Below are positions 1 to 64,000 of a stretch of 64,000 nucleotides of DNA, piece after piece. Positions within the stretch are counted from its first letter, which is position 1. Every line of letters starts with the position of its first letter. The stretch covers positions 186,001-250,000 of the forward strand of contig NZ_LS483369.1 in the NCBI RefSeq assembly GCF_900475315.1. Reading direction: 5' to 3'. Made by a program: the position numbers and the translations under genes. The notes beneath the pieces are model-generated. The model did no database searches, was not told where the DNA came from, and saw only the letters and a program-made list of their open reading frames with translations. The stretch comes from Neisseria cinerea (GTDB lineage: Bacteria > Pseudomonadota > Gammaproteobacteria > Burkholderiales > Neisseriaceae).

Positions 1-2
1 CC

Positions 3-2108
3 GCCGAAGAAGCCTTACACGCCGCCCGCGAAGCGTTTCAGACGGCCTCAAACCGCTTCCAAGGTCTGAAGCAGCAACACATCACCTTGCAGGCGCAGCA
101 GCAGGCGTTGTCGCAAATCCTGTCGCAACAGCAGGAAGCCGCCGACTTCTGGCAGGCAACCGACCACGCCGCCGCGCCGCAACTGTGGCAACACATCACC
201 GCGCCCGCCGAGTGGCAGCACGCCCTGTCCGTCATCCTTGCCGAACGCCTGCACGCCCGCGCCGTGCCGCACGGCTTCGTGCCGCCCGCGCCGTTGCCGC
301 AGGGGCAGGCGGCATGGCTTTCAGACGACCTCTCCGGCGGCATCAAAAAATCCCTGCCCGTACAGGCATTGCTGAACCAAATCCAAGCGCAGCCGCCGTT
401 TCAGACGGCATTGCACCACTGGCTCGACGGCGTATTGTGCGCGCCCGATTTGAGCTACGCCCTCGCGCATCAAAGCGATTTGGGCGCACACCAAATCTGG
501 CTCACACCCGAAGGCCATCAGGTCGATAAAGTCAGCGTTCTGCTCTATGCCAAGCCCGCGCAGGAAAGCTTGATTGCCCAAAAAGCGCGCCTCGACGGCA
601 TCGCTTCCGAACTGGAAAAACTCGCCCCCGAACTCTCTGCCGCCGAAGCCACGTTTAAACAGGCGGAGGCTGCCGTGCGCTCGTCCGAAGTGCAACATAA
701 AAACCTGATGCAGCAGCAACAGCAGCACACGCGCCAATACAGCCAAGCGCAGCAACGCGCTGCCGAACTTCTGGCGCGCACCAACCAAGGGCAAATCCGC
801 CGCGAACACATCGAGCGCGAACTGGCGCAGTTGGCGGAAGAACAGACCGTGTTGCAACACACGTCCGACGGGCTTTCAGACGACATCGCCACTTTGCAGG
901 AAGCCGCCGCCGAACTCGAACACCAGCAGCAAACCACCGCGCACAGCCGCCAAGAGCAGCAAGGCCGTCTGAAACAGGCGCAGCTTGCCCTGTTGGAAGC
1001 CAACCGCCAATACGGGCTGGCCGAAGTCGCCGTCCACAAACTCAACCAGCAAAAACAAAACTACCAGCAGCAAATCGCCCGACTTGAACAGCAAACCCTC
1101 GACTGGCAGGAACGCCAGCAAGAGCTTGCCCTCGCCTATGAAACCGAGTTCCAAAACGATGAGCAGCACATCAAGCTTGAAGAATTAAGCGAAGCCGTAC
1201 ACACGCTGGACGAAGAATACATCGCCGTACAGGAAAAACTCGCGCAGATTCAGGAGCAGGGCAGGGAGCAATACGCTAAAGTGCAAGCCCTGCAAACCAA
1301 GCTGCCGCAGCTTCAGGCCGCGACCCAAACCGCCCTGTTGCAACAGCAGGAAGCCCTGATTAACGCCAAACGCTACCATCAAAATCTGACCGAACACGCC
1401 GTCGATTTGGACGCGCTCGAAGCGTTGGCGAAAGAATCGCCGAAAGTATTGAACAACAGCATCGGCAGCCTCACCCAGCAAATCGAAGCCCTTGGCGCCG
1501 TCAACCTCGCCGCCCTGCAAGAACTTGAAGAAGCGCGCGAACGCGACGGCTACTACCGCAGCCAAAGCGAAGACGTGCAGGCAGCCATTACCCTTTTGGA
1601 AGAGGCCATCGCCCAAATCGACGACAAAACCAAAGCGCGTTTCAAAGAAACCTTCGACGCCGTCAACGGCAAAGTCCAAACCTTCTTCCCGACCCTGTTC
1701 GGCGGCGGCGAAGCCACCCTCAAAATGATAGGCGACGACCTCCTGACCGCCGGCGTGTCCATCATGGCGCGACCGCCCGGCAAGAAAAACAGCACCATCC
1801 ATCTCCTCTCCGGCGGCGAAAAAGCCCTCACCGCCATGAGCCTCGTGTTCGCCCTGTTCAGCCTCAACCCCGCCCCCTTCTGCCTTCTGGACGAAGTCGA
1901 CGCCCCGCTGGACGACGCCAACACCTCGCGTTTCTGCAACCTGGTCAAAGAAATGTCGGCGCAAACCCAGTTTCTCTACATCTCCCACAACCGCCTGACC
2001 ATGGAAATGGCAGAGCAGCTCGTCGGCGTAACCATGCAGGAAAAAGGCGTATCGCGCGTCGTTGCCGTGGACATCAAACAGGCGTTGGAAATGGCGGAAT
2101 CCGTCTAA
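3..2108 (+). CDS. smc: Smc chromosome segregation ATPase, C-terminal part (5' end outside window)
   Basis: SMC proteins form long coiled-coil dimers that organise and segregate the chromosome. The frame is open from base 3, so this is the 3' part of a larger gene. The visible part starts with Gln-rich coiled coil, then a globular hinge-like stretch (around bases 130-560), then a long returning coiled coil rich in Gln, Glu and Ala. It ends in the C-terminal ABC head, with signature LLSGGEKALTAMSLVFALF near base 1805 and Walker B CLLDEVDAPLDD near base 1880. The lack of an N-terminal Walker A is explained by the window edge. Several DUS cores lie within the coding sequence. The gene ends in a hairpin shared with the convergent adhP. 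Identification is firm. Confidence 0.95.
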   Translation, partial: AEEALHAAREAFQTASNRFQGLKQQHITLQAQQQALSQILSQQQEAADFWQATDHAAAPQLWQHITAPAEWQHALSVILAERLHARAVPHGFVPPAPLPQGQAAWLSDDLSGGIKKSLPVQALLNQIQAQPPFQTALHHWLDGVLCAPDLSYALAHQSDLGAHQIWLTPEGHQVDKVSVLLYAKPAQESLIAQKARLDGIASELEKLAPELSAAEATFKQAEAAVRSSEVQHKNLMQQQQQHTRQYSQAQQRAAELLARTNQGQIRREHIERELAQLAEEQTVLQHTSDGLSDDIATLQEAAAELEHQQQTTAHSRQEQQGRLKQAQLALLEANRQYGLAEVAVHKLNQQKQNYQQQIARLEQQTLDWQERQQELALAYETEFQNDEQHIKLEELSEAVHTLDEEYIAVQEKLAQIQEQGREQYAKVQALQTKLPQLQAATQTALLQQQEALINAKRYHQNLTEHAVDLDALEALAKESPKVLNNSIGSLTQQIEALGAVNLAALQELEEARERDGYYRSQSEDVQAAITLLEEAIAQIDDKTKARFKETFDAVNGKVQTFFPTLFGGGEATLKMIGDDLLTAGVSIMARPPGKKNSTIHLLSGGEKALTAMSLVFALFSLNPAPFCLLDEVDAPLDDANTSRFCNLVKEMSAQTQFLYISHNRLTMEMAEQLVGVTMQEKGVSRVVAVDIKQALEMAESV

Positions 2109-2220
2109 ACGGGTTGCAGAACGGTTGAATCTTGCCGTTCTTCTTAATGACGTGTTGCGATACGGGTTTTCAGACGGCATTTCAAACAGAACGGATTAAA
2201 ATCAAATCCAAATCCATAAA

Positions 2221-2253
2221 AAATGCCGTCTGAACAGCGTTCAGACGGCATTT
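2221..2253. terminator. Inverted DUS pair, bidirectional terminator between smc and adhP
   Basis: ATGCCGTCTGAA and its reverse complement are separated by a short loop and flanked by A and T runs. It lies between two convergent genes and could stop transcription from both. This is the usual Neisseria use of paired uptake sequences. Confidence 0.8.
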
Positions 2254-2275
2254 CGATGTGTATCGCCACGTCAAA

Positions 2276-3322
2276 TCAGTGGTGATGGCCGCAGCCGCAT
2301 TCTTTTTTCATATCGATTACCATACGGCCGGTAATTTTACCTTCGCGCATTTCTTGGAAGATGGCAGGCGCTTCATCCAAAGCACGCAACTTGACTTTAG
2401 GCACAACCAAGCCTTCTGCGCCGAATTGGAATGCTTCTTCTAAATCTTTGCGGGTACCGACCAAAGAGCCGACCACTTCGATGCCGTCCAAGACCAGACG
2501 AGGAATGGACAGGTCCATAGATTCGGGCGGCAGGCCAATGGCGACGACGCGACCGCCTGCGCGGACGCAGTCCACAGCGGAGTTGAATGCGGCGGCGGAT
2601 ACGGCGGTAACAATGGCTACGTGTGCACCGCCGGTTTTTTCCTGAATCACTTTGGCGGCATCTTCTTTGGCAGCGTTGATGACTAAATCTGCGCCGCTTT
2701 CTTTGGCAAAAGCCAGTTTTTCATCGTTGATGTCGATGGCGACGACGTGTGCGCCAAATACTTTTTTCGCGTATTGAACCGCCAAGTTGCCCAAACCGCC
2801 TGCGCCGTAAATCGCAATCCATTGGCCCGGACGAACGCCGGAAACTTTAATGGCTTTATAAGTGGTTACACCGGCACAAGTAATGCTCGAAGCTTGCGCA
2901 GGATCCAAGCCTTCTGGGACTTTGACCGCGTAATCAGCACTCACGATACAGTGGGTCGCCATGCCGCCGTCGGCAGTATAGCCAGCGTTCAATACAGAGC
3001 GGCACAAGGTTTCGCGGCCGGTATTGCAGTATTCGCAAGAACCGCAGCTTTGGAACAGCCATGCAATGCTGACACGGTCGCCAACTTTCAGATTTTTCAC
3101 ACCGTCGGCAACCTCTTTAACCAAACCGATACCTTCGTGTCCCAACACGCGACCAGGTTTGTCGCCGTAATCGCCTGCCGCAACGTGCAAGTCGGTGTGG
3201 CACACGCCGCAATACTCGACTTCCACCAATGCCTCGCCGTATTCCAGAGGACGCAGTTCGCGTTCAACAACTTCTACATCACCTGCTACATCTTTATTTA
3301 CTACCACAGCATGCATTTTCAT
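2276..3322 (-). CDS. adhP: Zinc-dependent alcohol dehydrogenase (AdhP/AdhA class)
   Basis: Medium-chain NAD-dependent alcohol dehydrogenase of 348 residues, expected to interconvert primary alcohols and aldehydes in the cytosol. The N-terminal catalytic domain holds the catalytic-zinc motif CGVCHTDLH (about residues 37-45) and a GHE motif. The structural-zinc loop [15 protein letters not shown] lies around residues 92-106. The Rossmann fold carries [11 protein letters not shown] near residue 174. The protein ends in [10 protein letters not shown], an unusual Cys/His tail that could bind metal. The ATG is preceded by a good AAGGAG. A sigma70-like promoter and a Zur-box match lie upstream (see those entries), which suggests expression follows zinc status. 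In the meningococcal gene order as I recall it, this gene sits next to pilV, as here. Confidence 0.9.
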
Positions 3323-3384
3323 GATTGCGCTCCTTAGTTACGGTAAAAAAACCTGTAAACGGAATGTTGTCCGATATAAGGATA

Positions 3385-3413
3385 AGCATACGCTTCCGCA
3401 TCTTGCGAGTCAA
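3385..3413 (-). promoter_or_regulatory. Predicted sigma70-type promoter of adhP
   Basis: Read on the minus strand: TTGACT (3408-3413), a 17-base spacer, then TATGCT (3385-3390). The -10 is about 62 bases before the adhP start codon. This is a prediction from sequence only. Confidence 0.55.
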
Positions 3414-3443
3414 ATGGTATGTTGTTGAAAAATATGGATTATA

Positions 3444-3458
3444 TGTTATATTATAACA
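3444..3458. promoter_or_regulatory. Zur-box match upstream of adhP
   Basis: TGTTATATTATAACA fits the meningococcal Zur consensus as I remember it (TGTTAT, three variable bases, ATAACA) at every fixed position. It is centred roughly 73 bases upstream of the predicted transcription start, that is upstream of the -35. That geometry suits activation better than blockage. Confidence 0.6.
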
Positions 3459-3540
3459 ACTGGGGAGATACGGCATCGTGGCGGTTGTCGGATGCGGGGG
3501 CGGCAGGTTTCAAGTTTGAAAAACCGGATGGGGCAAACCC

Positions 3541-3582
3541 GTAAAAATGCCGTCTGAAACAGTGTCCGAACGGCATTTTTAC
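3541..3582. terminator. DUS-based hairpin terminator of pilV
   Basis: The GTAAAAATGCCGT arm pairs with ACGGCATTTTTAC around a slightly mismatched DUS core, leaving a T-rich tail. It lies just downstream of pilV on the minus strand. Confidence 0.7.
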
Positions 3583-3605
3583 GGGTTTCGGGTTTCGGCG
3601 GAGGG

Positions 3606-3992
3606 TCAGTCAAAGCCGGGGCAGGATTGATTTGTACCGGAAGCGGCAATGATACCGCCGTCGTTGAGCGTAACGACGCAGGTCTCCCCGTTGTTGGCTG
3701 TATTGGGGTTTGCCTTAAGGGTGAAGTGGTCGGAGTTGACTTCGCTTAAAGTAATATCGAAGTATGTGTTTTGTTCCAATTTTGTTTGGTCGTAGTTTTT
3801 AAACGTCCCTTTTTGGCGGTAGAAACGTTCCATGGTCTGCGCGTTGTGCAGCAGGGTCGTCCTGACTTCCGTCAGTCGGACGCGCCGGACGTAGTATTGA
3901 TAGGAGGGATAGGCAATGAGTGTGAGGATGCTGAGGATGACGATGACAATCATCAGTTCGGCCAACGTGAAGCCTTTTTGAACGGTTCTCAT
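3606..3992 (-). CDS. pilV: PilV minor type IV pilin
   Basis: Type IV pilin-like protein of 128 residues. It has a short prepilin leader ending in KG before FTLAELMIV, so the PilD peptidase should cut between Gly and Phe and leave the conserved Glu at mature position 5. The hydrophobic helix (about residues 8-30) anchors the protein in the inner membrane and then in the pilus core. Two Cys near the end (CVVTLNDGG and NQSCPGFD) mark the usual pilin disulfide loop. Size, the C-terminal sequence and the position between adhP and macA match meningococcal PilV as I recall it, a minor pilin that affects adhesion signalling and competence. ComP was considered, but its sequence differs. The gene is divergent from macA. 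Confidence 0.9.
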   Translation of the reverse strand: MRTVQKGFTLAELMIVIVILSILTLIAYPSYQYYVRRVRLTEVRTTLLHNAQTMERFYRQKGTFKNYDQTKLEQNTYFDITLSEVNSDHFTLKANPNTANNGETCVVTLNDGGIIAASGTNQSCPGFD

Positions 3993-4167
3993 GGCAAATG
4001 GTTTCCATCGGGTTGTTTGTCGGTGGCATTATACCGCTGTAAGGGAGATGGCGGTATATGTAAACAGATTGAAATTTTCTGGAAAATTATTTGCATAAAT
4101 CATTAAAAACAAACATTTATTTATATTTTTGGCACTTTGCTCACTGGGCGCGCCGGGGGGCTTGCGG

Positions 4168-4191
4168 TAGAATCCGTATCCGGTTTATAAA
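4168..4191 (+). promoter_or_regulatory. macAB promoter region with TAGAAT and TATAAA hexamers
   Basis: TAGAAT (4168-4173) recalls the published gonococcal macAB -10, where a G at the third position weakens the promoter. An alternative pair, TTGCGG (4162-4167) and TATAAA (4186-4191) with an 18-base spacer, lies in the same stretch. Which one is used cannot be told from sequence. Confidence 0.4.
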
Positions 4192-4217
4192 ATTGCAGTA
4201 CACAGAGAATTGAAAAT

Positions 4218-5390
4218 ATGGCAAAGATGATGAAATGGGCGGCGCTTGCTGCGGTTGCTGCGGCAGTTTGGGGCGGATGGTCTTATCTGAAGCCCGAACC
4301 GCAGGTTTCTTATATTACGGAAACGGTCAGGCGCGGAGACATCGGGCAGACGGTCTCGGCAACGGGTGAGATTTCGCCGTCGAATCTGGTATCGGTCGGT
4401 GCCCAGGCATCGGGGCAGATTAAGAAGCTTTATGTCAAACTCGGGCAGCATGTCCGAAAAGGCGATTTGATTGCGGTAATCAATTCGACCTCGCAGACCA
4501 ATACGCTCAATATGGAAAAATCCAAATTGGAAACGTATCAGGCAAAGCTGGTGTCGGCACAGATTGCATTGGGCAGCGCGGAGAAGAAATATAAGCGTCA
4601 GGCGGCGTTGTGGAAAGATGATGCGACCTCTAAGGAAGATTTGGAAAGTGCACAAGATGCGCTGGCCGCTGCAAGGGCCAATGCCGCCGAGCTGAAGGCT
4701 TTAATCAGGCAGACCAAAATTTCTATCAATACTGCCGAATCGGAATTGGGTTACACGCGCATTACTGCAACGATGGACGGCACGGTGGTGGCGATTCCCG
4801 TGGAAGAGGGACAGACTGTGAACGCGGTGCAGTCTACACCGACGATTGTCCAGCTGGCCAATTTGGATATGATGTTGAACAAAATGCAGATTGCCGAGGG
4901 TGATATTACCAAGGTAAAGGCTGGTCAGGATATTACGTTTACGATTTTATCGGAGCCGGATACGCCGATTAAGGCGAAGCTCGACAGTGTCGATCCGGGA
5001 CTGACCGCCATGTCGTTGGGCGGCTACAACAGCAGTACGGATACGACTTCCAGCGCAGTCTATTATTATGCCCGCGCGCTTGTGCCGAATCCGGACGGCA
5101 AGCTTGCTATCGGTATGACGACTCAGAATACGGTTGAAATCAACCGAGTGGCAAATGTGCTGATCATCCCGTCGCTGACAGTCAAAAAACGTGGCGACAA
5201 GGCGTTCGTACGCGTGTTGGGTGCGGACGGCAAAGCAGTGGAGCGAGAAATCCGGACCGGTATGAAAGACAATATGAATACCGAAGTAAAAAGCGGTTTG
5301 AAAGAGGGGGACAAAGTGGTTATCTCCGAAATGACGGCAGCCGAGCAGCAGGAAAGCAGCGAGCGTGCCATGCAGGGCCCTCCACGCTGA
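4218..5390 (+). CDS. macA: MacA, periplasmic adaptor of the MacAB macrolide efflux pump
   Basis: Membrane-fusion protein of 390 residues that links the MacB ATPase to an outer-membrane channel for export of macrolides and other compounds. A single N-terminal anchor (about residues 7-24) is followed by the lipoyl-like half ISPSNLVSVGAQASGQI, an alpha-hairpin with coiled coil (about residues 95-180), the second lipoyl half (TMDGTVVAIPVEEGQTV), a beta-barrel domain, and a membrane-proximal domain ending in EREIRTGMKDN. It is followed by macB on the same strand across a 72-base gap that contains an inverted DUS pair. Divergent from pilV. Confidence 0.92.
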   Translation: MAKMMKWAALAAVAAAVWGGWSYLKPEPQVSYITETVRRGDIGQTVSATGEISPSNLVSVGAQASGQIKKLYVKLGQHVRKGDLIAVINSTSQTNTLNMEKSKLETYQAKLVSAQIALGSAEKKYKRQAALWKDDATSKEDLESAQDALAAARANAAELKALIRQTKISINTAESELGYTRITATMDGTVVAIPVEEGQTVNAVQSTPTIVQLANLDMMLNKMQIAEGDITKVKAGQDITFTILSEPDTPIKAKLDSVDPGLTAMSLGGYNSSTDTTSSAVYYYARALVPNPDGKLAIGMTTQNTVEINRVANVLIIPSLTVKKRGDKAFVRVLGADGKAVEREIRTGMKDNMNTEVKSGLKEGDKVVISEMTAAEQQESSERAMQGPPR

Positions 5391-5399
5391 CAGGCAGAT

Positions 5400-5437
5400 A
5401 TGCCGTCTGAAAACAGGCAGGCCGTTTCAGACGGCAT
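5400..5437. terminator. Inverted DUS pair between macA and macB
   Basis: ATGCCGTCTGAAA and TTTCAGACGGCAT form a hairpin in the macA-macB gap. Being inside an operon, it is more likely to give partial termination or protect the macA transcript end than to stop all transcription. Confidence 0.5.
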
Positions 5438-5462
5438 TTATCATACTGATTTACGGAATATT

Positions 5463-7397
5463 ATGAGTTTGATCGAATGTAGAAACATCAACCGCTATTT
5501 CGGCAGCGGCGAGAACCGCGTTCATGTCTTGAAAGACATTAACCTGTCGATAGAGAAAGGTGATTTTGTTGCCATTATTGGGCAGTCCGGTTCGGGAAAG
5601 TCCACGCTGATGAACATCCTCGGTTGTCTGGATACGGCCAGTTCCGGTTCATATCGGATCGGCGGCCTTGAAACGGCCGAAATGAAGCCGGACGAGCTGG
5701 CCGCATTGCGCCGAGAACGTTTCGGCTTCATCTTCCAACGCTATAACCTGTTGAGTTCGTTGACGGCACGGGATAATGTCGGATTGCCGGCCGTTTATAT
5801 GGGTGTGGGCGGCAAAGAGCGTTCCATGCGTGCAGAGAAGCTTTTGAAGGATTTGGGTTTGGAAGGCAAAGAAGGCAACAAACCCGGAGAGCTTTCCGGC
5901 GGTCAGCAGCAGCGTGTCTCCATCGCCCGCGCGTTGATGAATGGCGGAGAAATCATCTTTGCCGACGAACCGACCGGTGCATTGGATACCGCCAGCGGTA
6001 AAAATGTGATGGAAATCATCCACAAGCTGCACGAAGGCGGGCATACCGTCATTATGGTCACGCACGATCCCGGTATCGCTGCCAATGCCAACCGCGTTAT
6101 CGAAATCCGAGACGGAGAAATTATTTCCGATACATCGAAACAAACCGATATTCCCGCAGGCAGTGTAGAAAGTATCAAAGAAAAAGCTTCCTGGTCGTTT
6201 TATTACGGTCAGTTTGTCGAAGCCTTCAGAATGTCGGTGCAGGCGATTATGGCGCACAAAATGCGTTCGCTGCTGACCATGCTCGGCATCATCATCGGTA
6301 TTGCTTCGGTTGTCTCCGTCGTCGCACTGGGCAACGGTTCGCAGAAAAAAATCCTTGAGGATATCAGTTCGATGGGGACAAACACCATCAGCATCTTCCC
6401 CGGGAGAGGGTTCGGCGACAGACGCAGCGGCAGGATTAAAACCCTGACTGTGGACGACGCAAAAATCATCGCCAAACAAAGCTATGTCGCTTCCGTTACC
6501 CCTCAGACCACATCAGGCGGTACGTTGACTTACCGCAATACCGACCTGACCGCTTCTTTGTACGGTGTGGGGGAACAATATTTCGACGTACTCGGACTGA
6601 AGTTGGAAACGGGAAGGTTGTTTGATGAAAACGATGTGAAAGAAGACGCCCAAGTCGTTGTTATCGACCAAAATGTCAAAAACAAACTCTTTGCGGATTC
6701 AAACCCGTTGGGACAGACCGTCTTATTCAGGAAACGCCCGCTGACCGTCATCGGCGTGATGAAGAAAGACGAAGACTCTTTCGGCAATTCTGAAGCCTTG
6801 ATGCTTTGGTCGCCCTATACGACCGTGATGCATCAAATTACCGGAGAGAGCCATACCAATTCCATTACCGTGAAAATCAAAGACAATGCCAATACCCAGG
6901 TTGCCGAGAAAGGATTGACCGAGCTTCTCAAAGTGCGGCACGGCACGGAAGATTTTTTTATGAACAACAGTGACAGCATCATGAAGATGGTCGAAAGCAC
7001 GACCGGAACCATGAAGCTGCTGATTTCTTCTATCGCATTGATTTCGCTGGTGGTAGGGGGTATCGGTGTGATGAATATCATGTTGGTGTCCGTTACCGAG
7101 CGTACCAAAGAAATCGGCGTGCGCATGGCAATCGGCGCGCGGCGCGGCAATATCTTGCAGCAGTTTTTAATTGAGGCAGTGCTCATCTGCATCATAGGGG
7201 GTTTGGCAGGTATCGGACTGTCTGCAGCCATCAGCCTTGTGTTCAACCATTTTGTGACAGACTTTCCGATGGACATTTCCATCATGTCCGTTGTCGGCGC
7301 GGTTGCCTGCTCGACCGCCATCGGTGTGGTGTTCGGCTTTATGCCTGCCAATAAAGCAGCCAAACTCAATCCGATCGATGCATTGGCACAAGATTGA
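5463..7397 (+). CDS. macB: MacB, ABC-type macrolide exporter (ATPase plus permease)
   Basis: Half-transporter of 644 residues. The N-terminal ATPase has Walker A GQSGSGKST, signature LSGGQQQRVSIARAL and Walker B IIFADEPTGALD, with the H-loop in VTHDPG. The first membrane helix lies near residues 270-295, followed by a large periplasmic domain, then three C-terminal helices with the family motif TERTKEIGVRMAIGARR. I chose the ATG giving MSLIECRNINRYFG. The frame is open back to 5400, but that upstream ATG is only the start of a DUS. It works with MacA and an outer-membrane channel. Confidence 0.93.
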   Translation: MSLIECRNINRYFGSGENRVHVLKDINLSIEKGDFVAIIGQSGSGKSTLMNILGCLDTASSGSYRIGGLETAEMKPDELAALRRERFGFIFQRYNLLSSLTARDNVGLPAVYMGVGGKERSMRAEKLLKDLGLEGKEGNKPGELSGGQQQRVSIARALMNGGEIIFADEPTGALDTASGKNVMEIIHKLHEGGHTVIMVTHDPGIAANANRVIEIRDGEIISDTSKQTDIPAGSVESIKEKASWSFYYGQFVEAFRMSVQAIMAHKMRSLLTMLGIIIGIASVVSVVALGNGSQKKILEDISSMGTNTISIFPGRGFGDRRSGRIKTLTVDDAKIIAKQSYVASVTPQTTSGGTLTYRNTDLTASLYGVGEQYFDVLGLKLETGRLFDENDVKEDAQVVVIDQNVKNKLFADSNPLGQTVLFRKRPLTVIGVMKKDEDSFGNSEALMLWSPYTTVMHQITGESHTNSITVKIKDNANTQVAEKGLTELLKVRHGTEDFFMNNSDSIMKMVESTTGTMKLLISSIALISLVVGGIGVMNIMLVSVTERTKEIGVRMAIGARRGNILQQFLIEAVLICIIGGLAGIGLSAAISLVFNHFVTDFPMDISIMSVVGAVACSTAIGVVFGFMPANKAAKLNPIDALAQD

Positions 7398-7411
7398 GGA
7401 TTATTGAACAG

Positions 7412-7460
7412 AATGCCGTCTGAACCGGTTTGGGTTTGTCTTCCGGTTTCAGACGGCATT
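7412..7460. terminator. Inverted DUS terminator after macB
   Basis: The AATGCCGTCTGAACCGG arm pairs with CCGGTTTCAGACGGCATT over a loop of about 14 bases, just downstream of macB. Confidence 0.75.
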
Positions 7461-7466
7461 TCCCGT

Positions 7467-7499
7467 AAAAAAGGCTTGGAACACGGTTCCAAGCCTTTT
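7467..7499. terminator. Intrinsic terminator serving dsbC
   Basis: A near-perfect hairpin, AAAAGGCTTGGAAC with GTTCCAAGCCTTTT around a three-base loop, lies 12 bases beyond the dsbC stop (minus strand). It carries A/T runs on both sides, so it can also act on macB. Confidence 0.75.
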
Positions 7500-7510
7500 G
7501 CGTTATAGGG

Positions 7511-8296
7511 TTATTTCTGGTTTTTGCGGATGATTTCCTCCAGCTGGGGCATGGGGCTGTAACCGCTTTGAGTGTGTCCGTTGGGGAAAACGACGGTCGG
7601 CGTGCCGTTGAATCCGAACTGTTCGCCCAAGGAAGTAGTTTCCGCAACTGGATTTTCACAGTCGCCGCTACCGCTCGGGAACTGACCCTTACGCATCCAG
7701 TTTGTCCATGCCTTGACAGGGTCGGGTTGGCACCAAAGGATTTGTGCTTTGCGTTCCGCATCCGGGTGGAGGCTGGCAATCGGCATCATGAAGTTGTAAA
7801 TCGTGATGTCGGTCATTTTTTCGAATTCGTGTTCCAGACGTTTGCAGAACGGGCAGTCCGGATCCGAGAAGACGGCAACCTGCAGCTTGCCGCTGCCGCG
7901 AACCTCTTTAATCGCTTTATCTAAAGGCAGGGAAGCGAAATCAATTTTGTTCAAATCGGCCGCGCGCATATCGGTCAGGCTCTTGCGGGAATTAATGTCG
8001 ATAAGGTCGCCGACAATCATATAGTTGCCCTGAGCGTCGGTGTAGATGATTTGTTTGCCGCTGATAACGACTTCGTAAAGCCCTTGAATCGGTGTTTCAC
8101 CAACACTCAAGACTTTCAGGTCTTGGGCTTCATAGGCTTTTTCAAGGCGTGCTTTGAGGTTTTCGGCAACATTGCCCTGTGCCGGTTTTTGCGCGGTTGC
8201 AGGCGTTTGGGCAGCATTGGAAACTGGGGTTTGACCGCACGCCATCAGCGGCAGTAATGTCAACGCGGCGAGCGTTTTAACGAAAGTCTTTTGCAT
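7511..8296 (-). CDS. dsbC: DsbC thiol:disulfide interchange protein (lipoprotein form)
   Basis: Periplasmic disulfide isomerase of 261 residues that reshuffles wrong disulfides. The signal peptide ends in the lipobox LMAC, so Cys20 is probably lipidated. An N-terminal dimerisation domain (about residues 45-105) is joined by a linker to a thioredoxin fold with the active site SDPDCPFCKRL near residue 150. A cis-proline is expected in the NGTPTVVFPNG stretch. The C-terminal Cys pair (LWCQ and GDCEN) matches DsbC. Divergent from priA. Confidence 0.9.
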   Translation of the reverse strand: MQKTFVKTLAALTLLPLMACGQTPVSNAAQTPATAQKPAQGNVAENLKARLEKAYEAQDLKVLSVGETPIQGLYEVVISGKQIIYTDAQGNYMIVGDLIDINSRKSLTDMRAADLNKIDFASLPLDKAIKEVRGSGKLQVAVFSDPDCPFCKRLEHEFEKMTDITIYNFMMPIASLHPDAERKAQILWCQPDPVKAWTNWMRKGQFPSGSGDCENPVAETTSLGEQFGFNGTPTVVFPNGHTQSGYSPMPQLEEIIRKNQK

Positions 8297-8429
8297 AGGT
8301 ACAGATAAAGTGAGTGAAATTGGGCTATTCTATCAAAGCATGATATGAAACACATCCTGCCTTGTCTCAAATTATGGTCTGAAAATACCGTACGGCTGTT
8401 AAAATACGCAAATCTTGTTGGATGTTTCT

Positions 8430-10601
<2,172 letters not shown>

Positions 10602-10615
10602 TTATTGGCAATCCT

Positions 10616-10645
10616 ATGCCGTCTGAAAACCGTTTCAGACGGCAT
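10616..10645. terminator. Inverted DUS terminator between priA and nnrS
   Basis: ATGCCGTCTGAAA and TTTCAGACGGCAT form a compact hairpin between convergent genes, with T-rich flanks. Confidence 0.8.
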
Positions 10646-10647
10646 TT

Positions 10648-11745
10648 TTATTCCGGATCATCCGTAAACGCATTTTCCCGAAATATCGGTACAAACGTGA
10701 AAAGATACAGTACGAACACGGCGGCGGTCAGAATCGCGGGGACGGTGATGAAGAATATCGGGTTCACGTTCATCAAAACAGCGCGCGAGACGGCGGCGGC
10801 GAAGAGGATGGGAACGGCGATGCGGCAGAGTTTGGGGTAGTCGAGCTTGGTAAAGCCGCTGTGCCACAGTCCGGCGGTCAGCCACACCATCATCACGCCG
10901 CCCATCATGCCGCCGAGGGTAATCAGGTGCAGGGGGGCGGAGGCGGGCAGGTTTTGCAATTTCGCCGCGCCTGTCCACAGATAGCCTGCGGCGGCAAAGA
11001 GCTGGAGCAGGTAATAAGTGCGGACGTAGTGTTTGCGCAGGAGTTCGTGATGGTGAAGCTCACGCAGCTTGGCAAGGAGGATGAAGCCGACGGCGAGCGC
11101 GGTAAAACCGGCGGTTTGCGCGGGCAGCCAAAGTTCGGCGGCGGCGTGCAGGAGTAGGAAGGTGATGGCGATGTTTTTATAGACGACGTTGGGGATGAAT
11201 ACGGGGTCTTTCAGACGGCATTCTTTGAGGGCTTCCGCGCCTAGAAGGACGCTGACGCGCACGGATACGAACATGACCGCCGCCATGTTCAAATGCACTT
11301 GCGCGCGCAACAGGTTCAAATCGCCACTGACGGCATAGGCCGTCTGAAAAACGGTGAACGCGGCAAGCAGTATCAGCAGGGCGAAATTGTCGGTATTGCG
11401 GTCGAGCCAAATCAGCCAGGCGCAGAACAGCAACAACACCAGCCAATAGGCAGCAACGAAAAACGAGGCAGTTTGCGGCGAAAAGGGCAGTATAGCGGAT
11501 GCGGCGAGCAACAATGCCGCCATCAAAGTAGCAACAGGTTTCAGACGGCCTTGATAGCCCGTCCATTCAAGCATGGCGGCAGTCAGGAAGCCACCGTATG
11601 CCGCAGGCAGCATGAGTTCCAAGAAGATTTGGCGGTGCAGGACGATAGAGCCGGGGCTGATGAAAAACACCAACGAGCCGAGTATGGCAAGCACCGCCGC
11701 GCTGACGAAAAACGGCCGCATGGGGTGGGTGAAAAATTTATTCAT
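10648..11745 (-). CDS. nnrS: NnrS family membrane protein
   Basis: Integral membrane protein of 365 residues with about 12 hydrophobic segments. The signature stretch HLITLGGMMGGVMMVWLTAGLWHSG (about residues 275-300), with its His and Met residues, and HLNMAAVMFVSVRVSV match NnrS, a haem- and copper-binding protein in other bacteria tied to protection during nitric oxide stress and denitrification. Its partners would be the denitrification genes, including the nos cluster 30 kb away. A 10-base match to an NsrR half-site (11767-11776) lies just upstream but is not convincing. The gene ends in a shared terminator with priA. Confidence 0.8.
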   Translation of the reverse strand: MNKFFTHPMRPFFVSAAVLAILGSLVFFISPGSIVLHRQIFLELMLPAAYGGFLTAAMLEWTGYQGRLKPVATLMAALLLAASAILPFSPQTASFFVAAYWLVLLLFCAWLIWLDRNTDNFALLILLAAFTVFQTAYAVSGDLNLLRAQVHLNMAAVMFVSVRVSVLLGAEALKECRLKDPVFIPNVVYKNIAITFLLLHAAAELWLPAQTAGFTALAVGFILLAKLRELHHHELLRKHYVRTYYLLQLFAAAGYLWTGAAKLQNLPASAPLHLITLGGMMGGVMMVWLTAGLWHSGFTKLDYPKLCRIAVPILFAAAVSRAVLMNVNPIFFITVPAILTAAVFVLYLFTFVPIFRENAFTDDPE

Positions 11746-11805
11746 GGCTTGGCTTGATTCTGCATGAAGATGCTTTCGGATATGGATTTATTGGGTGGAC
11801 AGGGC

Positions 11806-12020
11806 CGTATCTTTTGCTAAAGAGGCAAGCCTGCGGCATGCTTGCCCTCTCCCTAGCCCTCTCCCACGGGGAGAGGGGATTAAGCTGCCAAACCCGAATA
11901 TTTTCAGGTTTGCCTACCATCTGATTTTCAATCCTACGTTCTCTAATTTTCAGCAACCTGATTCCCTCTCCCCGTGGGAGAGGGTTAGGGAGAGGGCAAC
12001 GAACCGCAAGGTTTGTCAGA
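11806..12020. repeat. Inverted-repeat element, copy A (about 215 bp)
   Basis: Two arms of about 38 bases built on CCCTCTCCC...GGGAGAGGG (11839-11880 and 11958-12000) face each other over about 80 bases, so the transcript would fold into a large stem-loop. A second copy of the whole unit lies at 12735-12950 in the same orientation with scattered differences. No reading frame is evident. Together with flanking bases it fills the gap between nnrS and the cadD-like gene. Confidence 0.75.
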
Positions 12021-12040
12021 TACTCAAATGCCCGTATCAT

Positions 12041-12658
12041 TCATATTATTGATATTATTGTTCGAATTGTATTATTTTCAATAATAATAAATAACCCTAA
12101 ACCAATATAAATAACAGCCATTATCCAACGACTAAACTTCTCTACAATTTCACCAACACCTGAAATATTAGCCAATCTTTGTGCTGTATATACTAAAACA
12201 AAAATCAATATTAAAAATACAAGAAGAGTAACTAATAAGTCGACAAGATCTAAAGTCACAAAGTAAGGAACAAAAAGTCCAATATTATCTGCACCACAAC
12301 TAGCAACTGTAACCAAAGCAACAATACCGACTAATTTTGACAACCCTTTTTCATCCAATTCTTTTTTAGCTCTTTTTTCGCCCTCACAATCGTCGTAAAT
12401 AGCAACTTTAATACCTAAGTAAATCGGTATTAAACCTAATAAACCCAACACCCATTTTTCCGGAACATAATGCAAAACAAAAGCTAGAAATAAACTAACT
12501 AATATTAAAATTACAGAACCTAAATATTGTCCGATATAAATATCTCGATATTCTTTTCTAGTATTTGCTCTAGCAAAAAATATTAATAGTATTACCAACA
12601 AATCTACTGCTGTAGCAATATATAAAACAGCAGCAGTAATCACAGTCGAAAACATAAA
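12041..12658 (-). CDS. cadD: CadD-family cadmium resistance transporter-like protein
   Basis: Membrane protein of 205 residues with five or six hydrophobic segments, a charged loop after segment three (DDCEGEKRAKKELDEKG) and the motif VASCGADNIGLFVPYF typical of the CadD family, known from staphylococci for cadmium export or sequestration. It is much more AT-rich than its neighbours. I chose ATG 12658 (MFSTVITAAVLYIATAVDLL). The open frame extends 16 codons upstream, but that stretch is a copy of the 3' end of the adjacent ATPase gene read in another frame. The gene sits between two copies of a 215 bp repeat, which suggests acquisition. Metal specificity is inferred from family only. Confidence 0.75.
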   Translation of the reverse strand, partial: FMFSTVITAAVLYIATAVDLLVILLIFFARANTRKEYRDIYIGQYLGSVILILVSLFLAFVLHYVPEKWVLGLLGLIPIYLGIKVAIYDDCEGEKRAKKELDEKGLSKLVGIVALVTVASCGADNIGLFVPYFVTLDLVDLLVTLLVFLILIFVLVYTAQRLANISGVGEIVEKFSRWIMAVIYIGLGLFIIIENNTIRTIISII

Positions 12659-12662
12659 GCAC

Positions 12663-12724
12663 CTCATAATGAATCCCCTGCCCCCTTGGCACCACGGCTT
12701 TTTCAAAAACCGAATCGCGTTCGG
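12663..12724 (-). pseudogene. Duplicated 3' fragment of the ABC ATPase gene
   Basis: On the minus strand, in the ATPase frame, this reads ERDSVFEKAVVP then RGQGIHYE. The true C-terminus of the ATPase at 12965-13030 reads ERDSAFEEAVVA then REFQGIHYYE. It is a relic only about 20 codons long, directly upstream of the cadD-like gene, and shows that the cadD insertion involved duplication of local sequence. Confidence 0.75.
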
Positions 12725-12734
12725 ATAACAGATT

Positions 12735-12950
12735 CGTATCTTTCGCTAAAGAGGCAAGCCTGCGGCTTGCTTACCCTCTCCCTAGCCATCTCCCACGGGG
12801 AGAGGGAATTGGGCTGTCGAGCCTGAACATTTTCAGGTTTACCTGACATCTGATTCCCAATTCTACGGCTCTCTGATTTTGAGAAACCTGATCCCCTTTC
12901 CCCGTGGGAGAGGGTTAGGGAGAGGGCAACGAACCGCAAGGTTTGTCAGA
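12735..12950. repeat. Inverted-repeat element, copy B (about 216 bp)
   Basis: Direct-orientation duplicate of 11806-12020, sharing the ends CGTATCTTT.GCTAAAGAGG and GAACCGCAAGGTTTGTCAGA and the two GGGAGAGGG arms. It sits immediately downstream of the intact ATPase gene, which is probably the ancestral position of the element. Confidence 0.75.
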
Positions 12951-12964
12951 AATTTAAATTCCTA

Positions 12965-13660
12965 TCACTCATAATAATGAATCCCCTGAAACTCTCTTGC
13001 CACCACGGCTTCTTCAAAAGCCGAATCGCGTTCGGACAGCGGCGTAGGCAGGGTAATCACGTTTTGCACGTTCATGCCCTTAGTGGAAAGCAGCATGATT
13101 TCATGGCTCAGGCGTGCGGCTTCGAAGCGGTCGTGCGTTACCAGCATACACGCCATGCCCTGCCGCTCGATTTTTTCCACCAGCATGGCGACCAAAATAT
13201 CGCGCAAATCGCGGTCCAAACCGACGAACGGCTCGTCCAGCAAGGCAAGGTCGCAGCCGCACAGCAGCAGGCGCAAAAATGCTACCCGTTTCGCCATGCC
13301 GCCGGACAATTCGGTCGGATATTTGTTCAAATCGCCCGCAGTCAGCCCGACTTTCGCCGCCAGCGCGATGATTTTGCCTTCATCGGGTTTGTCCATAAAA
13401 ATAGCGATATTCTGCATCGCGGTCAAGTTTCCCGGCAGGCGGTTTTCCTGAAACAGAAAACCCGTTTTGCGGAAAGTATTGCGTATCGTGCCCGATTTTG
13501 GCGTTTCCAAGCCCGCAATCAGCCGCAAAACCGTCGTCTTGCCGCAGCCGCTCGGCCCGAACAAAGCTTTTACTTCGCCGTGTTGCAGGTTCAAACTGAA
13601 ATCGCGCACGATGGGGTCGCGGAGAATTTCAAAACGCACGTTTTCAAGACAGAGCATCAT
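12965..13660 (-). CDS. ABC transporter ATP-binding protein (nitrate/sulfonate/taurine-type)
   Basis: ATPase of an importer resembling the SsuB/TauB class. It has Walker A GPSGCGKTT, a Q-loop in FLFQENRLPGN, signature ELSGGMAKRVAFLR, Walker B LALLDEPFVGLD and H-loop LVTHDRFEA. It overlaps the stop codon of the upstream permease (AGATGATG), so the two are translationally coupled. ATG 13660 and ATG 13657 are both possible, and a GTG at 13669 would add three residues. The partner genes are the permease next door and the binding protein at 15426-16403. Its 3' end is duplicated beyond the adjacent repeat. Confidence 0.88.
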   Translation of the reverse strand: MMLCLENVRFEILRDPIVRDFSLNLQHGEVKALFGPSGCGKTTVLRLIAGLETPKSGTIRNTFRKTGFLFQENRLPGNLTAMQNIAIFMDKPDEGKIIALAAKVGLTAGDLNKYPTELSGGMAKRVAFLRLLLCGCDLALLDEPFVGLDRDLRDILVAMLVEKIERQGMACMLVTHDRFEAARLSHEIMLLSTKGMNVQNVITLPTPLSERDSAFEEAVVAREFQGIHYYE

Positions 13661-14454
13661 CTTCTCCACGGCATAAACAAAATTTCCAAAGGCTTAGTAA
13701 TCAGGTATTCAAACAGCGACACAAACACGATAACCAACACCACATAAGCCATCACCGTCGAAGTCTCCAGCATCGCCCTCGCATCCGCAATCCGCGCGCC
13801 CACGCCTTCGCTCGCGCCCAAGAGTTCCGCCATAATCACCACCTTCACCCCCATCGCCACCGCCACGCCGATGCTGGAAATCACATAGCCCGTCAGATGC
13901 GGGATATACAGATAACGGATTTTTTTCAGACGGCCTAATTTATAAGCGTCAAACAACTCTTCATGCTGCTTGTTCACGCTCGCCATCCCGACCGCCGCAC
14001 TCGCAAACGTCAGCGGCGCAACCAACACAATGATGGTAAACAACACGCTCGGATTGCCAAAACCGAACCAAAACAACGCCATCACCACCCAAATAATCGG
14101 CGGCATCGCCAACAAAACCGTAATCACAGGCTTAAGCAACGCCATCGCCGTCTTAAAACTGCCCGCCACCAGCCCCGCTGCCAGTCCTGCCGCCAGCGCA
14201 ACCGAAATGCCCACCACCGACCGCCACAGCGAAATCCCAATTTCGTTTTCCTGAAAATGTTTCAATAAATCAAACGACTTTTGAAACACCTCCGCCGGCG
14301 CAGGTAGCATAAACTCACCGAACACGGCGCTGCCCCACGCCCACAACGCCACCACCACCATCGCCACGCCCAGACCGGCAAAGCCGCTCCAAAGGTAGTC
14401 GATGATGTAAAACACCGCAGGCTGCGGTTTGCGTATTTTGTCGGTTTTAATCAT
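13657..14454 (-). CDS. ABC transporter permease (nitrate/sulfonate/taurine-type)
   Basis: Inner-membrane permease of 265 residues with about six helices. The EAA loop that docks the ATPase is EELFDAYKLGRLKKIRYLYIP (about residues 165-186), followed by the Gly-rich MAELLGASEGVGARI region typical of this class. It contains the DUS spelling AGGCCGTCTGAA at 13926-13937. It is coupled to the ATPase by overlap. The binding protein that should feed it lies 970 bases upstream, beyond an AT-rich insert, so the operon looks interrupted. Confidence 0.88.
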   Translation of the reverse strand: MIKTDKIRKPQPAVFYIIDYLWSGFAGLGVAMVVVALWAWGSAVFGEFMLPAPAEVFQKSFDLLKHFQENEIGISLWRSVVGISVALAAGLAAGLVAGSFKTAMALLKPVITVLLAMPPIIWVVMALFWFGFGNPSVLFTIIVLVAPLTFASAAVGMASVNKQHEELFDAYKLGRLKKIRYLYIPHLTGYVISSIGVAVAMGVKVVIMAELLGASEGVGARIADARAMLETSTVMAYVVLVIVFVSLFEYLITKPLEILFMPWRR

Positions 14455-14483
14455 GGTTTGGGTGTTGGTTGATGGGGATGGTG

Positions 14484-14572
14484 GGTCGTCTGAAAAATGG
14501 TAATTGGTTTAGACGAAACGCCACAATACAACGAAACGGTTTGATTTCCCAAATAGTGTTTTTCAGACGACC
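14484..14572. terminator. Inverted pair of variant DUS (GGTCGTCTGAA) after the 164-residue ORF
   Basis: GGTCGTCTGAAAAA (14484-14497) is the exact reverse complement of TTTTTCAGACGACC (14559-14572). The arms have the CC-to-TC spelling AGGTCGTCTGAA known from the N. mucosa/N. sicca dialect. It lies downstream of the ORF at 14624-15118 on the minus strand. The loop is long (61 bases), so termination is uncertain. Confidence 0.5.
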
Positions 14573-14623
14573 TTGGTTTGGGATTTTGGGATTTTGTTGG
14601 GTTACGACTGCGACTAAGCCAAC

Positions 14624-15118
14624 CTACGTTGGCTCGCAATTATTAGCAGGGGTATATACGAATTCATCAGGTTCATCTTCGTTACCCCTCTTCCCCCTTG
14701 AATCTTTATAAATTTTTGTTTGTTTAAAAGTATCTTGGATAAACCCGTTCTTCCCTAAAATCTTAAATACTGTTTGTTTATCTGGATTATCATCTTTTAC
14801 AAGTGCAAAAATCTTTAAATCTTCCTTGTACTCGTTTTGAAGGAATTGTCTTAGTATTTCTGTAAAGTGTACGTTTGTATCATCTGTCAATGTACCAAAT
14901 ATAATTTCATATCCATCTCCATAATACCAAACTTCCAATATGATAAAAGCTACTAAAACTTCATTTAAATAGCATTCATATATCTTGCTTTTTTCATCAA
15001 AAACGATAGGTTGATTATCATTTATATATTTGAGATTATAAGCCTTCTCATTTTTAAGAATAAATTCTGTAATTTTGTTGCTGGCAATACATCCAATATT
15101 TTTAAATTCAAAAGTCAT
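14624..15118 (-). CDS. Hypothetical protein, AT-rich, possibly acetyltransferase-like
   Basis: A 164-residue soluble protein that I do not recognise. It is far more AT-rich than its neighbours. The middle part (VAFIILEVWYYGDGYEII, then an amphipathic helix, then VFKILGKNGFIQDTFKQT) has the strand-helix-strand feel of a GNAT acetyltransferase, but the acetyl-CoA loop is not evident. The last residues run into intergenic-type sequence, so the C-terminus may not be original. It lies within a roughly 1 kb insert between the binding-protein and permease genes of an ABC importer and is flanked by foreign-spelling uptake sequences. Probably horizontally acquired. Confidence 0.5.
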   Translation of the reverse strand: MTFEFKNIGCIASNKITEFILKNEKAYNLKYINDNQPIVFDEKSKIYECYLNEVLVAFIILEVWYYGDGYEIIFGTLTDDTNVHFTEILRQFLQNEYKEDLKIFALVKDDNPDKQTVFKILGKNGFIQDTFKQTKIYKDSRGKRGNEDEPDEFVYTPANNCEPT

Positions 15119-15178
15119 CTTAAATATTCCTAATAATTATAGTAGATTGATTCATAACTCAACCTTCTAGATTTTGTA

Positions 15179-15373
15179 TACCGTTCTGAATATTATTTGA
15201 TAGACCGTCTGAAAAGAGTAGCACGTGTAGGTTAGGTCTTTCAGATAATTCAACAATTCTGTTTGGTTTAACAACCCAATATACAGATACCTGTCGTCAT
15301 TCCCGCCTGCGTGGGAATGCCGGCCTTTTTGTGTACTGTTCTAACTATTATCTGATAGGTCGTCTGAAAAGGG
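15179..15373. repeat. Imperfect 40-base direct repeats ending in DUS variants
   Basis: 15179-15218 and 15334-15373 match at 33 of 40 positions. Each ends in a DUS-like core, GACCGTCTGAAAAG in the first and GGTCGTCTGAAAAG in the second. They bracket a dRS3 element. The 307-base gap 15119-15425 holds these repeats, the dRS3 and a hairpin, and no gene that I can see. Confidence 0.6.
15299..15318. repeat. dRS3 repeat
   Basis: ATTCCC, eight bases, then GGGAAT: an exact match to the 20-base Neisseria dRS3 repeat, which is known as a target for filamentous prophage integration and as a recombination site. Confidence 0.85.
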
Positions 15374-15417
15374 TATATTGGATTCCCCAATACTAATTCT
15401 CCCTTTTCACACGACCT
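15357..15417. terminator. Variant-DUS hairpin terminator after the binding-protein gene
   Basis: AGGTCGTCTGAAAAGGG (15357-15373) pairs with CCCTTTTCACACGACCT (15401-15417), 16 of 17 positions complementary, starting nine bases after the binding-protein stop on the minus strand. It would separate that gene from the downstream permease. Confidence 0.6.
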
Positions 15418-15425
15418 CTTTCACT

Positions 15426-16403
15426 TTAAGCCAAGAAGAACCCGTTATCAGGCAGCTTGCCGCCCAAAAGTTTCGAATTGAACTGCATCAGGATTTCGTA
15501 AAACTTCAAAATCTCGTTCTTCACTTCGCTGCCTTTGGTTACCGTCAGCCGCGCGCCGTCCAAGCCCATGACTAGGGCGGGTTCGGGGGCGGGGAGGTAG
15601 TTTTTGCCGATTTTCGCCGCGCTTTGGCGGTTGGCGAGTATCCAGTTGAGCGCGTTTTTCAAATCCTGATGGAAGAGGTCAAACTGCGCTTTGTGTGCGT
15701 GGAAATATTCTTCGTTGGCGATGATGCCCGCCATCGGAATCAGCGGTTTGGTGTCAAACGCCTGCCCCCATGCTTTCACCAAATCAAAGCCGCGCACGAC
15801 GTTTACGCCCATGGTTTTGCCTTTCAGTAGGCTGGCAGTTGCCATCGGTTCAGGCAGGATGGCGGCGTGGTAGTCCTTGCTTAAAAACAGTCCGACTGCT
15901 TCGGGCGGCGTGGCGGTGTAAGTGATGCCGACTTTGTGCGCATCGATTTTCAGTTTTTTCAACAAGGCTTGCAGCACGATGTCGGGCATATCGTTTTTAA
16001 ACGGCACGAGGATTTTTTTGCCGACCAAATCCTGCGGCGAGGCAATCGCGCTGCCTTTGCACATCAGCTGCGTGATGCCGTTGGTCAAAATATTGACCAT
16101 GCCGACTTTCTGCCCTTGGTTGCGCAGGTTTACGCCGACATTGCTCGGACTCATCATTACTTTAAATTGTCCGCTTGCTACACCTGCGCGCAGTTGGTCG
16201 GGCGAACGCCAGATTTTCAGCGATACATCCGCCTGCTTCGCCAGCTTGCCTTGCAACGCCGCTACGGCAATGGTTACGCTGGGCATTGCCGGTGCGCCGT
16301 ACACGGTAAATTGTTCTTTACCAGCTGCCAACAATGAAGGCGAAACGCCTGCGGCTGCCAGCGCGGCGGTCATTTTTAAGAAATCACGTCTTTTCATGTC
16401 CAT
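15426..16403 (-). CDS. ABC transporter substrate-binding protein with Tat signal
   Basis: Periplasmic binding protein of 325 residues in the NMT1/SsuA-like class. The N-terminus MDMKRRDFLKMTAALAAAG has the twin-arginine motif KRRDFLK and a short hydrophobic core ending near SLLAAG, so it is probably exported folded by Tat. The body has the two-lobed pattern (LRAGVASGQFKVMMSPSN, DLVGKKILVP, ATPPEAVGLFL, AAILPEPMA). Its transcription precedes the permease and ATPase genes but is separated from them by a terminator and an AT-rich insert. It follows the TonB-receptor-type gene by 57 bases, so the two are likely cotranscribed. The substrate is unknown. The Fur-like site upstream points to an iron-linked ligand. 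Confidence 0.85.
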   Translation of the reverse strand: MDMKRRDFLKMTAALAAAGVSPSLLAAGKEQFTVYGAPAMPSVTIAVAALQGKLAKQADVSLKIWRSPDQLRAGVASGQFKVMMSPSNVGVNLRNQGQKVGMVNILTNGITQLMCKGSAIASPQDLVGKKILVPFKNDMPDIVLQALLKKLKIDAHKVGITYTATPPEAVGLFLSKDYHAAILPEPMATASLLKGKTMGVNVVRGFDLVKAWGQAFDTKPLIPMAGIIANEEYFHAHKAQFDLFHQDLKNALNWILANRQSAAKIGKNYLPAPEPALVMGLDGARLTVTKGSEVKNEILKFYEILMQFNSKLLGGKLPDNGFFLA

Positions 16404-16460
16404 TTTTTATCTCCTAATTCTTAATAAGCCAGTGCAGGCATTCTTTCAGACGGCCTGATT

Positions 16461-18380
16461 TTAAAAAGCCGCATGCAAACTCAACCAATACGTCCTGCCC
16501 GGTGCATACACCACGCTGGGCGATAGGGCGAGGACGTGGTCGCCGCTGATATGTTCGGCGTATTTTTTGTTGAACACGTTGTTCACGCCCAAGCGCAAGC
16601 CGTATTTGTCTTTGATGTTCATGCCGGCATACACGTCGGCAACGGTAAAGCCTTTGGCGGCTTCGCGTTTGTCTATGCCCAGACCGCTTGCCATATCAAA
16701 ATCGCCGCGCGTTTGTTTGGCGACAAAGCGTGTTGCGGCGCCGATGTTGTAGCTGCCGTGGGTAAAGTAGTTTTTGTAGTCGGCTTGGACGGCGGCTTCA
16801 AACGGACGGATTTGATAGAGCGGTCTGCCGTCGGTTTCGTTGTGTCCGTAGTTGTAGGTGGCTTTGATGCCTGCCGCCCAATGCGGATTGAAGTTGTAAC
16901 GCGCATAGGCCTGTGCGGTAAACAATCGTGCGTCCACATTGCGTGTGATGATGCCGCCACCTTTGGAAGCCGTGCCACTTTGTCCGTGGGCGCGGTCAAA
17001 AATAATCAGGTCTTTGACTTTGTCTGCCACAAGCGTGCCGCCCACGTTCCAGCCAGCTCCTGCGAGCGAGTTCATATAGCCGTTGTAGTAGTCGTTGCGG
17101 CTGTCGGCGGTGAGCTTGATGCGGTTGTGTTTTTCGGTTTTCAGCAGGGGATTGCCTGCGATGGTAGCGGTTGGGTTTGGGTTCATCAGCGCACCGTTCA
17201 TGCGGTTTTGCATGATGGCGGCAAGCGAGTTGAAGCGTTCGGTGTTGTCACCGATGCGTTCCAAATGCGCGAGGGAAACGCTGTATTTTTGCGTTTCAGA
17301 CGGCGTGAAATCGTATTTGAGTTCGCCCGACAAAGCATGACGGCGCACTTTGCCGTTGAAGTCGTAGCCGTAATGGGTTTTCCAGATTTGTTGTGATGAG
17401 GCGAAGGGGAAACCGGGTTTTATTGGGTTTTCAGGCTGTGCCGTATTTTTGCGAATGTCCGCTTCGTTGAGTTCGTAGCTTAAGCCCAAGCCCAGTTTGT
17501 GTCGGTCGTCAAACTTGTAAGATAAGGTATCGGCAATGCGCCAGCGGTCGATGTGCACATCGGCGAAACGGTAGCCGTTGAGGAAGTCGCGCATGGGAGT
17601 GTGGGCGTTGCGCTCGCCGTTTTGGCTGTCGTTGCGGTAGCTGGCTGTGGCCGTGTTGTGGAACTTGCCGAAATCTGCGTCGTGTTTGAGCGAGAAATCA
17701 TACACTTTACGGTCAAGTTCTACGAACACTTTCTGCTGCGTATTGTTTTGACGCAGGGAGTAATTGTCGGCGCGGCGTTTGAGTTTGATGATGCCTGCTT
17801 CCGCGCTAACCGTATTGTTTAAATCGGCATTGCCCCAACGCGCGTTGAGTTTGGAGATGTGGCGTTCGGTGTCCAATGCGTCGTTGACGAACTGCGGCTG
17901 GCGGTCGTTGTTGATGTCGTCGTGCAGATAAGTGAGGCGGTATTCTTGATTTTCAGACGGCACGAAACCGAGTACCAAAGCCTGATTGAAGCGGCTGTAT
18001 TCCCAATCGGTGTCGCGCCCACCACCATCTTTGTAGCCGTTTGCCTTGGTGTGATTGAGGTTGGCTACGCCGTATACCTTCGCCCCGCGTGCTTGCGCGG
18101 TAACGGAATTATAAAAACTTTTGCCGTAGAAGCCGCTGTTTGCTTTCAGCGGACGGAAGGCTTGGTCTATGTTTTCGGTAACAAAGTAATGATTGCTGCG
18201 GTCGGTGCGGTCGAATTGGTTTTCGGGGAAATAGCCTTGCGCTGCGGTTGGTGCAATCGGTTTGGGAGGGGAGAAGGTTTTGACGGATTGTATTTCTTCA
18301 GTATTTGCCAGTTGTTCTGCCCAAGATGGAGTAACGGAAAAAACGGTCATCAAAGCCCATGTGAGAGTATTTAGTTTCAT
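16461..18380 (-). CDS. TonB-dependent receptor-type outer-membrane barrel, plug domain apparently missing
   Basis: Outer-membrane protein of 639 residues with a Sec signal (MKLNTLTWALMTVFSVTPSWA) and a C-terminal aromatic ending (GRTYWLSLHAAF). The barrel and the NNVFNKKYAEHIS motif near the end are typical of TonB receptors, and the C-terminus recalls the copper receptors NosA/OprC. However, only about 50 residues separate the mature N-terminus from what looks like the first barrel strand (SGFYGKSFYNSVTAQARG). I find neither a TonB box nor the roughly 130-residue plug. It may be a decayed receptor with an in-frame deletion or a channel of a new kind. Cotranscribed with the binding protein and preceded by a Fur-like operator. 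Confidence 0.75.
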   Translation of the reverse strand: MKLNTLTWALMTVFSVTPSWAEQLANTEEIQSVKTFSPPKPIAPTAAQGYFPENQFDRTDRSNHYFVTENIDQAFRPLKANSGFYGKSFYNSVTAQARGAKVYGVANLNHTKANGYKDGGGRDTDWEYSRFNQALVLGFVPSENQEYRLTYLHDDINNDRQPQFVNDALDTERHISKLNARWGNADLNNTVSAEAGIIKLKRRADNYSLRQNNTQQKVFVELDRKVYDFSLKHDADFGKFHNTATASYRNDSQNGERNAHTPMRDFLNGYRFADVHIDRWRIADTLSYKFDDRHKLGLGLSYELNEADIRKNTAQPENPIKPGFPFASSQQIWKTHYGYDFNGKVRRHALSGELKYDFTPSETQKYSVSLAHLERIGDNTERFNSLAAIMQNRMNGALMNPNPTATIAGNPLLKTEKHNRIKLTADSRNDYYNGYMNSLAGAGWNVGGTLVADKVKDLIIFDRAHGQSGTASKGGGIITRNVDARLFTAQAYARYNFNPHWAAGIKATYNYGHNETDGRPLYQIRPFEAAVQADYKNYFTHGSYNIGAATRFVAKQTRGDFDMASGLGIDKREAAKGFTVADVYAGMNIKDKYGLRLGVNNVFNKKYAEHISGDHVLALSPSVVYAPGRTYWLSLHAAF

Positions 18381-18392
18381 TTTTTAGCTCAT

Positions 18393-18415
18393 GATAATAA
18401 TTATTATTTATTATC
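18393..18415. promoter_or_regulatory. Fur-box-like operator of the TonB-type receptor gene
   Basis: GATAATAATTATTATTTAT matches the classical 19-base Fur consensus at about 13 positions and contains a perfect 14-base palindrome (ATAATAATTATTAT). It overlaps the predicted -10 region and ends 13 bases before the start codon, a position expected for iron-dependent repression. Confidence 0.55.
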
Positions 18416-18438
18416 CTATTAAAAAAAATTTAAGTAAA
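18410..18438 (-). promoter_or_regulatory. Predicted promoter of the TonB-type receptor gene
   Basis: On the minus strand: TTTACT (18433-18438), a 17-base spacer, then GATAAT (18410-18415). The -10 lies inside the Fur-like operator. Confidence 0.5.
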
Positions 18439-18559
18439 TAAGAAAATAATATGAAAAATTTCCAGAGAACCGATACAACAGTTGGAACTTGGGTTTGGGA
18501 ATATTACGGTAGATGAACTTGGAACCTCTGTCATGCTATGGTCTTTTGTCGCAATTGAA

Positions 18560-18591
18560 AAAAAACGCGAACCGAATGGTTCGCGTTTTTT
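18560..18591. terminator. Intrinsic terminator of dnaK
   Basis: AAAAAACGCGAACC and GGTTCGCGTTTTTT form a perfect 14-base stem with a four-base loop, 14 bases past the dnaK stop on the minus strand. A DUS core follows directly. Confidence 0.85.
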
Positions 18592-18604
18592 CAGACGGCA
18601 TCAA

Positions 18605-20533
18605 TTATTTTTTGTCGTCTTTTACTTCTTCAAAGTCGGCATCTACGACATCATCGTCTTTCTTTGCAGAAGCATTGGCTTGTGCGCTTTCACCTGCTTG
18701 GGCTTCAGCTTGCGCTTGAGCGTAAACCATTTCACCCAGTTTTTGGCTGGCTGCACCCAAAGCTTCGGCTTTGGCATCGATAGCTGCTTTGTCGTCGCCT
18801 TTCACGGCTTCTTCGGCTTCTTTCAGCGCGGCTTCGATTTTTTCTTTCTCGGCTGCGTCGAGTTTGTCGCCGTAGTCGGCCAAAGATTTTTTCACGGAGT
18901 GAATCAGGGCTTCGGCTTGGTTGCGGGAAGCGACCAATTCAGTCAGTTTTTTATCTTCCTCGGCATTGGCTTCGGCATCTTTCACCATGCGTTCGATTTC
19001 TTCTTCGCTCAAACCTGAAGAACCTTGGATGGTGATGTTGGCTGCTTTGCCAGTGCCTTTGTCTTTGGCGGAAACGTGCAGGATACCGTTGGCGTCAATA
19101 TCAAAGGTAACTTCGATTTGCGGCATGCCACGCGGTGCGGGTGCGATATCGCCCAAGTTGAACTGACCCAAAGATTTGTTGGCGGAGGCGCGTTCGCGTT
19201 CGCCTTGCAGCACATGGATGGTTACTGCGCTTTGGTTGTCTTCGGCGGTAGAGAACACTTGCGACGCTTTGGTCGGGATGGTGGTGTTCTTCTGAATCAG
19301 CTTGGTCATCACGCCGCCCATGGTTTCGATACCCAAGGACAGAGGGGTTACGTCCAGCAGCAATACGTCGCTGCGGCCGCCGCTCAATACTTCGCCTTGG
19401 ATCGCTGCGCCTACGGCAACGGCTTCGTCAGGGTTTACGTCTTTGCGCGGTTCTTTGCCGAAGAAGTCTTTAACGGCCTCTTGTACTTTCGGCATACGGG
19501 ACTGACCTCCGACCAAAATTACGTCGTCGATGTCGCTGGTGCTCAAGCCGGCATCTTTCAATGCGGTGCGGCAAGGCTCGATAGAGCGGGCAATCAGGTC
19601 TTCAACCAGACTCTCGAATTTGGCACGGGTAATTTTCATGGCCAAGTGTTTCGGGCCGGTTGCGTCCATGGTGATGTACGGCAGGTTGATTTCGGTTTGC
19701 TGGCCGCTGGACAATTCGATTTTGGCTTTTTCGGCAGCTTCTTTCAGGCGTTGCAATGCCATCACGTCTTGTTTCAAATCAATACCTTGTTCTTTTTTGA
19801 ACTCGGCGATGATGTGGTCGATGAGGCGTTGGTCGAAGTCTTCGCCGCCCAAGAAAGTGTCGCCGTTGGTTGCCAATACTTCGAATTGTTTGTCGCCGTC
19901 GAGGTTGGCGATTTCGATGATGGAAATATCGAAGGTACCGCCGCCCAAGTCATATACGGCTACTTTGCGGTCTTTGTTGTCGCCTTTGTCCATACCGAAT
20001 GCCAAAGCGGCTGCGGTTGGTTCGTTGATGATGCGTTTTACGTCCAAACCGGCGATACGACCCGCGTCTTTGGTGGCTTGGCGTTGGCTGTCGTTGAAGT
20101 AGGCCGGAACGGTAATCACGGCTTCAGTTACTTTTTCACCCAAGTAAGCTTCGGCGGCTTCTTTCATTTTACGCAAAACTTCTGCGGAAATTTGAGGAGG
20201 AGACAGCTCTTTGCCTTGCGCTTTTACCCATGCGTCGCCGTTGTTGGCTTTAACGATCTCGAAAGGCATGGATTCGATGTCGCGTTGGACTTCTTTGTCT
20301 TCAAATTTGTGGCCAATCAAACGTTTGGCGGCGTAGATGGTGTTTTTGGCGTTGGTTACCGCTTGGCGTTTTGCCGGTGCGCCGACGAGGATTTCGCCAC
20401 CGTCCAAATAAGCGATAACGGAAGGAGTGGTGCGTGCACCTTCTGCGTTTTCGATAACTTTGGTTTGACCGTTTTCAGAGATGGCCAAACAAGAGTTGGT
20501 TGTACCTAAGTCGATACCGATTACTTTTGCCAT
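18605..20533 (-). CDS. dnaK: DnaK (Hsp70) chaperone
   Basis: ATP-dependent chaperone of 642 residues. The ATPase domain starts [12 protein letters not shown] and contains [14 protein letters not shown] and the VGGQSRMP loop. The substrate-binding domain ([13 protein letters not shown]) and helical lid follow, with the acidic C-terminal tail [15 protein letters not shown]. It stands alone here: neither dnaJ nor grpE is adjacent, and grpE lies 5 kb away. A clear sigma32-type promoter lies upstream. Confidence 0.98.
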
Positions 20534-20600
20534 ATGGATACTCCTAATTTGATTTTGCTTATTTTAAGAAATATGTTGGAACGTTGTGTCCCGATGCGCA

Positions 20601-20631
20601 TTAAATAGGGCGGGAGTGGGACGGTTTCAAG
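20601..20631 (-). promoter_or_regulatory. Sigma32 (RpoH) heat-shock promoter of dnaK
   Basis: On the minus strand: CTTGAAA (20625-20631), a 14-base spacer, then CCCTATTTAA (20601-20610). This is very close to the RpoH consensus CTTGAAA...CCCCATNTA and about 70 bases before the start codon. Confidence 0.75.
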
Positions 20632-20711
20632 TTCTTATACAGGTGCAAACATATAAATATATGAAAATATTGGATTTATATTTAAATCTAATATTCAGAT
20701 TATTAATAAAC

Positions 20712-20984
20712 TTATTCATAGATAATACCGGCGAGCATTTCTTGCTCATTTAAGTTTCCGTATTCCTTTTCCCAGTCATGCGAGGATTCGATGATGTCGC
20801 ATTCCTTGGATAATGAAATTTGTTCTGAATCCATATTTTTTGCGTTCAGTATGCTGAGTTGTTCGCATAGTGAGGAGGACAAAGTGATTTCCGGCTGTTT
20901 GGCTTCCGAATGGCTTTCTGAAAAAGCAAAGCAGGATAAGATAAATGCTGTTGTATAGAGGAAATATTTACCGGATTTTTTCAT
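20712..20984 (-). CDS. Small exported protein of unknown function
   Basis: A 90-residue AT-rich ORF that I do not recognise. The N-terminus MKKSGKYFLYTTAFILSCFAF is a signal peptide, either cut after about SHSEA or, less likely, a lipoprotein signal at the Cys in ILSC. The mature part is short, acidic and has two further Cys (LCEQL, KECDI) that could form a disulfide. It is divergent from the LexA-like regulator gene, with a 187-base AT-rich gap that must hold both promoters. It is upstream of dnaK on the same strand but separated by the heat-shock promoter. Confidence 0.6.
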   Translation of the reverse strand: MKKSGKYFLYTTAFILSCFAFSESHSEAKQPEITLSSSLCEQLSILNAKNMDSEQISLSKECDIIESSHDWEKEYGNLNEQEMLAGIIYE

Positions 20985-21171
20985 ATTTATGTCCTTTCAC
21001 CTGTTAAATTGGTGGTTAATTGATGAAAAATCTTAATATTTGGTATTCGTATAAGATAAATCATAGTTTAAATTTAGTTTATCATATTTATTTTATTTTT
21101 TGTATAACTAAGGTAAAATATATTTTATGTTTACTTTGCATGATGGAATTTAGGGAAAGGGAAAGATATTT

Positions 21172-21858
21172 ATGGAAACCTTTAAAGATAGATTGATTTT
21201 TCTATGGAAAAATGAAGCGAAGCAGGCGAAAATTGCATCTGATATTGAGATGACGATTGCGGGTTTTAGTAGGATATGGAATGAAGGTGGTTTGCCTAAG
21301 TCTGAAACATTAAAGAAAATCAAACAATTGAAGGGTTGTAGCATTGATTGGTTATTGACCGGTGAGGGAGAGCCATTTCCCGGGGGGAATCAGGTAAAGT
21401 CTGTTGCCTATGATACTTTTGGCAATGAGGTTGATACAGACGAATTTGTTTTCGTGCCAAGATATGATATCCGTGCGGCTGCAGGGTATGGACAATTTGT
21501 CGGCCATGAAGAACCTGTATTTACGATGGCTTTCAGACGGCATTGGATTGAAAATTATGTTACCCGTGATACGAAAAACCTATCTGTGATTTCTGTTAAG
21601 GGGGATTCTATGGAGGGGGTTTTAAATGATGGAGATACCATCCTGGTCAACCATGGGGAAAATACGCCAAAGGATGGCTTGTACGTGTTGCGGATTAATG
21701 AAAACTTGCTGGTCAAACGTCTGCAAATTGTTCCCGGCGGGATAATCAACGTCATTTCTGCCAACGAAGCTTATCCTGCTTTTGAAATTAATTTGAATAA
21801 TCTGACCGATGATGTGGAAATTATCGGGCGTGTGGAGTGGTTCGGCAGGATGATTTGA
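21172..21858 (+). CDS. LexA/CI-like transcriptional regulator (S24 peptidase fold)
   Basis: A 228-residue repressor with an N-terminal helix-turn-helix domain (about residues 1-65) and a C-terminal S24 fold. The catalytic pair is visible as Ser in GDSMEGVLNDGD and Lys in NLLVKRLQ, and a possible self-cleavage Ala-Gly lies in IRAAAGYGQF. The only Cys is residue 56 (KGCSIDW), beside the DNA-binding domain. Position and sequence fit the gonococcal LexA-like protein NG1427, reported to respond to oxidation of its single cysteine rather than by a classical SOS response. That link is from memory. The divergent small exported gene is a likely neighbour target. Confidence 0.85.
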   Translation: METFKDRLIFLWKNEAKQAKIASDIEMTIAGFSRIWNEGGLPKSETLKKIKQLKGCSIDWLLTGEGEPFPGGNQVKSVAYDTFGNEVDTDEFVFVPRYDIRAAAGYGQFVGHEEPVFTMAFRRHWIENYVTRDTKNLSVISVKGDSMEGVLNDGDTILVNHGENTPKDGLYVLRINENLLVKRLQIVPGGIINVISANEAYPAFEINLNNLTDDVEIIGRVEWFGRMI

Positions 21859-21986
21859 GCCGGGACTTGAAATTGCAGGGGATTAAACTTATTTATGAAG
21901 CGATTTCTTTTTAAGGAAAAGTCCTTGCTTGCCTTTGCAAGGGGTTTGAGAGAGAATGCAAAAATATTATATTAAGGAATAACACC

Positions 21987-22325
21987 ATGTCGGACGAAAG
22001 CCCTATTATCTTTACTGACAGTTGCTGTACAAAAGTTGCGGATTTGATTGCCGAAGAAAATAACCCTGATTTGAAATTGCGGGTTTTTGTCAACGGCGGC
22101 GGCTGCTCTGGTTTCCAGTATGGATTTACTTTTGATGAAATTAAAAACGATGATGACTTTGAAATTGAGAAAAACGGTTTGGTCTTTTTGGTCGATCCGA
22201 TGAGTTATCAATATCTGGTCGGTGCGGAGATAGACTATACGGAAAGTTTGCAAGGCTCGCAGTTTGTTATCCGTAATCCGAATGCGGAAACCACTTGTGG
22301 TTGCGGATCGTCGTTTTCTGTATAA
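21987..22325 (+). CDS. erpA: ErpA iron-sulfur cluster insertion protein
   Basis: A-type carrier of 112 residues that delivers Fe-S clusters to apo-proteins. The three conserved cluster Cys are in [11 protein letters not shown] and in [11 protein letters not shown] at the C-terminus. Length and the GGCSGFQY motif fit ErpA rather than IscA. A GGAA ribosome site precedes the ATG. Client proteins in this window could include NqrF, NosR and ETF dehydrogenase. Confidence 0.9.
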
Positions 22326-22341
22326 CCGACCGGTCGGTGCT

Positions 22342-22367
22342 ATGCCGTCTGATTGTTCAGACGGCAT
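22342..22367. terminator. Inverted DUS terminator after erpA
   Basis: ATGCCGTCTGA and TTCAGACGGCAT form a tight hairpin followed by a T run. Confidence 0.8.
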
Positions 22368-22483
22368 TTTTATTTTTGGGAAAATATATTACCGAGATAA
22401 ATTCGCATATAATTCGATTTTTAAAGAATAATCTGATTTTTGTAAGGAATTGGCGGAACAGTATTGAATATATTGGTTCCATT

Positions 22484-22933
22484 ATGATTGAGATGAGTAA
22501 AAATTACCAAAACGATTTGTATGATATATATGTTTCTTATCCGCCCGGAGTCGATCAGGAGAGGATTCAAGCCTGTCTTCGGGAAAATTTGGATGAGGGG
22601 CTGGCAGAGAAAATCATTGATTCGCTCGCTTCTAAACCACAGGTGTTGGTCGAGGAAAAATGTACATGGGAAAAGCGGGGTGAGCTGCATGATTATTTCA
22701 GCTATTTGGGTTTGGATATTGTTACCCGAAGATATATGGAGTTGGAAACAATCGAGCAGTCGGAAACGGAAGATGAGGTGGTGGAACTGCCGTTTGAGGA
22801 TTTTGAGACAGATGTAAAAGAAAAGGATAAAACCGTATCGCCAAAATCCGAGCCTCTGCCTCAGAATACCAGGTTGCTGTTTTTGGCATTGTTGATTGCT
22901 TTTTTGGGCTATCTTATTGGTAAGGTTTTTTGA
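22484..22933 (+). CDS. Hypothetical tail-anchored membrane protein
   Basis: Unrecognised 149-residue protein. The N-terminal part is soluble with two likely helical repeats (VDQERIQACLRENLDEGL). An acidic linker (about residues 93-125) leads to one C-terminal membrane helix, LLFLALLIAFLGYLIGKVF, so the bulk should face the cytoplasm. The start is uncertain: ATG 22484 or ATG 22493, neither with a strong ribosome site. The stop lies 33 bases before ubiB, which suggests coupling with that gene. Confidence 0.7.
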   Translation: MIEMSKNYQNDLYDIYVSYPPGVDQERIQACLRENLDEGLAEKIIDSLASKPQVLVEEKCTWEKRGELHDYFSYLGLDIVTRRYMELETIEQSETEDEVVELPFEDFETDVKEKDKTVSPKSEPLPQNTRLLFLALLIAFLGYLIGKVF

Positions 22934-22966
22934 TTGTTCGATAAGCGACGTGTTTGGGGCTTTTGT

Positions 22967-24478
22967 ATGAAATGGTTGAAACGCCTGACGGTTATTGTCG
23001 GGACTCTTTATTACTACCGATTGGCAGGATTATGTGCCGGACTGGTCCGGCGCGGCTGGATATACGGTTTGCTGAAAATGATGCCGCAATCTTCCAGATT
23101 TAAAAATGAACCTCCGCCCGTCCGACTTCGCCTTGCGTTGGAAAGCTTGGGGCCGATTTTCATCAAGTTCGGACAGGTCCTCTCTACGCGCCCCGATTTG
23201 ATTCCGCATGATTATGCGGTCGAACTGGCAAGGCTGCAAGACAAAGTGCCGCCGTTCGACGCGCAACTTTCACGCTCGCAAATCGAAAAATCTCTGGGAC
23301 AATCCATCGATGTTTTATACGCGGAATTTGAAACCGAGCCTGTCGCCAGTGCGTCCATCGCCCAGGTACACAAAGCCCGCCTGCATTCGGGCGAACAGGT
23401 CGCAGTGAAAGTCTTACGCCCCAACCTGTTGCCCGTTATCGAACAGGATTTGTCGCTGATGCGCTTTGGCGCAGGCTGGGTAGAGCGTTTGTTTTCAGAC
23501 GGCAAGCGTTTGAAGCCGCGCGAAGTGGTGGCTGAATTCGACAAATACCTGCACGACGAATTGGACTTGATGCGCGAAGCTGCCAATGCTAGCCAGCTCG
23601 GTCGCAATTTCCAAAACAGCGATATGCTGATTGTGCCTAAGGTGTTTTACGACTACTGCACCAGCGACGTGCTGACCATCGAATGGATGGACGGTACGCC
23701 GGTATCCGACATCGCCAAACTCAAAGCAGACGGCATCGATTTGCACAAACTTGCCGATTACGGCGTGGAAATCTTCTTCACGCAAGTTTTCCGCGACGGC
23801 TTTTTCCATGCGGATATGCACCCCGGCAATATTTTGGTTGCTGCCGACAACCGCTACATCGCCCTTGATTTCGGCATTGTTGGTACGCTGACCGATTACG
23901 ACAAACGCTACCTCGCCATCAACTTCCTCGCCTTCTTCAACCGCGATTACCACCGCGTTGCCACCGCCCACATCGAATCGGGCTGGGTGCCCGCCGACAC
24001 GCGCGCGGAAGAATTGGAAGCCGCAGTTCGCGCCGTGTGCGAACCTGTGTTCAACAAACCGATTTCGCAGATTTCCTTCGGCTTGGTGCTGATGCGTCTG
24101 TTTGAAGTCAGCCGCCGCTTCAACGTCGAAATCCAGCCGCAGCTGGTATTGCTGCAAAAAACGCTGCTCAACATCGAAGGCTTGGGTCGGCAGCTTGATC
24201 CCGATTTGGACTTATGGAAAACCGCCAAACCGTTTTTGGTAAAATGGATGAACGAACAGGTCGGTCCCAAAGCCCTTTGGCGCAACCTTAAAAACGAAGC
24301 CCCCGACTGGGCGCAAATCATCCCTTCATTGCCGCGCAAAATCAGTGCGTTGATTGATGAAAACCGCCAGCAGGAAATGCGTGATGCTTATATTCATTTA
24401 GTCAAAGTGCAGCAACGGCAAAGCATGTGGCTGGGGGCAATAGCGTTTGTTTTACTGCTAATCTTGCTTTTGAAATAA
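22967..24478 (+). CDS. ubiB: UbiB, ubiquinone biosynthesis protein kinase-like ATPase
   Basis: A 503-residue member of the ABC1/ADCK family needed for ubiquinone synthesis. The KxGQ motif appears as [15 protein letters not shown]. The A-rich loop is [14 protein letters not shown], the invariant Lys is in VAVKVLRP, and [10 protein letters not shown] and ALDFGIVG serve the catalytic and metal loops. Two hydrophobic segments at the C-terminus ([17 protein letters not shown]) anchor it. I chose ATG 22967 ([10 protein letters not shown]), which gives the usual length. The upstream open frame overlaps the previous gene. Confidence 0.93.
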
Positions 24479-24480
24479 GA

Positions 24481-24511
24481 AATGCCGTCTGAAATAAATT
24501 TCAGACGGCAT
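24481..24511. terminator. Inverted DUS terminator between ubiB and cysE
   Basis: AATGCCGTCTGAAAT and ATTTCAGACGGCATT-like arms form a hairpin with a T tail between convergent genes. Confidence 0.8.
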
Positions 24512-24523
24512 TTTTACGGGTGT

Positions 24524-25342
24524 TCAGATGATAAAGTCGATTTCGGTAAACTGGATATTTTGATCCATATCGGCCGACGGTGTTTTGGGTGCGCGTGCCA
24601 CGGGTTTGGCGGGTACGCCGACAACAGTGATGGAAGACGGTACGTCTGAAACCACAACGCTGCCCGCCCCGATTTTGGCATTGTCTCCGATACGGATATT
24701 GCCCAATATCGAGGCGTTTGCCCCAATCATGACGCCATTGCCGATTTTAGGGTGGCGGTCGCCGCCCTCTTTGCCTGAACCGCCTAAGGTTACGCCGTGT
24801 AGAATCGAAATGTTGTTGCCTAAAACGGCAGTCTCGCCGGCAACAAAGCCGGTGGCGTGGTCAAGCATCAGTCCGTGTCCGAAATGTGCGGCGGGATGGA
24901 TGTCGACCCCGAATACTTCAGACATCCGGTTTTGCAGGAAATAGGCCAGCGTTTTACGTCCGTTTAAGTATAGCCAGTGGTTGATGCGGTGTGCCTGAAT
25001 GGCGTGGAAACCTTTGAAATATAGCAGCGGAAGCGTGTATTCGTCGCATGCCGGGTCACGCTCGTAAATGGCCTTCAAGTCTGCCTCGACGCATTTGCTG
25101 ATTTGCTCATCGCTGCCCAATGCCTGCTGGTAAATTTCAAACAGGGCGCGCACGTCCATAATCGGGCTGCCGAGTTTGCTGGAAAGGTGGTAGGAAAGGA
25201 CGGAGTCTAGAGATTCGTGCCGTAAAACAGTTTGATGCAGGAAGCTGGCCAGCATGGGCTCGGCTGCGGCTGCCGCTTCGGTTTCCTCCCGTATGGTCTG
25301 CCACAAGTTGAAACCGGCTGTGTTTAAATGGTCTTTTTTCAT
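24524..25342 (-). CDS. cysE: CysE serine O-acetyltransferase
   Basis: A 272-residue enzyme that transfers acetyl from acetyl-CoA to serine, the first step of cysteine synthesis. An N-terminal helical domain precedes a left-handed beta-helix of hexapeptide repeats (IHPAAHFGHGLMLDHATG, then NNISILHGVTLGG). The catalytic HG loops and the C-terminal tail, which would bind CysK, are in place. Hydrophobic residues end the chain (TEIDFII, where a terminal Ile is typical). Divergent from grpE. Confidence 0.95.
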   Translation of the reverse strand: MKKDHLNTAGFNLWQTIREETEAAAAAEPMLASFLHQTVLRHESLDSVLSYHLSSKLGSPIMDVRALFEIYQQALGSDEQISKCVEADLKAIYERDPACDEYTLPLLYFKGFHAIQAHRINHWLYLNGRKTLAYFLQNRMSEVFGVDIHPAAHFGHGLMLDHATGFVAGETAVLGNNISILHGVTLGGSGKEGGDRHPKIGNGVMIGANASILGNIRIGDNAKIGAGSVVVSDVPSSITVVGVPAKPVARAPKTPSADMDQNIQFTEIDFII

Positions 25343-25443
25343 GAGTGATGACGTTGGAAAATCGATATGGTCGGCAGTATCTTACCGTCTATATTATTTT
25401 TTCGGTAGGGGATTTGAAAATGAATTTGAAATTCTCTGCTTTT

Positions 25444-25474
25444 GCTTGAAGTTTCTTGGCAACGTCCTTATCTT
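25444..25474 (+). promoter_or_regulatory. Sigma32-type promoter of grpE
   Basis: GCTTGAAG (25444-25451), a 14-base spacer and CCTTATCTT (25466-25474) resemble the RpoH consensus and match the arrangement seen before dnaK. It is about 50 bases upstream of the grpE start. Confidence 0.5.
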
Positions 25475-25525
25475 ATGTCAGGTATAACCAGATTTTGATT
25501 TTCAATTTGTTTTAAGGGATACGAT

Positions 25526-26113
25526 ATGAGCGAACAGACGCAGCAGCAAAATAGTGAAGAGGCGGTTGAAAATGTGGAAACAGTTGAAACCGTAGAGGCT
25601 GCCGAAACAGCAGAAAACGGTGCAGGGGAGCAGGAGCCGGTCTCTGCCGAGCCGACTTATGAGGATTTGCAGGCTCGTATTGCCGAGCTGGAAGCGCAGT
25701 TGAAAGACGAACAGCTGCGTGCTTTGGCAAACGAGCAAAACCTACGCCGACGCCATCAGCAGGAAATTGCCGATACGCATAAGTTCGCCGGACAGAAGTT
25801 TGCAGTAGAAATGTTGCCGGTCAAGGATTATCTGGAAATGGCACTTTTGGATCAAAGCGGCAATTTTGATGCATTGAAAATGGGCGTGCAGATGACTTTG
25901 AACGAGTTGCAGAAAGCATTTGATGCCACACAAATCAAGGAAATCAATCCTAAAGCGGGCGATAAGCTTGATCCCAATATTCATCAGGCAATGCAGGCGG
26001 TGGCCAGCGAGCAGGAACCCAATACCGTGGTTGGTGTGATGAAGAAGGGCTATACCCTGTCCGACCGTGTGTTGCGTCCTGCAATGGTTACGGTGGCACA
26101 GAAGGAAGCCTGA
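25526..26113 (+). CDS. grpE: GrpE nucleotide exchange factor
   Basis: Co-chaperone of DnaK, 195 residues. A Glu/Val/Ala-rich disordered N-terminus (about residues 5-45) leads into the long dimerising coiled coil (LQARIAELEAQLKDEQLRA...RRRHQQE) and the C-terminal beta domain with PGDKLDP-like KAGDKLDPNIHQAM and the ending GYTLSDRVLRPAMVTVA. A ribosome site precedes the ATG (AAGGGATACG). Firm identification. Confidence 0.95.
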   Translation: MSEQTQQQNSEEAVENVETVETVEAAETAENGAGEQEPVSAEPTYEDLQARIAELEAQLKDEQLRALANEQNLRRRHQQEIADTHKFAGQKFAVEMLPVKDYLEMALLDQSGNFDALKMGVQMTLNELQKAFDATQIKEINPKAGDKLDPNIHQAMQAVASEQEPNTVVGVMKKGYTLSDRVLRPAMVTVAQKEA

Positions 26114-26185
26114 AGGCGCCTGGGGAATAATCTGATTTATTTCCTGAAGCGCGTTTTGCGTATGGGCCGCCTTCAATAAAACAGC

Positions 26186-26225
26186 AATGCCGTCTGAAAC
26201 CGTAAATCGGGTTTCAGACGGCATT
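26186..26225. terminator. Inverted DUS terminator between grpE and nqrM
   Basis: AATGCCGTCTGAAACC and GGTTTCAGACGGCATT form a strong stem between convergent genes. Confidence 0.8.
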
Positions 26226-26236
26226 TTGTTTCAGTG

Positions 26237-26452
26237 TCAACGGTCAATCCTGATGCTATCTGTCTGTTTTTCTTCATCCAGCTTTTTTTGCAGGGTGTCG
26301 CAAGGTGTGTCGCAGTCACACATTTTTTTCATACCTAAAGCGGTAATGCCGCCGCAGCTTCCCTTAATGGTGCGTTTGGAGAAGATATAGCCGACTGCCA
26401 TGCCGATGATGACCAGCAGGAAGATGCCGAAAGTGAGGAGCAGGGTTTTCAT
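26237..26452 (-). CDS. nqrM: NqrM, Na+-NQR maturation factor (DUF539)
   Basis: A 71-residue protein with one N-terminal membrane helix (MKTLLLTFGIFLLVIIGMAVGY) and a Cys-rich tail: GSCGGITALG, then MCDCDTPCDTL. This pattern is that of NqrM, needed to install the Cys-ligated iron centre in Na+-translocating NADH:quinone reductase. I start at ATG 26452. The open frame continues upstream but would hide the membrane helix. It lies 25 bases downstream of apbE, the flavin transferase for the same complex, so the two maturation genes form a unit close to the nqr operon. Confidence 0.88.
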   Translation of the reverse strand: MKTLLLTFGIFLLVIIGMAVGYIFSKRTIKGSCGGITALGMKKMCDCDTPCDTLQKKLDEEKQTDSIRIDR

Positions 26453-26477
26453 GGTGTTTCCTAATCGGTTTGTATGT

Positions 26478-27533
26478 TTAGCGGAGCAGTTTTTCAAATT
26501 CGGAAGACATGGCGGTGCGGTAGCCGTCCTTATCCCTGACAATCAGGAAAACGGCGAGTTTTTCTTGTTCTGCCAGCTTTAAGGCTTCGGTTTCGCCTAA
26601 AACAAATAATCCTGTGGACAAGCCGTCCGCCGTCATCGCGCTGTCTGCGACAACACTGATGGAGGCGAGGTTGTGGCTGATGGGTCGTTTGTTGTTGGGA
26701 TTGATGATGTGGGAGAGGCGTTTGCCGCTTTTATCGACATGGAAAATACGGTAATCGCCGGAAGTGGCAAGCGAACGGTTGTTCAGCGGGACGATGATTT
26801 GTGTATTGCCGCCTTGGATGATATTGGGTTGCTCGATGCCGATGCGCCACGGTTCGCCGTGCGCGTTTTTGCCTTTGCCGTGCAACTCGCCGCCGATTTC
26901 GACCAGATAATTTTGAATGCCGTATTTTTCCAGTTCGCCCGCAACTTTATCAACGCCGAAGCCTTTGGCAATCGAAGATAAATCCAAATAGGCTTTGGGG
27001 TGGGTTTTGCTCAAGGAGGCGGAATCTTTGTCTTGTTGCAAAATAATTTTGTCTATGCCCGTATAAGATGCCGCCTGTTTGATTTGTTCCGGTGTCGGTT
27101 CCCGGGTAACGGATTTGTCGGGACCGAATCCCCAAAGGTTGACTAAAGGGCCGACGGTTACGTCCAGTGCTCCGTGCGTCAGGCGGTTCAGGCGGATGGC
27201 TTCGGCGGTAACGTGTGCGAAGTCGCTTGAAATGCGGAGGGGTTTGCCGGCTGTGTGTTGGTTGAACCGGCTGATTTCGGAATCAGGCTGATAGGTGGAC
27301 ATTTGCCGATTGACTTCTTTAAGCGCGTCATCAATGCGTTTTTGTATTTCGGCAGGGGAGGGGAGTTTATCGTGGCCGTCTGAAAGATATTTGACGGTAT
27401 AGGTCGTGCCCATGGTCTCGCCTTGCAGGGTAACGGTTTGCGCGGTTTGTTCCGAACAGGCGTTCAGGAAGATAAAACTCAGGGCAAATATCAAGGCGCG
27501 GATAAAGTTCGGCAGGCGTGTTTCAGACGGCAT
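26478..27533 (-). CDS. apbE: ApbE FAD:protein FMN transferase (lipoprotein)
   Basis: Attaches FMN covalently to Thr in NqrB, NqrC and NosR-type proteins in the periplasm. It has 351 residues with a lipoprotein signal (RALIFALSFIFLNAC). Core motifs are MGTTYTVKY, the Gly-rich AYLDLSSIAKGFGVDKVA and LVEIGGELHGKG, then the metal site around STGLFVLGE. I start at ATG 27533 because no other start keeps the signal peptide. That ATG is the first codon of a DUS (MPSET), and I see no good ribosome site before it. Downstream nqrM shares the job. The likely targets, the SGAT or SGAS motifs, are in NqrB, NqrC and NosR in this window. Confidence 0.9.
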   Translation of the reverse strand: MPSETRLPNFIRALIFALSFIFLNACSEQTAQTVTLQGETMGTTYTVKYLSDGHDKLPSPAEIQKRIDDALKEVNRQMSTYQPDSEISRFNQHTAGKPLRISSDFAHVTAEAIRLNRLTHGALDVTVGPLVNLWGFGPDKSVTREPTPEQIKQAASYTGIDKIILQQDKDSASLSKTHPKAYLDLSSIAKGFGVDKVAGELEKYGIQNYLVEIGGELHGKGKNAHGEPWRIGIEQPNIIQGGNTQIIVPLNNRSLATSGDYRIFHVDKSGKRLSHIINPNNKRPISHNLASISVVADSAMTADGLSTGLFVLGETEALKLAEQEKLAVFLIVRDKDGYRTAMSSEFEKLLR

Positions 27534-27652
27534 AGTGTTTGATGGTTTTGGCAAATGGCTTGAATTATATCGCAAAACGGCCGGTATGTTTCTATGCCGA
27601 TGCCGTCTGAAGGGTGTTCGGGCGGCATCGCCCGTCGTTTAGGTGGCGGTAA

Positions 27653-27759
27653 TATAGTGGATTAAATTTAAATCAGGACAAGGCGACGAAGCCGCAGACA
27701 GTACAAATAGTACGGCAAGGCGAGGCAACGCCGTACTGGTTTAAATTTAATCCACTATA
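27653..27759. repeat. Correia repeat enclosed element (short, 107 bp form)
   Basis: The ends TATAGTGGATTAAATTTAAA and TTTAAATTTAATCCACTATA are a perfect inverted repeat of 20 bases. The inside matches the usual CREE core (GACAAGGCGACGAAGCCGC, TACGGCAAGGCGAGGCAACG). At 107 bp it is the internally deleted class. Such elements can carry promoters and RNase III sites. Confidence 0.95.
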
Positions 27760-27761
27760 AA

Positions 27762-27792
27762 AAACAAACCGGTGTTTTACCAACCGGTTTGT
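27762..27792 (-). terminator. Intrinsic terminator of the 36-codon ORF
   Basis: ACAAACCGGT and ACCGGTTTGT pair perfectly around a nine-base loop. On the minus strand they are followed by six T, 14 bases after the micro-ORF stop and just before the Correia element. Confidence 0.75.
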
Positions 27793-27805
27793 CAGGGTTT
27801 AATGG

Positions 27806-27916
27806 TCAGCGCGTCCTGCGTTGCCATTTGTTGTAGTAGTATTCGTAATCTTCATCACGACCGCCCGATTCAATCCAATCATCGTATTCGGGGCTGTTTT
27901 CAAAGCTGTCAGACAT
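27806..27916 (-). CDS. 36-residue acidic, Tyr-rich micro-protein, unrecognised
   Basis: On the minus strand the ORF begins MSDSFENSPEYDDWIESGG, continues RDEDYEYYYNKWQ and ends RRTR before TGA. It is rich in Asp, Glu and Tyr, has two Trp, and has a basic C-terminus. A GCGAGG ribosome site lies 8-13 bases before the ATG and a clean intrinsic terminator follows, so it has the parts of a complete transcription unit. Upstream lie two nested palindromes (27949-27996) that may be an operator. It is unknown to me. It could encode a small regulatory or antitoxin-like peptide, or the transcript could act as RNA. Too short for most automatic gene calls. Confidence 0.5.
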   Translation of the reverse strand: MSDSFENSPEYDDWIESGGRDEDYEYYYNKWQRRTR

Positions 27917-27948
27917 TATCAGTACCTCGCGAAATGGGTTTATCGATA

Positions 27949-27996
27949 CTTTTTAGTTATGGAATCAACCATAACTAAAAAGAAGTATACTTCTTT
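27949..27996. promoter_or_regulatory. Nested palindromes upstream of the 36-codon ORF
   Basis: CTTTTTAGTTATGG (27949-27962) is the exact reverse complement of CCATAACTAAAAAG (27969-27982), with a six-base loop. Overlapping it, AAAGAAGTATACTTCTTT (27979-27996) is an 18-base perfect palindrome. They lie 33-80 bases before the micro-ORF start, downstream of a possible -35 (TTGACG on the minus strand, 28004-28009). An operator or a 5' leader hairpin are both possible. Confidence 0.5.
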
Positions 27997-28118
27997 GTTT
28001 TTTCGTCAAAATATTTAACCGCACATCCGCCGCAGGATACAAAGATAGGAAAACAACGGATATTTATATGGGTATGGACAGATGCCGTCTGAAGGGTGTT
28101 CATACGGCATTAGCATAG

Positions 28119-28150
28119 AAAAAGGAAGAAACCGAAGTTTCTTCCTTTTG
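28119..28150 (-). terminator. Intrinsic terminator of the nqr operon
   Basis: AAAAGGAAGAAAC and GTTTCTTCCTTTT form a 13-base perfect stem with a CGAA loop, 18 bases past the nqrF stop. Confidence 0.85.
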
Positions 28151-28167
28151 TATTTGAAGCCGAATAC

Positions 28168-29385
28168 TCAACCGCCGAAGTCATCCAAGAGGATGTTTTC
28201 GTCTTCCACGCCCAAGTCTTTGAGCATTTTGATGACGGACTGGTTCATAATCGGCGGGCCGCACATATAGAATTCGCAGTCTTCCGGTGCTTCATGGTTT
28301 TTCAGGTGGTTTTCGTAAACTACGTTGTGAATGAAGCCTGTGTAACCGTCCCAGTTGTCTTCAGGCAATGGGTCGGACAGGGCGACGTGCCATGTGAAGT
28401 TTGGGAATTCTGCTGCGAGTTGGTCGAAGTCTTCAACATAGAACATTTCGCGTTTGGAGCGTGCACCGTACCAGAAGGTGATTTTGCGTTTGGAGTTCAA
28501 ACGTTTCAGCTGGTCGAAAATGTGGGAACGCATCGGAGCCATACCCGCACCACCGCCGATAAATACCATTTCGGCATCGGTGTCTTTGGCAAAGAATTCG
28601 CCGAACGGACCGGAAATCGTTACTTTATCACCGGGTTTCAGCGACCAGATGTAAGAAGACATTTGTCCCGGAGGCGCATCGGGTACGCGCGGAGGCGGCG
28701 TGGCGATACGCACGTTCAGCATGATGATGCCTTTTTCTTCAGGGTATGAAGCCATGGAGTAGGCACGCAAAATCGGCTCGTCCACTTTGGAAACGTATTG
28801 CCACAGATTGTATTTGTCCCAGTCTTCGTGGTATTCTTTAGGAATGTCGAAGTCTTTGTAGGCGACAGTGTGAGGAGGGGCTTCGATTTGAATGTAGCCG
28901 CCGGCACGGAAGGGAACTTCTTCGCCTTCGGGAATGGCAAGCTTGAGTTCTTTAATGAACGTGGCTTTGTTGTCGTTGGAGATGACAGTGCATTCCCATT
29001 TTTTCACACCGAACACTTCTTCAGGGACTTCGATGTCCATGTCGGTTTTGACGTTGACCTGACAAGACAGACGGCAGCCTTCGCGCGCTTCGCGTTTGCT
29101 GATGTGGGACAACTCGGTTGGCAGAATGTCGCCGCCGCCGCTTTTCACGACAACGCGGCATTGTCCGCACGAACCGCCGCCACCGCAGGCGGAGGGAACG
29201 AAGATGCCTTGGCTGGCAAGCGCGCCCAACAGTTTGCCGCCGGCAGGCATTGTCAGCTCTTTTTCATCATTGACTTTGATGGTGATGTCGCCTTCGCTCA
29301 CCAACTTGGATTTGGCAAACAGAATCATCAGTGCCAAAGCTAAAACGATGACGGTGAACATCACGATACCTAAAATAATCTCCAT
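28168..29385 (-). CDS. nqrF: NqrF, NADH-oxidising subunit of Na+-NQR
   Basis: Electron entry subunit, 405 residues. One N-terminal membrane helix is followed by a 2Fe-2S ferredoxin domain (Cys in [11 protein letters not shown] and GCRLSC), an FAD domain (RAYSMASYP) and an NADH domain ([20 protein letters not shown]). Last gene of the operon nqrABCDEF on the minus strand, separated from nqrE by 13 bases. Electrons go from NADH through FAD and 2Fe-2S to the other subunits. Confidence 0.96.
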
Positions 29386-29398
29386 GCCGATTCCTTTC

Positions 29399-29992
29399 TT
29401 ATAACTGGATGCCAGAGAACGACATAAACGCCATCGCCATCAGGCCGGCGGCGATAAAGGTAATGCCCAAGCCTTTGAGGCCTTTAGGGACATCCGAATA
29501 TTTCATTTTTTCGGTAATGCCCGCCAAAGCGACAATCGCCAACATCCAGCCCAAACCCGCGCCGAAGCCGTACACGACGGATTCACCGAAGTTGTATTCG
29601 CGTTGCGCCATAAACGAAACGGCACCGAAAATTGCGCAGTTTACGGTAATCAGAGGCAGGTAGATACCCAATGCGTTGTAGAGGGCAGGGACGAATTTGT
29701 CCAAAAACATTTCCAAAATCTGCACCAAAGCGGCAATTACGCCGATGAAGGTAATGAATTTCAGGAAGGTCAGATCCACACCTTCAACCAGTGCGCCTTC
29801 TTTGAGCAGCGAGTAAACAAGTTGGTTGGCTGGGACGGACAGGCCGAGTACGAAAGTTACAGCCACGCCCAAACCGAATGCGGTGGATACTTTTTTAGAT
29901 ACCGCCAAAAATGTACACATCCCCAAGAAGAAGGAAAGTGCCATGTTTTCCAGAAAGACGGATTTTACAAAGAGGCTTAAGTAATGTTCCAT
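29399..29992 (-). CDS. nqrE: NqrE, membrane subunit of Na+-NQR
   Basis: Integral membrane subunit of 197 residues with six helices, homologous to NqrD. The conserved Cys in [10 protein letters not shown] and the one in [11 protein letters not shown] belong to the iron site between NqrD and NqrE. The stop is 13 bases from nqrF and the start three bases from nqrD. Confidence 0.96.
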
Positions 29993-29995
29993 ATG

Positions 29996-30622
29996 TTATT
30001 TCTCCGCCTGTTCGGGTTTCCAAGTGCGTAGACCCCAAATCAAAAAGCCGATGATGAAGAATGCGCTGGGAGCGAGTAAGAACAAGCCGTTGGTTTGATA
30101 CCAGCCGCCGTCCTGTACGGTTTGGAAAATGGTGTAGCCAAAGAGTTTGCCTGAACCGATCAGTTCGCGGATGGTTGCAATGATGATCAACATCATGCCG
30201 TAACCTGCGCCGTTGCCGATACCGTCAACCAAGCTCTCCAAAGGAGGCTCTTTCATGGCGAATGCTTCGGCACGGCCCATCACGATACAGTTGGTAATAA
30301 TCAGGCCGACGAATACGGACAGCTGTTTGGACAGCTCATAGGCAAAAGCTTGGAGCAGTTGGTCAACCAGAGTTACCAAGGAAGCAACAATCGCCATTTG
30401 CACGATAATACGGATGCTGTTGGGGATGTAGTTGCGTACTAAAGAAATGAAGAAGCTGGAAAAACCGGTTACCAAAGCTACGGAAATACCCATCACGATG
30501 GCTGTCTGAAGTTTGGTGGTAACCGCCAGCGCCGAACAAATACCCAAAACCTGCAAGGCAATCGGGTTGTTGTCGATAAAGGGTGAAAACATCAAATATT
30601 TCAAGCGTTTCATGTCAGCCAT
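29996..30622 (-). CDS. nqrD: NqrD, membrane subunit of Na+-NQR
   Basis: A 208-residue subunit with six helices. The paired Cys residues are in [13 protein letters not shown] and [16 protein letters not shown], which with NqrE hold the iron centre that NqrM helps build. Its start overlaps the nqrC stop (ATGA type), showing translational coupling. Confidence 0.96.
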
Positions 30623-31398
30623 TATTGTGCTCCTGCTGATTTTAATTTGTTCAGGTAGGGGATATAGCCGTTTTCGCCGAACCAGTAGGCGAACGAACCT
30701 TGCACACCTTTAGATGTCAGCGATGCGCCGGAGAGGGCATCTACGCCGTGTTCTTTGTCCGAACTTGCACCTTTGCCGACATGCAGGGCAAGTTTGCCTT
30801 GTTCGTCAAACAGTTTTTTGCCGACGAATTTTTGTTGCCACAACGGATTGCCGATTTCGCCGCCCAAGCCTGGGGTTTCGCCTTGGTCGTAGTAGGTGAT
30901 GCCGTTGATGGTGTTGCCGTCGGGTTGGATGGCGACAAAACCGTACATGACAGACCACAAGCCGTTACCGTGCATAGGCAGGATGATTTGGCTGACTTTG
31001 CCGTCTTCACCTTTTACCAAGTAAACCTCAGTGTATTTGGCACGGCTTTTGATGCCTGCCAAATCGTCTTCAGGTTTGATTTGGATGCTTTGGGCAGGGT
31101 CTTTGCCGGCAACGCGTGCGCTGAAGTCTTTAGGCGCATCGGCGACGTATTCGCCGGTTGCCAAGTCCACGACACGTTGCTCGATACGCTCGGCAAAGGT
31201 TTTGCTGATGTCGGTGTCTTTATCCATCAAACCGGCTACGCTTAAGATATATCCTTGTTTATCTTGGAGTTTTTGTTTCTCTTGGATAGGTTTCAAGCCA
31301 ACGACCGCACCAGCAACGATGATGGAACAAATCAGGCTGACAACCAATACCACAATCAGCGTGCCGCTGAAGCTGTCTTTATCGAATTTCTTAGCCAT
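30622..31398 (-). CDS. nqrC: NqrC, covalent-FMN subunit of Na+-NQR
   Basis: A 258-residue subunit with one N-terminal helix ([22 protein letters not shown]) and a periplasmic FMN-binding domain. The flavinylation motif is SGASLTSKG, whose Thr should receive FMN from ApbE. I chose the start [12 protein letters not shown] at 31398, which overlaps the nqrB stop by eight bases. The longer open frame is a shadow of nqrB. Confidence 0.95.
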
Positions 31399-32623
31399 TG
31401 CTGCGCGCCTTTCTGCGTTTGATGTTCGCTTGTGCGACGAAATAGTCGAAAATCGGGGCAAACAGGTTGGCAAACAGAATCGCCAACATCATGCCTTCGG
31501 GGTAAGCAGGGTTGACCACGCGGATCAACACGCACATCACACCGATAAGTGCGCCGTACCACCATTTGCCGACATTGGTAAAGGAAGCGGAAACAGGGTC
31601 GGTCGCCATAAACAGCATACCGATGGAGAAGCCGCCGACCACCAAGTGCCAGTACCAAGGCATGGAAAACATGGCGTTGGTGTCCGAACCGATGAAGTTA
31701 AACAGTGAAGACATCGCAATCATACCGATCATCACGCCGGCAATAATGCGCCAAGAGGCAATACGGGTGAACACGATAAACGCGCCGCCGATTAAGAGCG
31801 CCAAAGTGGATACTTCGCCGATTGAGCCGGGCACGTTACCGATAAACGCATCCATCCAAGAAATGGTTTGACCGGTTACAGCGTTTTTCAGGCCGTCTGC
31901 ACCGTGTGCCGCCCATTGCGCCAAAGCAGTGGCACCGGAATAGCCGTCAACCGCAGTCCAAACGGTGTCGCCGGTAATATTCGCAGGATAGGCGAAAAAC
32001 AGGAACGCACGGCCTGCAAGAGCAGGATTCATGAAGTTTTTACCCGTACCGCCAAATACCTCTTTCGCAACCACAACGCCGAAGGTAATACCCAAAGCCG
32101 CTTGCCACAAAGGCAGGGTAGGGGGAACGATCAAAGCAAACAGAATCGAAGTCACGAAGAAACCTTCGTTGATTTCGTGTTTGCGTACGGATGCGAACAA
32201 AACTTCCCAGAAGCCGCCCACGACAAATACAGTCGCGTAAATCGGCAGGAAGAAAATCGCGCCGAACAGCATTTTGCCCAACATGCCCGCTTCAGACGAC
32301 ATATTGATGCCCAAAGCGTTGGCAAGGGCGTAATGCCAGTCGTTGGCGATGTTTTGTTGCAGCAAATCAGGCGTTAACGCACCGAATGCTTGTACGCCGA
32401 CGTTGTACATACCGTAGAACATGGCAGGGAACAAAGCCAGCCACACCAAAATCATCATGCGCTTGGAGTCGAGCGCATCGCGGACGTGGGCCGCTTTGCG
32501 CGTTACCGCGCCGGATGTATAGAAAATCGTCGCCGCAGCTTCGTAGAGGGCATACCATTTTTCATGTTTGCCGCCCGGCAGGAAGTGCGGTTCGATTTTT
32601 TCAAGAAAATGTTTCAAGCCCAT
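31391..32623 (-). CDS. nqrB: NqrB, Na+-channel and covalent-FMN subunit of Na+-NQR
   Basis: A 410-residue membrane subunit with about ten helices that carries FMN and the sodium path. The flavin attachment motif is [10 protein letters not shown] near residue 230, which is modified by ApbE. It lies two bases after nqrA, consistent with coupling. Conserved Gly-rich helices ([20 protein letters not shown]) are in place. Confidence 0.96.
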
Positions 32624-32625
32624 AA

Positions 32626-33969
32626 TCAGCCTTCCTTCTCAATGGTTTCCAGCACCTTGCGCAACAGCGGGCCGTATTCGTATTTGCCCGGGCAGACGAA
32701 GCTGCACAAAGCGAGGTCTTCTTCGTTCAATTCCAAGCAACCCAGTGCCTGAGCGCTGTCGGTATCGCCGACGATTAAATCGCGCAAGAGCAAGGTAGGC
32801 AGGATGTCCAGCGGCATTACGCGCTCGTAAGTACCAATCGGCACCATGGCGCGGTCGCCGCCGTTGACGGCTGTCGTGAACTTGAAGAGTTTGTTTTTCA
32901 GGAAATGACCGAGGGTCGTACGCGTAATCGAGTATTTGTCCGGTTGTGGTGTAACCCAGCCGAACAGCTCTTTGCTGCGGCCTTCTTCGATAACGGAAAT
33001 CTGATTGTGGTAGCGTCCCAAATAATCATGCGCGCCTTGTGCAATCGCGCCGTTCAATACTGAACCGGAAATCACGCGGTTGTCCGCGTCAACCAATTCG
33101 CCCGCAGTAATTTGCGATACTTTCGCACCCAAAACGGTACGCAAGAGGCGCGGTTTGTTGACTTGAGAGCCACCCAAGGCAATCACGCGCTCGGTGCTCA
33201 GACGGCCTGTTGCAAACAAACGGCCAATGGCAATCACATCTTGATAATTGATGGTCCAAACGGTTTTGTTCGCACCGACTGGCTCGATGAAATGAATGTG
33301 CGTACCGCTCAAACCGGCAGGATGCGGGCCGCCAAATTCATGTGTTTCGATGTTGGCAGCATTTTCAGACGGCACGTCTGCACCGGCTGCTTTACACACA
33401 TGGATTTTACGTTCGGTCAGGCGGCTCAATACCAACAGGCCGCGTTTGAAGTCTTCGGCGGCTTCTTTGATGATGACCGTAGGATTGGCAGCCAGCGGAT
33501 TGGTGTCCATCGCATTGACGAAGATGGCGAACGGCTCGGCATCGACGGCAGGGATTTTGCTGAACGGACGGGTCCGCAGCGCAGTCCACAAACCGGATTG
33601 AATCAGATTGCGACGCACTTCTTCGCCGCTTAAGTTTGCCAACGCATCGGGCGCATAGCGTTCGAACTCGATTTCGTCATCGCCTTCAACGGCAATCACA
33701 ACCGACTGAAGCACGCGCTTTTCGCCACGGTGAATCGCGGCGATTTTGCCGGAAGCCGGCGCAGTAAACACCACGCCCGGATTTTTCTTGTCTTCAAACA
33801 GCACTTGGCCTTTTTTGACGGCATCGCCTTCCTTGACTTTCATCGAGGGGCGCATACCGGCATATTCTTCGCCAAGCAACGCGACTTCGGTAATGGCCGG
33901 GCCGTTGTAAACGGCTTGCTCCGGTCTGCCCGCGATGGGCAGGTCTAGGCCTTTTTTGATTTTAATCAT
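32626..33969 (-). CDS. nqrA: NqrA, cytoplasmic subunit of Na+-NQR
   Basis: First gene of the operon, 447 residues, soluble, with a biotinyl-lipoyl-like fold ([19 protein letters not shown]) and the family stretch [21 protein letters not shown] at the C-terminus. It is associated with quinone binding. Its upstream gap (33970-34213) has no obvious regulatory site that I can name. It is unrelated in mechanism to proton-pumping complex I. Confidence 0.95.
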
Positions 33970-34182
33970 AGATTTGCATTACTTGTGATGGTTAAGGTGA
34001 GAACGGCGTGTTTTTGATACGGTATCGCAGCGTATCAAAAAGCATTGAATAAATTAATGTAGCAAAGTGTTAGATTTTATCAGGAATTGTGCCGGTTTGT
34101 CAGATTTGCCGCTTTTTTCCTTGCGGAACCGTCCTTGTTATCAGTTTGGCAAGATATTGATTTGATTATGTTGGAATTTAAA

Positions 34183-34208
34183 ATGCCGTCTGAATGTTCA
34201 GACGGCAT
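34183..34208. terminator. Inverted DUS terminator after the NhaD-type gene
   Basis: ATGCCGTCTGAA and TTCAGACGGCAT with a two-base loop, just past the stop of the gene at 34214. Confidence 0.8.
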
Positions 34209-34213
34209 GGGAT

Positions 34214-35635
34214 TTACAGTAGTTTGAAAATGAAGAAGATAAAAGTGTGCAGGATAAAGACCGGAACCAGGAAGACAACAGACCACGCCATATAGCCGAA
34301 AAAGGTAGGCATGGGTATTCCGCGTTGTTCTGCGATGGCTTTAACCATAAAATTCGGTGCATTGCCGATGTAGGTCAGAGCCCCCATAAATACCGAACCC
34401 ATGGATACGGCAAGCAGAGAGTGAAACAGGGGACCGGTCATCAGCGCATGTGCATCGCCGCCTGCCATGTTGAAGAAGACCAGGTAAGTCGGTGCATTGT
34501 CTAAAAAGGAGGACAATATGCCGCTCATCCAGAAATACATGGTGTCGACAGGGTTGCCTCCTGCATCGTGAACCAATGAAACCACTCCGCCCAATGCCCC
34601 AGCTTCGCCTGCTTTCAGAATGCTCAGAACGGGGAAAATGGTAATGAAGATACCGAGGAAGAGTTTTCCTACTTCGGTAATCGGATCAAAGTTGAATTCA
34701 TTGCCGGCACGTACTTGTTTGGGTGTGATAATGATAGATATGGCGGTCAATATAATTAAAACCAGGTCGCGTGCAAGGTTTTGTAAGGCGTAATGGCTGC
34801 CAAGGATTTCTAATCCGTTGTGGTCGGGTTTCCATAATCCTGAAAGCAAGACTGCGCCGACGACTCCTGCGAGTAAAAGGAAGTTCCATTTTCCGAAAAT
34901 AGTAATTTTTTCGGGTAATTGTTGCCGTGTTGTCTTGCTTTGTTCGGCAACGTCTTGTTTGAAGAGGCGGTTGTCTATGAAGTAGAAGGCAGTAAGGAGG
35001 AGAATGGCACTAATTAGGACCGGGGCAAGCATATGCTTGACCGTCCACATGAAATCTACGCCTTTTAGGAAACCGAGGAACAGCGGGGGATCGCCGAGCG
35101 GAGTCAGGCCGCCGCCGATATTGGCGACAAGGAAAATAAAGAAGATAACGATATGCACGCGGCGAGTACGGGTTTGATTGGCTTTCAGCAAAGGGCGGAT
35201 CATCAACATGGCTGCGCCAGTCGTTCCCATGATGGAGGCGAGTGATGTACCGACGGCAAGCAGGGCGGTATTGAGTTTCGGGGTGCCGCGAAGGTTGCCT
35301 CCGACAAATATGCCGCCTGAAATGGTATAAAGTGCCAATAGGAGCAGAATGAACGGTATGTATTCTTCAATGAGTGCGTGGACAACGGTACGGATACCAG
35401 CTTCTGCTCCAAAAATCAGCGAAAAGGGAATGAGGAACGACAAAGTCCAAAATGCGGTAATCTTGCCGAAATGGTGATGCCAGATGTAGGAAAAAAACAG
35501 GGGACCCAGTGCAATAGACAGCAGGATCATGGCAAACGGCAGCCCCCATAAGAGATTAAGGGTAGAGCCGTCCAGGTCGGCAGCCAAGCTGATTGCAGGT
35601 AGGGAGAAAAATGTCAGCAGTGTCAGGTGGCGCAT
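34214..35635 (-). CDS. nhaD: NhaD-type Na+/H+ antiporter
   Basis: A 473-residue membrane protein with a cleavable-looking N-terminal signal (LLTFFSLPAISLAA) and about 12 helices. The conserved stretches ANIGGGLTPLGDPPLFLGFL and LDNAPTYLVFFNMAGG match NhaD in the ion transporter superfamily. Its likely role is sodium or lithium export, which links functionally to the sodium-pumping NADH dehydrogenase encoded just downstream. The exact ion cannot be proved from sequence. Confidence 0.82.
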   Translation of the reverse strand: MRHLTLLTFFSLPAISLAADLDGSTLNLLWGLPFAMILLSIALGPLFFSYIWHHHFGKITAFWTLSFLIPFSLIFGAEAGIRTVVHALIEEYIPFILLLLALYTISGGIFVGGNLRGTPKLNTALLAVGTSLASIMGTTGAAMLMIRPLLKANQTRTRRVHIVIFFIFLVANIGGGLTPLGDPPLFLGFLKGVDFMWTVKHMLAPVLISAILLLTAFYFIDNRLFKQDVAEQSKTTRQQLPEKITIFGKWNFLLLAGVVGAVLLSGLWKPDHNGLEILGSHYALQNLARDLVLIILTAISIIITPKQVRAGNEFNFDPITEVGKLFLGIFITIFPVLSILKAGEAGALGGVVSLVHDAGGNPVDTMYFWMSGILSSFLDNAPTYLVFFNMAGGDAHALMTGPLFHSLLAVSMGSVFMGALTYIGNAPNFMVKAIAEQRGIPMPTFFGYMAWSVVFLVPVFILHTFIFFIFKLL

Positions 35636-35992
35636 GGTGCTTCCTTTTTATTTGGCATCCGGTTTGATAACCATTTGCCGTGATAAATATTCCGGACCGT
35701 CCGAAGACGGGCGAACTGCGCTGTGGTTTGTTATATTGCCTGTTTGATTGTAATGTAAAAGCTGTACAGATACCAAGCATCCGTCAGGGAATGGAAAGGG
35801 GAAGTAAAGAGAGGTCGCAGAACAATAGGAGAAAATATCAATGTAAAACAATATCTTGCCGTATTGAAATAATAGGCTATCGGTAACTTATAATAAATTT
35901 ATCTTAACAAATGTTTGTAGGTAATCGTTTTTTATAGGCGGGCGGTAGGTATTCCGGTCGGAACATATTTGGAGGAAGGTTTTCAGACGGCA
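35636..35992. other. Gap of 357 bases with no gene seen
   Basis: AT-rich spacer between ybaN and the nhaD gene, both on the minus strand, so it must hold the nhaD promoter. A single DUS (ending near 35992) flanks ybaN. I see no convincing ORF or RNA. Confidence 0.6.
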
Positions 35993-36352
35993 TTAAGATT
36001 CGGGTCTGCGCCACATCCATATGGCGACAAAGGAACAGAAAATCGATGAAATTGCGCCTACCCACCAACGTTGGGGAAACTGCCAGAACATGAACAGGCA
36101 TGATGCGGACATCATGCTAATGGCAAAAATCTTAGCCTTGCGGGGGACTGCCCGATTTTTTTCCCAATTATGAACCATAGGGCCGAAATAGCGGTGTCGG
36201 TGCAGCCAGCTGTGAAAACGCGGAGATGCCTTTGCCCAACAGGCGGCGGAGAGTAGCACGAACGGTGTGGTCGGCAACAGGGGTAGGAAAATACCGATAA
36301 TCCCCAAGAGGAGGGAGAGGCCGCCGCAAATAATTAATAGATAACGTATCAT
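35993..36352 (-). CDS. ybaN: YbaN/DUF454 inner-membrane protein
   Basis: A 119-residue protein with three to four helices. The N-terminal LLIICGGLSLLLGIIGIFLPLLPTTPF, with the LPTTPF motif and the following CWAKASPRFHSWL, is characteristic of DUF454. The function of the family is not established. It stands alone between nhaD and the AsnC-type regulator gene. Confidence 0.85.
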   Translation of the reverse strand: MIRYLLIICGGLSLLLGIIGIFLPLLPTTPFVLLSAACWAKASPRFHSWLHRHRYFGPMVHNWEKNRAVPRKAKIFAISMMSASCLFMFWQFPQRWWVGAISSIFCSFVAIWMWRRPES

Positions 36353-36453
36353 TTTCCAATCCGGTCTTTATCGGAGACAAACAGGTATTGTAAGAATCCG
36401 GCCCGTTCCTATCCGCCGTGCCGGTAGGGAAAATAGGGAGGAAGGTCTTATTC

Positions 36454-36930
36454 CTACAACAGATGGTTGAGTGGTAGGGATGTGGTATGTTTGATTTCTT
36501 TTAAAACGAAACTTGATTGGGCATCCTGTACGCCGTGGTGGGATAAAAGCGTGTCAAGAACGAAATGGGAGAACGCGCTCATGTCGGTAAAAAATGCCTG
36601 AAGCAGGTAGTCGGTCTCTCCGGTCAGTGCGAAACAGCTTAAAACTTCGGGCCATTTTTGAACAGAGGCGGAGAAATCCTCCCGTGCGTCTTTTGCTTTG
36701 CTGATGGAGACGCGGATAAATGCCTGAAGGCCCAAATTTACAGATTCGGGAGACAGCAGCGCGGCATACTGCCGGACAATACCGGCATCTTCCAACTGTT
36801 TCAGACGGCGTAAGCAGGGAGAGGGTGAGAGTGCGACACGTTCGGATAATTCGACATTGGTCAGCCTACCGTTTTCCTGGAGGACCTGTAAGATTTTAAT
36901 ATCTGTCTTGTCTAAAGTGATTTGTGTCAT
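36454..36930 (-). CDS. Lrp/AsnC family transcriptional regulator
   Basis: A 158-residue feast/famine regulator. The helix-turn-helix is LTNVELSERVALSPSPCLRRLKQLEDAGIV (about residues 23-52), followed by the RAM ligand domain with the GETDYLLQAF motif that binds amino acids. I chose ATG 36930 (MTQITLDKTDIK). A longer open frame reaches 36996 but adds an unlikely N-terminus. Position next to gcvT fits the meningococcal AsnC-type protein NMB0573 as I recall it. Divergent from the riboswitch-controlled gcvT. Confidence 0.92.
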   Translation of the reverse strand: MTQITLDKTDIKILQVLQENGRLTNVELSERVALSPSPCLRRLKQLEDAGIVRQYAALLSPESVNLGLQAFIRVSISKAKDAREDFSASVQKWPEVLSCFALTGETDYLLQAFFTDMSAFSHFVLDTLLSHHGVQDAQSSFVLKEIKHTTSLPLNHLL

Positions 36931-37132
36931 AAATTTGTGTTCCGCTGATGGAATTCGGTCAGGTTTCGATAACCCGTATATATAGGCTTGGGGCATATTA
37001 ACATATAAAAAGTTGTGTAGTCATCAGAGTTGGTTTTCATTTTTAGGTAGTCGATTTAAAACTCGTGGAGCAGGCCTGTATATGTTCAAGACGGCTTGCC
37101 CAAACTGCCTTTTCAAGCCATAATCGCGCCAT

Positions 37133-37215
37133 GTGCAGGAGAGAGCTACATCAGGTTACGCGTAGCCGCCGAAGGCGCAGATGCCCTTAAATCGCTCAGG
37201 CAACAGGGACTGCAC
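37133..37215 (+). promoter_or_regulatory. Glycine riboswitch, aptamer 1
   Basis: It has the gcvT-motif core: GGAGAGAGC, then GCCGCCGAAGGCGCA, then CTCAGGCAACAGGGAC, closed by P1 arms GTGCAG and CTGCAC. It is the first of two tandem aptamers upstream of gcvT. Confidence 0.85.
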
Positions 37216-37228
37216 ATTGAAATAAAAC

Positions 37229-37372
37229 ATCTGGAGAGTGGTGCAATCGCACCCACCGAAGGGGAGAAGGCCGTCTGAACCACCATTCAGACAACCGCGC
37301 AAAGCAGTGAGCAGACTGGTTTGCCATCAAGCGGATACGGCCGAAAATCTCAGGTTCAAGGACAGATAGGGT
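37229..37372 (+). promoter_or_regulatory. Glycine riboswitch, aptamer 2, containing a DUS
   Basis: It has GGAGAGTGGTGC, then CACCGAAGGGG, then CTCAGGTTCAAGGACAG, the same order as aptamer 1 from which it is 13 bases apart. Its variable helix is enlarged to about 80 bases and includes AGGCCGTCTGAA (37268-37279) and an opposing CATTCAGAC. A small hairpin (TCCGC/GCGGA, 37375-37393) between it and the gcvT start may be part of the expression platform. Confidence 0.8.
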
Positions 37373-37427
37373 CTTCCGCGCATCTTGTGCGGACGACATC
37401 TGAACAATAAATCCGGAGAAGCTGAGA

Positions 37428-38528
37428 ATGACTGCACTGAAAACTACCCCATTTCACCAAGCCCATCAAGATGCAGGCGCGAAGCTGGTCGATTTTGCCG
37501 GCTGGGAGCTGCCCATCCATTATGGTTCTCAAATCGCCGAACACGAAGCCGTGCGCACCGACGCCGGTATGTTCGACGTATCCCATATGCTCGTTACCGA
37601 CGTCGCCGGAGCGAACGCCAAAGCCTTTTTCCGCAAACTGATTGCCAACGATGTCGCCAAACTCGCTTTTGTCGGCAAAGCCCTTTATTCCGCTTTGCTC
37701 AACGACAACGGCGGCGTGATTGACGACTTGATCGTTTACCGCACCAATGAAGCCGAAACCCAATACCGCATCGTGTCCAACGGCGCGACCCGAGAAAAAG
37801 ATACGGCGCAATTCCACAAAGTTGGACAAGAGTTCGGTGTTGCCTTCAATCCGCGCTACGACCTCGGCATGCTCGCTGTACAAGGCCCGAAAGCCATCGA
37901 AAAACTCCTGACCGTCAAACCCGAATGGGCGGATGTCGTCAACAACCTCAAACCGTTCCAAGGCGCGGATTTGGACAACGATTGGTTTGTCGCCCGCACC
38001 GGCTACACCGGCGAAGACGGCGTCGAAGTCATTCTACCTGGCACCGAAGCCGTCGCATTCTTCAAAGCCTTGCAACAAGCTGGCGTACAGCCCTGCGGTC
38101 TCGGCGCGCGCGACACCCTGCGCATGGAAGCCGGCATGAACCTCTACGGCAACGATATGGACGACGACACCAGCCCGCTCGAAGCAGGCATGGGTTGGAC
38201 AGTTGATTTGAAAGACGAAAGCCGCGATTTCGTCGGCAAAGCCGCTGTGCTGGCATTGAAAGAAAAAGGCGTTGCCGTCAAACAGGTCGGCTTGTTGCTC
38301 GACAAAGGCGGCATCCTGCGCGCGCATATGGAAGTGTTGACCGATAAAGGCCAAGGCGAAACCACCAGCGGCGTATTCTCACCCAGCCTGAAACAATCCA
38401 TCGCCATCGCCCGCGTACCGAAAGATTTTGACGGCGATACCGCTAAAGTACTGATGCGCGGCAAAGAAGTAGACGTACGAGTACTGAAGCTGCCGTTCGT
38501 CCGCAACGGTCAAAAACAGTTTGATTGA
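37428..38528 (+). CDS. gcvT: GcvT aminomethyltransferase (glycine cleavage T protein)
   Basis: A 366-residue enzyme that passes the aminomethyl group from lipoylated GcvH to tetrahydrofolate, releasing ammonia. The family features are [37 protein letters not shown] and [17 protein letters not shown]. It lies behind a tandem glycine riboswitch and before gcvH, with a DUS hairpin between them. gcvP is not in the window. The GGAG ribosome site is 10 bases before the ATG. Confidence 0.96.
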
Positions 38529-38533
38529 TGCGG

Positions 38534-38570
38534 TTTCAGACGGCATTTTCATTTCATATGCCGTCTGAAA
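38534..38570. terminator. Inverted DUS hairpin between gcvT and gcvH
   Basis: TTTCAGACGGCAT and ATGCCGTCTGAAA face each other over an 11-base loop. It may attenuate readthrough into gcvH. Confidence 0.6.
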
Positions 38571-38703
38571 GCAGGTTTAAAAAGCAGGTTTAAATTGTTG
38601 TCCGATACGGACGTTTGTAGAAAGCCTTGAACAAGGTATCTGTGGATATTGATCCATATAGATGCCGTCTGAAAATAACCCCCTACCAATGGAGAATCAA
38701 ACC

Positions 38704-39090
38704 ATGAGCAACAACATCCCAGCAGAACTGAAATACGTTGCCAGCCACGAATGGCTGCGCCTTGAAGAAGACGGTATCATCACCGTCGGCATTACCCACC
38801 ACGCGCAAGAGCTGTTGGGCGACATCGTGTTTGTCGAGCTGCCCGAAGTCGGCGCGAACCTTGCCGCCGAAGAACAAGCCGGTGTGGTTGAGTCTGTAAA
38901 AGCCGCGTCCGACGTGTACGCGCCGATTGCAGGTGAAGTCGTTGCCGTCAACGATGACTTGCCCAGCGCACCGGAAACTGCCAACAGTGATCCTTACGGC
39001 GCAGGCTGGTTCTTCAAAATCAAACCTGCCAATCCTGCCGATTACGACGGTCTGCTGACTGCCGAACAATACGCAGGTGAAGTAGATTAA
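38704..39090 (+). CDS. gcvH: GcvH glycine cleavage carrier protein
   Basis: A 128-residue lipoyl carrier that shuttles the aminomethyl group. The lipoylated Lys is in the motif [13 protein letters not shown] (about residue 64). The C-terminus includes [21 protein letters not shown] chose ATG 38704 ([12 protein letters not shown]). The upstream in-frame ATG at 38662 belongs to a DUS and is not a start. It follows gcvT after 175 bases. Confidence 0.96.
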
Positions 39091-39125
39091 ATTCCTATCC
39101 TAATAATAGGATGCCTTACTTAAGG

Positions 39126-39172
39126 AACTGCACTTTCAGACGGCAAGGATGCGTTTGGAAGTGCAGTTTTTG
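39126..39172 (+). terminator. Terminator of gcvH with a DUS in the loop
   Basis: AACTGCACTT (39126-39135) and AAGTGCAGTT (39159-39168) form the stem with a T run behind. A single TTCAGACGGCA sits in the loop. Confidence 0.7.
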
Positions 39173-39235
39173 TCTGTGTCTTCAAGGTCAGTTAGGCTAT
39201 AATAACGGCCTATATTCATCTTTACCGATTTTTTC

Positions 39236-40483
39236 ATGCAACTTACCGCTGTCGGACTCAATCATCAAACCGCACCTTTAAGCATACGGGAAAAGCTGGC
39301 GTTTGCCGCGGCCTGCCTGCCCGAAGCCGTCCGCAATCTTGCCCGAAGCAATGCGGCAACGGAGGCGGTAATCCTTTCTACCTGCAACCGCACCGAGCTT
39401 TACTGTGTCGGCGATTCGGAAGAAATCATTCGTTGGCTCGCAGACTACCACAGCCTTCCCATAGAAGAAATCAGCCCCTACCTTTATACTTTGGGGATGC
39501 AGGAGACCGTGCGCCATGCTTTCCGCGTCGCTTGCGGGCTGGATTCGATGGTGTTGGGCGAGCCGCAGATTTTAGGACAGATTAAGGATGCGGTCAGGGT
39601 CGCTCAAGAGCAGGAAAGTATGGGTAAGAAACTCAATGCCCTGTTCCAAAAAACCTTTTCTGTTGCCAAGGAAGTCCGTACCGATACCGCTGTCGGTGAA
39701 AACTCGGTTTCGATGGCGGCCGCTTCCGTCAAGTTGGCAGAGCAGATTTTCCCCGATATAGGCGACCTTAATGTTTTATTCATCGGTGCGGGTGAGATGA
39801 TTGAATTGGTTGCTACTTATTTTGCCGCTAAAAACCCCAGATTGATGACGGTTGCCAACCGGACGCTGGCGCGTGCCCAGGAGTTATGCGACAAACTCGG
39901 TGTTAATGCCGACCCTTGCTTGTTAAGCGATTTGCCCGTTATTTTGCATGATTACGACGTAGTGGTTTCTTCAACGGCAAGCCAGCTCCCCATTGTCGGC
40001 AAAGGCATGGTGGAGCGTGCATTGAAACAAAGGCAGAGTATGCCGTTGTTCATGCTTGATTTGGCAGTGCCGCGTGACATTGAAGCGGAAGTCGGTGATT
40101 TGAATGATGCCTATCTTTATACTGTGGACGATATGGTCAATATCGTCCAAAGCGGTAAGGAGGCAAGGCAGAAGGCCGCCGCCGCCGCCGAAGCGCTGGT
40201 ATCTGAGAAGGTTGTCGAATTTGTCAGACAACAACAGGGCAGGCAGAGTGTCCCGTTAATCAGGGCATTGAGGGATGAGGGAGAGAAAGCGCGCAAACAG
40301 GTATTGGAAAATGCGATGAAACAGCTTGCCAAAGGAGCAACGGCAGAAGAGGTTTTGGAAAGGCTGTCGATTCAACTGACCAATAAATTGTTGCACTCGC
40401 CAACTCAAACCTTGAATAAGGCGGGAGAAGGAGATAACGATTTGGTTCATGCGGTGGCACAGATTTACCATTTGGAAAAATAA
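39236..40483 (+). CDS. hemA: HemA glutamyl-tRNA reductase
   Basis: A 415-residue first enzyme of the C5 route to haem. It reduces glutamyl-tRNA to glutamate-1-semialdehyde with NADPH. The catalytic Cys is in ILSTCNRTELY (residue about 50). The NADPH domain has LFIGAGEMIELVATYF and VANRTLARAQEL. The C-terminal helix dimerises. A TATAAT at 39198-39203 is a possible -10. It supplies haem for the respiratory enzymes in the genome. Confidence 0.96.
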   Translation: MQLTAVGLNHQTAPLSIREKLAFAAACLPEAVRNLARSNAATEAVILSTCNRTELYCVGDSEEIIRWLADYHSLPIEEISPYLYTLGMQETVRHAFRVACGLDSMVLGEPQILGQIKDAVRVAQEQESMGKKLNALFQKTFSVAKEVRTDTAVGENSVSMAAASVKLAEQIFPDIGDLNVLFIGAGEMIELVATYFAAKNPRLMTVANRTLARAQELCDKLGVNADPCLLSDLPVILHDYDVVVSSTASQLPIVGKGMVERALKQRQSMPLFMLDLAVPRDIEAEVGDLNDAYLYTVDDMVNIVQSGKEARQKAAAAAEALVSEKVVEFVRQQQGRQSVPLIRALRDEGEKARKQVLENAMKQLAKGATAEEVLERLSIQLTNKLLHSPTQTLNKAGEGDNDLVHAVAQIYHLEK

Positions 40484-40499
40484 CAATATTCTAAGAAAA

Positions 40500-40529
40500 A
40501 TGCCGTCTGAAAAGGATTTCAGACGGCAT
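40500..40529. terminator. Inverted DUS terminator after hemA
   Basis: ATGCCGTCTGAAA and TTTCAGACGGCAT over a four-base loop, 17 bases past the hemA stop. Confidence 0.8.
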
Positions 40530-40633
40530 ATTGTTTGTGTGCTTTTACTTTTATAAGTGTAGTGAAATTTAATACATTGACTTAATCATAAAGTATTATT
40601 CCGGTATGCAAATCGGTTTTAAGATTTGTAAAT

Positions 40634-40647
40634 TTGATTTGTATCAA
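40634..40647 (+). promoter_or_regulatory. FNR site at the nosR promoter
   Basis: TTGATTTGTATCAA is a perfect FNR box (TTGAT, four bases, ATCAA). It is centred at 40640.5, and a TATAAT lies at 40670-40675, so with a start near 40682 the box is at about -41.5, the classical class II activator position. Confidence 0.8.
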
Positions 40648-40669
40648 AAAAACGGCGATGGCTGATTCA

Positions 40670-40675
40670 TATAAT
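40670..40675 (+). promoter_or_regulatory. Predicted -10 of the FNR-dependent nosR promoter
   Basis: TATAAT, with no good -35 in the place covered by the FNR box, as expected for an activator-dependent promoter. Confidence 0.65.
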
Positions 40676-40712
40676 ATCAATATTAAAGAGTATCGGTATA
40701 TCGGGGATAGTC

Positions 40713-43043
40713 ATGTCCTGCTTTTCAATCAAACGTATGTCCGCGTTTCGGGCACAGATGACGGCGTTTTTTGCCGCCCTTATCCTTTTAATATCGGCAT
40801 TGCCTGCCCATGCGGAGCGCTTGCCTGAATTTCTGGCGAAAATACAGCCTTCGGAAATCTTTCCGGGGGCGGACCGTTACGGCAAACCGGAAGGTAAGCC
40901 CATGGTCGCTCGCGTTTACAAAGGTGACGAGCAGCTCGGTCTGGTTTATATTACAACCGATGTGGTTAATACGCGCGGTTATTCGAGTAAGCCGATTGAT
41001 ACGCTGATGGCGCTGGCTAAAGACGGTACGATAGCCGGGGCGAAATTGGTTGATCACCATGAGCCGATTATGCTTATCGGTATTCCGCAGTCGCGTGTCG
41101 ATAAATTCATTGATAAATATATCGGTCTGAACTTTATTAAAAATCCTCCGACTCCGGGTGTGGCGCCGGGCGACATTATCAGCGGTGCGACAGTTACGCT
41201 GATGGTTATCAACGACAGTATCCAGCGTTCATATAAGGTCATTGCCAACCAATACCGGTTGGGTTCGGATAAGGCCCTTCAGACGGCATCTGCTTCCGAT
41301 GTTCAGGAAGCCGCGTCTGCAGCAGAAACCCGTCCGCGCCGTATGGCAAATCCCGACAAGCAGGACATTTTGTCTTGGGACGAACTTTTGAAACAGAAGG
41401 CTGTCGGTCATCTGCATATCACGCTCGATCAAATCAACAAACTTTTTGAGAAAGGCGGTAAGGCCGGCGTGGCCGATCATGCCGAACAGGGCGCTCCTGA
41501 TGATACCTTCATTGATTTATATACGGCTTTGGTCAGTCAGCCCTCCATCGGTAAAAGCCTGTTGGGCGAGGATGGTTGGGCACATCTGCAAAAACGGCTG
41601 AAACCCGGTCAACAGGCGGTTTTGGTTGCAGGAGAGGGTCGTTACTCATGGAAAGGTTCTGGCTATGTGCGCGGCGGTATTTTTGACCGTATCGAGATGA
41701 TTCAGGGAGAGACTAGCTTCCGTTTTACCGATGCCCAACACGAACGCGTCGTTGCGCTGTCTGCCGCCGGTTCGCCGCGTTTTAAAGAAGTTTCTTGGTT
41801 TACCATCCCTGAAGGCGTAGAGTTTGACGGTGCGGAGCCGTGGCGTCTGCAATTAATGGTTCAGCGCGTATTGAGCGTGAACGATAAAGCCTTCGTTACC
41901 GCCGATTTGGATTACGAATTGCCTCAGGGTTATTATGTCGATGATCCCAAAGCGCCGCCCGTAGAAATCAGTGCGCCTGTCGAAGCTGTGCCTGCCGCGG
42001 CATCCGATACCGCTTCAGACGGCATTGCCGAAGATGCGTCAGCTGAAAACGGTGTATCCAACCAATTATGGAAACAGATTTGGAAAGCGAAACAGGGGCA
42101 GATTATCGTTGTCGGCATTGCACTGACCATATTGTTACTGGTGTTTTTGTTCCAAGACTGGATTGTACGTTACGAAAAATGGTACGACCGCTTCCGCCTT
42201 ACCTTTTTGACCTTCACGCTCTTCTATATCGGCTGGTATGCGCAGGCACAGCTTTCAGTCGTCAATACGCTGACGCTGTTTTCCGCCATCCTTACCGAAT
42301 TTCATTGGGAATTCTTCCTGATGGATCCGATTGTGTTCATCCTTTGGCTGTTCACGGCTGCAACCATGCTGCTGTGGAACAGGGGAACATTTTGCGGGTG
42401 GTTGTGTCCGTTCGGCTCATTACAGGAATTGACTAACCGGATTGCAAAAAAACTGGGTGTGAAACAGATTATCGTACCGCATATGCTGCATACCCGCTTG
42501 AGCGTTATCAAGTACCTGATTTTCTTCGGGCTCTTGGCAATCTCACTGTATGATTTGGGTACGGCGGAAAAATTTGCAGAAGTCGAACCTTTCAAAACGG
42601 CGATTATCTTGAAATTTGTACGCGAGTGGTGGTTTGTCGCATTTGCCGTTGCTCTTCTGGTTGCAGGGCTGTTTATCGAACGTTTCTTCTGCCGTTATCT
42701 GTGCCCGTTGGGAGCCGGTATCGCGCTGCCGGGCAGATTCCGCGTGTTTGATTGGCTGAGACGTTATAAAATGTGTGGTAATCCCTGCCAAATTTGTACG
42801 CATGAATGCCCTGTACAAGCGATTGCCCCGGAGGGAGATATCCATCCGAACGAATGTATCCAGTGTCTGCATTGCCAAGTCATGTACCACCACGATACAC
42901 GCTGTCCGCAAGTTGTGGCAGTGAATAAGAAAAAACAAAAACAGGCTGCTGCAAAATCAGGGGAATTGGAGAGTGTATCCAAGCAGCCGCAGGAACAGGT
43001 TGTCCATTTTGTCAAATCCGAAACGGCGCAATCTGAAAAATAA
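40713..43043 (+). CDS. nosR: NosR, electron donor and regulator for N2O reductase
   Basis: A 776-residue membrane flavoprotein. After a signal peptide (FFAALILLISALPAHA) comes a periplasmic domain with the FMN attachment motif ISGATVTLMV (Thr modified by ApbE), then about five helices, two CxxxCP motifs (CGWLCPFG, CRYLCPLG) and a C-terminal pair of 4Fe-4S sites (CGNPCQICTHECP and CIQCLHCQVMYHHD). It passes quinol electrons towards NosZ. First gene of the nos cluster, behind a class II FNR site, so it is probably induced without oxygen. Confidence 0.95.
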   Translation: MSCFSIKRMSAFRAQMTAFFAALILLISALPAHAERLPEFLAKIQPSEIFPGADRYGKPEGKPMVARVYKGDEQLGLVYITTDVVNTRGYSSKPIDTLMALAKDGTIAGAKLVDHHEPIMLIGIPQSRVDKFIDKYIGLNFIKNPPTPGVAPGDIISGATVTLMVINDSIQRSYKVIANQYRLGSDKALQTASASDVQEAASAAETRPRRMANPDKQDILSWDELLKQKAVGHLHITLDQINKLFEKGGKAGVADHAEQGAPDDTFIDLYTALVSQPSIGKSLLGEDGWAHLQKRLKPGQQAVLVAGEGRYSWKGSGYVRGGIFDRIEMIQGETSFRFTDAQHERVVALSAAGSPRFKEVSWFTIPEGVEFDGAEPWRLQLMVQRVLSVNDKAFVTADLDYELPQGYYVDDPKAPPVEISAPVEAVPAAASDTASDGIAEDASAENGVSNQLWKQIWKAKQGQIIVVGIALTILLLVFLFQDWIVRYEKWYDRFRLTFLTFTLFYIGWYAQAQLSVVNTLTLFSAILTEFHWEFFLMDPIVFILWLFTAATMLLWNRGTFCGWLCPFGSLQELTNRIAKKLGVKQIIVPHMLHTRLSVIKYLIFFGLLAISLYDLGTAEKFAEVEPFKTAIILKFVREWWFVAFAVALLVAGLFIERFFCRYLCPLGAGIALPGRFRVFDWLRRYKMCGNPCQICTHECPVQAIAPEGDIHPNECIQCLHCQVMYHHDTRCPQVVAVNKKKQKQAAAKSGELESVSKQPQEQVVHFVKSETAQSEK

Positions 43044-43170
43044 GCATCCGTAGGAAGCCCGAAGCCAAAGTATTAGGCGGGTAGGGCTTCCACGGTAGTA
43101 GAACAAAATTTTTTCCCATCGGCAGGTCGTCCGAAAACCGGTTTGCCGTATTTTATCCAAGGAGTGTTGT

Positions 43171-45132
43171 ATGTCAGACGAAAAATTAGAACAAAACGGC
43201 TTGAGTCGTCGTTCATTCTTAGGTACGGCCGCTGCTTCCGGTGCAGGTATTGCTGGTGCGGGCCTGTTAGGTTTGGCGGGTTGCTCTAAAGATGGCGAAC
43301 AGGCTGCCGCTTCTGGCGCCGCCCCTGCCGCCAAGGAGCATGGTGAAGCCAAACCGGGTCAACTGTCTTCCGAAGTCGGTCCGGGCGAGCTTGATCAATA
43401 TTACGGTTTCCTTTCCGGCGGTCAGTCCGGCGAGATGCGCCTGATTGGTCTGCCTTCCATGCGCGAACTGATGCGTATTCCCGTGTTCAATATGGACAGC
43501 GCGACCGGTTGGGGACGTACCAATGAGAGCTTGAAAGTCCTCAACGGAAATATTACCGAAGAAACACGTAAATTCTTACAAGACAGCGGTCTGCGTTGCT
43601 ACCCCAACGGCGACTTGCACCACCCGCACTTGTCGTTTACCGACCAAACTTACGACGGCCGCTATGCTTACGCCAACGATAAGGCAAACACTCGTGTTTG
43701 CCGCGTCCGCTTGGATGTAATGAAAACCGATAAAATCATCGATATTCCTAATGCTTCTGGTATCCACGGCCTGCGTCCGCAACGTTATCCGAAAACCGGT
43801 TACGTTTTTGCCAACGGCGAACACATTGTTCCAGTTGACGGCGTAGGTAAACTGGATGATGCAAAAACCTGGAATGCAGTGTATACCGCTATCGACGGCG
43901 AAACCATGGAAATCGCATGGCAAGTATTGGTTGACGGTAACCTGGACAACGGCGATGCCGACTACCAAGGCAAATATTCTTTTGCCACCTGCTACAACTC
44001 CGAGCGCGCGCTGACCGTACAAGGTGCATCTTCCAACGAGCAAGACTGGTGTGTCGTTTTCAACCTGAAAGCTATTGAAGAAGGTATTAAAGCAGGCGAC
44101 TTCAAAGAAGTTAACGGCGTGAAAATGCTGGACGGCCGCGCTGAAGCCAAATCTAAATACACGCGTTATATCCCTGTGCCGAACTCTCCTCACGGCTGTA
44201 ACGCAAGCCCTGACGGTAAATACATCATGCTCAACGGTAAACTGTCTCCAACCGTTACCGTATTGGATGTCAGCAAACTGGACGATTTGTTTGCAGGCAA
44301 AATCAAAGAGCGCGATGTGGTCGTAGCCGAACCGCAACTGGGTCTCGGCCCATTACACACTGCATTTGACGGTCGCGGCAATGCTTATACGACATTGTTT
44401 ATCGACAGCCAAATGGTGAAATGGAATATTGACGATGCGATCAAAGCCTACAAAGGCGAGAAAATCGATCCGATCAAACAAAAACTCGACGTTCACTATC
44501 AACCGGGCCACAACCATACGACCATGGGCGAAACCAAAGAAGCCGACGGTCAATGGCTGGTGTCTTTGAACAAATTCTCTAAAGACCGCTTCTTGAATGC
44601 CGGTCCTTTGAAACCCGAGTGTGACCAATTGATCGACATCTCCGGCGACGAAATGCGTCTGGTACACGATAATCCGACTTTTGCCGAACCGCATGACTTC
44701 TGTCTGGTTTCTGCAGCCAAACTCAATCCGAGCAAAACTTGGGACCGCAAAGACCCATGGTTCTGGCAGGATGCTTTGGAACAGGCGAAAAAAGACGGCG
44801 TCGAGCTGGAAAAAGCCGCCAAAGTCGTACGCGAAGGCAACAAAGTACGTGTGTACATGACCGCCGTTGCGCCTGCATTCAGTATCCCTCAATTTGAAGT
44901 GAATCAAGGCGACGAAGTAACCGTATACGTAACCAACGTCGAGACCATTGAGGACTTGACTCACGGCTTCACTTTGGAAGGCTACGGTATTGCTATGGAG
45001 ATTGGCCCGCAAGCGACATCTTCCGTAACCTTCAAAGCTGTCCGTCCGGGCGTACACTGGTACTACTGCCAATGGTTCTGCCATGCATTGCACATGGAAA
45101 TGTCCGGTCAGATGATTGTTCATCCCAAATAA
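43171..45132 (+). CDS. nosZ: NosZ nitrous oxide reductase, intact, Tat-exported
   Basis: A 653-residue copper enzyme that reduces N2O to N2. The N-terminus [13 protein letters not shown] is a twin-arginine signal. The first Cys after the hydrophobic stretch (GLLGLAGC) forms a lipobox, so the enzyme may be anchored to the membrane. The seven-bladed propeller carries the CuZ His ligands ([15 protein letters not shown]). The C-terminal cupredoxin has the CuA motif [19 protein letters not shown] with Cys, Cys, His and Met ligands. No frameshift or early stop is seen. As I recall, the gene is broken or lost in the pathogens. An inverted DUS follows. Confidence 0.95.
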
Positions 45133-45156
45133 TAGCATGATAGCTTGATATAGAGA

Positions 45157-45191
45157 ATGCCGTCTGAAGACAACCGGTTTTCAGACGGCAT
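45157..45191. terminator. Inverted DUS hairpin between nosZ and nosD
   Basis: ATGCCGTCTGAA and TTCAGACGGCAT over an 11-base loop. It may partly uncouple nosZ from the maturation genes. Confidence 0.65.
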
Positions 45192-45302
45192 TTATAGCCA
45201 AACCGTTTGCGGTATACATCCAGACGGTTTCGCTATAAAAACAGATCCATTTGAATCATGTTTCATTTTGTTTTGCCATACCGAACGAAACAGAGGAACA
45301 CC

Positions 45303-46658
45303 ATGCACACATCCGCACTTCGTACATGGCTGAGGGCCGTGCTGATACTTGCCGGCGCCAGTATTTTTCAGACGGCATCGGCAGCCGTCGTCCACGTTTC
45401 TCCGCAAGACAATCTTGCCGAAATTCTTGCCCGTGCCCATGCGGGCGATACACTTAAACTTGCTTCCGGCGTATATAAAACCAAACTTCATATTGACAAA
45501 CCGATTACGATTGAAGGACCTGCCGACCGTTCCGCAACTGTGGAAGGAGATAGGAGCGGCCGTACGATAGCTGTGCATGCGCCGGACGTAACGCTCCGCA
45601 ACCTGACCGTTACACGTTCCGGTATGAGTCTGCCTGCAATGGATGCCGGTATTTATCTCGAAGAAACCGCCCCGCGCGCCCTGATTGAACACAACAATAT
45701 TTTTGATAATTCGGTCGGCGTATATCTGCATGGTTCTGCCGATGCGATGGTACGCGAGAATAAAATCGTCGGCGATGCAACTTTGCGCGTGAATGAGCGC
45801 GGCAACGGCGTTACCGTTTGGAACGCACCCGGTGCGCAAGTTGTCGGTAACGACATTTCCAAAGGACGGGACGGCATTTTTTCCAATACCAGTACATACA
45901 ATACCTATAAAAACAACCGCTTCAGCGATTTGCGTTTCGCCGTCCACTATATGTATACCAACGACAGTGAAATCAGCGGCAATATTTCCGTGGGCAACAA
46001 TATGGGATATGTGCTGATGTTTTCCGAGCGGCTCAAAGTATTCGACAATATTGCCGTTGGCAGCCGCGACCAGGGCATTATGCTCAACTATGTCAACTAT
46101 TCCGATATTCACGACAACATTATCAACAAGGCGGGCAAGTGCGTATTTGCCTACAATGCCAACTACGATAAACTTTTCGCCAATCATTTTGAAAACTGCC
46201 AAATCGGCATACACTTTACCGCCGCCATCGAAGGTACGTCCTTGCATGACAATTCCTTTGTCAATAACGAAAGTCAGGTCAAATATGTCAGCACGCGTTT
46301 TCTCGACTGGAGCGAGGGCGGACACGGCAACTACTGGAGCGACAACAGCGCATTTGATCTTGACGGCGACGGCTTTGGCGACAGCGCGTACCGCCCCAAC
46401 GGCATTATCGACCAAATCATCTGGCGCGCACCGGTTGCACGCCTTCTGATGAACAGTCCTGCAATCAGCATCGTCAAATGGGCGCAGGCGCAATTTCCCG
46501 CCGTTTTGCCCGGCGGCGTGGTGGACAGCAAACCGCTGATGAAGCCTTACGTTGTCAAAATCCAAACACGCTATCAGGCAATGAAGGACGAGTTGCTCAA
46601 AGAAGCCGAAACACGGCAGTCGGAATGGAGTAAAGCGGAAAACGGTTCTCTGAACTAG
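45303..46658 (+). CDS. nosD: NosD, periplasmic maturation protein for the CuZ centre
   Basis: A 451-residue exported protein with a signal (TWLRAVLILAGASIFQTASAA) and a right-handed beta-helix made of repeats such as NNIFDNSVGVYLHG and NNRFSDLRFAVHYMYTN. It works with NosF and NosY to deliver sulfur or copper to NosZ. I chose ATG 45303 with a GAGG ribosome site. An in-frame ATG at 45258 lacks a ribosome site and would disturb the signal. Confidence 0.92.
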   Translation: MHTSALRTWLRAVLILAGASIFQTASAAVVHVSPQDNLAEILARAHAGDTLKLASGVYKTKLHIDKPITIEGPADRSATVEGDRSGRTIAVHAPDVTLRNLTVTRSGMSLPAMDAGIYLEETAPRALIEHNNIFDNSVGVYLHGSADAMVRENKIVGDATLRVNERGNGVTVWNAPGAQVVGNDISKGRDGIFSNTSTYNTYKNNRFSDLRFAVHYMYTNDSEISGNISVGNNMGYVLMFSERLKVFDNIAVGSRDQGIMLNYVNYSDIHDNIINKAGKCVFAYNANYDKLFANHFENCQIGIHFTAAIEGTSLHDNSFVNNESQVKYVSTRFLDWSEGGHGNYWSDNSAFDLDGDGFGDSAYRPNGIIDQIIWRAPVARLLMNSPAISIVKWAQAQFPAVLPGGVVDSKPLMKPYVVKIQTRYQAMKDELLKEAETRQSEWSKAENGSLN

Positions 46659-46662
46659 TCTG

Positions 46663-46698
46663 TTTCAGACGGCATCCGGATTCAAATGCCGTCTGAAA
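46663..46698. terminator. Inverted DUS hairpin between nosD and nosF
   Basis: TTTCAGACGGCAT and ATGCCGTCTGAAA face each other over a 10-base loop. It is intra-operonic and probably leaky. Confidence 0.5.
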
Positions 46699-46715
46699 AC
46701 ACAAAAGGAAAAACC

Positions 46716-47612
46716 ATGACCACACATCATGTCGAATTGAGGAATGTAACCAAACGGTTCGGTACGCAAAAAGCGGTCAACCAAGTTGATTTGGTTTTGA
46801 AGGCCGGAGAAAGCGTCGGGCTTGCCGGACACAACGGCGCGGGTAAATCCACCATCATGAAGCTGATACTCGGGTTGATTACACCGACCGAAGGTGAAGT
46901 GATGCTTTTGGGCGAACGTACCGGCAGTAAAGCGGGGGCGCAGCTGCGTAGTCAAATAGGCTACCTGCCCGAAACTGTTGCGCTGCACCCCTCGTTGACC
47001 GGCATCGAAACGCTGGACTTTTACGCGAAACTTAAGAAACAGCCGCTCACCCAGAACCGTAAGCTGCTTGAGCGCGTCGGCATTTCCCAAGCCGCACACC
47101 GCCGCGTCGGCACCTACTCGAAAGGGATGAGGCAACGCCTTGCTCTTGCACAAGCCCTGTTGGGCGAGCCCAAAGTCCTGCTGTTTGACGAACCGACAAC
47201 CGGTCTTGACCCTGCATCACGACAAATGTTTTACGAAGTCGTACGCGAACTCAACGGGCGGGGCGCAACTGTATTGCTCAGTACTCACGCCCTTGCAGAA
47301 TTGGACGGACACGCCGACCGTATCGTCGTGATGAAAAACGGCGTTAAGGTTGCCGACGGCAGCATGGACGAATTGCACATCCAAAGCGGACTGCCACTGA
47401 CCGTCAATATCCGCCTCAATGCGCCGCGTACCCTGAGCGGACGCTGGCAGCCGCTTTCAGACGGCATTTCTTACCGGGCACAATGTCAGGCGGAAGAACG
47501 CATGAACCTTTTGGGTGAGCTGGGCAGCCTGTCCGACCTTGCCTATCTCGATATCCACACCCCGACGCTTGATGAAATGTACGCACAGTTCTTGAAAAGG
47601 GAGGACGTATGA
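46716..47612 (+). CDS. nosF: NosF, ABC ATPase for NosZ maturation
   Basis: A 298-residue ATPase. It has Walker A GHNGAGKST, signature TYSKGMRQRLALAQ, Walker B VLLFDEPTTGLD and H-loop STHALAEL. With NosY and NosD it forms the transporter that assembles the CuZ cluster. I chose ATG 46716 (MTTHHVELRNVTKRFG). The ATG at 46686 is a DUS. It overlaps the nosY start by four bases. Confidence 0.93.
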   Translation: MTTHHVELRNVTKRFGTQKAVNQVDLVLKAGESVGLAGHNGAGKSTIMKLILGLITPTEGEVMLLGERTGSKAGAQLRSQIGYLPETVALHPSLTGIETLDFYAKLKKQPLTQNRKLLERVGISQAAHRRVGTYSKGMRQRLALAQALLGEPKVLLFDEPTTGLDPASRQMFYEVVRELNGRGATVLLSTHALAELDGHADRIVVMKNGVKVADGSMDELHIQSGLPLTVNIRLNAPRTLSGRWQPLSDGISYRAQCQAEERMNLLGELGSLSDLAYLDIHTPTLDEMYAQFLKREDV

Positions 47613-48439
47613 ACCCTGTTTGGATTATTACCGGCAAAGAAGTCCGCGACAGCCTGCGCAACCGTTGGGTTCTTGCCGCTGCACTCTTGCTAGCCGCACT
47701 CGCCCTTTCTTTAGGTTTTCTCGGCAGCTCGCCCACCGGTTCGGTCAAGGTCGACCCGCTGACCGTTACCGTCGTCAGCCTGTCGAGCCTGTCTATTTTC
47801 CTGATTCCGCTGATTGCCATGCTGCTCTCCTACGATGCACTGATTGGGGAGATTGAGCGAGGTACGATGGCGCTTCTGTTGAGTTATCCTATTTCGCGTA
47901 ATCAAATACTTGCCGGCAAGTTTATCGGACACCTCATCATCCTCGCCCTTGCCACTACTGCCGGTTACGGATTGGCAGGCATTACGCTGCAACTTGCCAA
48001 CGGCAGCTTTGATATTGCCGCCTGGAAACCCTTTGCATTGTTGATTGCCGCCAGCGTCATCCTCGGCGCGGCTTTTCTGTCCATGGGTTACTTAATCAGT
48101 GCAAAAGTTAAAGAACGGGGTACGGCGGCCGGTATTTCCATCGGTGTGTGGTTGTTTTTCGTCGTCATCTTCGATATGGCACTACTGGGTATTCTGGTTG
48201 CCGACTCGCAGCAGGTTATTACCGCGCCTGTCGTTGAAACAGTGCTTCTGTTTAATCCCACCGACATCTACCGCCTACTCAACCTGACCGGTTATGAAAA
48301 TACTGCTATGTATGCGGGTATGGCGGGTTTGAGCGGACAAATCAGCCTGACGGTTCCTGTTTTGCTGACCGCGCAGGTTTTATGGGTTATTATTCCGCTT
48401 ATCTTGGCAGCCAGAATTTTTGGAAAGCGACAAATATGA
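47609..48439 (+). CDS. nosY: NosY, permease partner of NosF
   Basis: A 276-residue membrane protein with six helices. The family features are the N-terminal NPVWIITGKEVRDSLRNRWVLAAALLL and the LSYPISRNQILAGKFIGH loop after the second helix. It overlaps nosF (ATGA type) and nosL (ATGA), so nosFYL are translationally coupled. Confidence 0.93.
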   Translation: MNPVWIITGKEVRDSLRNRWVLAAALLLAALALSLGFLGSSPTGSVKVDPLTVTVVSLSSLSIFLIPLIAMLLSYDALIGEIERGTMALLLSYPISRNQILAGKFIGHLIILALATTAGYGLAGITLQLANGSFDIAAWKPFALLIAASVILGAAFLSMGYLISAKVKERGTAAGISIGVWLFFVVIFDMALLGILVADSQQVITAPVVETVLLFNPTDIYRLLNLTGYENTAMYAGMAGLSGQISLTVPVLLTAQVLWVIIPLILAARIFGKRQI

Positions 48440-48930
48440 AAAAAACCCTGTCGGCAATTGTTGCCGTTTTCGCCTTAAGTGCCTGCCAGCAGGCGGAAGA
48501 GGCGGCGCCTCCTTTACCTCAGCAGATTAGCGATCGTTCGGTCGGACACTATTGCAGTATGAACCTGACCGAACACAACGGCCCCAAAGCCCAGATTTTC
48601 TTGAACGGCAAACCTGACCAGCCAGTTTGGTTCTCCACCATCAAGCAGATGTTCGGCTATACCAAACTGCCCGAAGAGCCTAAAGGCATCCGTGTTATTT
48701 ACGTTACCGATATGGGTAATGTTACCGATTGGACAAATCCCAATGCCGACACGAAGTGGATAGATGCGAAAAAAGCCTTTTATGTCATTGACAGCGGCTT
48801 TATCGGCGGTATGGGTGCGGAAGACGCGCTGCCGTTCGGCAACAAGGAGCAGGCTGAAAAATTTGCAAAGGATAAAGGCGGTAAGGTTGTCGGTTTCGAC
48901 GATATGCCTGATACCTATATTTTCAAATAA
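48436..48930 (+). CDS. nosL: NosL copper-chaperone lipoprotein
   Basis: A 164-residue lipoprotein with lipobox FALSACQQ. The Cu(I) motif appears as GHYCSMNLTEH (Cys and Met), and downstream His and Met residues match NosL. It supplies copper to NosZ. Start ATG 48436 overlaps the nosY stop. Last gene of the cluster, followed by an intrinsic terminator. Confidence 0.93.
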   Translation: MKKTLSAIVAVFALSACQQAEEAAPPLPQQISDRSVGHYCSMNLTEHNGPKAQIFLNGKPDQPVWFSTIKQMFGYTKLPEEPKGIRVIYVTDMGNVTDWTNPNADTKWIDAKKAFYVIDSGFIGGMGAEDALPFGNKEQAEKFAKDKGGKVVGFDDMPDTYIFK

Positions 48931-48935
48931 TATTG

Positions 48936-48981
48936 AAAAAACCGGCCGAAACTTTAAAAATGAGTTTCGGTCGGTTTTTCT
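48936..48981. terminator. Intrinsic terminator after nosL
   Basis: AAAAACCGGCCGAAACT pairs with AGTTTCGGTCGGTTTTT, with one G-T pair in the stem and nine bases in the loop. It lies between convergent nosL and the ETF dehydrogenase gene. Confidence 0.85.
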
Positions 48982-49017
48982 TTTCTTGTCCGGTATAGTG
49001 TCGGCAGGAAAGAACCT

Positions 49018-50679
49018 TCACATCCCGCCGTAATTCGGCCCGCTTGCACCTTCGGGACAAATCCAAGTGATGTTTTGCGTCGGGTCTTTGATGTCGCACG
49101 TTTTACAGTGAACGCAGTTGGCAGCGTTGATTTGCAGGCGCGGGCTGCCGTTTTCTTCGACGATTTCATATACGCCGGCCGGACAATAGCGGGTTTCGGG
49201 CGAGGCGTATTCTTTGTAGTTCACGTCTATCATCGTTTGCGGATTTTTCAGCACCAAATGGTCGGGCTGGTTTTCTTCGTGCGCGAGATTGGCGAGGAAG
49301 ACGCTGCTTAAGCGGTCGAAGGTCAACACGCCGTCGGGCTTCGGATAATCAATCGGCTTGCACGCGGCGGCTTTTTTGAGCTGCTCATTGTCTTTGCCGT
49401 GATGTTTCAAGGTCCACGGGGCTTTGCCTTTGAAAATCATCTGGTCGATGCCGGTATAAAGCGAGCCGAGGTAAACGCCCCATTTGAATGACGGACGGAC
49501 ATTGCGCGCGGCGTAAAGCTCTTGATACAGCCAGCTTTGTTCAAAACGTTGCTGATAATCCGCTGCTTCTTTGCCGCTGTCGAAACCCTCCACTTCTTCA
49601 AGGTTTTCCAACAAGGGGAATACGGCTTCGGCGGCGAGCATGGCGGATTTCATCGCGGTATGAATGCCTTTGATGCGCGGCATATTGAGGAAGCCCGCTG
49701 CGTCGCCGATTAAAACGCCGCCTTTGAACGAGAGCTTCGGCAGGCTTTGCAAACCGCCTTCAATCAGCGAACGCGCGCCGTAAGCAATGCGGCGGCCACC
49801 TTCGAAGGTTTTGCGGATTTCGGGATGGGTTTTGAAGCGTTGGAACTCTTCAAACGGCGACAGATAAGGGTTTTGATAGTCCAAACCGACTACGAAACCG
49901 ACGGCAACTTTGTTGTCGTCGAAATGGTAAACAAACGCGCCGCCGTAGGTTTTGCTGTCCAGCGGCCAGCCCGCGCTGTGCACCACCAAGCCGGGCTGAT
50001 GTTTTTCAGACGGCACTTCCCAAACTTCTTTAATGCCCAAGCCGTAAGTTTGCGGCTGGCTGTTTTGGTCGAGTTGGAAACGTTCGATGACTTGTTTGGA
50101 AAGCGAACCTCGGCAGCCTTCGGCAAACAGGGTTTGCTGCGCCCAAAGTTCCATGCCGGGCTGGAATGAATCGGTCGGCTCGCCGTCTTTGCCCACGCCC
50201 ATATTGCCGGTCGCAATGCCTTTGACCGAACCGTCTTCGTGATACAGCACTTCGGCGGCGGCAAAGCCCGGATAGATTTCTACGCCCATATTTTCCGCTT
50301 GCTCTGCTAACCAACGCACGACTTCGCCCAAGCTGACGATGTAGTTGCCGTGATTGTCGAAGTTGGGGGTAACAGGCAGATTGGACGCCTTTTTCTCCGT
50401 CAGGAACAAAACCTTGTCCTGCGTTACCGCGCGCGTCAGCGGTGCACCTTTTTCTTTCCAGTCGGAAATCAACTCATTCAGCGCAATCGGATCGATAACT
50501 GCGCCAGCCAGCGAATGCGCACCTGCTTCAGAACCTTTCTCCACCACGCAAACGCTGATTTCGCGCCCGTTTTTTTCGGCAAGCTGCTTGAGTTTGATGG
50601 CGGCGGACAAACCCGACGGGCCTGCGCCGACAATCACGACATCGTATTGCATACTGTCGCGGGTGATGGATTCTGTCAT
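49018..50679 (-). CDS. Electron transfer flavoprotein-ubiquinone oxidoreductase
   Basis: A 553-residue FAD enzyme that moves electrons from ETF to ubiquinone. The N-terminal FAD site is VVIVGAGPSGLSAAIKL, a membrane-facing loop region lies in the middle, and the C-terminal ferredoxin-like cluster site is NCVHCKTCDIKDPTQNITW with a further CPEG. It starts at ATG 50679 (MTESITRDSMQYD). It feeds the same quinone pool as Na+-NQR and NosR. Confidence 0.94.
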   Translation of the reverse strand: MTESITRDSMQYDVVIVGAGPSGLSAAIKLKQLAEKNGREISVCVVEKGSEAGAHSLAGAVIDPIALNELISDWKEKGAPLTRAVTQDKVLFLTEKKASNLPVTPNFDNHGNYIVSLGEVVRWLAEQAENMGVEIYPGFAAAEVLYHEDGSVKGIATGNMGVGKDGEPTDSFQPGMELWAQQTLFAEGCRGSLSKQVIERFQLDQNSQPQTYGLGIKEVWEVPSEKHQPGLVVHSAGWPLDSKTYGGAFVYHFDDNKVAVGFVVGLDYQNPYLSPFEEFQRFKTHPEIRKTFEGGRRIAYGARSLIEGGLQSLPKLSFKGGVLIGDAAGFLNMPRIKGIHTAMKSAMLAAEAVFPLLENLEEVEGFDSGKEAADYQQRFEQSWLYQELYAARNVRPSFKWGVYLGSLYTGIDQMIFKGKAPWTLKHHGKDNEQLKKAAACKPIDYPKPDGVLTFDRLSSVFLANLAHEENQPDHLVLKNPQTMIDVNYKEYASPETRYCPAGVYEIVEENGSPRLQINAANCVHCKTCDIKDPTQNITWICPEGASGPNYGGM

Positions 50680-50999
50680 GGCGGTTCCTATTATTTATTA
50701 TCGATTCTAAAACGGTCAATTATACAACGCAGACAGTTGCTTACCAAATAAAACAATGCCGTCTGAAATAGCTTCTCAGGCATTCAGACGGAATGTGCCC
50801 TCATATGGGCAGGAATATTTTTTATTGGTGGTTTGTATCCATACTTTTCGAGTTGGGAAGATGGTCGGATATTTTACTGATTTTGTCAGATTGGATTCAA
50901 AAACCGGTGACGGCGGTTTTGGGCGGTTTTGAAACAGCCGGCCGTGTACGATGTCAAAATGCCGTCTGAAGAGTTTCAGACGGCATTCAGGTTGGAGGG
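50680..50999. other. Gap of 320 bases with two DUS hairpins
   Basis: Two inverted DUS are present: a degenerate one at 50755-50795 and a good one at 50959-50986, the znuA terminator. The rest is AT-rich and I see neither a gene nor an RNA. Confidence 0.6.
50959..50986. terminator. Inverted DUS terminator of znuA
   Basis: ATGCCGTCTGAA and TTTCAGACGGCAT over a two- or three-base loop, 14 bases past the znuA stop on the minus strand. Confidence 0.8.
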
Positions 51000-51911
51000 T
51001 TATTTCATGGCTTCGCTCATTGCCTTGATATTGTGGCGGTACATGCCGATGTAGGTGTCTGCGGGTGCGTTGCCGAGTGCGTCGGAATACAGTTTGCCGC
51101 TGACGTTGACACCGGTTTCTTTGGCGATGCGGTCAACCATGCGGGTGTCTTTGATATTTTCGGTAAATACGGCTTTGATGCCTTCGCGTTTGATTTGTCG
51201 GATGATGGCGGCGACTTGTTTGGCTGAAGGCTCGGCTTCGCTGCTCACACCTTGCGGGGCGATGAACTCGATATGGTAACGTTTGCCCATATAGGAAAAG
51301 GCATCGTGACCGGTCAGGACTTTACGTTTGGCGGCAGGGACGGCATTAAATGCGGCTTGTGCATCGCTGTGCAGTTTTTTGAGCTGCATTTGGTAGTTGC
51401 CCAAGCGTTGTTGATAATAAACTTTACCTTCGGGGTCGGCTTTTATCAGGGCTTCGGCGACGTTTTGGGCATAGGTGGACATGAGGACGGGGTCATTCCA
51501 GACGTGCGGGTCAAATTCGCCGTGGTCGTGGTGGTGTCCTTCGTGGTCATGGTCATGATCATGATGGTGTCCGCCTTCTTCTTCGGCTTTGAGGGGTTTG
51601 ATGCCTTTGGCTGCTTCGGCATAGGATACTTTGCTTTGTTTGACGGCACGTTGTACATCGGCAGCTTCGAGACCTAAACCGTTAATCAGGACAAGTTTTG
51701 CACTGCGGATTTTTTTAATGTCGCCGCTGGTCATGTGATAGGCATGAGTATCTTGGTTGGCTCCGACCAAACTTTGTATGGATACGCGCTCTCCGCCGAT
51801 TTGTTTGGCCACATCGCCTAAAATGCTGAAACTGGTTACAACCGGAAGGGGTGCAGCAGTTGCGGCAGTGGTCAGTAATGCGGCGATTAGGGTGAGTTTG
51901 GGGTGTTTCAT
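51000..51911 (-). CDS. znuA: ZnuA zinc-binding periplasmic protein
   Basis: A 303-residue binding protein with signal LTLIAALLTTAATAA. A His-rich loop (GGHHHDHDHDHEGHHHDHG, about residues 115-135) may capture zinc or act as a sensor. The metal ligands include His in THAYHMTSG, HVWNDP and GHDAFSYM. I chose ATG 51911 (MKHPKLTLIAAL) because the long upstream open frame is a shadow of znuB. Third gene of the znuCBA order on the minus strand, with a possible Zur site just upstream. Confidence 0.94.
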   Translation of the reverse strand: MKHPKLTLIAALLTTAATAAPLPVVTSFSILGDVAKQIGGERVSIQSLVGANQDTHAYHMTSGDIKKIRSAKLVLINGLGLEAADVQRAVKQSKVSYAEAAKGIKPLKAEEEGGHHHDHDHDHEGHHHDHGEFDPHVWNDPVLMSTYAQNVAEALIKADPEGKVYYQQRLGNYQMQLKKLHSDAQAAFNAVPAAKRKVLTGHDAFSYMGKRYHIEFIAPQGVSSEAEPSAKQVAAIIRQIKREGIKAVFTENIKDTRMVDRIAKETGVNVSGKLYSDALGNAPADTYIGMYRHNIKAMSEAMK

Positions 51912-51924
51912 GACTGTTCTCCTG

Positions 51925-51939
51925 TGATATAACGTAACA
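51925..51939. promoter_or_regulatory. Possible second Zur site before znuA
   Basis: Read on the minus strand, TGTTACGTTATATCA fits TGTTAT-N3-ATAACA at 13 of 15 positions. It lies 14-28 bases before the znuA start, close to the ribosome site. Weaker than the site before znuC. Confidence 0.35.
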
Positions 51940-51987
51940 TTCATTATGGTAAAACAAGCTGCCTGTTTGTTCAAGCAGCCTGCAGTG

Positions 51988-52863
51988 TCAGGTGGTATGG
52001 TGGCGGTGGTTTTTGAACCATTTGGGCAAGATGCCGCCTTCTTTGCCGAGTATGACGGAAAGTAGGTAGAGGGTGCTGCAGCAGAGGATAATGGCGGGTC
52101 CGGAAGGGATTTCGATGTGGTAGGAAATAAGTAGTCCGGTAAAACCGCAAAAGAGGGCAATGAGGACAGATAAAAGAATGAGCATCCCCAGATTTCTTGC
52201 CCATAAGCGGGCGGTGATGGCAGGCAGCATCATGAGACCGACCGACATGAGGGTACCGAGGGCTTGGAAGCCGGATACGAGGTTCATGACGACGAGGATG
52301 AGGAAAGTAACATGCCAAAGTCCGCCTTTGCCGTTGACGGATTTGAGAAACAGGGGATCTATGCTTTCCAGTACGAGGGGGCGGTAGATGACGGCAAGGG
52401 TAATGAGCGTGAGGCTGGAGACGGCGGCGATGAGTTGCAGGGCAGGAATATCGACGGCAAGTACAGAGCCGAAAAGGAGGTGGAGCAAATCGACGCTGCT
52501 CCCGTTTTTGCTAACGAGAACGACGCCGATAGCAAGGCTGCTCAGGTAAAAGGCAGCAAAGTTGGCATCTTCTTTGAGCGTGGTAAAACGGCTGACGAGT
52601 CCGGCAAGCAGCGCCATCAGCATTCCTGCAACTACGCCGCCCAAGCCCATCGCGGGCAGGCTCAGGCCTGCAAACATATAACCGACGGCTGCTCCGGGAA
52701 GGACGGAGTGACTCAGTGCGTCACCTATCAGGCTCATTCGCCGCATGACGAGGAATACGCCGACAGGAGCGGCACTAAGGGCAAGGCAGAAGACGGATGC
52801 AAGGGCGTAGCGCATAAAGTCAAATTCTGCAAAGGGTGTGATAAGCAGGTCGTAGGGAGTCAT
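51988..52863 (-). CDS. znuB: ZnuB zinc ABC permease
   Basis: A 291-residue membrane protein with eight to nine helices and the ABC-3 family loop RRMSLIGDALSHSVLPGAAVGY. Its C-terminus has a His-rich end, KNHRHHTT. It lies between znuC (34-base gap) and znuA (76-base gap). Confidence 0.94.
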   Translation of the reverse strand: MTPYDLLITPFAEFDFMRYALASVFCLALSAAPVGVFLVMRRMSLIGDALSHSVLPGAAVGYMFAGLSLPAMGLGGVVAGMLMALLAGLVSRFTTLKEDANFAAFYLSSLAIGVVLVSKNGSSVDLLHLLFGSVLAVDIPALQLIAAVSSLTLITLAVIYRPLVLESIDPLFLKSVNGKGGLWHVTFLILVVMNLVSGFQALGTLMSVGLMMLPAITARLWARNLGMLILLSVLIALFCGFTGLLISYHIEIPSGPAIILCCSTLYLLSVILGKEGGILPKWFKNHRHHTT

Positions 52864-52897
52864 AGTGTTTGGTACGAGAACATGGTTTTAGACGGTA

Positions 52898-53623
52898 TTA
52901 TGAAGCGCACCAGTCAGGGCTTTCCTGTTTCTGCATCTTGGCATTGGCTTGGGCAAGATAGGCTTCCGTCAGTATGGTTTCAGTTGCACCTGCCGCAATT
53001 TTTTCACGTGCAAGCAGCATAGTGTTAGGAAAGTAGGCACGGACTTGTTCGTAATCGTGCAAAACGGCAATGATAGCGTGTCCGTTGCAATGACATTTTT
53101 GCAATACGTCGAGAAGCTCGTAGGTTGTCCGTGCATCAACGGCATTGAAGGGTTCGTCCAGAAGTAGGAATTTGGCGTTTTGAACCAGCATTCGGGCAAA
53201 AAGGACACGCTGAAATTGTCCGTTTGAGAGATAGGCAATCTGACGGTTGGCAAACCGTTGCATTCCGACGCGCTCCAAGGCTTCGTGAACACGTTGCTTT
53301 TGAGTTGAGTTTATGCCTTTGAAAAAGCCGATTTCATACCAAAGCCCCATTGCGGCCAAGTCGAAAACGGTCATAGGTTGGGAGCGGTCGATGTCGGACT
53401 GCTGGGGAAGGTAGGCAATGTTTTGACGGGTTAATCCGTCCAGCCGGATGCTGCCCGTGTCGAGAGGCTGCAATCCCATCAAGGATTTAAGAAAAGTAGA
53501 CTTTCCTGCGCCATTGGGACCGAAAACCGCCCACATGCTATGTTCTTCAAAAGTAATGTCCACATGGTGCACGGCAGGTCGGCGGTGGTAGCTGACCGTT
53601 AGGTTTTCAACGATGATACTCAT
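52898..53623 (-). CDS. znuC: ZnuC zinc ABC ATPase
   Basis: A 241-residue ATPase. It has Walker A GPNGAGKST, signature YLSNGQFQRVLFARML, Walker B LLLDEPFNAVDA and H-loop VLHDYEQV. I chose ATG 53623 (MSIIVENLTVSYH). The open frame reaches much further upstream but that is not coding. The promoter and Zur box are upstream. Confidence 0.93.
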   Translation of the reverse strand: MSIIVENLTVSYHRRPAVHHVDITFEEHSMWAVFGPNGAGKSTFLKSLMGLQPLDTGSIRLDGLTRQNIAYLPQQSDIDRSQPMTVFDLAAMGLWYEIGFFKGINSTQKQRVHEALERVGMQRFANRQIAYLSNGQFQRVLFARMLVQNAKFLLLDEPFNAVDARTTYELLDVLQKCHCNGHAIIAVLHDYEQVRAYFPNTMLLAREKIAAGATETILTEAYLAQANAKMQKQESPDWCAS

Positions 53624-53782
53624 GCGGATATTGCCCAAAAGTAAGTTCCCCATATAAGGGTTACGGCAATCAGGGCAAGGACGAGTCGAAGGATTAGGCC
53701 TGATAATAAAAGGGAGTATGTCATGATGATTTGCGGTTTTAGAAGAGAGGCAGGTGGGTTGTTTATCGTTAATATGGCGGAT

Positions 53783-53811
53783 ATGATACTGTATAACGTT
53801 TAGTCTGTAAA
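53783..53811 (-). promoter_or_regulatory. znuC promoter with overlapping Zur box
   Basis: On the minus strand: TTTACA (53806-53811), a 17-base spacer, and TATCAT (53783-53788). A Zur-like 15-mer at 53784-53798 (TGATACTGTATAACG on the plus strand, 12 of 15 to the consensus) covers spacer and -10, as expected for zinc-dependent repression. Confidence 0.5.
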
Positions 53812-53896
53812 TTTTGCTTGAATGGATGGGAGTACTTGTTAAGCAGGGGAGGCGGATTGGTAATATCGTTGTCTTGTTGATATTGCGGCGATAAAA

Positions 53897-53924
53897 AATG
53901 CCGTCTGAACGTTCAGACGGCATT
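53897..53924. terminator. Inverted DUS terminator of rplS
   Basis: AATGCCGTCTGAAC and GTTCAGACGGCATT with no spare loop bases, 18 bases past the rplS stop. Confidence 0.8.
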
Positions 53925-53941
53925 GGGGAAAATCGTTTGGA

Positions 53942-54307
53942 TTAACCTTTGCGTGCAGGCAATTTCTCTTTAATGCGTGCAGCTTTGCCGGTCAGGCCGC
54001 GCAGGTAGTAAAGTTTGGCACGGCGTACGTCACCACGGCGTTTGACTTCAATTTTCTCAACGGTAGGAGAGTACAGTTGGAAAGTACGTTCAACACCTTC
54101 ACCGCTGGAAATTTTACGGACGATAAAGTTGCTGTTCAGACCACGGTTGCGACGGGCAATAACCACGCCTTCGTAGGCTTGCAGACGGCTACGTGTACCC
54201 TCTACGACGCGTACGGATACAACTACGGTGTCGCCTGGTGCAAATTCGGGGATGTCTTTGTTCAGACGGGCAATTTCTTCTTGCTCCAATTGTTGGATCA
54301 GGTTCAT
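53942..54307 (-). CDS. rplS: Ribosomal protein L19
   Basis: A 121-residue 50S protein at the subunit interface. The N-terminus [12 protein letters not shown], the RNA-binding core [17 protein letters not shown] and [11 protein letters not shown] are diagnostic. Last gene of rpsP-rimM-trmD-rplS, 13 bases after trmD. Confidence 0.97.
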
Positions 54308-54320
54308 TGTTTTTCCTAAA

Positions 54321-55070
54321 TTATGATTGGATTTCCCGTTGCTCTTGTAGGATTTTATTCAAGAGGCGGGATTCCTTTGGGATTAAACTGCGCTTTTCCA
54401 ATAAGTCGGGTCTGCGCTCCAGGGTGCGGCGAAGCGATTGTTCCAACCGCCATTCCGCAATCAAACCATGGTTGCCGGAACGTAATACTTCCGGAACAGC
54501 CATGCCTTGAAATTCTAATGGTTTGGTGTATTGGGGATAATCCAAAATACCGTTTGAGAACGAGTCTTGTTCGGCAGACTGTATGTCGCCCAATACGCCC
54601 GGCAGCAGCCTCAAAACTGCATCTATCAGCATCATGGCAGGAAGCTCTCCGCCGGAAACAACAAAATCTCCGATGCTGATTTCTTCGTCGATACTGCTTT
54701 GCAGAAGCCTTTCGTCTATGCCCTCATACCGTCCGCACAATAAAATCATATGCGGGAGCTTGGCCAGTTCTACCGCTTTTTTATGTGTCAGCGGTTTCCC
54801 TTGCGGACTGAGGTAGATGACTTTTGCAGCTTGGGAAGATTGTGTTTTGGCATGTTCTATTGCCGCATAAAGCGGTGGAGCCATCATAATCATTCCAGGA
54901 CCGCCGCCAAAGGGGCGGTCGTCGATATAGCCCAGCCTGTTGTCGGCAAACGCTCGGGGATTAACCGATTTAAACTGCCAAATCCCCTGTTTGTTTGCAC
55001 GCCCCGTTACGCCGTAATGGATTATGCTGTCGAACATTTCAGGGAAAATGGTAATCGCCTGGATAAGCAT
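54321..55070 (-). CDS. trmD: TrmD tRNA (guanine-N1)-methyltransferase
   Basis: A 249-residue enzyme that methylates G37 of tRNA with S-adenosylmethionine. The knot-fold motifs [13 protein letters not shown] and [21 protein letters not shown] are visible. I chose ATG 55070 ([13 protein letters not shown]), which overlaps the rimM stop by one base, a sign of coupling. Confidence 0.97.
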
Positions 55071-55579
55071 TAGTAGTCCAAACCCCAATCGGCAATAATG
55101 GTTTTACTGCCGGTATCGACTGTTTCAACATATTGTGATACGAATGGAATCAGGATTTGCCCGTATTTCCCATTAACCACTAATACGTCGTTTGCACCTG
55201 TTTCCATCAGGTTGCTGACTTTACCCAGGATGGTATTGTCTTTATTGGTAACGGTCATGCCCACCAAGTCGGCCCAGTAGTATTCTCCTTCTTCCGTCGG
55301 TGCGAATGCTTCACGGGGGATTTCAATGGTGTAACCGCGCAATGAGAATGCCAAGTCGCGGTCGTTTATACCTTCAAATTTGACTTGGAGCTCACCGTTG
55401 ACAACTTTACCCTCCTCTAGGGTAACGACGACAGTTTTTCCGTCTTTAACCAATTGCCACTCGGGGTAATCCAAAAGGCTGTCGGAATACTCGGTATTGG
55501 CAGCAATTTTTAGCCAGCCTTTTATGCCGAATACACCTTTGATGTAGCCCATGGCTACCCGGTTTTGAGTGTCTGTCAT
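55070..55579 (-). CDS. rimM: RimM 16S rRNA processing protein
   Basis: A 169-residue ribosome maturation factor for the 30S head. The N-terminal [18 protein letters not shown] and the PRC-barrel-like C-terminus ([13 protein letters not shown]) match. It lies 15 bases after rpsP and overlaps trmD. Confidence 0.95.
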
Positions 55580-55594
55580 GGCGGAAAATGAGGG

Positions 55595-55840
55595 TTATGC
55601 GGCTTTTTGTTCTTTAATCAGTTTTGCAACAGAGTCGCTAACCTGCGCACCTTGTGCAATCCAGTGGTTCAGGCGGTCTGCGTTGAGGCGTACGCGTTCT
55701 TGTTTTTCGTTGGCTACGGGGTTGTAGAAGCCTACGCGTTCAATGAAGCGGCCGTCGCGGCGGCTGCGTGAGTCAGTAACGATGACGTTGTAGAAAGGGC
55801 GGTGTTTTGAGCCGCCGCGTGCCAAACGGATAACTACCAT
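55595..55840 (-). CDS. rpsP: Ribosomal protein S16
   Basis: An 81-residue 30S protein beginning [18 protein letters not shown], which is diagnostic. First gene of the ribosomal operon. The 45 bases before it border the end of the Pat-like gene. Confidence 0.97.
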
Positions 55841-55885
55841 CTTTAGGTCCTTTTGAGAAAATCGGATATATAGAAACTGCCAATT

Positions 55886-58312
55886 TTAGGGTATTTTGTG
55901 GTTGGTGTGCAAGTTTTTATTTGTTTTTGTTGTTGTTTTGTCGGGCACGAGGTGAAGGTATGCGCGGTATAGGTTTTTTTCGGTGTCTGATTCTTTGAGG
56001 GTAAATCCTGATTTTTCAGCAAGTTTAACCATGGGGGTGTTGGCTTTGAGGATGTCGGCACTCATAGTCCGGTAGCCTTGTTGTGTTGCGGTATGGATGG
56101 TGAGGTTCATCATTTGCTGTGCCAGCCCGCTGCCGCGCATATTTTCTGTCAATGCGATGCTGAACTCGCATTCGTTGCGGTTCAAGCGGCTGTGGCGGAC
56201 GACGGCGACGATGTTGTCGTTATTATCTCTTGCTGTCCATGCGGCTTCGCAGTAGTAGTCCGGGCTGCATAAGCGTGCCAATGTGCCTTCAGGAAGTTCG
56301 TTGGTGTGGGTCATGAAGCGTGTGTACCGTGCTTCGGGACTGAGTTTTCGGATGAATTTTTGTTTGGCCTCGGCATCTTCGGGCAGCAGCGGGCTTACTG
56401 TAACGGTCATGTTGTTTTTTAGAGACAGTATTTTTGGGTGTGCCTCAGGGTAGGGCGGGAGCACGTTGGGTGTTTTTTTATCGGTTACGGTTTTGCTGCC
56501 GATCAGTTCGGCGGTCGCTTCGCTTGTGTGCCGGAGGAACTCGGAGGCTGCCGGGTTTTTGTGTTTCAGATATTGGGCGGCACTTTGCATTTTTGCGGCG
56601 GCGTGTTCGAGGGTTTGTACGGTCTTGCTTGTTGTTTTGCGTCCGGGTGCATTGTGTGTTTCGGGTGCTTTCAGATCAAAGTCGGTATTGTATTGTCCGC
56701 CATTTAGGTTGAGGGTGATTTTGCCGATGTGCAGGTTGTGGTTGGAAAGGGTGGTCAGTGTGTGAATGAACTGGTTAAGGGTTTGCGGGTCTTTCAATTC
56801 GGCAAACTGGGCGATATGGAGGCTGTCCTGTGTGGTAAACGGGGGAAGGGCGGCTGTGGTTTGCCCTGCGTACCGTACGGTCAGAATATTGCCGTAAATG
56901 GGATGGCTGTCGAATTGGAATTGTACGGCGTTGTGGGTGGAAGGGCGATAGGGTGGAAGGTGCAGGGATTCTGCAAGCAGTGATAGGTTGGCTGTTTCGA
57001 GGGCTTTTTTGATATTTTGGGGTTGCGGGGTTTTCAGATGGCATGGTTTCAGCGGTGCGGTGCAAAGCTGCAGCTGCTTTAGTTCGGCGGCGGTATTGTG
57101 AAAGGCGAGTGTGCGGATTGCCTGTGTGGGCGAGTCGAAGTGGTTTATGCCGTCTGATACGGGGCTGCTGATGAACAGAGGTTTGGCGGTTTGTTCTGAT
57201 AGGCGGATAAGCGCGCGTGCCGTGTTTTTATAGTCTTTGTGTCCGGAAGGGGTGAGTATTGTCAATACGGCTTGTGTATCGGGGTGTGAAAGTTGGCGGG
57301 ATACGATGTTGTGGCAGAGCGAGGGCGTGGGCGTGCAGGTTATGTATCCGTTGCTGACTTGACGGGATGTTGTCGGGAAGTGGAGTGAGAGGTTTGCCGG
57401 TGTGTATGCGTGCAGCCATTCGGCAGGCGTGTCGGACAGGATGTCGAGTCGTGACAGCTGTGGAAGATTAGATAGTTGGGCGCGTAGTGCGGCTTCGAGG
57501 TCGTCGGTGTTGAAGCTGATGAGGAAATTGCAACGGCGGGCGAGGCTGTGTAGTACGGCACGGTCGGTTTCGGTCGTGCGATAGGTGATGTGGAGAATGA
57601 GTGGTGTGTGGCGGGTAAATTGGCGGATGGCACTGAACAGTTTGCGCTGGTCTTCTTCCAGGTTGTGGTGTAGGACGGCGGTTTTGGTGTGCAGGCTGTG
57701 GCCGAAGCGGTTGAGCCAGTCGGAGGAAGTGATGGGGCTGATGCCGTAGTTCAGGCTGATGTGGCGGGATATGCCTTGATGGAGTTTTTTGAGGACGGTA
57801 TCGATTTGGCGGCTGACGGCGGCATCTCCGGTCAGTATGGCGGTATAGCCTGCGGCGTATTCGTCATGGGTGCTGATGTTGAGTCCGAGCGAAGGAATCT
57901 GAATGCCTGCCGTGGTGCAGGCGGTAATGTTGAGGCGGTCTCCGTGGTGTTTACGTATGGCGTTTTCGGCTGTGTTTAGCTCGGAGGAGGAGAGGCTGTT
58001 CCAGTCTTGTATGAGGATAATGTGTTGGAGTTGTTTTTTTTGGCAGGCCTTGAACAGGGTGTCGTAGCTGTCGGGCGGGGTAACGGCAATGATAAGGTCT
58101 GCGCCGCCGGGGATTTTGTTGAGGCTGGGGTAGGCGGGCAGTCCTGCTATGGTGTGGTGGCGCGGGTTTACAGGGGTAATTTTCCCTTGGAAAGGTGTGC
58201 CCAGCAGGTTGCTGAGTATGCGTTCGCCAAGGCTGTACGGTTGTTCGCTCGCGCCTATCAGGATAATGTGGTTGGGCATGAAGAAGTAGCCGGGATCGGT
58301 TTGTGTCGGCAT
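55886..58312 (-). CDS. Pat-like protein: degenerate acyl-CoA synthetase domain fused to GNAT acetyltransferase
   Basis: An 808-residue protein with the order of the lysine acetyltransferase Pat/YfiQ. An N-terminal CoA-binding Rossmann domain (IILIGASEQPYSLGERILSNL) and CoA-ligase-like domain are followed by a region where the ATP-grasp part should be, then a C-terminal GNAT domain (about residues 640-790) with the acetyl-CoA loop ENMRGSGLAQQMM. The middle part keeps only a faint trace of the ATP-grasp end (YGNILTVRYAGQTTAALPPF) and no clear catalytic His in the ligase part, so it probably binds an acyl-CoA or ligand rather than making one. I chose ATG 58312 because AAAGGAAT precedes it. Targets may include acetyl-CoA synthetase. 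Confidence 0.78.
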   Translation of the reverse strand: MPTQTDPGYFFMPNHIILIGASEQPYSLGERILSNLLGTPFQGKITPVNPRHHTIAGLPAYPSLNKIPGGADLIIAVTPPDSYDTLFKACQKKQLQHIILIQDWNSLSSSELNTAENAIRKHHGDRLNITACTTAGIQIPSLGLNISTHDEYAAGYTAILTGDAAVSRQIDTVLKKLHQGISRHISLNYGISPITSSDWLNRFGHSLHTKTAVLHHNLEEDQRKLFSAIRQFTRHTPLILHITYRTTETDRAVLHSLARRCNFLISFNTDDLEAALRAQLSNLPQLSRLDILSDTPAEWLHAYTPANLSLHFPTTSRQVSNGYITCTPTPSLCHNIVSRQLSHPDTQAVLTILTPSGHKDYKNTARALIRLSEQTAKPLFISSPVSDGINHFDSPTQAIRTLAFHNTAAELKQLQLCTAPLKPCHLKTPQPQNIKKALETANLSLLAESLHLPPYRPSTHNAVQFQFDSHPIYGNILTVRYAGQTTAALPPFTTQDSLHIAQFAELKDPQTLNQFIHTLTTLSNHNLHIGKITLNLNGGQYNTDFDLKAPETHNAPGRKTTSKTVQTLEHAAAKMQSAAQYLKHKNPAASEFLRHTSEATAELIGSKTVTDKKTPNVLPPYPEAHPKILSLKNNMTVTVSPLLPEDAEAKQKFIRKLSPEARYTRFMTHTNELPEGTLARLCSPDYYCEAAWTARDNNDNIVAVVRHSRLNRNECEFSIALTENMRGSGLAQQMMNLTIHTATQQGYRTMSADILKANTPMVKLAEKSGFTLKESDTEKNLYRAYLHLVPDKTTTKTNKNLHTNHKIP

Positions 58313-58394
58313 GATATATTCCTTTGCGGACGGTATGTGCGTAATTGTTGGAGATGCACTCACTGTATGTTTGTTTTGGGGTAACTGTTTGTGC

Positions 58395-58425
58395 AATGCC
58401 GTCTGAAGCGGGTTCAGACGGCATT
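58395..58425. terminator. Inverted DUS terminator after misS
   Basis: AATGCCGTCTGAA and TTCAGACGGCATT around a five-base loop, four bases past the misS stop. Confidence 0.8.
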
Positions 58426-58429
58426 ATGG

Positions 58430-59836
58430 TCAGTTCGCACTTTTTTCTGTTTTGGAACCGGTTTTTTTCTTGGGTAGGATGAAGCGCATCCGCAGCCCGT
58501 TTGGTTTGATGTTTTCGGCGATGATTTTCCCGCAGTGCTGTCCAATAATATGTTGGGTCAATGCAAGCCCCAGTCCCGTTCCGGGTTTGTTGGCACTGGA
58601 GTCGGCCCGGTAGAAGGCGGTAAATATGTGGGGAAGCTGCATTTCGTCCACACCCGGTCCGTTGTCGGTAACGTCGATAATCCAGTGTTTGTGGTCTTGT
58701 CCGATGTTGATCAGGATGGTACTGCCTTCCGGGCTGTAATTGACAGCGTTGCGGATAACGTTGTCGAAGGCGCGGTACAGGTAACTTTCATTGGCATATA
58801 GGGTGGCGTTTTCGGGAATTTTCCCGTCGGCAGACAGGGTAACCGTTTGTCCGTTTTTCTGGGCAATGCTTTGATTGTCTTCTACAAGGTTGCTTAGGAA
58901 GGGTAGGAGTTTCAGTTTTTCTTTTTCTAAAGCCATATTGGAGGTTTCGAGCCGGGACAAGGTTAAGAGTTCACCGACCAACGTATCCATGCGGGTCAGC
59001 TCGCCTTCGAGTCGTTTCAGGTATTGTTCCTGTTTTTGGGGTTGTGCCTGAATTAATCCGACAATTGCCTGCATGCGTGCAAGGGGAGAACGCATTTCAT
59101 GGGAGACGTGATGGAGCAGGTGACGTTCTTTGGCGACAAGTTTTTCGAGTTTTTCCACCATTTTGTCGAATTGCAGTGCGAGATGGGACAATTCGTCATC
59201 ACGGTCGTCTACTTGTTGCGAAATCCGGGTTTCAAGTTCTCCGTTTGCTACCCTATCCATACCGTTGCCAAGAATCCTGATGGGTTTGGCGATATTGCTG
59301 GCCAGGATGTATGCCATCAGCAGGCCGACGATGATGATGAAGGACAGTATGATGAATTCGTGCCAAATCGGAGCGAGCGGCAGTCCGGGAATGAATAAGG
59401 GGCTGGGCAGGCGTTGGGCTTGATGGTTGTCCCAGTCTTTGATGAAGAACAGATATTCCTCACCGAAACGGTCATATTCGATATGAACGAGGTTGGAACT
59501 CGGGTTGTTGGCTGCAAAAAGCCGGGCACGTTCTATGGTGTAGCCATCGATGTACCTGTTTAGAATATCTTTTTTTTCGTCGCCCTGTATAACGTATACG
59601 GCCGATGAAACTGGGCTGTCTTTCCATTCCGTCAGAATTTCGCGCGCACCGTTGTCTCCGCGTGCCTGAAATGCGGAAATGATGCTGCTCATCAATGTGG
59701 TTTCGATGGTGCGGCGTTGGTTGAATTGGTTTTCGGCAAGGGTGTTTTGCACCAGCCAGAAAGAAAAACTCGCCACAAAGATTGCGCAGACAATGACTGC
59801 GCAAAATGTGGCGAAGATGCGTTGGAACAGTTTCAT
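58430..59836 (-). CDS. misS: MisS sensor histidine kinase
   Basis: A 468-residue kinase of the CpxA/MisS type. Two helices (about residues 8-32 and 165-190) bound a periplasmic sensor domain. A HAMP domain follows, then the phosphorylated His in HHVSHEMRSPLARMQ, the N-box DNVIRNAVNYSPEGS, the G1 box DNGPGVDE and the G2 box GTGLGLALTQH. It pairs with misR, 12 bases upstream. In meningococcus the pair is linked to envelope and capsule regulation, from memory. Confidence 0.93.
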   Translation of the reverse strand: MKLFQRIFATFCAVIVCAIFVASFSFWLVQNTLAENQFNQRRTIETTLMSSIISAFQARGDNGAREILTEWKDSPVSSAVYVIQGDEKKDILNRYIDGYTIERARLFAANNPSSNLVHIEYDRFGEEYLFFIKDWDNHQAQRLPSPLFIPGLPLAPIWHEFIILSFIIIVGLLMAYILASNIAKPIRILGNGMDRVANGELETRISQQVDDRDDELSHLALQFDKMVEKLEKLVAKERHLLHHVSHEMRSPLARMQAIVGLIQAQPQKQEQYLKRLEGELTRMDTLVGELLTLSRLETSNMALEKEKLKLLPFLSNLVEDNQSIAQKNGQTVTLSADGKIPENATLYANESYLYRAFDNVIRNAVNYSPEGSTILINIGQDHKHWIIDVTDNGPGVDEMQLPHIFTAFYRADSSANKPGTGLGLALTQHIIGQHCGKIIAENIKPNGLRMRFILPKKKTGSKTEKSAN

Positions 59837-59848
59837 TTATCTGTTGCT

Positions 59849-60526
59849 TCAGTTTTTTACAAACAGGTAGCCTAAGCCGCGTACGGTTTGAATCAGGGAA
59901 GCATCCCCCAGTTTGTGTCGGATGCTGGAGATATGTACGTCGATACTGCGGTCGAATTTTGCAAGTTTGCGGTCAAGTGCTTCGACGGATAAGGTCTCTT
60001 TGCTGACCACTTGTCCGGCATGGCGCATCAGGACTTCGAGCAGGTTGAATTCGGTACTGGTCAGTTCGAGCGGTGTATCTTTGACAGAGGCTTGGCGTTT
60101 GGCCGGATACAGTACGACATCGCTGACCGAGATGCTGTTTGGTACGTTGTTTTGTTCCCCGCTGTGTTGCGCACGTCGGAGGATGGCGTTGATGCGTGCC
60201 AGGAGTTCGCGCGGTGTACAGGGTTTGGGCACGTAGTCGTCCGCACCCATTTCCAATCCGATAATGCGGTCGATATCATCGCCTTTTGCAGTCAGCATGA
60301 TGATGGGAACGGTGCTTTGTGTGCGGACATTTTTTAAAACGTCCAGTCCGTTCATTTTGGGCATCATGGAATCTAATACGACTACATCGTATTGCCCGCT
60401 TAGGATTTCCTGTACGCCTGCTTCTCCATCGGGAACGCTGTGGACGTTCAGGCCTTCGGCGCTCAGGTATTCGGTCAGCAGTTCGGTCAGTAGGGCGTCG
60501 TCATCTACGAGTAATACGCGGCTCAT
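59849..60526 (-). CDS. misR: MisR response regulator
   Basis: A 225-residue OmpR-type regulator. The receiver has the acidic pair in LLVDDDALL, the phosphorylated Asp in VVLDSMMPKMNG and the Lys in MLTAKGDD. The winged helix ends VRGLGYLFVKN. I chose ATG 60526 (MSRVLLVDDDA). The open frame upstream is not coding. Confidence 0.95.
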   Translation of the reverse strand: MSRVLLVDDDALLTELLTEYLSAEGLNVHSVPDGEAGVQEILSGQYDVVVLDSMMPKMNGLDVLKNVRTQSTVPIIMLTAKGDDIDRIIGLEMGADDYVPKPCTPRELLARINAILRRAQHSGEQNNVPNSISVSDVVLYPAKRQASVKDTPLELTSTEFNLLEVLMRHAGQVVSKETLSVEALDRKLAKFDRSIDVHISSIRHKLGDASLIQTVRGLGYLFVKN

Positions 60527-60716
60527 GGTGTTTCCTTTTCGTGATGGTATGCCCCGGTTCTGTTTTGGACGGGGCATGAAACGATTGTTTAACGGTTTAT
60601 CTTAACACGGGTGCAATGTTTTTTGATAGCGTATTTTTCGGTGGATTTGCTGTTTTTTGCAATGCTTTGCAAGGGGCTTTACATTTCAGTAGGCATCCGT
60701 ATTCGTTTGGGCCGAA

Positions 60717-62525
60717 TCAGTCGCAGGATTGTGCTTTCTGGTGTTGCGGCGTGTTGACGAAAATTTTGCAGTCTTTGAGCAAATCGGGCAGCAGCGGTGC
60801 CAGCATGTGGTGTTGCCGGATTTTGCCGGCGTAAAAGGGCATAAGGTAGGGGTAATAGGACTGTGTTGCACGCATCCATTGTTCCGCATCTTCATTTTTC
60901 CCCTGCCGCATGAGGTAGAGGGCAACTTGGTAGGTGTTGGAGTAGGGGCGGTAAGTTAGTGATTTAAGGGTTGCTTTTTCTGCCCAAGGACGGATGTCGG
61001 CATCGGTCGGTGAGGCGCGTTTGCTGAGGCTCAGATCGGCATAGTAGGACAGCATGGGGCTGTTTTCGGAGATGTGGCGCAGTCCGTCGATTTTCTTTTG
61101 GACGGTTTGCGTATTGTCGCTCTGGCGTATGGTGCTGAAGCGAACCAGTTGGGTGTATGTCCAGCCTAAGTGCAGAAGCCCTGCAAGTAGGATAAGGGAG
61201 GCAGCCTGTATGCTACGGTTGACGGCTGCCGTACAGGATATGCCGTCTGAAGTGCCTGGTTCGGAGAGAAAGAGCATCAGGCTGAACGGGATGAGGAAAT
61301 ATACGTACCATAATGGATATTCGAGCATGCTGTGGCACATGCTGACGGTAAGGGTGCAAAGTAGGAAAAGCGAGGCCGGTGTGCCAGGCCGTTTCAGCAG
61401 TCCGGCAATACCGGTCATCAGTGTTACGGCCACTAAAAGTGTACCGCTGATTCCGGTTTCTGCAAGGAGTTGGAGAATGATGTTGTGTGAATGGGTGAAT
61501 AGGACGTTGAGGATATTGTTGCTGAGATTGTGTTGTTCGGCATTGAGCAGGAAGGTTTGTTGCGCAAAACTATTCCAACCGTGTCCGAACAGCGGTGCGG
61601 ATCGGAATGCTGCGATGGCTTTGTTCCATTCGATTTGGCGCAACGAGCCTGAAAAGCTGCTGTTGCCGATGCGTTCGACGGCAGTTTCATAGCGGATGTG
61701 GGTAAAGGTTTCCAAGAAGGTATTCATGGAGAATTGGAATAGTGCGGCGAGGGATATGGCCGCAGCCATGCTGAGTATGATCCGTCTGGAGGGTTTGCCT
61801 GAATGGAAATACCAGTAGGGAAGGATGAGGGATATGGCGGCTATGTAGCCTAAGATGGTGCGTGAATTGACCAGGCCTAAAACGGCAGTCATGACCGTCA
61901 GGCAGATTGCACCGTAGGGGGCCGGGATTTTTCGTTGGCTGTGGAGGTAGGCGGCGGCGAGTATCCCCCACATGAGGTAGTGTCCGAGATGGTTGCGCTG
62001 TCCGAGCTGTCCGTTTACGGTTCCTCCGCTATAAGCGATGATGCCTTGAAGCAGCGGGATATCCGACCATCCGGCAAACTGCATGATGGCAACGCAGGAT
62101 TGGAGCAATGCTCCGATGAGCAGCGACCAGGCAAACAGGGTTACGATGCGTTCCTGTCCGAAGCGTGCAATTAGGCATCTGCATGCCCATGCGCTTATGG
62201 CGAGCAAGATGAACACCCAGGAAACGATATCGTTCATGCCGGGGTAAATCAGATTCATCAGCCGTGCCTGCAACCACCAGAATGCTGCCATTGCAAGCAG
62301 GAGAAAGCTGAGGGGAGGGATTTTTGTGCTAAACAGTTTTTGTCGTGCGGTCAAAAACAGCAGAACGGTCAGACCGGCGGCAGAGGCGGCTTCCAGGTAG
62401 AAGCCGGATGCCGGCCCTATCCTGAGTGTGGACAGGAAGGGGGCGATATTGATCCAGAGAAAACAGAGCAATATATAAATTGGCAGTTTGCCGGCTGGAT
62501 TTGGAGCGGATGCTTCAACGGACAT
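60717..62525 (-). CDS. pglL: PglL O-linked protein oligosaccharyltransferase
   Basis: A 602-residue membrane enzyme that moves a lipid-linked glycan to Ser or Thr of periplasmic proteins such as pilin. About 11 helices flank a periplasmic Wzy-type loop with the conserved FGHGWNSF and LFTHSHNIILQLLAETG (the essential His lies in this kind of motif). A C-terminal soluble tail (about residues 450-600) is rich in TPR-like helices. Start ATG 62525 overlaps the upstream DUF2069 gene by 11 bases. It is cotranscribed with that gene, maf and tatC. Confidence 0.9.
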   Translation of the reverse strand: MSVEASAPNPAGKLPIYILLCFLWINIAPFLSTLRIGPASGFYLEAASAAGLTVLLFLTARQKLFSTKIPPLSFLLLAMAAFWWLQARLMNLIYPGMNDIVSWVFILLAISAWACRCLIARFGQERIVTLFAWSLLIGALLQSCVAIMQFAGWSDIPLLQGIIAYSGGTVNGQLGQRNHLGHYLMWGILAAAYLHSQRKIPAPYGAICLTVMTAVLGLVNSRTILGYIAAISLILPYWYFHSGKPSRRIILSMAAAISLAALFQFSMNTFLETFTHIRYETAVERIGNSSFSGSLRQIEWNKAIAAFRSAPLFGHGWNSFAQQTFLLNAEQHNLSNNILNVLFTHSHNIILQLLAETGISGTLLVAVTLMTGIAGLLKRPGTPASLFLLCTLTVSMCHSMLEYPLWYVYFLIPFSLMLFLSEPGTSDGISCTAAVNRSIQAASLILLAGLLHLGWTYTQLVRFSTIRQSDNTQTVQKKIDGLRHISENSPMLSYYADLSLSKRASPTDADIRPWAEKATLKSLTYRPYSNTYQVALYLMRQGKNEDAEQWMRATQSYYPYLMPFYAGKIRQHHMLAPLLPDLLKDCKIFVNTPQHQKAQSCD

Positions 62526-62868
62526 GGTTGGTTTTTTTGTGTTGTTTGACGAATGACAGGGAGGCTGTGAAGAAGCTGATACTTAATGCCGCAGCTAGTG
62601 TGGCACAAATTTTTTCTGCGGGATAGGCGTTGAACAGGCGCATGACGGCTTCGGCAAAATAAATCAGAATCAACATGGAGCTGTATTGGTAGGTGTAGAT
62701 TTTTTTCTTCAGGATGCCTGAAAGCGGCAGGCAGAGGGGCAAGGTTTTGAGCGCAAGCCACGAACCGCCCGGGCGTAACGGTGCAATCCATAATTCCCAA
62801 GAAAGGGATAGGGCAATCAGTGCAATCAGGCTGAAGGAGGCAAGGAAGTAAGCGGTTTGTTTGTTCAC
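62515..62868 (-). CDS. DUF2069 membrane protein
   Basis: A 117-residue protein with four hydrophobic segments (FLASFSLIALIALSLSW, LKTLPLCLPLSGILKKK, SSMLILIYFAEAVMRLF, ATLAAALSISFFTASL). The loop LKTLPLCLPLSGIL is characteristic of DUF2069. Function unknown. It overlaps pglL and lies 8 bases from maf, so it is part of the same transcript. Confidence 0.75.
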   Translation of the reverse strand: MNKQTAYFLASFSLIALIALSLSWELWIAPLRPGGSWLALKTLPLCLPLSGILKKKIYTYQYSSMLILIYFAEAVMRLFNAYPAEKICATLAAALSISFFTASLSFVKQHKKTNHVR

Positions 62869-62876
62869 GGCGGACT

Positions 62877-63485
62877 TTACGGTTTAAGGGCGGATAAGGG
62901 GGAGCAGTATCCCAAATCCTGCAACATGGAAACGGTTTCATAAACAGGCAGCCCCATAATGCCGCTGAAGCTGCCTTCGATAGATTGGATAAAGATACCG
63001 CCTATGCCTTGCACGGCGTAGGCACCGGCTTTATCCATCGGTTCGCCGCTTTGTACATAGGCGGAAATTTCTTCCGAACACAGGGGCTTGAAGGCGACGT
63101 GGTTGGTTTGGAGGCAGTTTTTCGCATTGCCTCGATAGTGGATATGGACGGATGTCAGGACGGTATGCCTGGTGTCCGACAGCAGTTTTAGGAATTTGAC
63201 CGCTTCGGCTTGGGAGCGGGGTTTGCCTAATATAATGCCGTCTGAAACAACGCAGGTATCCGCTGTAATCAAGGGAAAATCAGGCATTGCGCCGTTGGTT
63301 TCGAGAAACAGGGCCAAAGCCGTCTGATTTTTTTCTGCCGCCATTCTTTGAACGTAACAGGCAGGTGTTTCATCGACTTTAACGGCTTCATCGATATCGG
63401 CAGGCAGTTTGATGACATGGTAGCCCAACTGTGTCAGGATCTGCATCCTGCGCGGGCTGTTCGAACCTAAGTAAAGGGTGTTCAA
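62877..63485 (-). CDS. maf: Maf-type nucleotide pyrophosphatase
   Basis: A 202-residue house-cleaning phosphatase for modified dTTP or UTP (YhdE type). It has the N-terminal LYLGSNSPRRMQILTQLG, the catalytic Asp in ITADTCVVSDG, and the family end stretch VQGIGGIFIQSIEGSFSGIMGLPV. It is not related to the Maf adhesins of Neisseria. It lies between tatC and the DUF2069 gene. Confidence 0.93.
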   Translation of the reverse strand: MNTLYLGSNSPRRMQILTQLGYHVIKLPADIDEAVKVDETPACYVQRMAAEKNQTALALFLETNGAMPDFPLITADTCVVSDGIILGKPRSQAEAVKFLKLLSDTRHTVLTSVHIHYRGNAKNCLQTNHVAFKPLCSEEISAYVQSGEPMDKAGAYAVQGIGGIFIQSIEGSFSGIMGLPVYETVSMLQDLGYCSPLSALKP

Positions 63486-63535
63486 AGGGGTTCCTTAATC
63501 TGCGGCGAAGGGCTTGGGTTTCAGACGGCATAAGG

Positions 63536-64000
63536 TCAGGCTTCTGCCGGAGGCTGTATGTCGCCATCCTGTTCTGAGTGTGGCGTGAAAAAGCGTCCGA
63601 ACCAAATACCTGCTTCGTATAAGAGAATCAGCGGAATGGCAAGCAGGGTTTGTGAAATAACGTCGGGCGGTGTGATGACTGCGGCAATGACAAAAGCACC
63701 GACAATGACATAGGGGCGGGCATGTTTGAGCTGTCCGGTTGTTACCACGCCGATTTTGGTTAACAGGATAACGACGATGGGAACTTCAAAGGTTGTGCCG
63801 AACGCAACGAACATGCCTAAGATAAAAGACAGGTATTTGTCGATGTCTGTCGCCATATTGACGCCGACAGGGGTAATGCCGGCAAGGAATTTGAAAATGA
63901 CGGGAAAAACCAGAAAATAGGCAAACGCCATGCCGATGAAAAACAGGCTGACGCTTGAGAGGACAAGCGGGGTAATCAGGCGTTTTTCGTTTTGATAGAG
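63536..64000 (-). CDS. tatC: TatC, C-terminal part (5' end outside window)
   Basis: The frame is open on the minus strand up to the window edge, giving the last 154 residues of TatC, the signal-peptide receptor of twin-arginine export. Helices three to six are visible (LSSVSLFFIGMAFAYFLVFPVIF, LGMFVAFGTTFEVPIVVILL, YVIVGAFVIAAVITPPDVISQTLLAIPLILLYEAGI), with the conserved GTTFEVP and TPPDVISQ. Its substrates in this window would be NosZ and the Tat-type binding protein. Confidence 0.95.
   Translation of the reverse strand, partial: LYQNEKRLITPLVLSSVSLFFIGMAFAYFLVFPVIFKFLAGITPVGVNMATDIDKYLSFILGMFVAFGTTFEVPIVVILLTKIGVVTTGQLKHARPYVIVGAFVIAAVITPPDVISQTLLAIPLILLYEAGIWFGRFFTPHSEQDGDIQPPAEA

Follow-up and report, generated by a model that had tools for sequence, protein, structure and literature searches.

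A selected TonB-receptor-type barrel that lacks a plug domain heads an importer cassette in Neisseria and related bacteria

Organization of the barrel locus

We examined a 64,000-nucleotide stretch of the Neisseria cinerea genome (NCBI RefSeq assembly GCF_900475315.1, contig NZ_LS483369.1, positions 186,001–250,000; hereafter the window). The window contains a gene for a TonB-receptor-type barrel that heads a cassette in the order barrel, substrate-binding protein (SBP), permease, ATPase and NnrS, located beside dnaK in Neisseria. The features of the locus, in window coordinates, are as follows.

10648–11745, reverse strand: NnrS family haem/copper membrane protein, the last cassette gene (PF05940, 2.2e-48)
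12041–12706, reverse strand: cadmium-resistance-type transporter, inserted in the cassettes of some species and probably cargo
12965–13669, reverse strand: ABC ATPase
13657–14454, reverse strand: ABC permease (BPD_transp_1)
15426–16403, reverse strand: periplasmic SBP with a Tat signal, NMT1/SsuA/TauA type
16461–18380, reverse strand: plugless TonB-receptor-type barrel gene, 639 residues
16464–18140, reverse strand: beta-barrel domain (residues 81–639), aligned with the OprC-type barrel from strand 1 to the C-terminal Phe
18141–18317, reverse strand: conserved N-terminal segment replacing the plug (residues 22–80), motif KTFSPPKPIAP...ENQFDRTDR
18318–18380, reverse strand: signal peptide (residues 1–21, MKLNTLTWALMTVFSVTPSWA), read from the sequence, with the probable cleavage site placed by the AxA rule and the alignment
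18387–18414, no strand assigned: Fur-like operator directly upstream of the barrel gene, 15/19 match to GATAATGATAATCATTATC

The barrel gene is an intact reading frame, as the initial annotation had proposed, with 639 codons, an ATG start and zero internal stops. A single codon lies between the ATG and the in-frame stop ahead of it, and the distance to dnaK is only 224 bp, so no plug is hidden upstream; a misassigned start was ruled out, the upstream sequence having no open frame. About 58 residues of the mature chain precede strand 1, close to the roughly 50 first estimated. The mature protein has no Cys and only 7 Met.

The genes that follow the barrel encode an NMT1-like SBP (PF09084, above cut-off), a BPD permease (PF00528) and an ABC ATPase (PF00005). 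A weak AlphaFold model of the binding protein matches 3hn0, PqqT, TauA, SsuA and Thi5. The Fur-like site matches the consensus at 15 of 19 positions (shuffle p about 0.003), and similar sites lie upstream of many orthologues, with significance not reached for all. The earlier placement of the gene under a Fur-like operator and alongside an importer is therefore borne out.

The same cassette occurs in an unrelated chromosomal setting in Lonepinella. An SBP gene adjoins the barrel gene in all Neisseriaceae and Pasteurellaceae cassettes read and in four of the five genomes read from a gammaproteobacterial family (f29); none adjoins the barrel genes of f47, a family of another class. NnrS is conserved in the Neisseriaceae cassettes, and in Pasteurellaceae only its C-terminal half was detected. 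The SBP, ABC and NnrS genes are also found without the barrel in several Neisseria, indicating that the importer can do without the barrel. Barrel-less Neisseria (loci L084, L085, L086 and L088; genomes G012, G015, G026, G029, G031, G034 and G042) keep the SBP, mostly with permease, ATPase and NnrS; at L088, a 1139-residue TonB-receptor-like protein is encoded some kilobases upstream. The interval between the SBP and permease genes (14455–15425 in the window; also L045, L047, L048, L084 and L085) is missing in Lonepinella and reaches ~2.5 kb in Neisseria; the small genes it contains differ from species to species, and the one in the window encodes a 164-residue protein without a Pfam match. 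It looks like an insertion hotspot inside the cassette.

The plug and TonB box are absent

Searches with the Pfam Plug model (PF07715; hmmscan, E up to 10) matched 8/8 plugged relatives and 0/10 plugless members; the window's protein gave no match even at E = 10. The barrel model PF00593 matched eight of the ten plugless members. By profile-profile alignment (hhalign), we compared the plugless set with OprC-type relatives that have a plug, drawn from Neisseria and more widely. Plugless columns 79–640 pair with plugged columns 173–667 with a probability of 100; plugged columns 1–172, which hold the signal, TonB box and plug, are left unpaired. Including the signal, ~80 residues stand ahead of strand 1 in the plugless proteins versus ~160–200 in full-length plugged homologues. 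In the alignments inspected, no TonB-box-like sequence common to the plugless orthologues follows the signal peptide; the corresponding stretch of the plugged relatives is LEPVVVTGT. The absence of both plug and TonB box, first noted by eye, is thus confirmed. A candidate plug remnant, suggested by a MAFFT alignment that lays KTFSPPKPI over the plug end VVVTKGPQTV, was rejected; hhalign gives it no support.

The remainder of the protein is a C-terminal TonB-receptor-like barrel by three measures: the whole-barrel hhalign match, PF00593 and a Foldseek match to OprC. By homology, it would have 22 strands.

Relation to OprC-type copper receptors

The best match in the PDB is OprC, by sequence and, despite the weakness of the model, by fold. 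The TonB-copper model TIGR01778 matches residues 99–639 only (profile positions 139–637), with a score of 179.2 bits, below its cut-off of 472.45. Together these results agree with the initial assignment to a NosA/OprC-type barrel.

This kinship, together with the haem/copper protein NnrS encoded in the cassette, raises the question of whether the protein is a copper importer that has shed its plug and still supplies copper for nitrite and nitric-oxide respiration. OprC binds copper through Cys143 and Met147 in the plug and His323 and Met325 in the barrel (PMC8610252). Most plugged relatives retain the corresponding CxxxM and HxM motifs. In the window's protein the plug half of the site is gone, and the barrel motif HVMDNYSLR (HxMDNYSLR) reads RRADNYSLR. 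With the plug pair lost, the barrel HxM replaced and no cysteine in a mature chain that has few methionines, copper import of the OprC/NosA type appears unlikely on sequence grounds. We reject the identification as a copper receptor and regard continued service as a copper importer as very unlikely.

Plugless barrels form one clade

Among 83 Neisseriaceae genomes, orthologues with the same short N-terminus were found in ~10 other Neisseria species at 90–95% identity, and more distant ones, at 50% identity, in two other members of the family. The loci include those of N. viridiae, N. polysaccharea, N. elongata and N. bergeri and of rumen MAGs (50%). Three Pasteurellaceae in all have a plugless orthologue (54–57% identity), among them a Lonepinella koalarum MAG (57%). 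In f29, 6 of 12 genomes encode a plugless barrel with 31–37% identity to the window's protein, and f47 contributes a distant plugless sister group (5 of 18 genomes). Full-length plugged alleles, which the initial annotation considered would reduce the gene to a simple deletion pseudogene, were sought in sister species and not found; every orthologue is plugless.

In a tree of the plugless proteins and their plugged relatives, built from barrel columns only, 22/22 plugless rows lie on one side of one branch (support 100/98). One ancient loss suffices to account for this distribution, and the plug was probably lost once, in the ancestor of the plugless branch; multiple independent losses are unneeded. 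The family is rare. In a survey of 399 Pseudomonadota and 369 Gammaproteobacteria, the other strong matches sit in frames of ~690–760 residues and start at later profile positions, as plugged proteins would be expected to. No relatives were found in viral contigs.

Several loci have features of their own. One contig that was binned as Campylobacter (L051) carries the cassette in full, and the barrel encoded there groups with those of rumen Neisseriaceae; this is either an inter-phylum transfer or a binning error. In the f47 subfamily (L094–L098), the conserved N-terminal segment is of another kind and the binding protein is missing. Two of its barrel genes are divergent from neighbouring genes for giant proteins of surface type, one of which contains DUF4347, Big and cadherin-like domains. 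At one f29 locus (L074), the stretch upstream of the plugless barrel (876–5197) carries a pair of fused ABC genes of the exporter fold that flank an alpha/beta hydrolase and may belong to the YbtPQ/IrtAB type of siderophore importer.

The gene is under purifying selection and has decayed in some lineages

Pairwise comparison (Nei-Gojobori) of the window's barrel gene with seven Neisseria orthologues gave dN/dS values of 0.10–0.16. Conservation is strongest in the segment that replaces the plug: across five divergent orthologues, 57% of residues 34–61 are invariant, versus 33% of the barrel and 5% of the signal peptide. The motif K-x-F-x-PP-x-PI-x-P...ENQFDRT-x-R is present in Neisseriaceae and Pasteurellaceae, with the last Pro missing in N. 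polysaccharea. A looser form, F-x-PP-x2-I-x-P...N-x-F/Y, is retained in f29 at 31–37% identity. The segment is constant at ~57 residues, even in f47, where it differs in sequence.

A deletion allele or pseudogene of a plugged receptor is rejected by the dN/dS values and by the plugless state of all orthologues. A decaying relic, whose plug was deleted and which now drifts, its expression harmless, would fit the broken copies that some genomes carry. The gonococcal orthologues (L024, L044 and L053) are split by a frame change in mid-barrel, one Neisseria genome is down to an N-terminal remnant, and the N. bergeri orthologue has an 18-codon in-frame loss. Against this stand the dN/dS values, which make a relic improbable, the conservation of the cassette, and the intact copies in ~10 Neisseria species and in distant families across a deep divergence. 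We consider a relic extremely improbable. The plugless architecture itself we regard, with high confidence, as real, old, selected and common to one clade.

In the genome with the remnant (L042, 1498–1806; L089), only the first 59 barrel codons persist, fused to unrelated sequence, and a decayed binding-protein gene lies ~3 kb away. The N. gonorrhoeae matches labelled 'plasmid' are chromosome-sized records.

The gonococcal dnaK gene is NGO1429 (PMC3032703). NGO1430 and NGO1431 lie next to it, and for this reason are probably the two pieces of the broken barrel gene. An antigen array includes NGO1430 and lists it as a 'TonB-coupled transporter' (PMC11306574), and NGO1431, a predicted outer-membrane protein, was undetected in a biofilm proteome (PMC3368942). 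If NGO1430 is the barrel gene, as its position suggests, the sequence does not support the former label.

How a plugless barrel could be closed

The initial annotation saw two possibilities for an unplugged barrel, a large open pore or closure by a separate protein. This leaves out a third option, which the strong conservation of the N-terminal segment and the enlargement of the loops make possible: the barrel may constrict itself. The barrel part is ~540–559 residues long in plugless proteins versus ~480–533 in plugged relatives, with insertions at residues 389–399 (loop L7) and 430–441 (turn T7), named by counting strands back from the C-terminus in a weak AlphaFold model. That model (nine-sequence alignment; pLDDT 51.7, pTM 0.54, N-terminus below 50) is too weak to place the segment or to judge closure of the lumen.

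In the mechanism we propose, loss of the plug left a barrel of the 22-strand type with its conserved ~57-residue N-terminal segment. This segment, the enlarged extracellular loop L7 and the periplasmic turn T7 would lie in or at the barrel mouth and form a constriction, making the barrel a TonB-independent, substrate-selective diffusion channel. A solute passing through it would be caught by the adjacent Tat-exported SBP of the SsuA/TauA/NMT1 type, the direction of transport being presumed inward, and then driven inwards by the permease and ATPase of the ABC system. A Fur-type regulator would place the cassette under the control of iron, with NnrS regulated alongside, and the substrate might be an iron-responsive small solute, probably anionic or a metal chelate. 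The chances that the barrel is such a self-narrowed channel feeding the importer seem to us about even. We would put equal weight for and against the wider proposal that Neisseriaceae, Pasteurellaceae, f29 and the sister group in another class form a natural subfamily in which a single loss of the plug gave rise to 22-strand channels that constrict themselves, need no TonB and mostly have an SBP as partner.

We weighed two other arrangements. The N-terminal segment could be a reduced mini-plug still pulled by TonB, the protein remaining an active transporter. In favour of this, no other stretch is as well conserved as the segment, which starts from the N-terminus on the periplasmic side and keeps its length into f47, and Fur-type control is typical of TonB systems; however, nothing resembling the TonB box of the plugged relatives follows the signal peptide, the Plug model is silent, and hhalign pairs no part of the segment with plug columns. 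We judge a mini-plug rather unlikely. Closure in trans would involve either the SBP docked at the periplasmic mouth or a stand-alone plug that escaped detection. There is a physical precedent for it: the engineered plugless FpvAI of Pseudomonas aeruginosa, a barrel defective in ligand uptake, is complemented by the FpvAI plug supplied as a soluble protein (PMC10994204). The regular adjacency of SBP and barrel genes described above is also consistent with such closure. The separate plug protein that the initial annotation had envisaged was not among the Plug matches of four genomes: 13/13 in the window's genome and 17/17 in three others lie in frames of 677 residues or more, a search that a divergent plug could escape. 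In addition, the SBP occurs without the barrel, and f47 barrels occur without the SBP. We judge closure in trans unlikely.

The protein and its orthologues in several bacterial families have all lost the plug, yet selection preserves the gene next to an importer, so the plugless barrel probably represents a new type of gate or pore that works without TonB.

Comparison with known systems

The way in which the plug moves, and the ability of a 22-strand barrel to work in its absence, are long-standing questions in TonB transport. A lineage that is plugless in nature, and whose genus also encodes plugged relatives, allows the need for the plug to be examined by direct comparison. It also suggests a route from a gated active receptor to a passive channel that leaves the outer membrane tight, and it draws attention to a Neisseria importer that is still uncharacterised.

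Among characterised proteins, the OprC/NosA copper transporters (TIGR01778; PDB 6fok, 6z8y) share the barrel sequence and fold and the C-terminal motif. The plugless barrel differs from them in having no TonB box, plug or CxxxM-HxM copper site and in scoring below the TIGR01778 cut-off. ZnuD and FrpB, TonB-dependent transporters of the same genus, are distant fold relatives, but the plug is complete in both. The cassette's SBP, permease and ATPase are of the same kind as the SsuABC, TauABC and PqqT-type importers; we know of no such system with a dedicated plugless barrel encoded alongside.

We found no natural plugless or plug-lacking TonB receptor in a search of largely open-access literature, and earlier plugless barrels seem to have been laboratory constructs (PMC10994204). 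The engineered plugless FpvAI is likewise a TonB-receptor barrel without a plug in the outer membrane (PMC10994204). FpvAI lacking its plug is a laboratory construct, whereas the Neisseria plugless barrel is natural, old and conserved.
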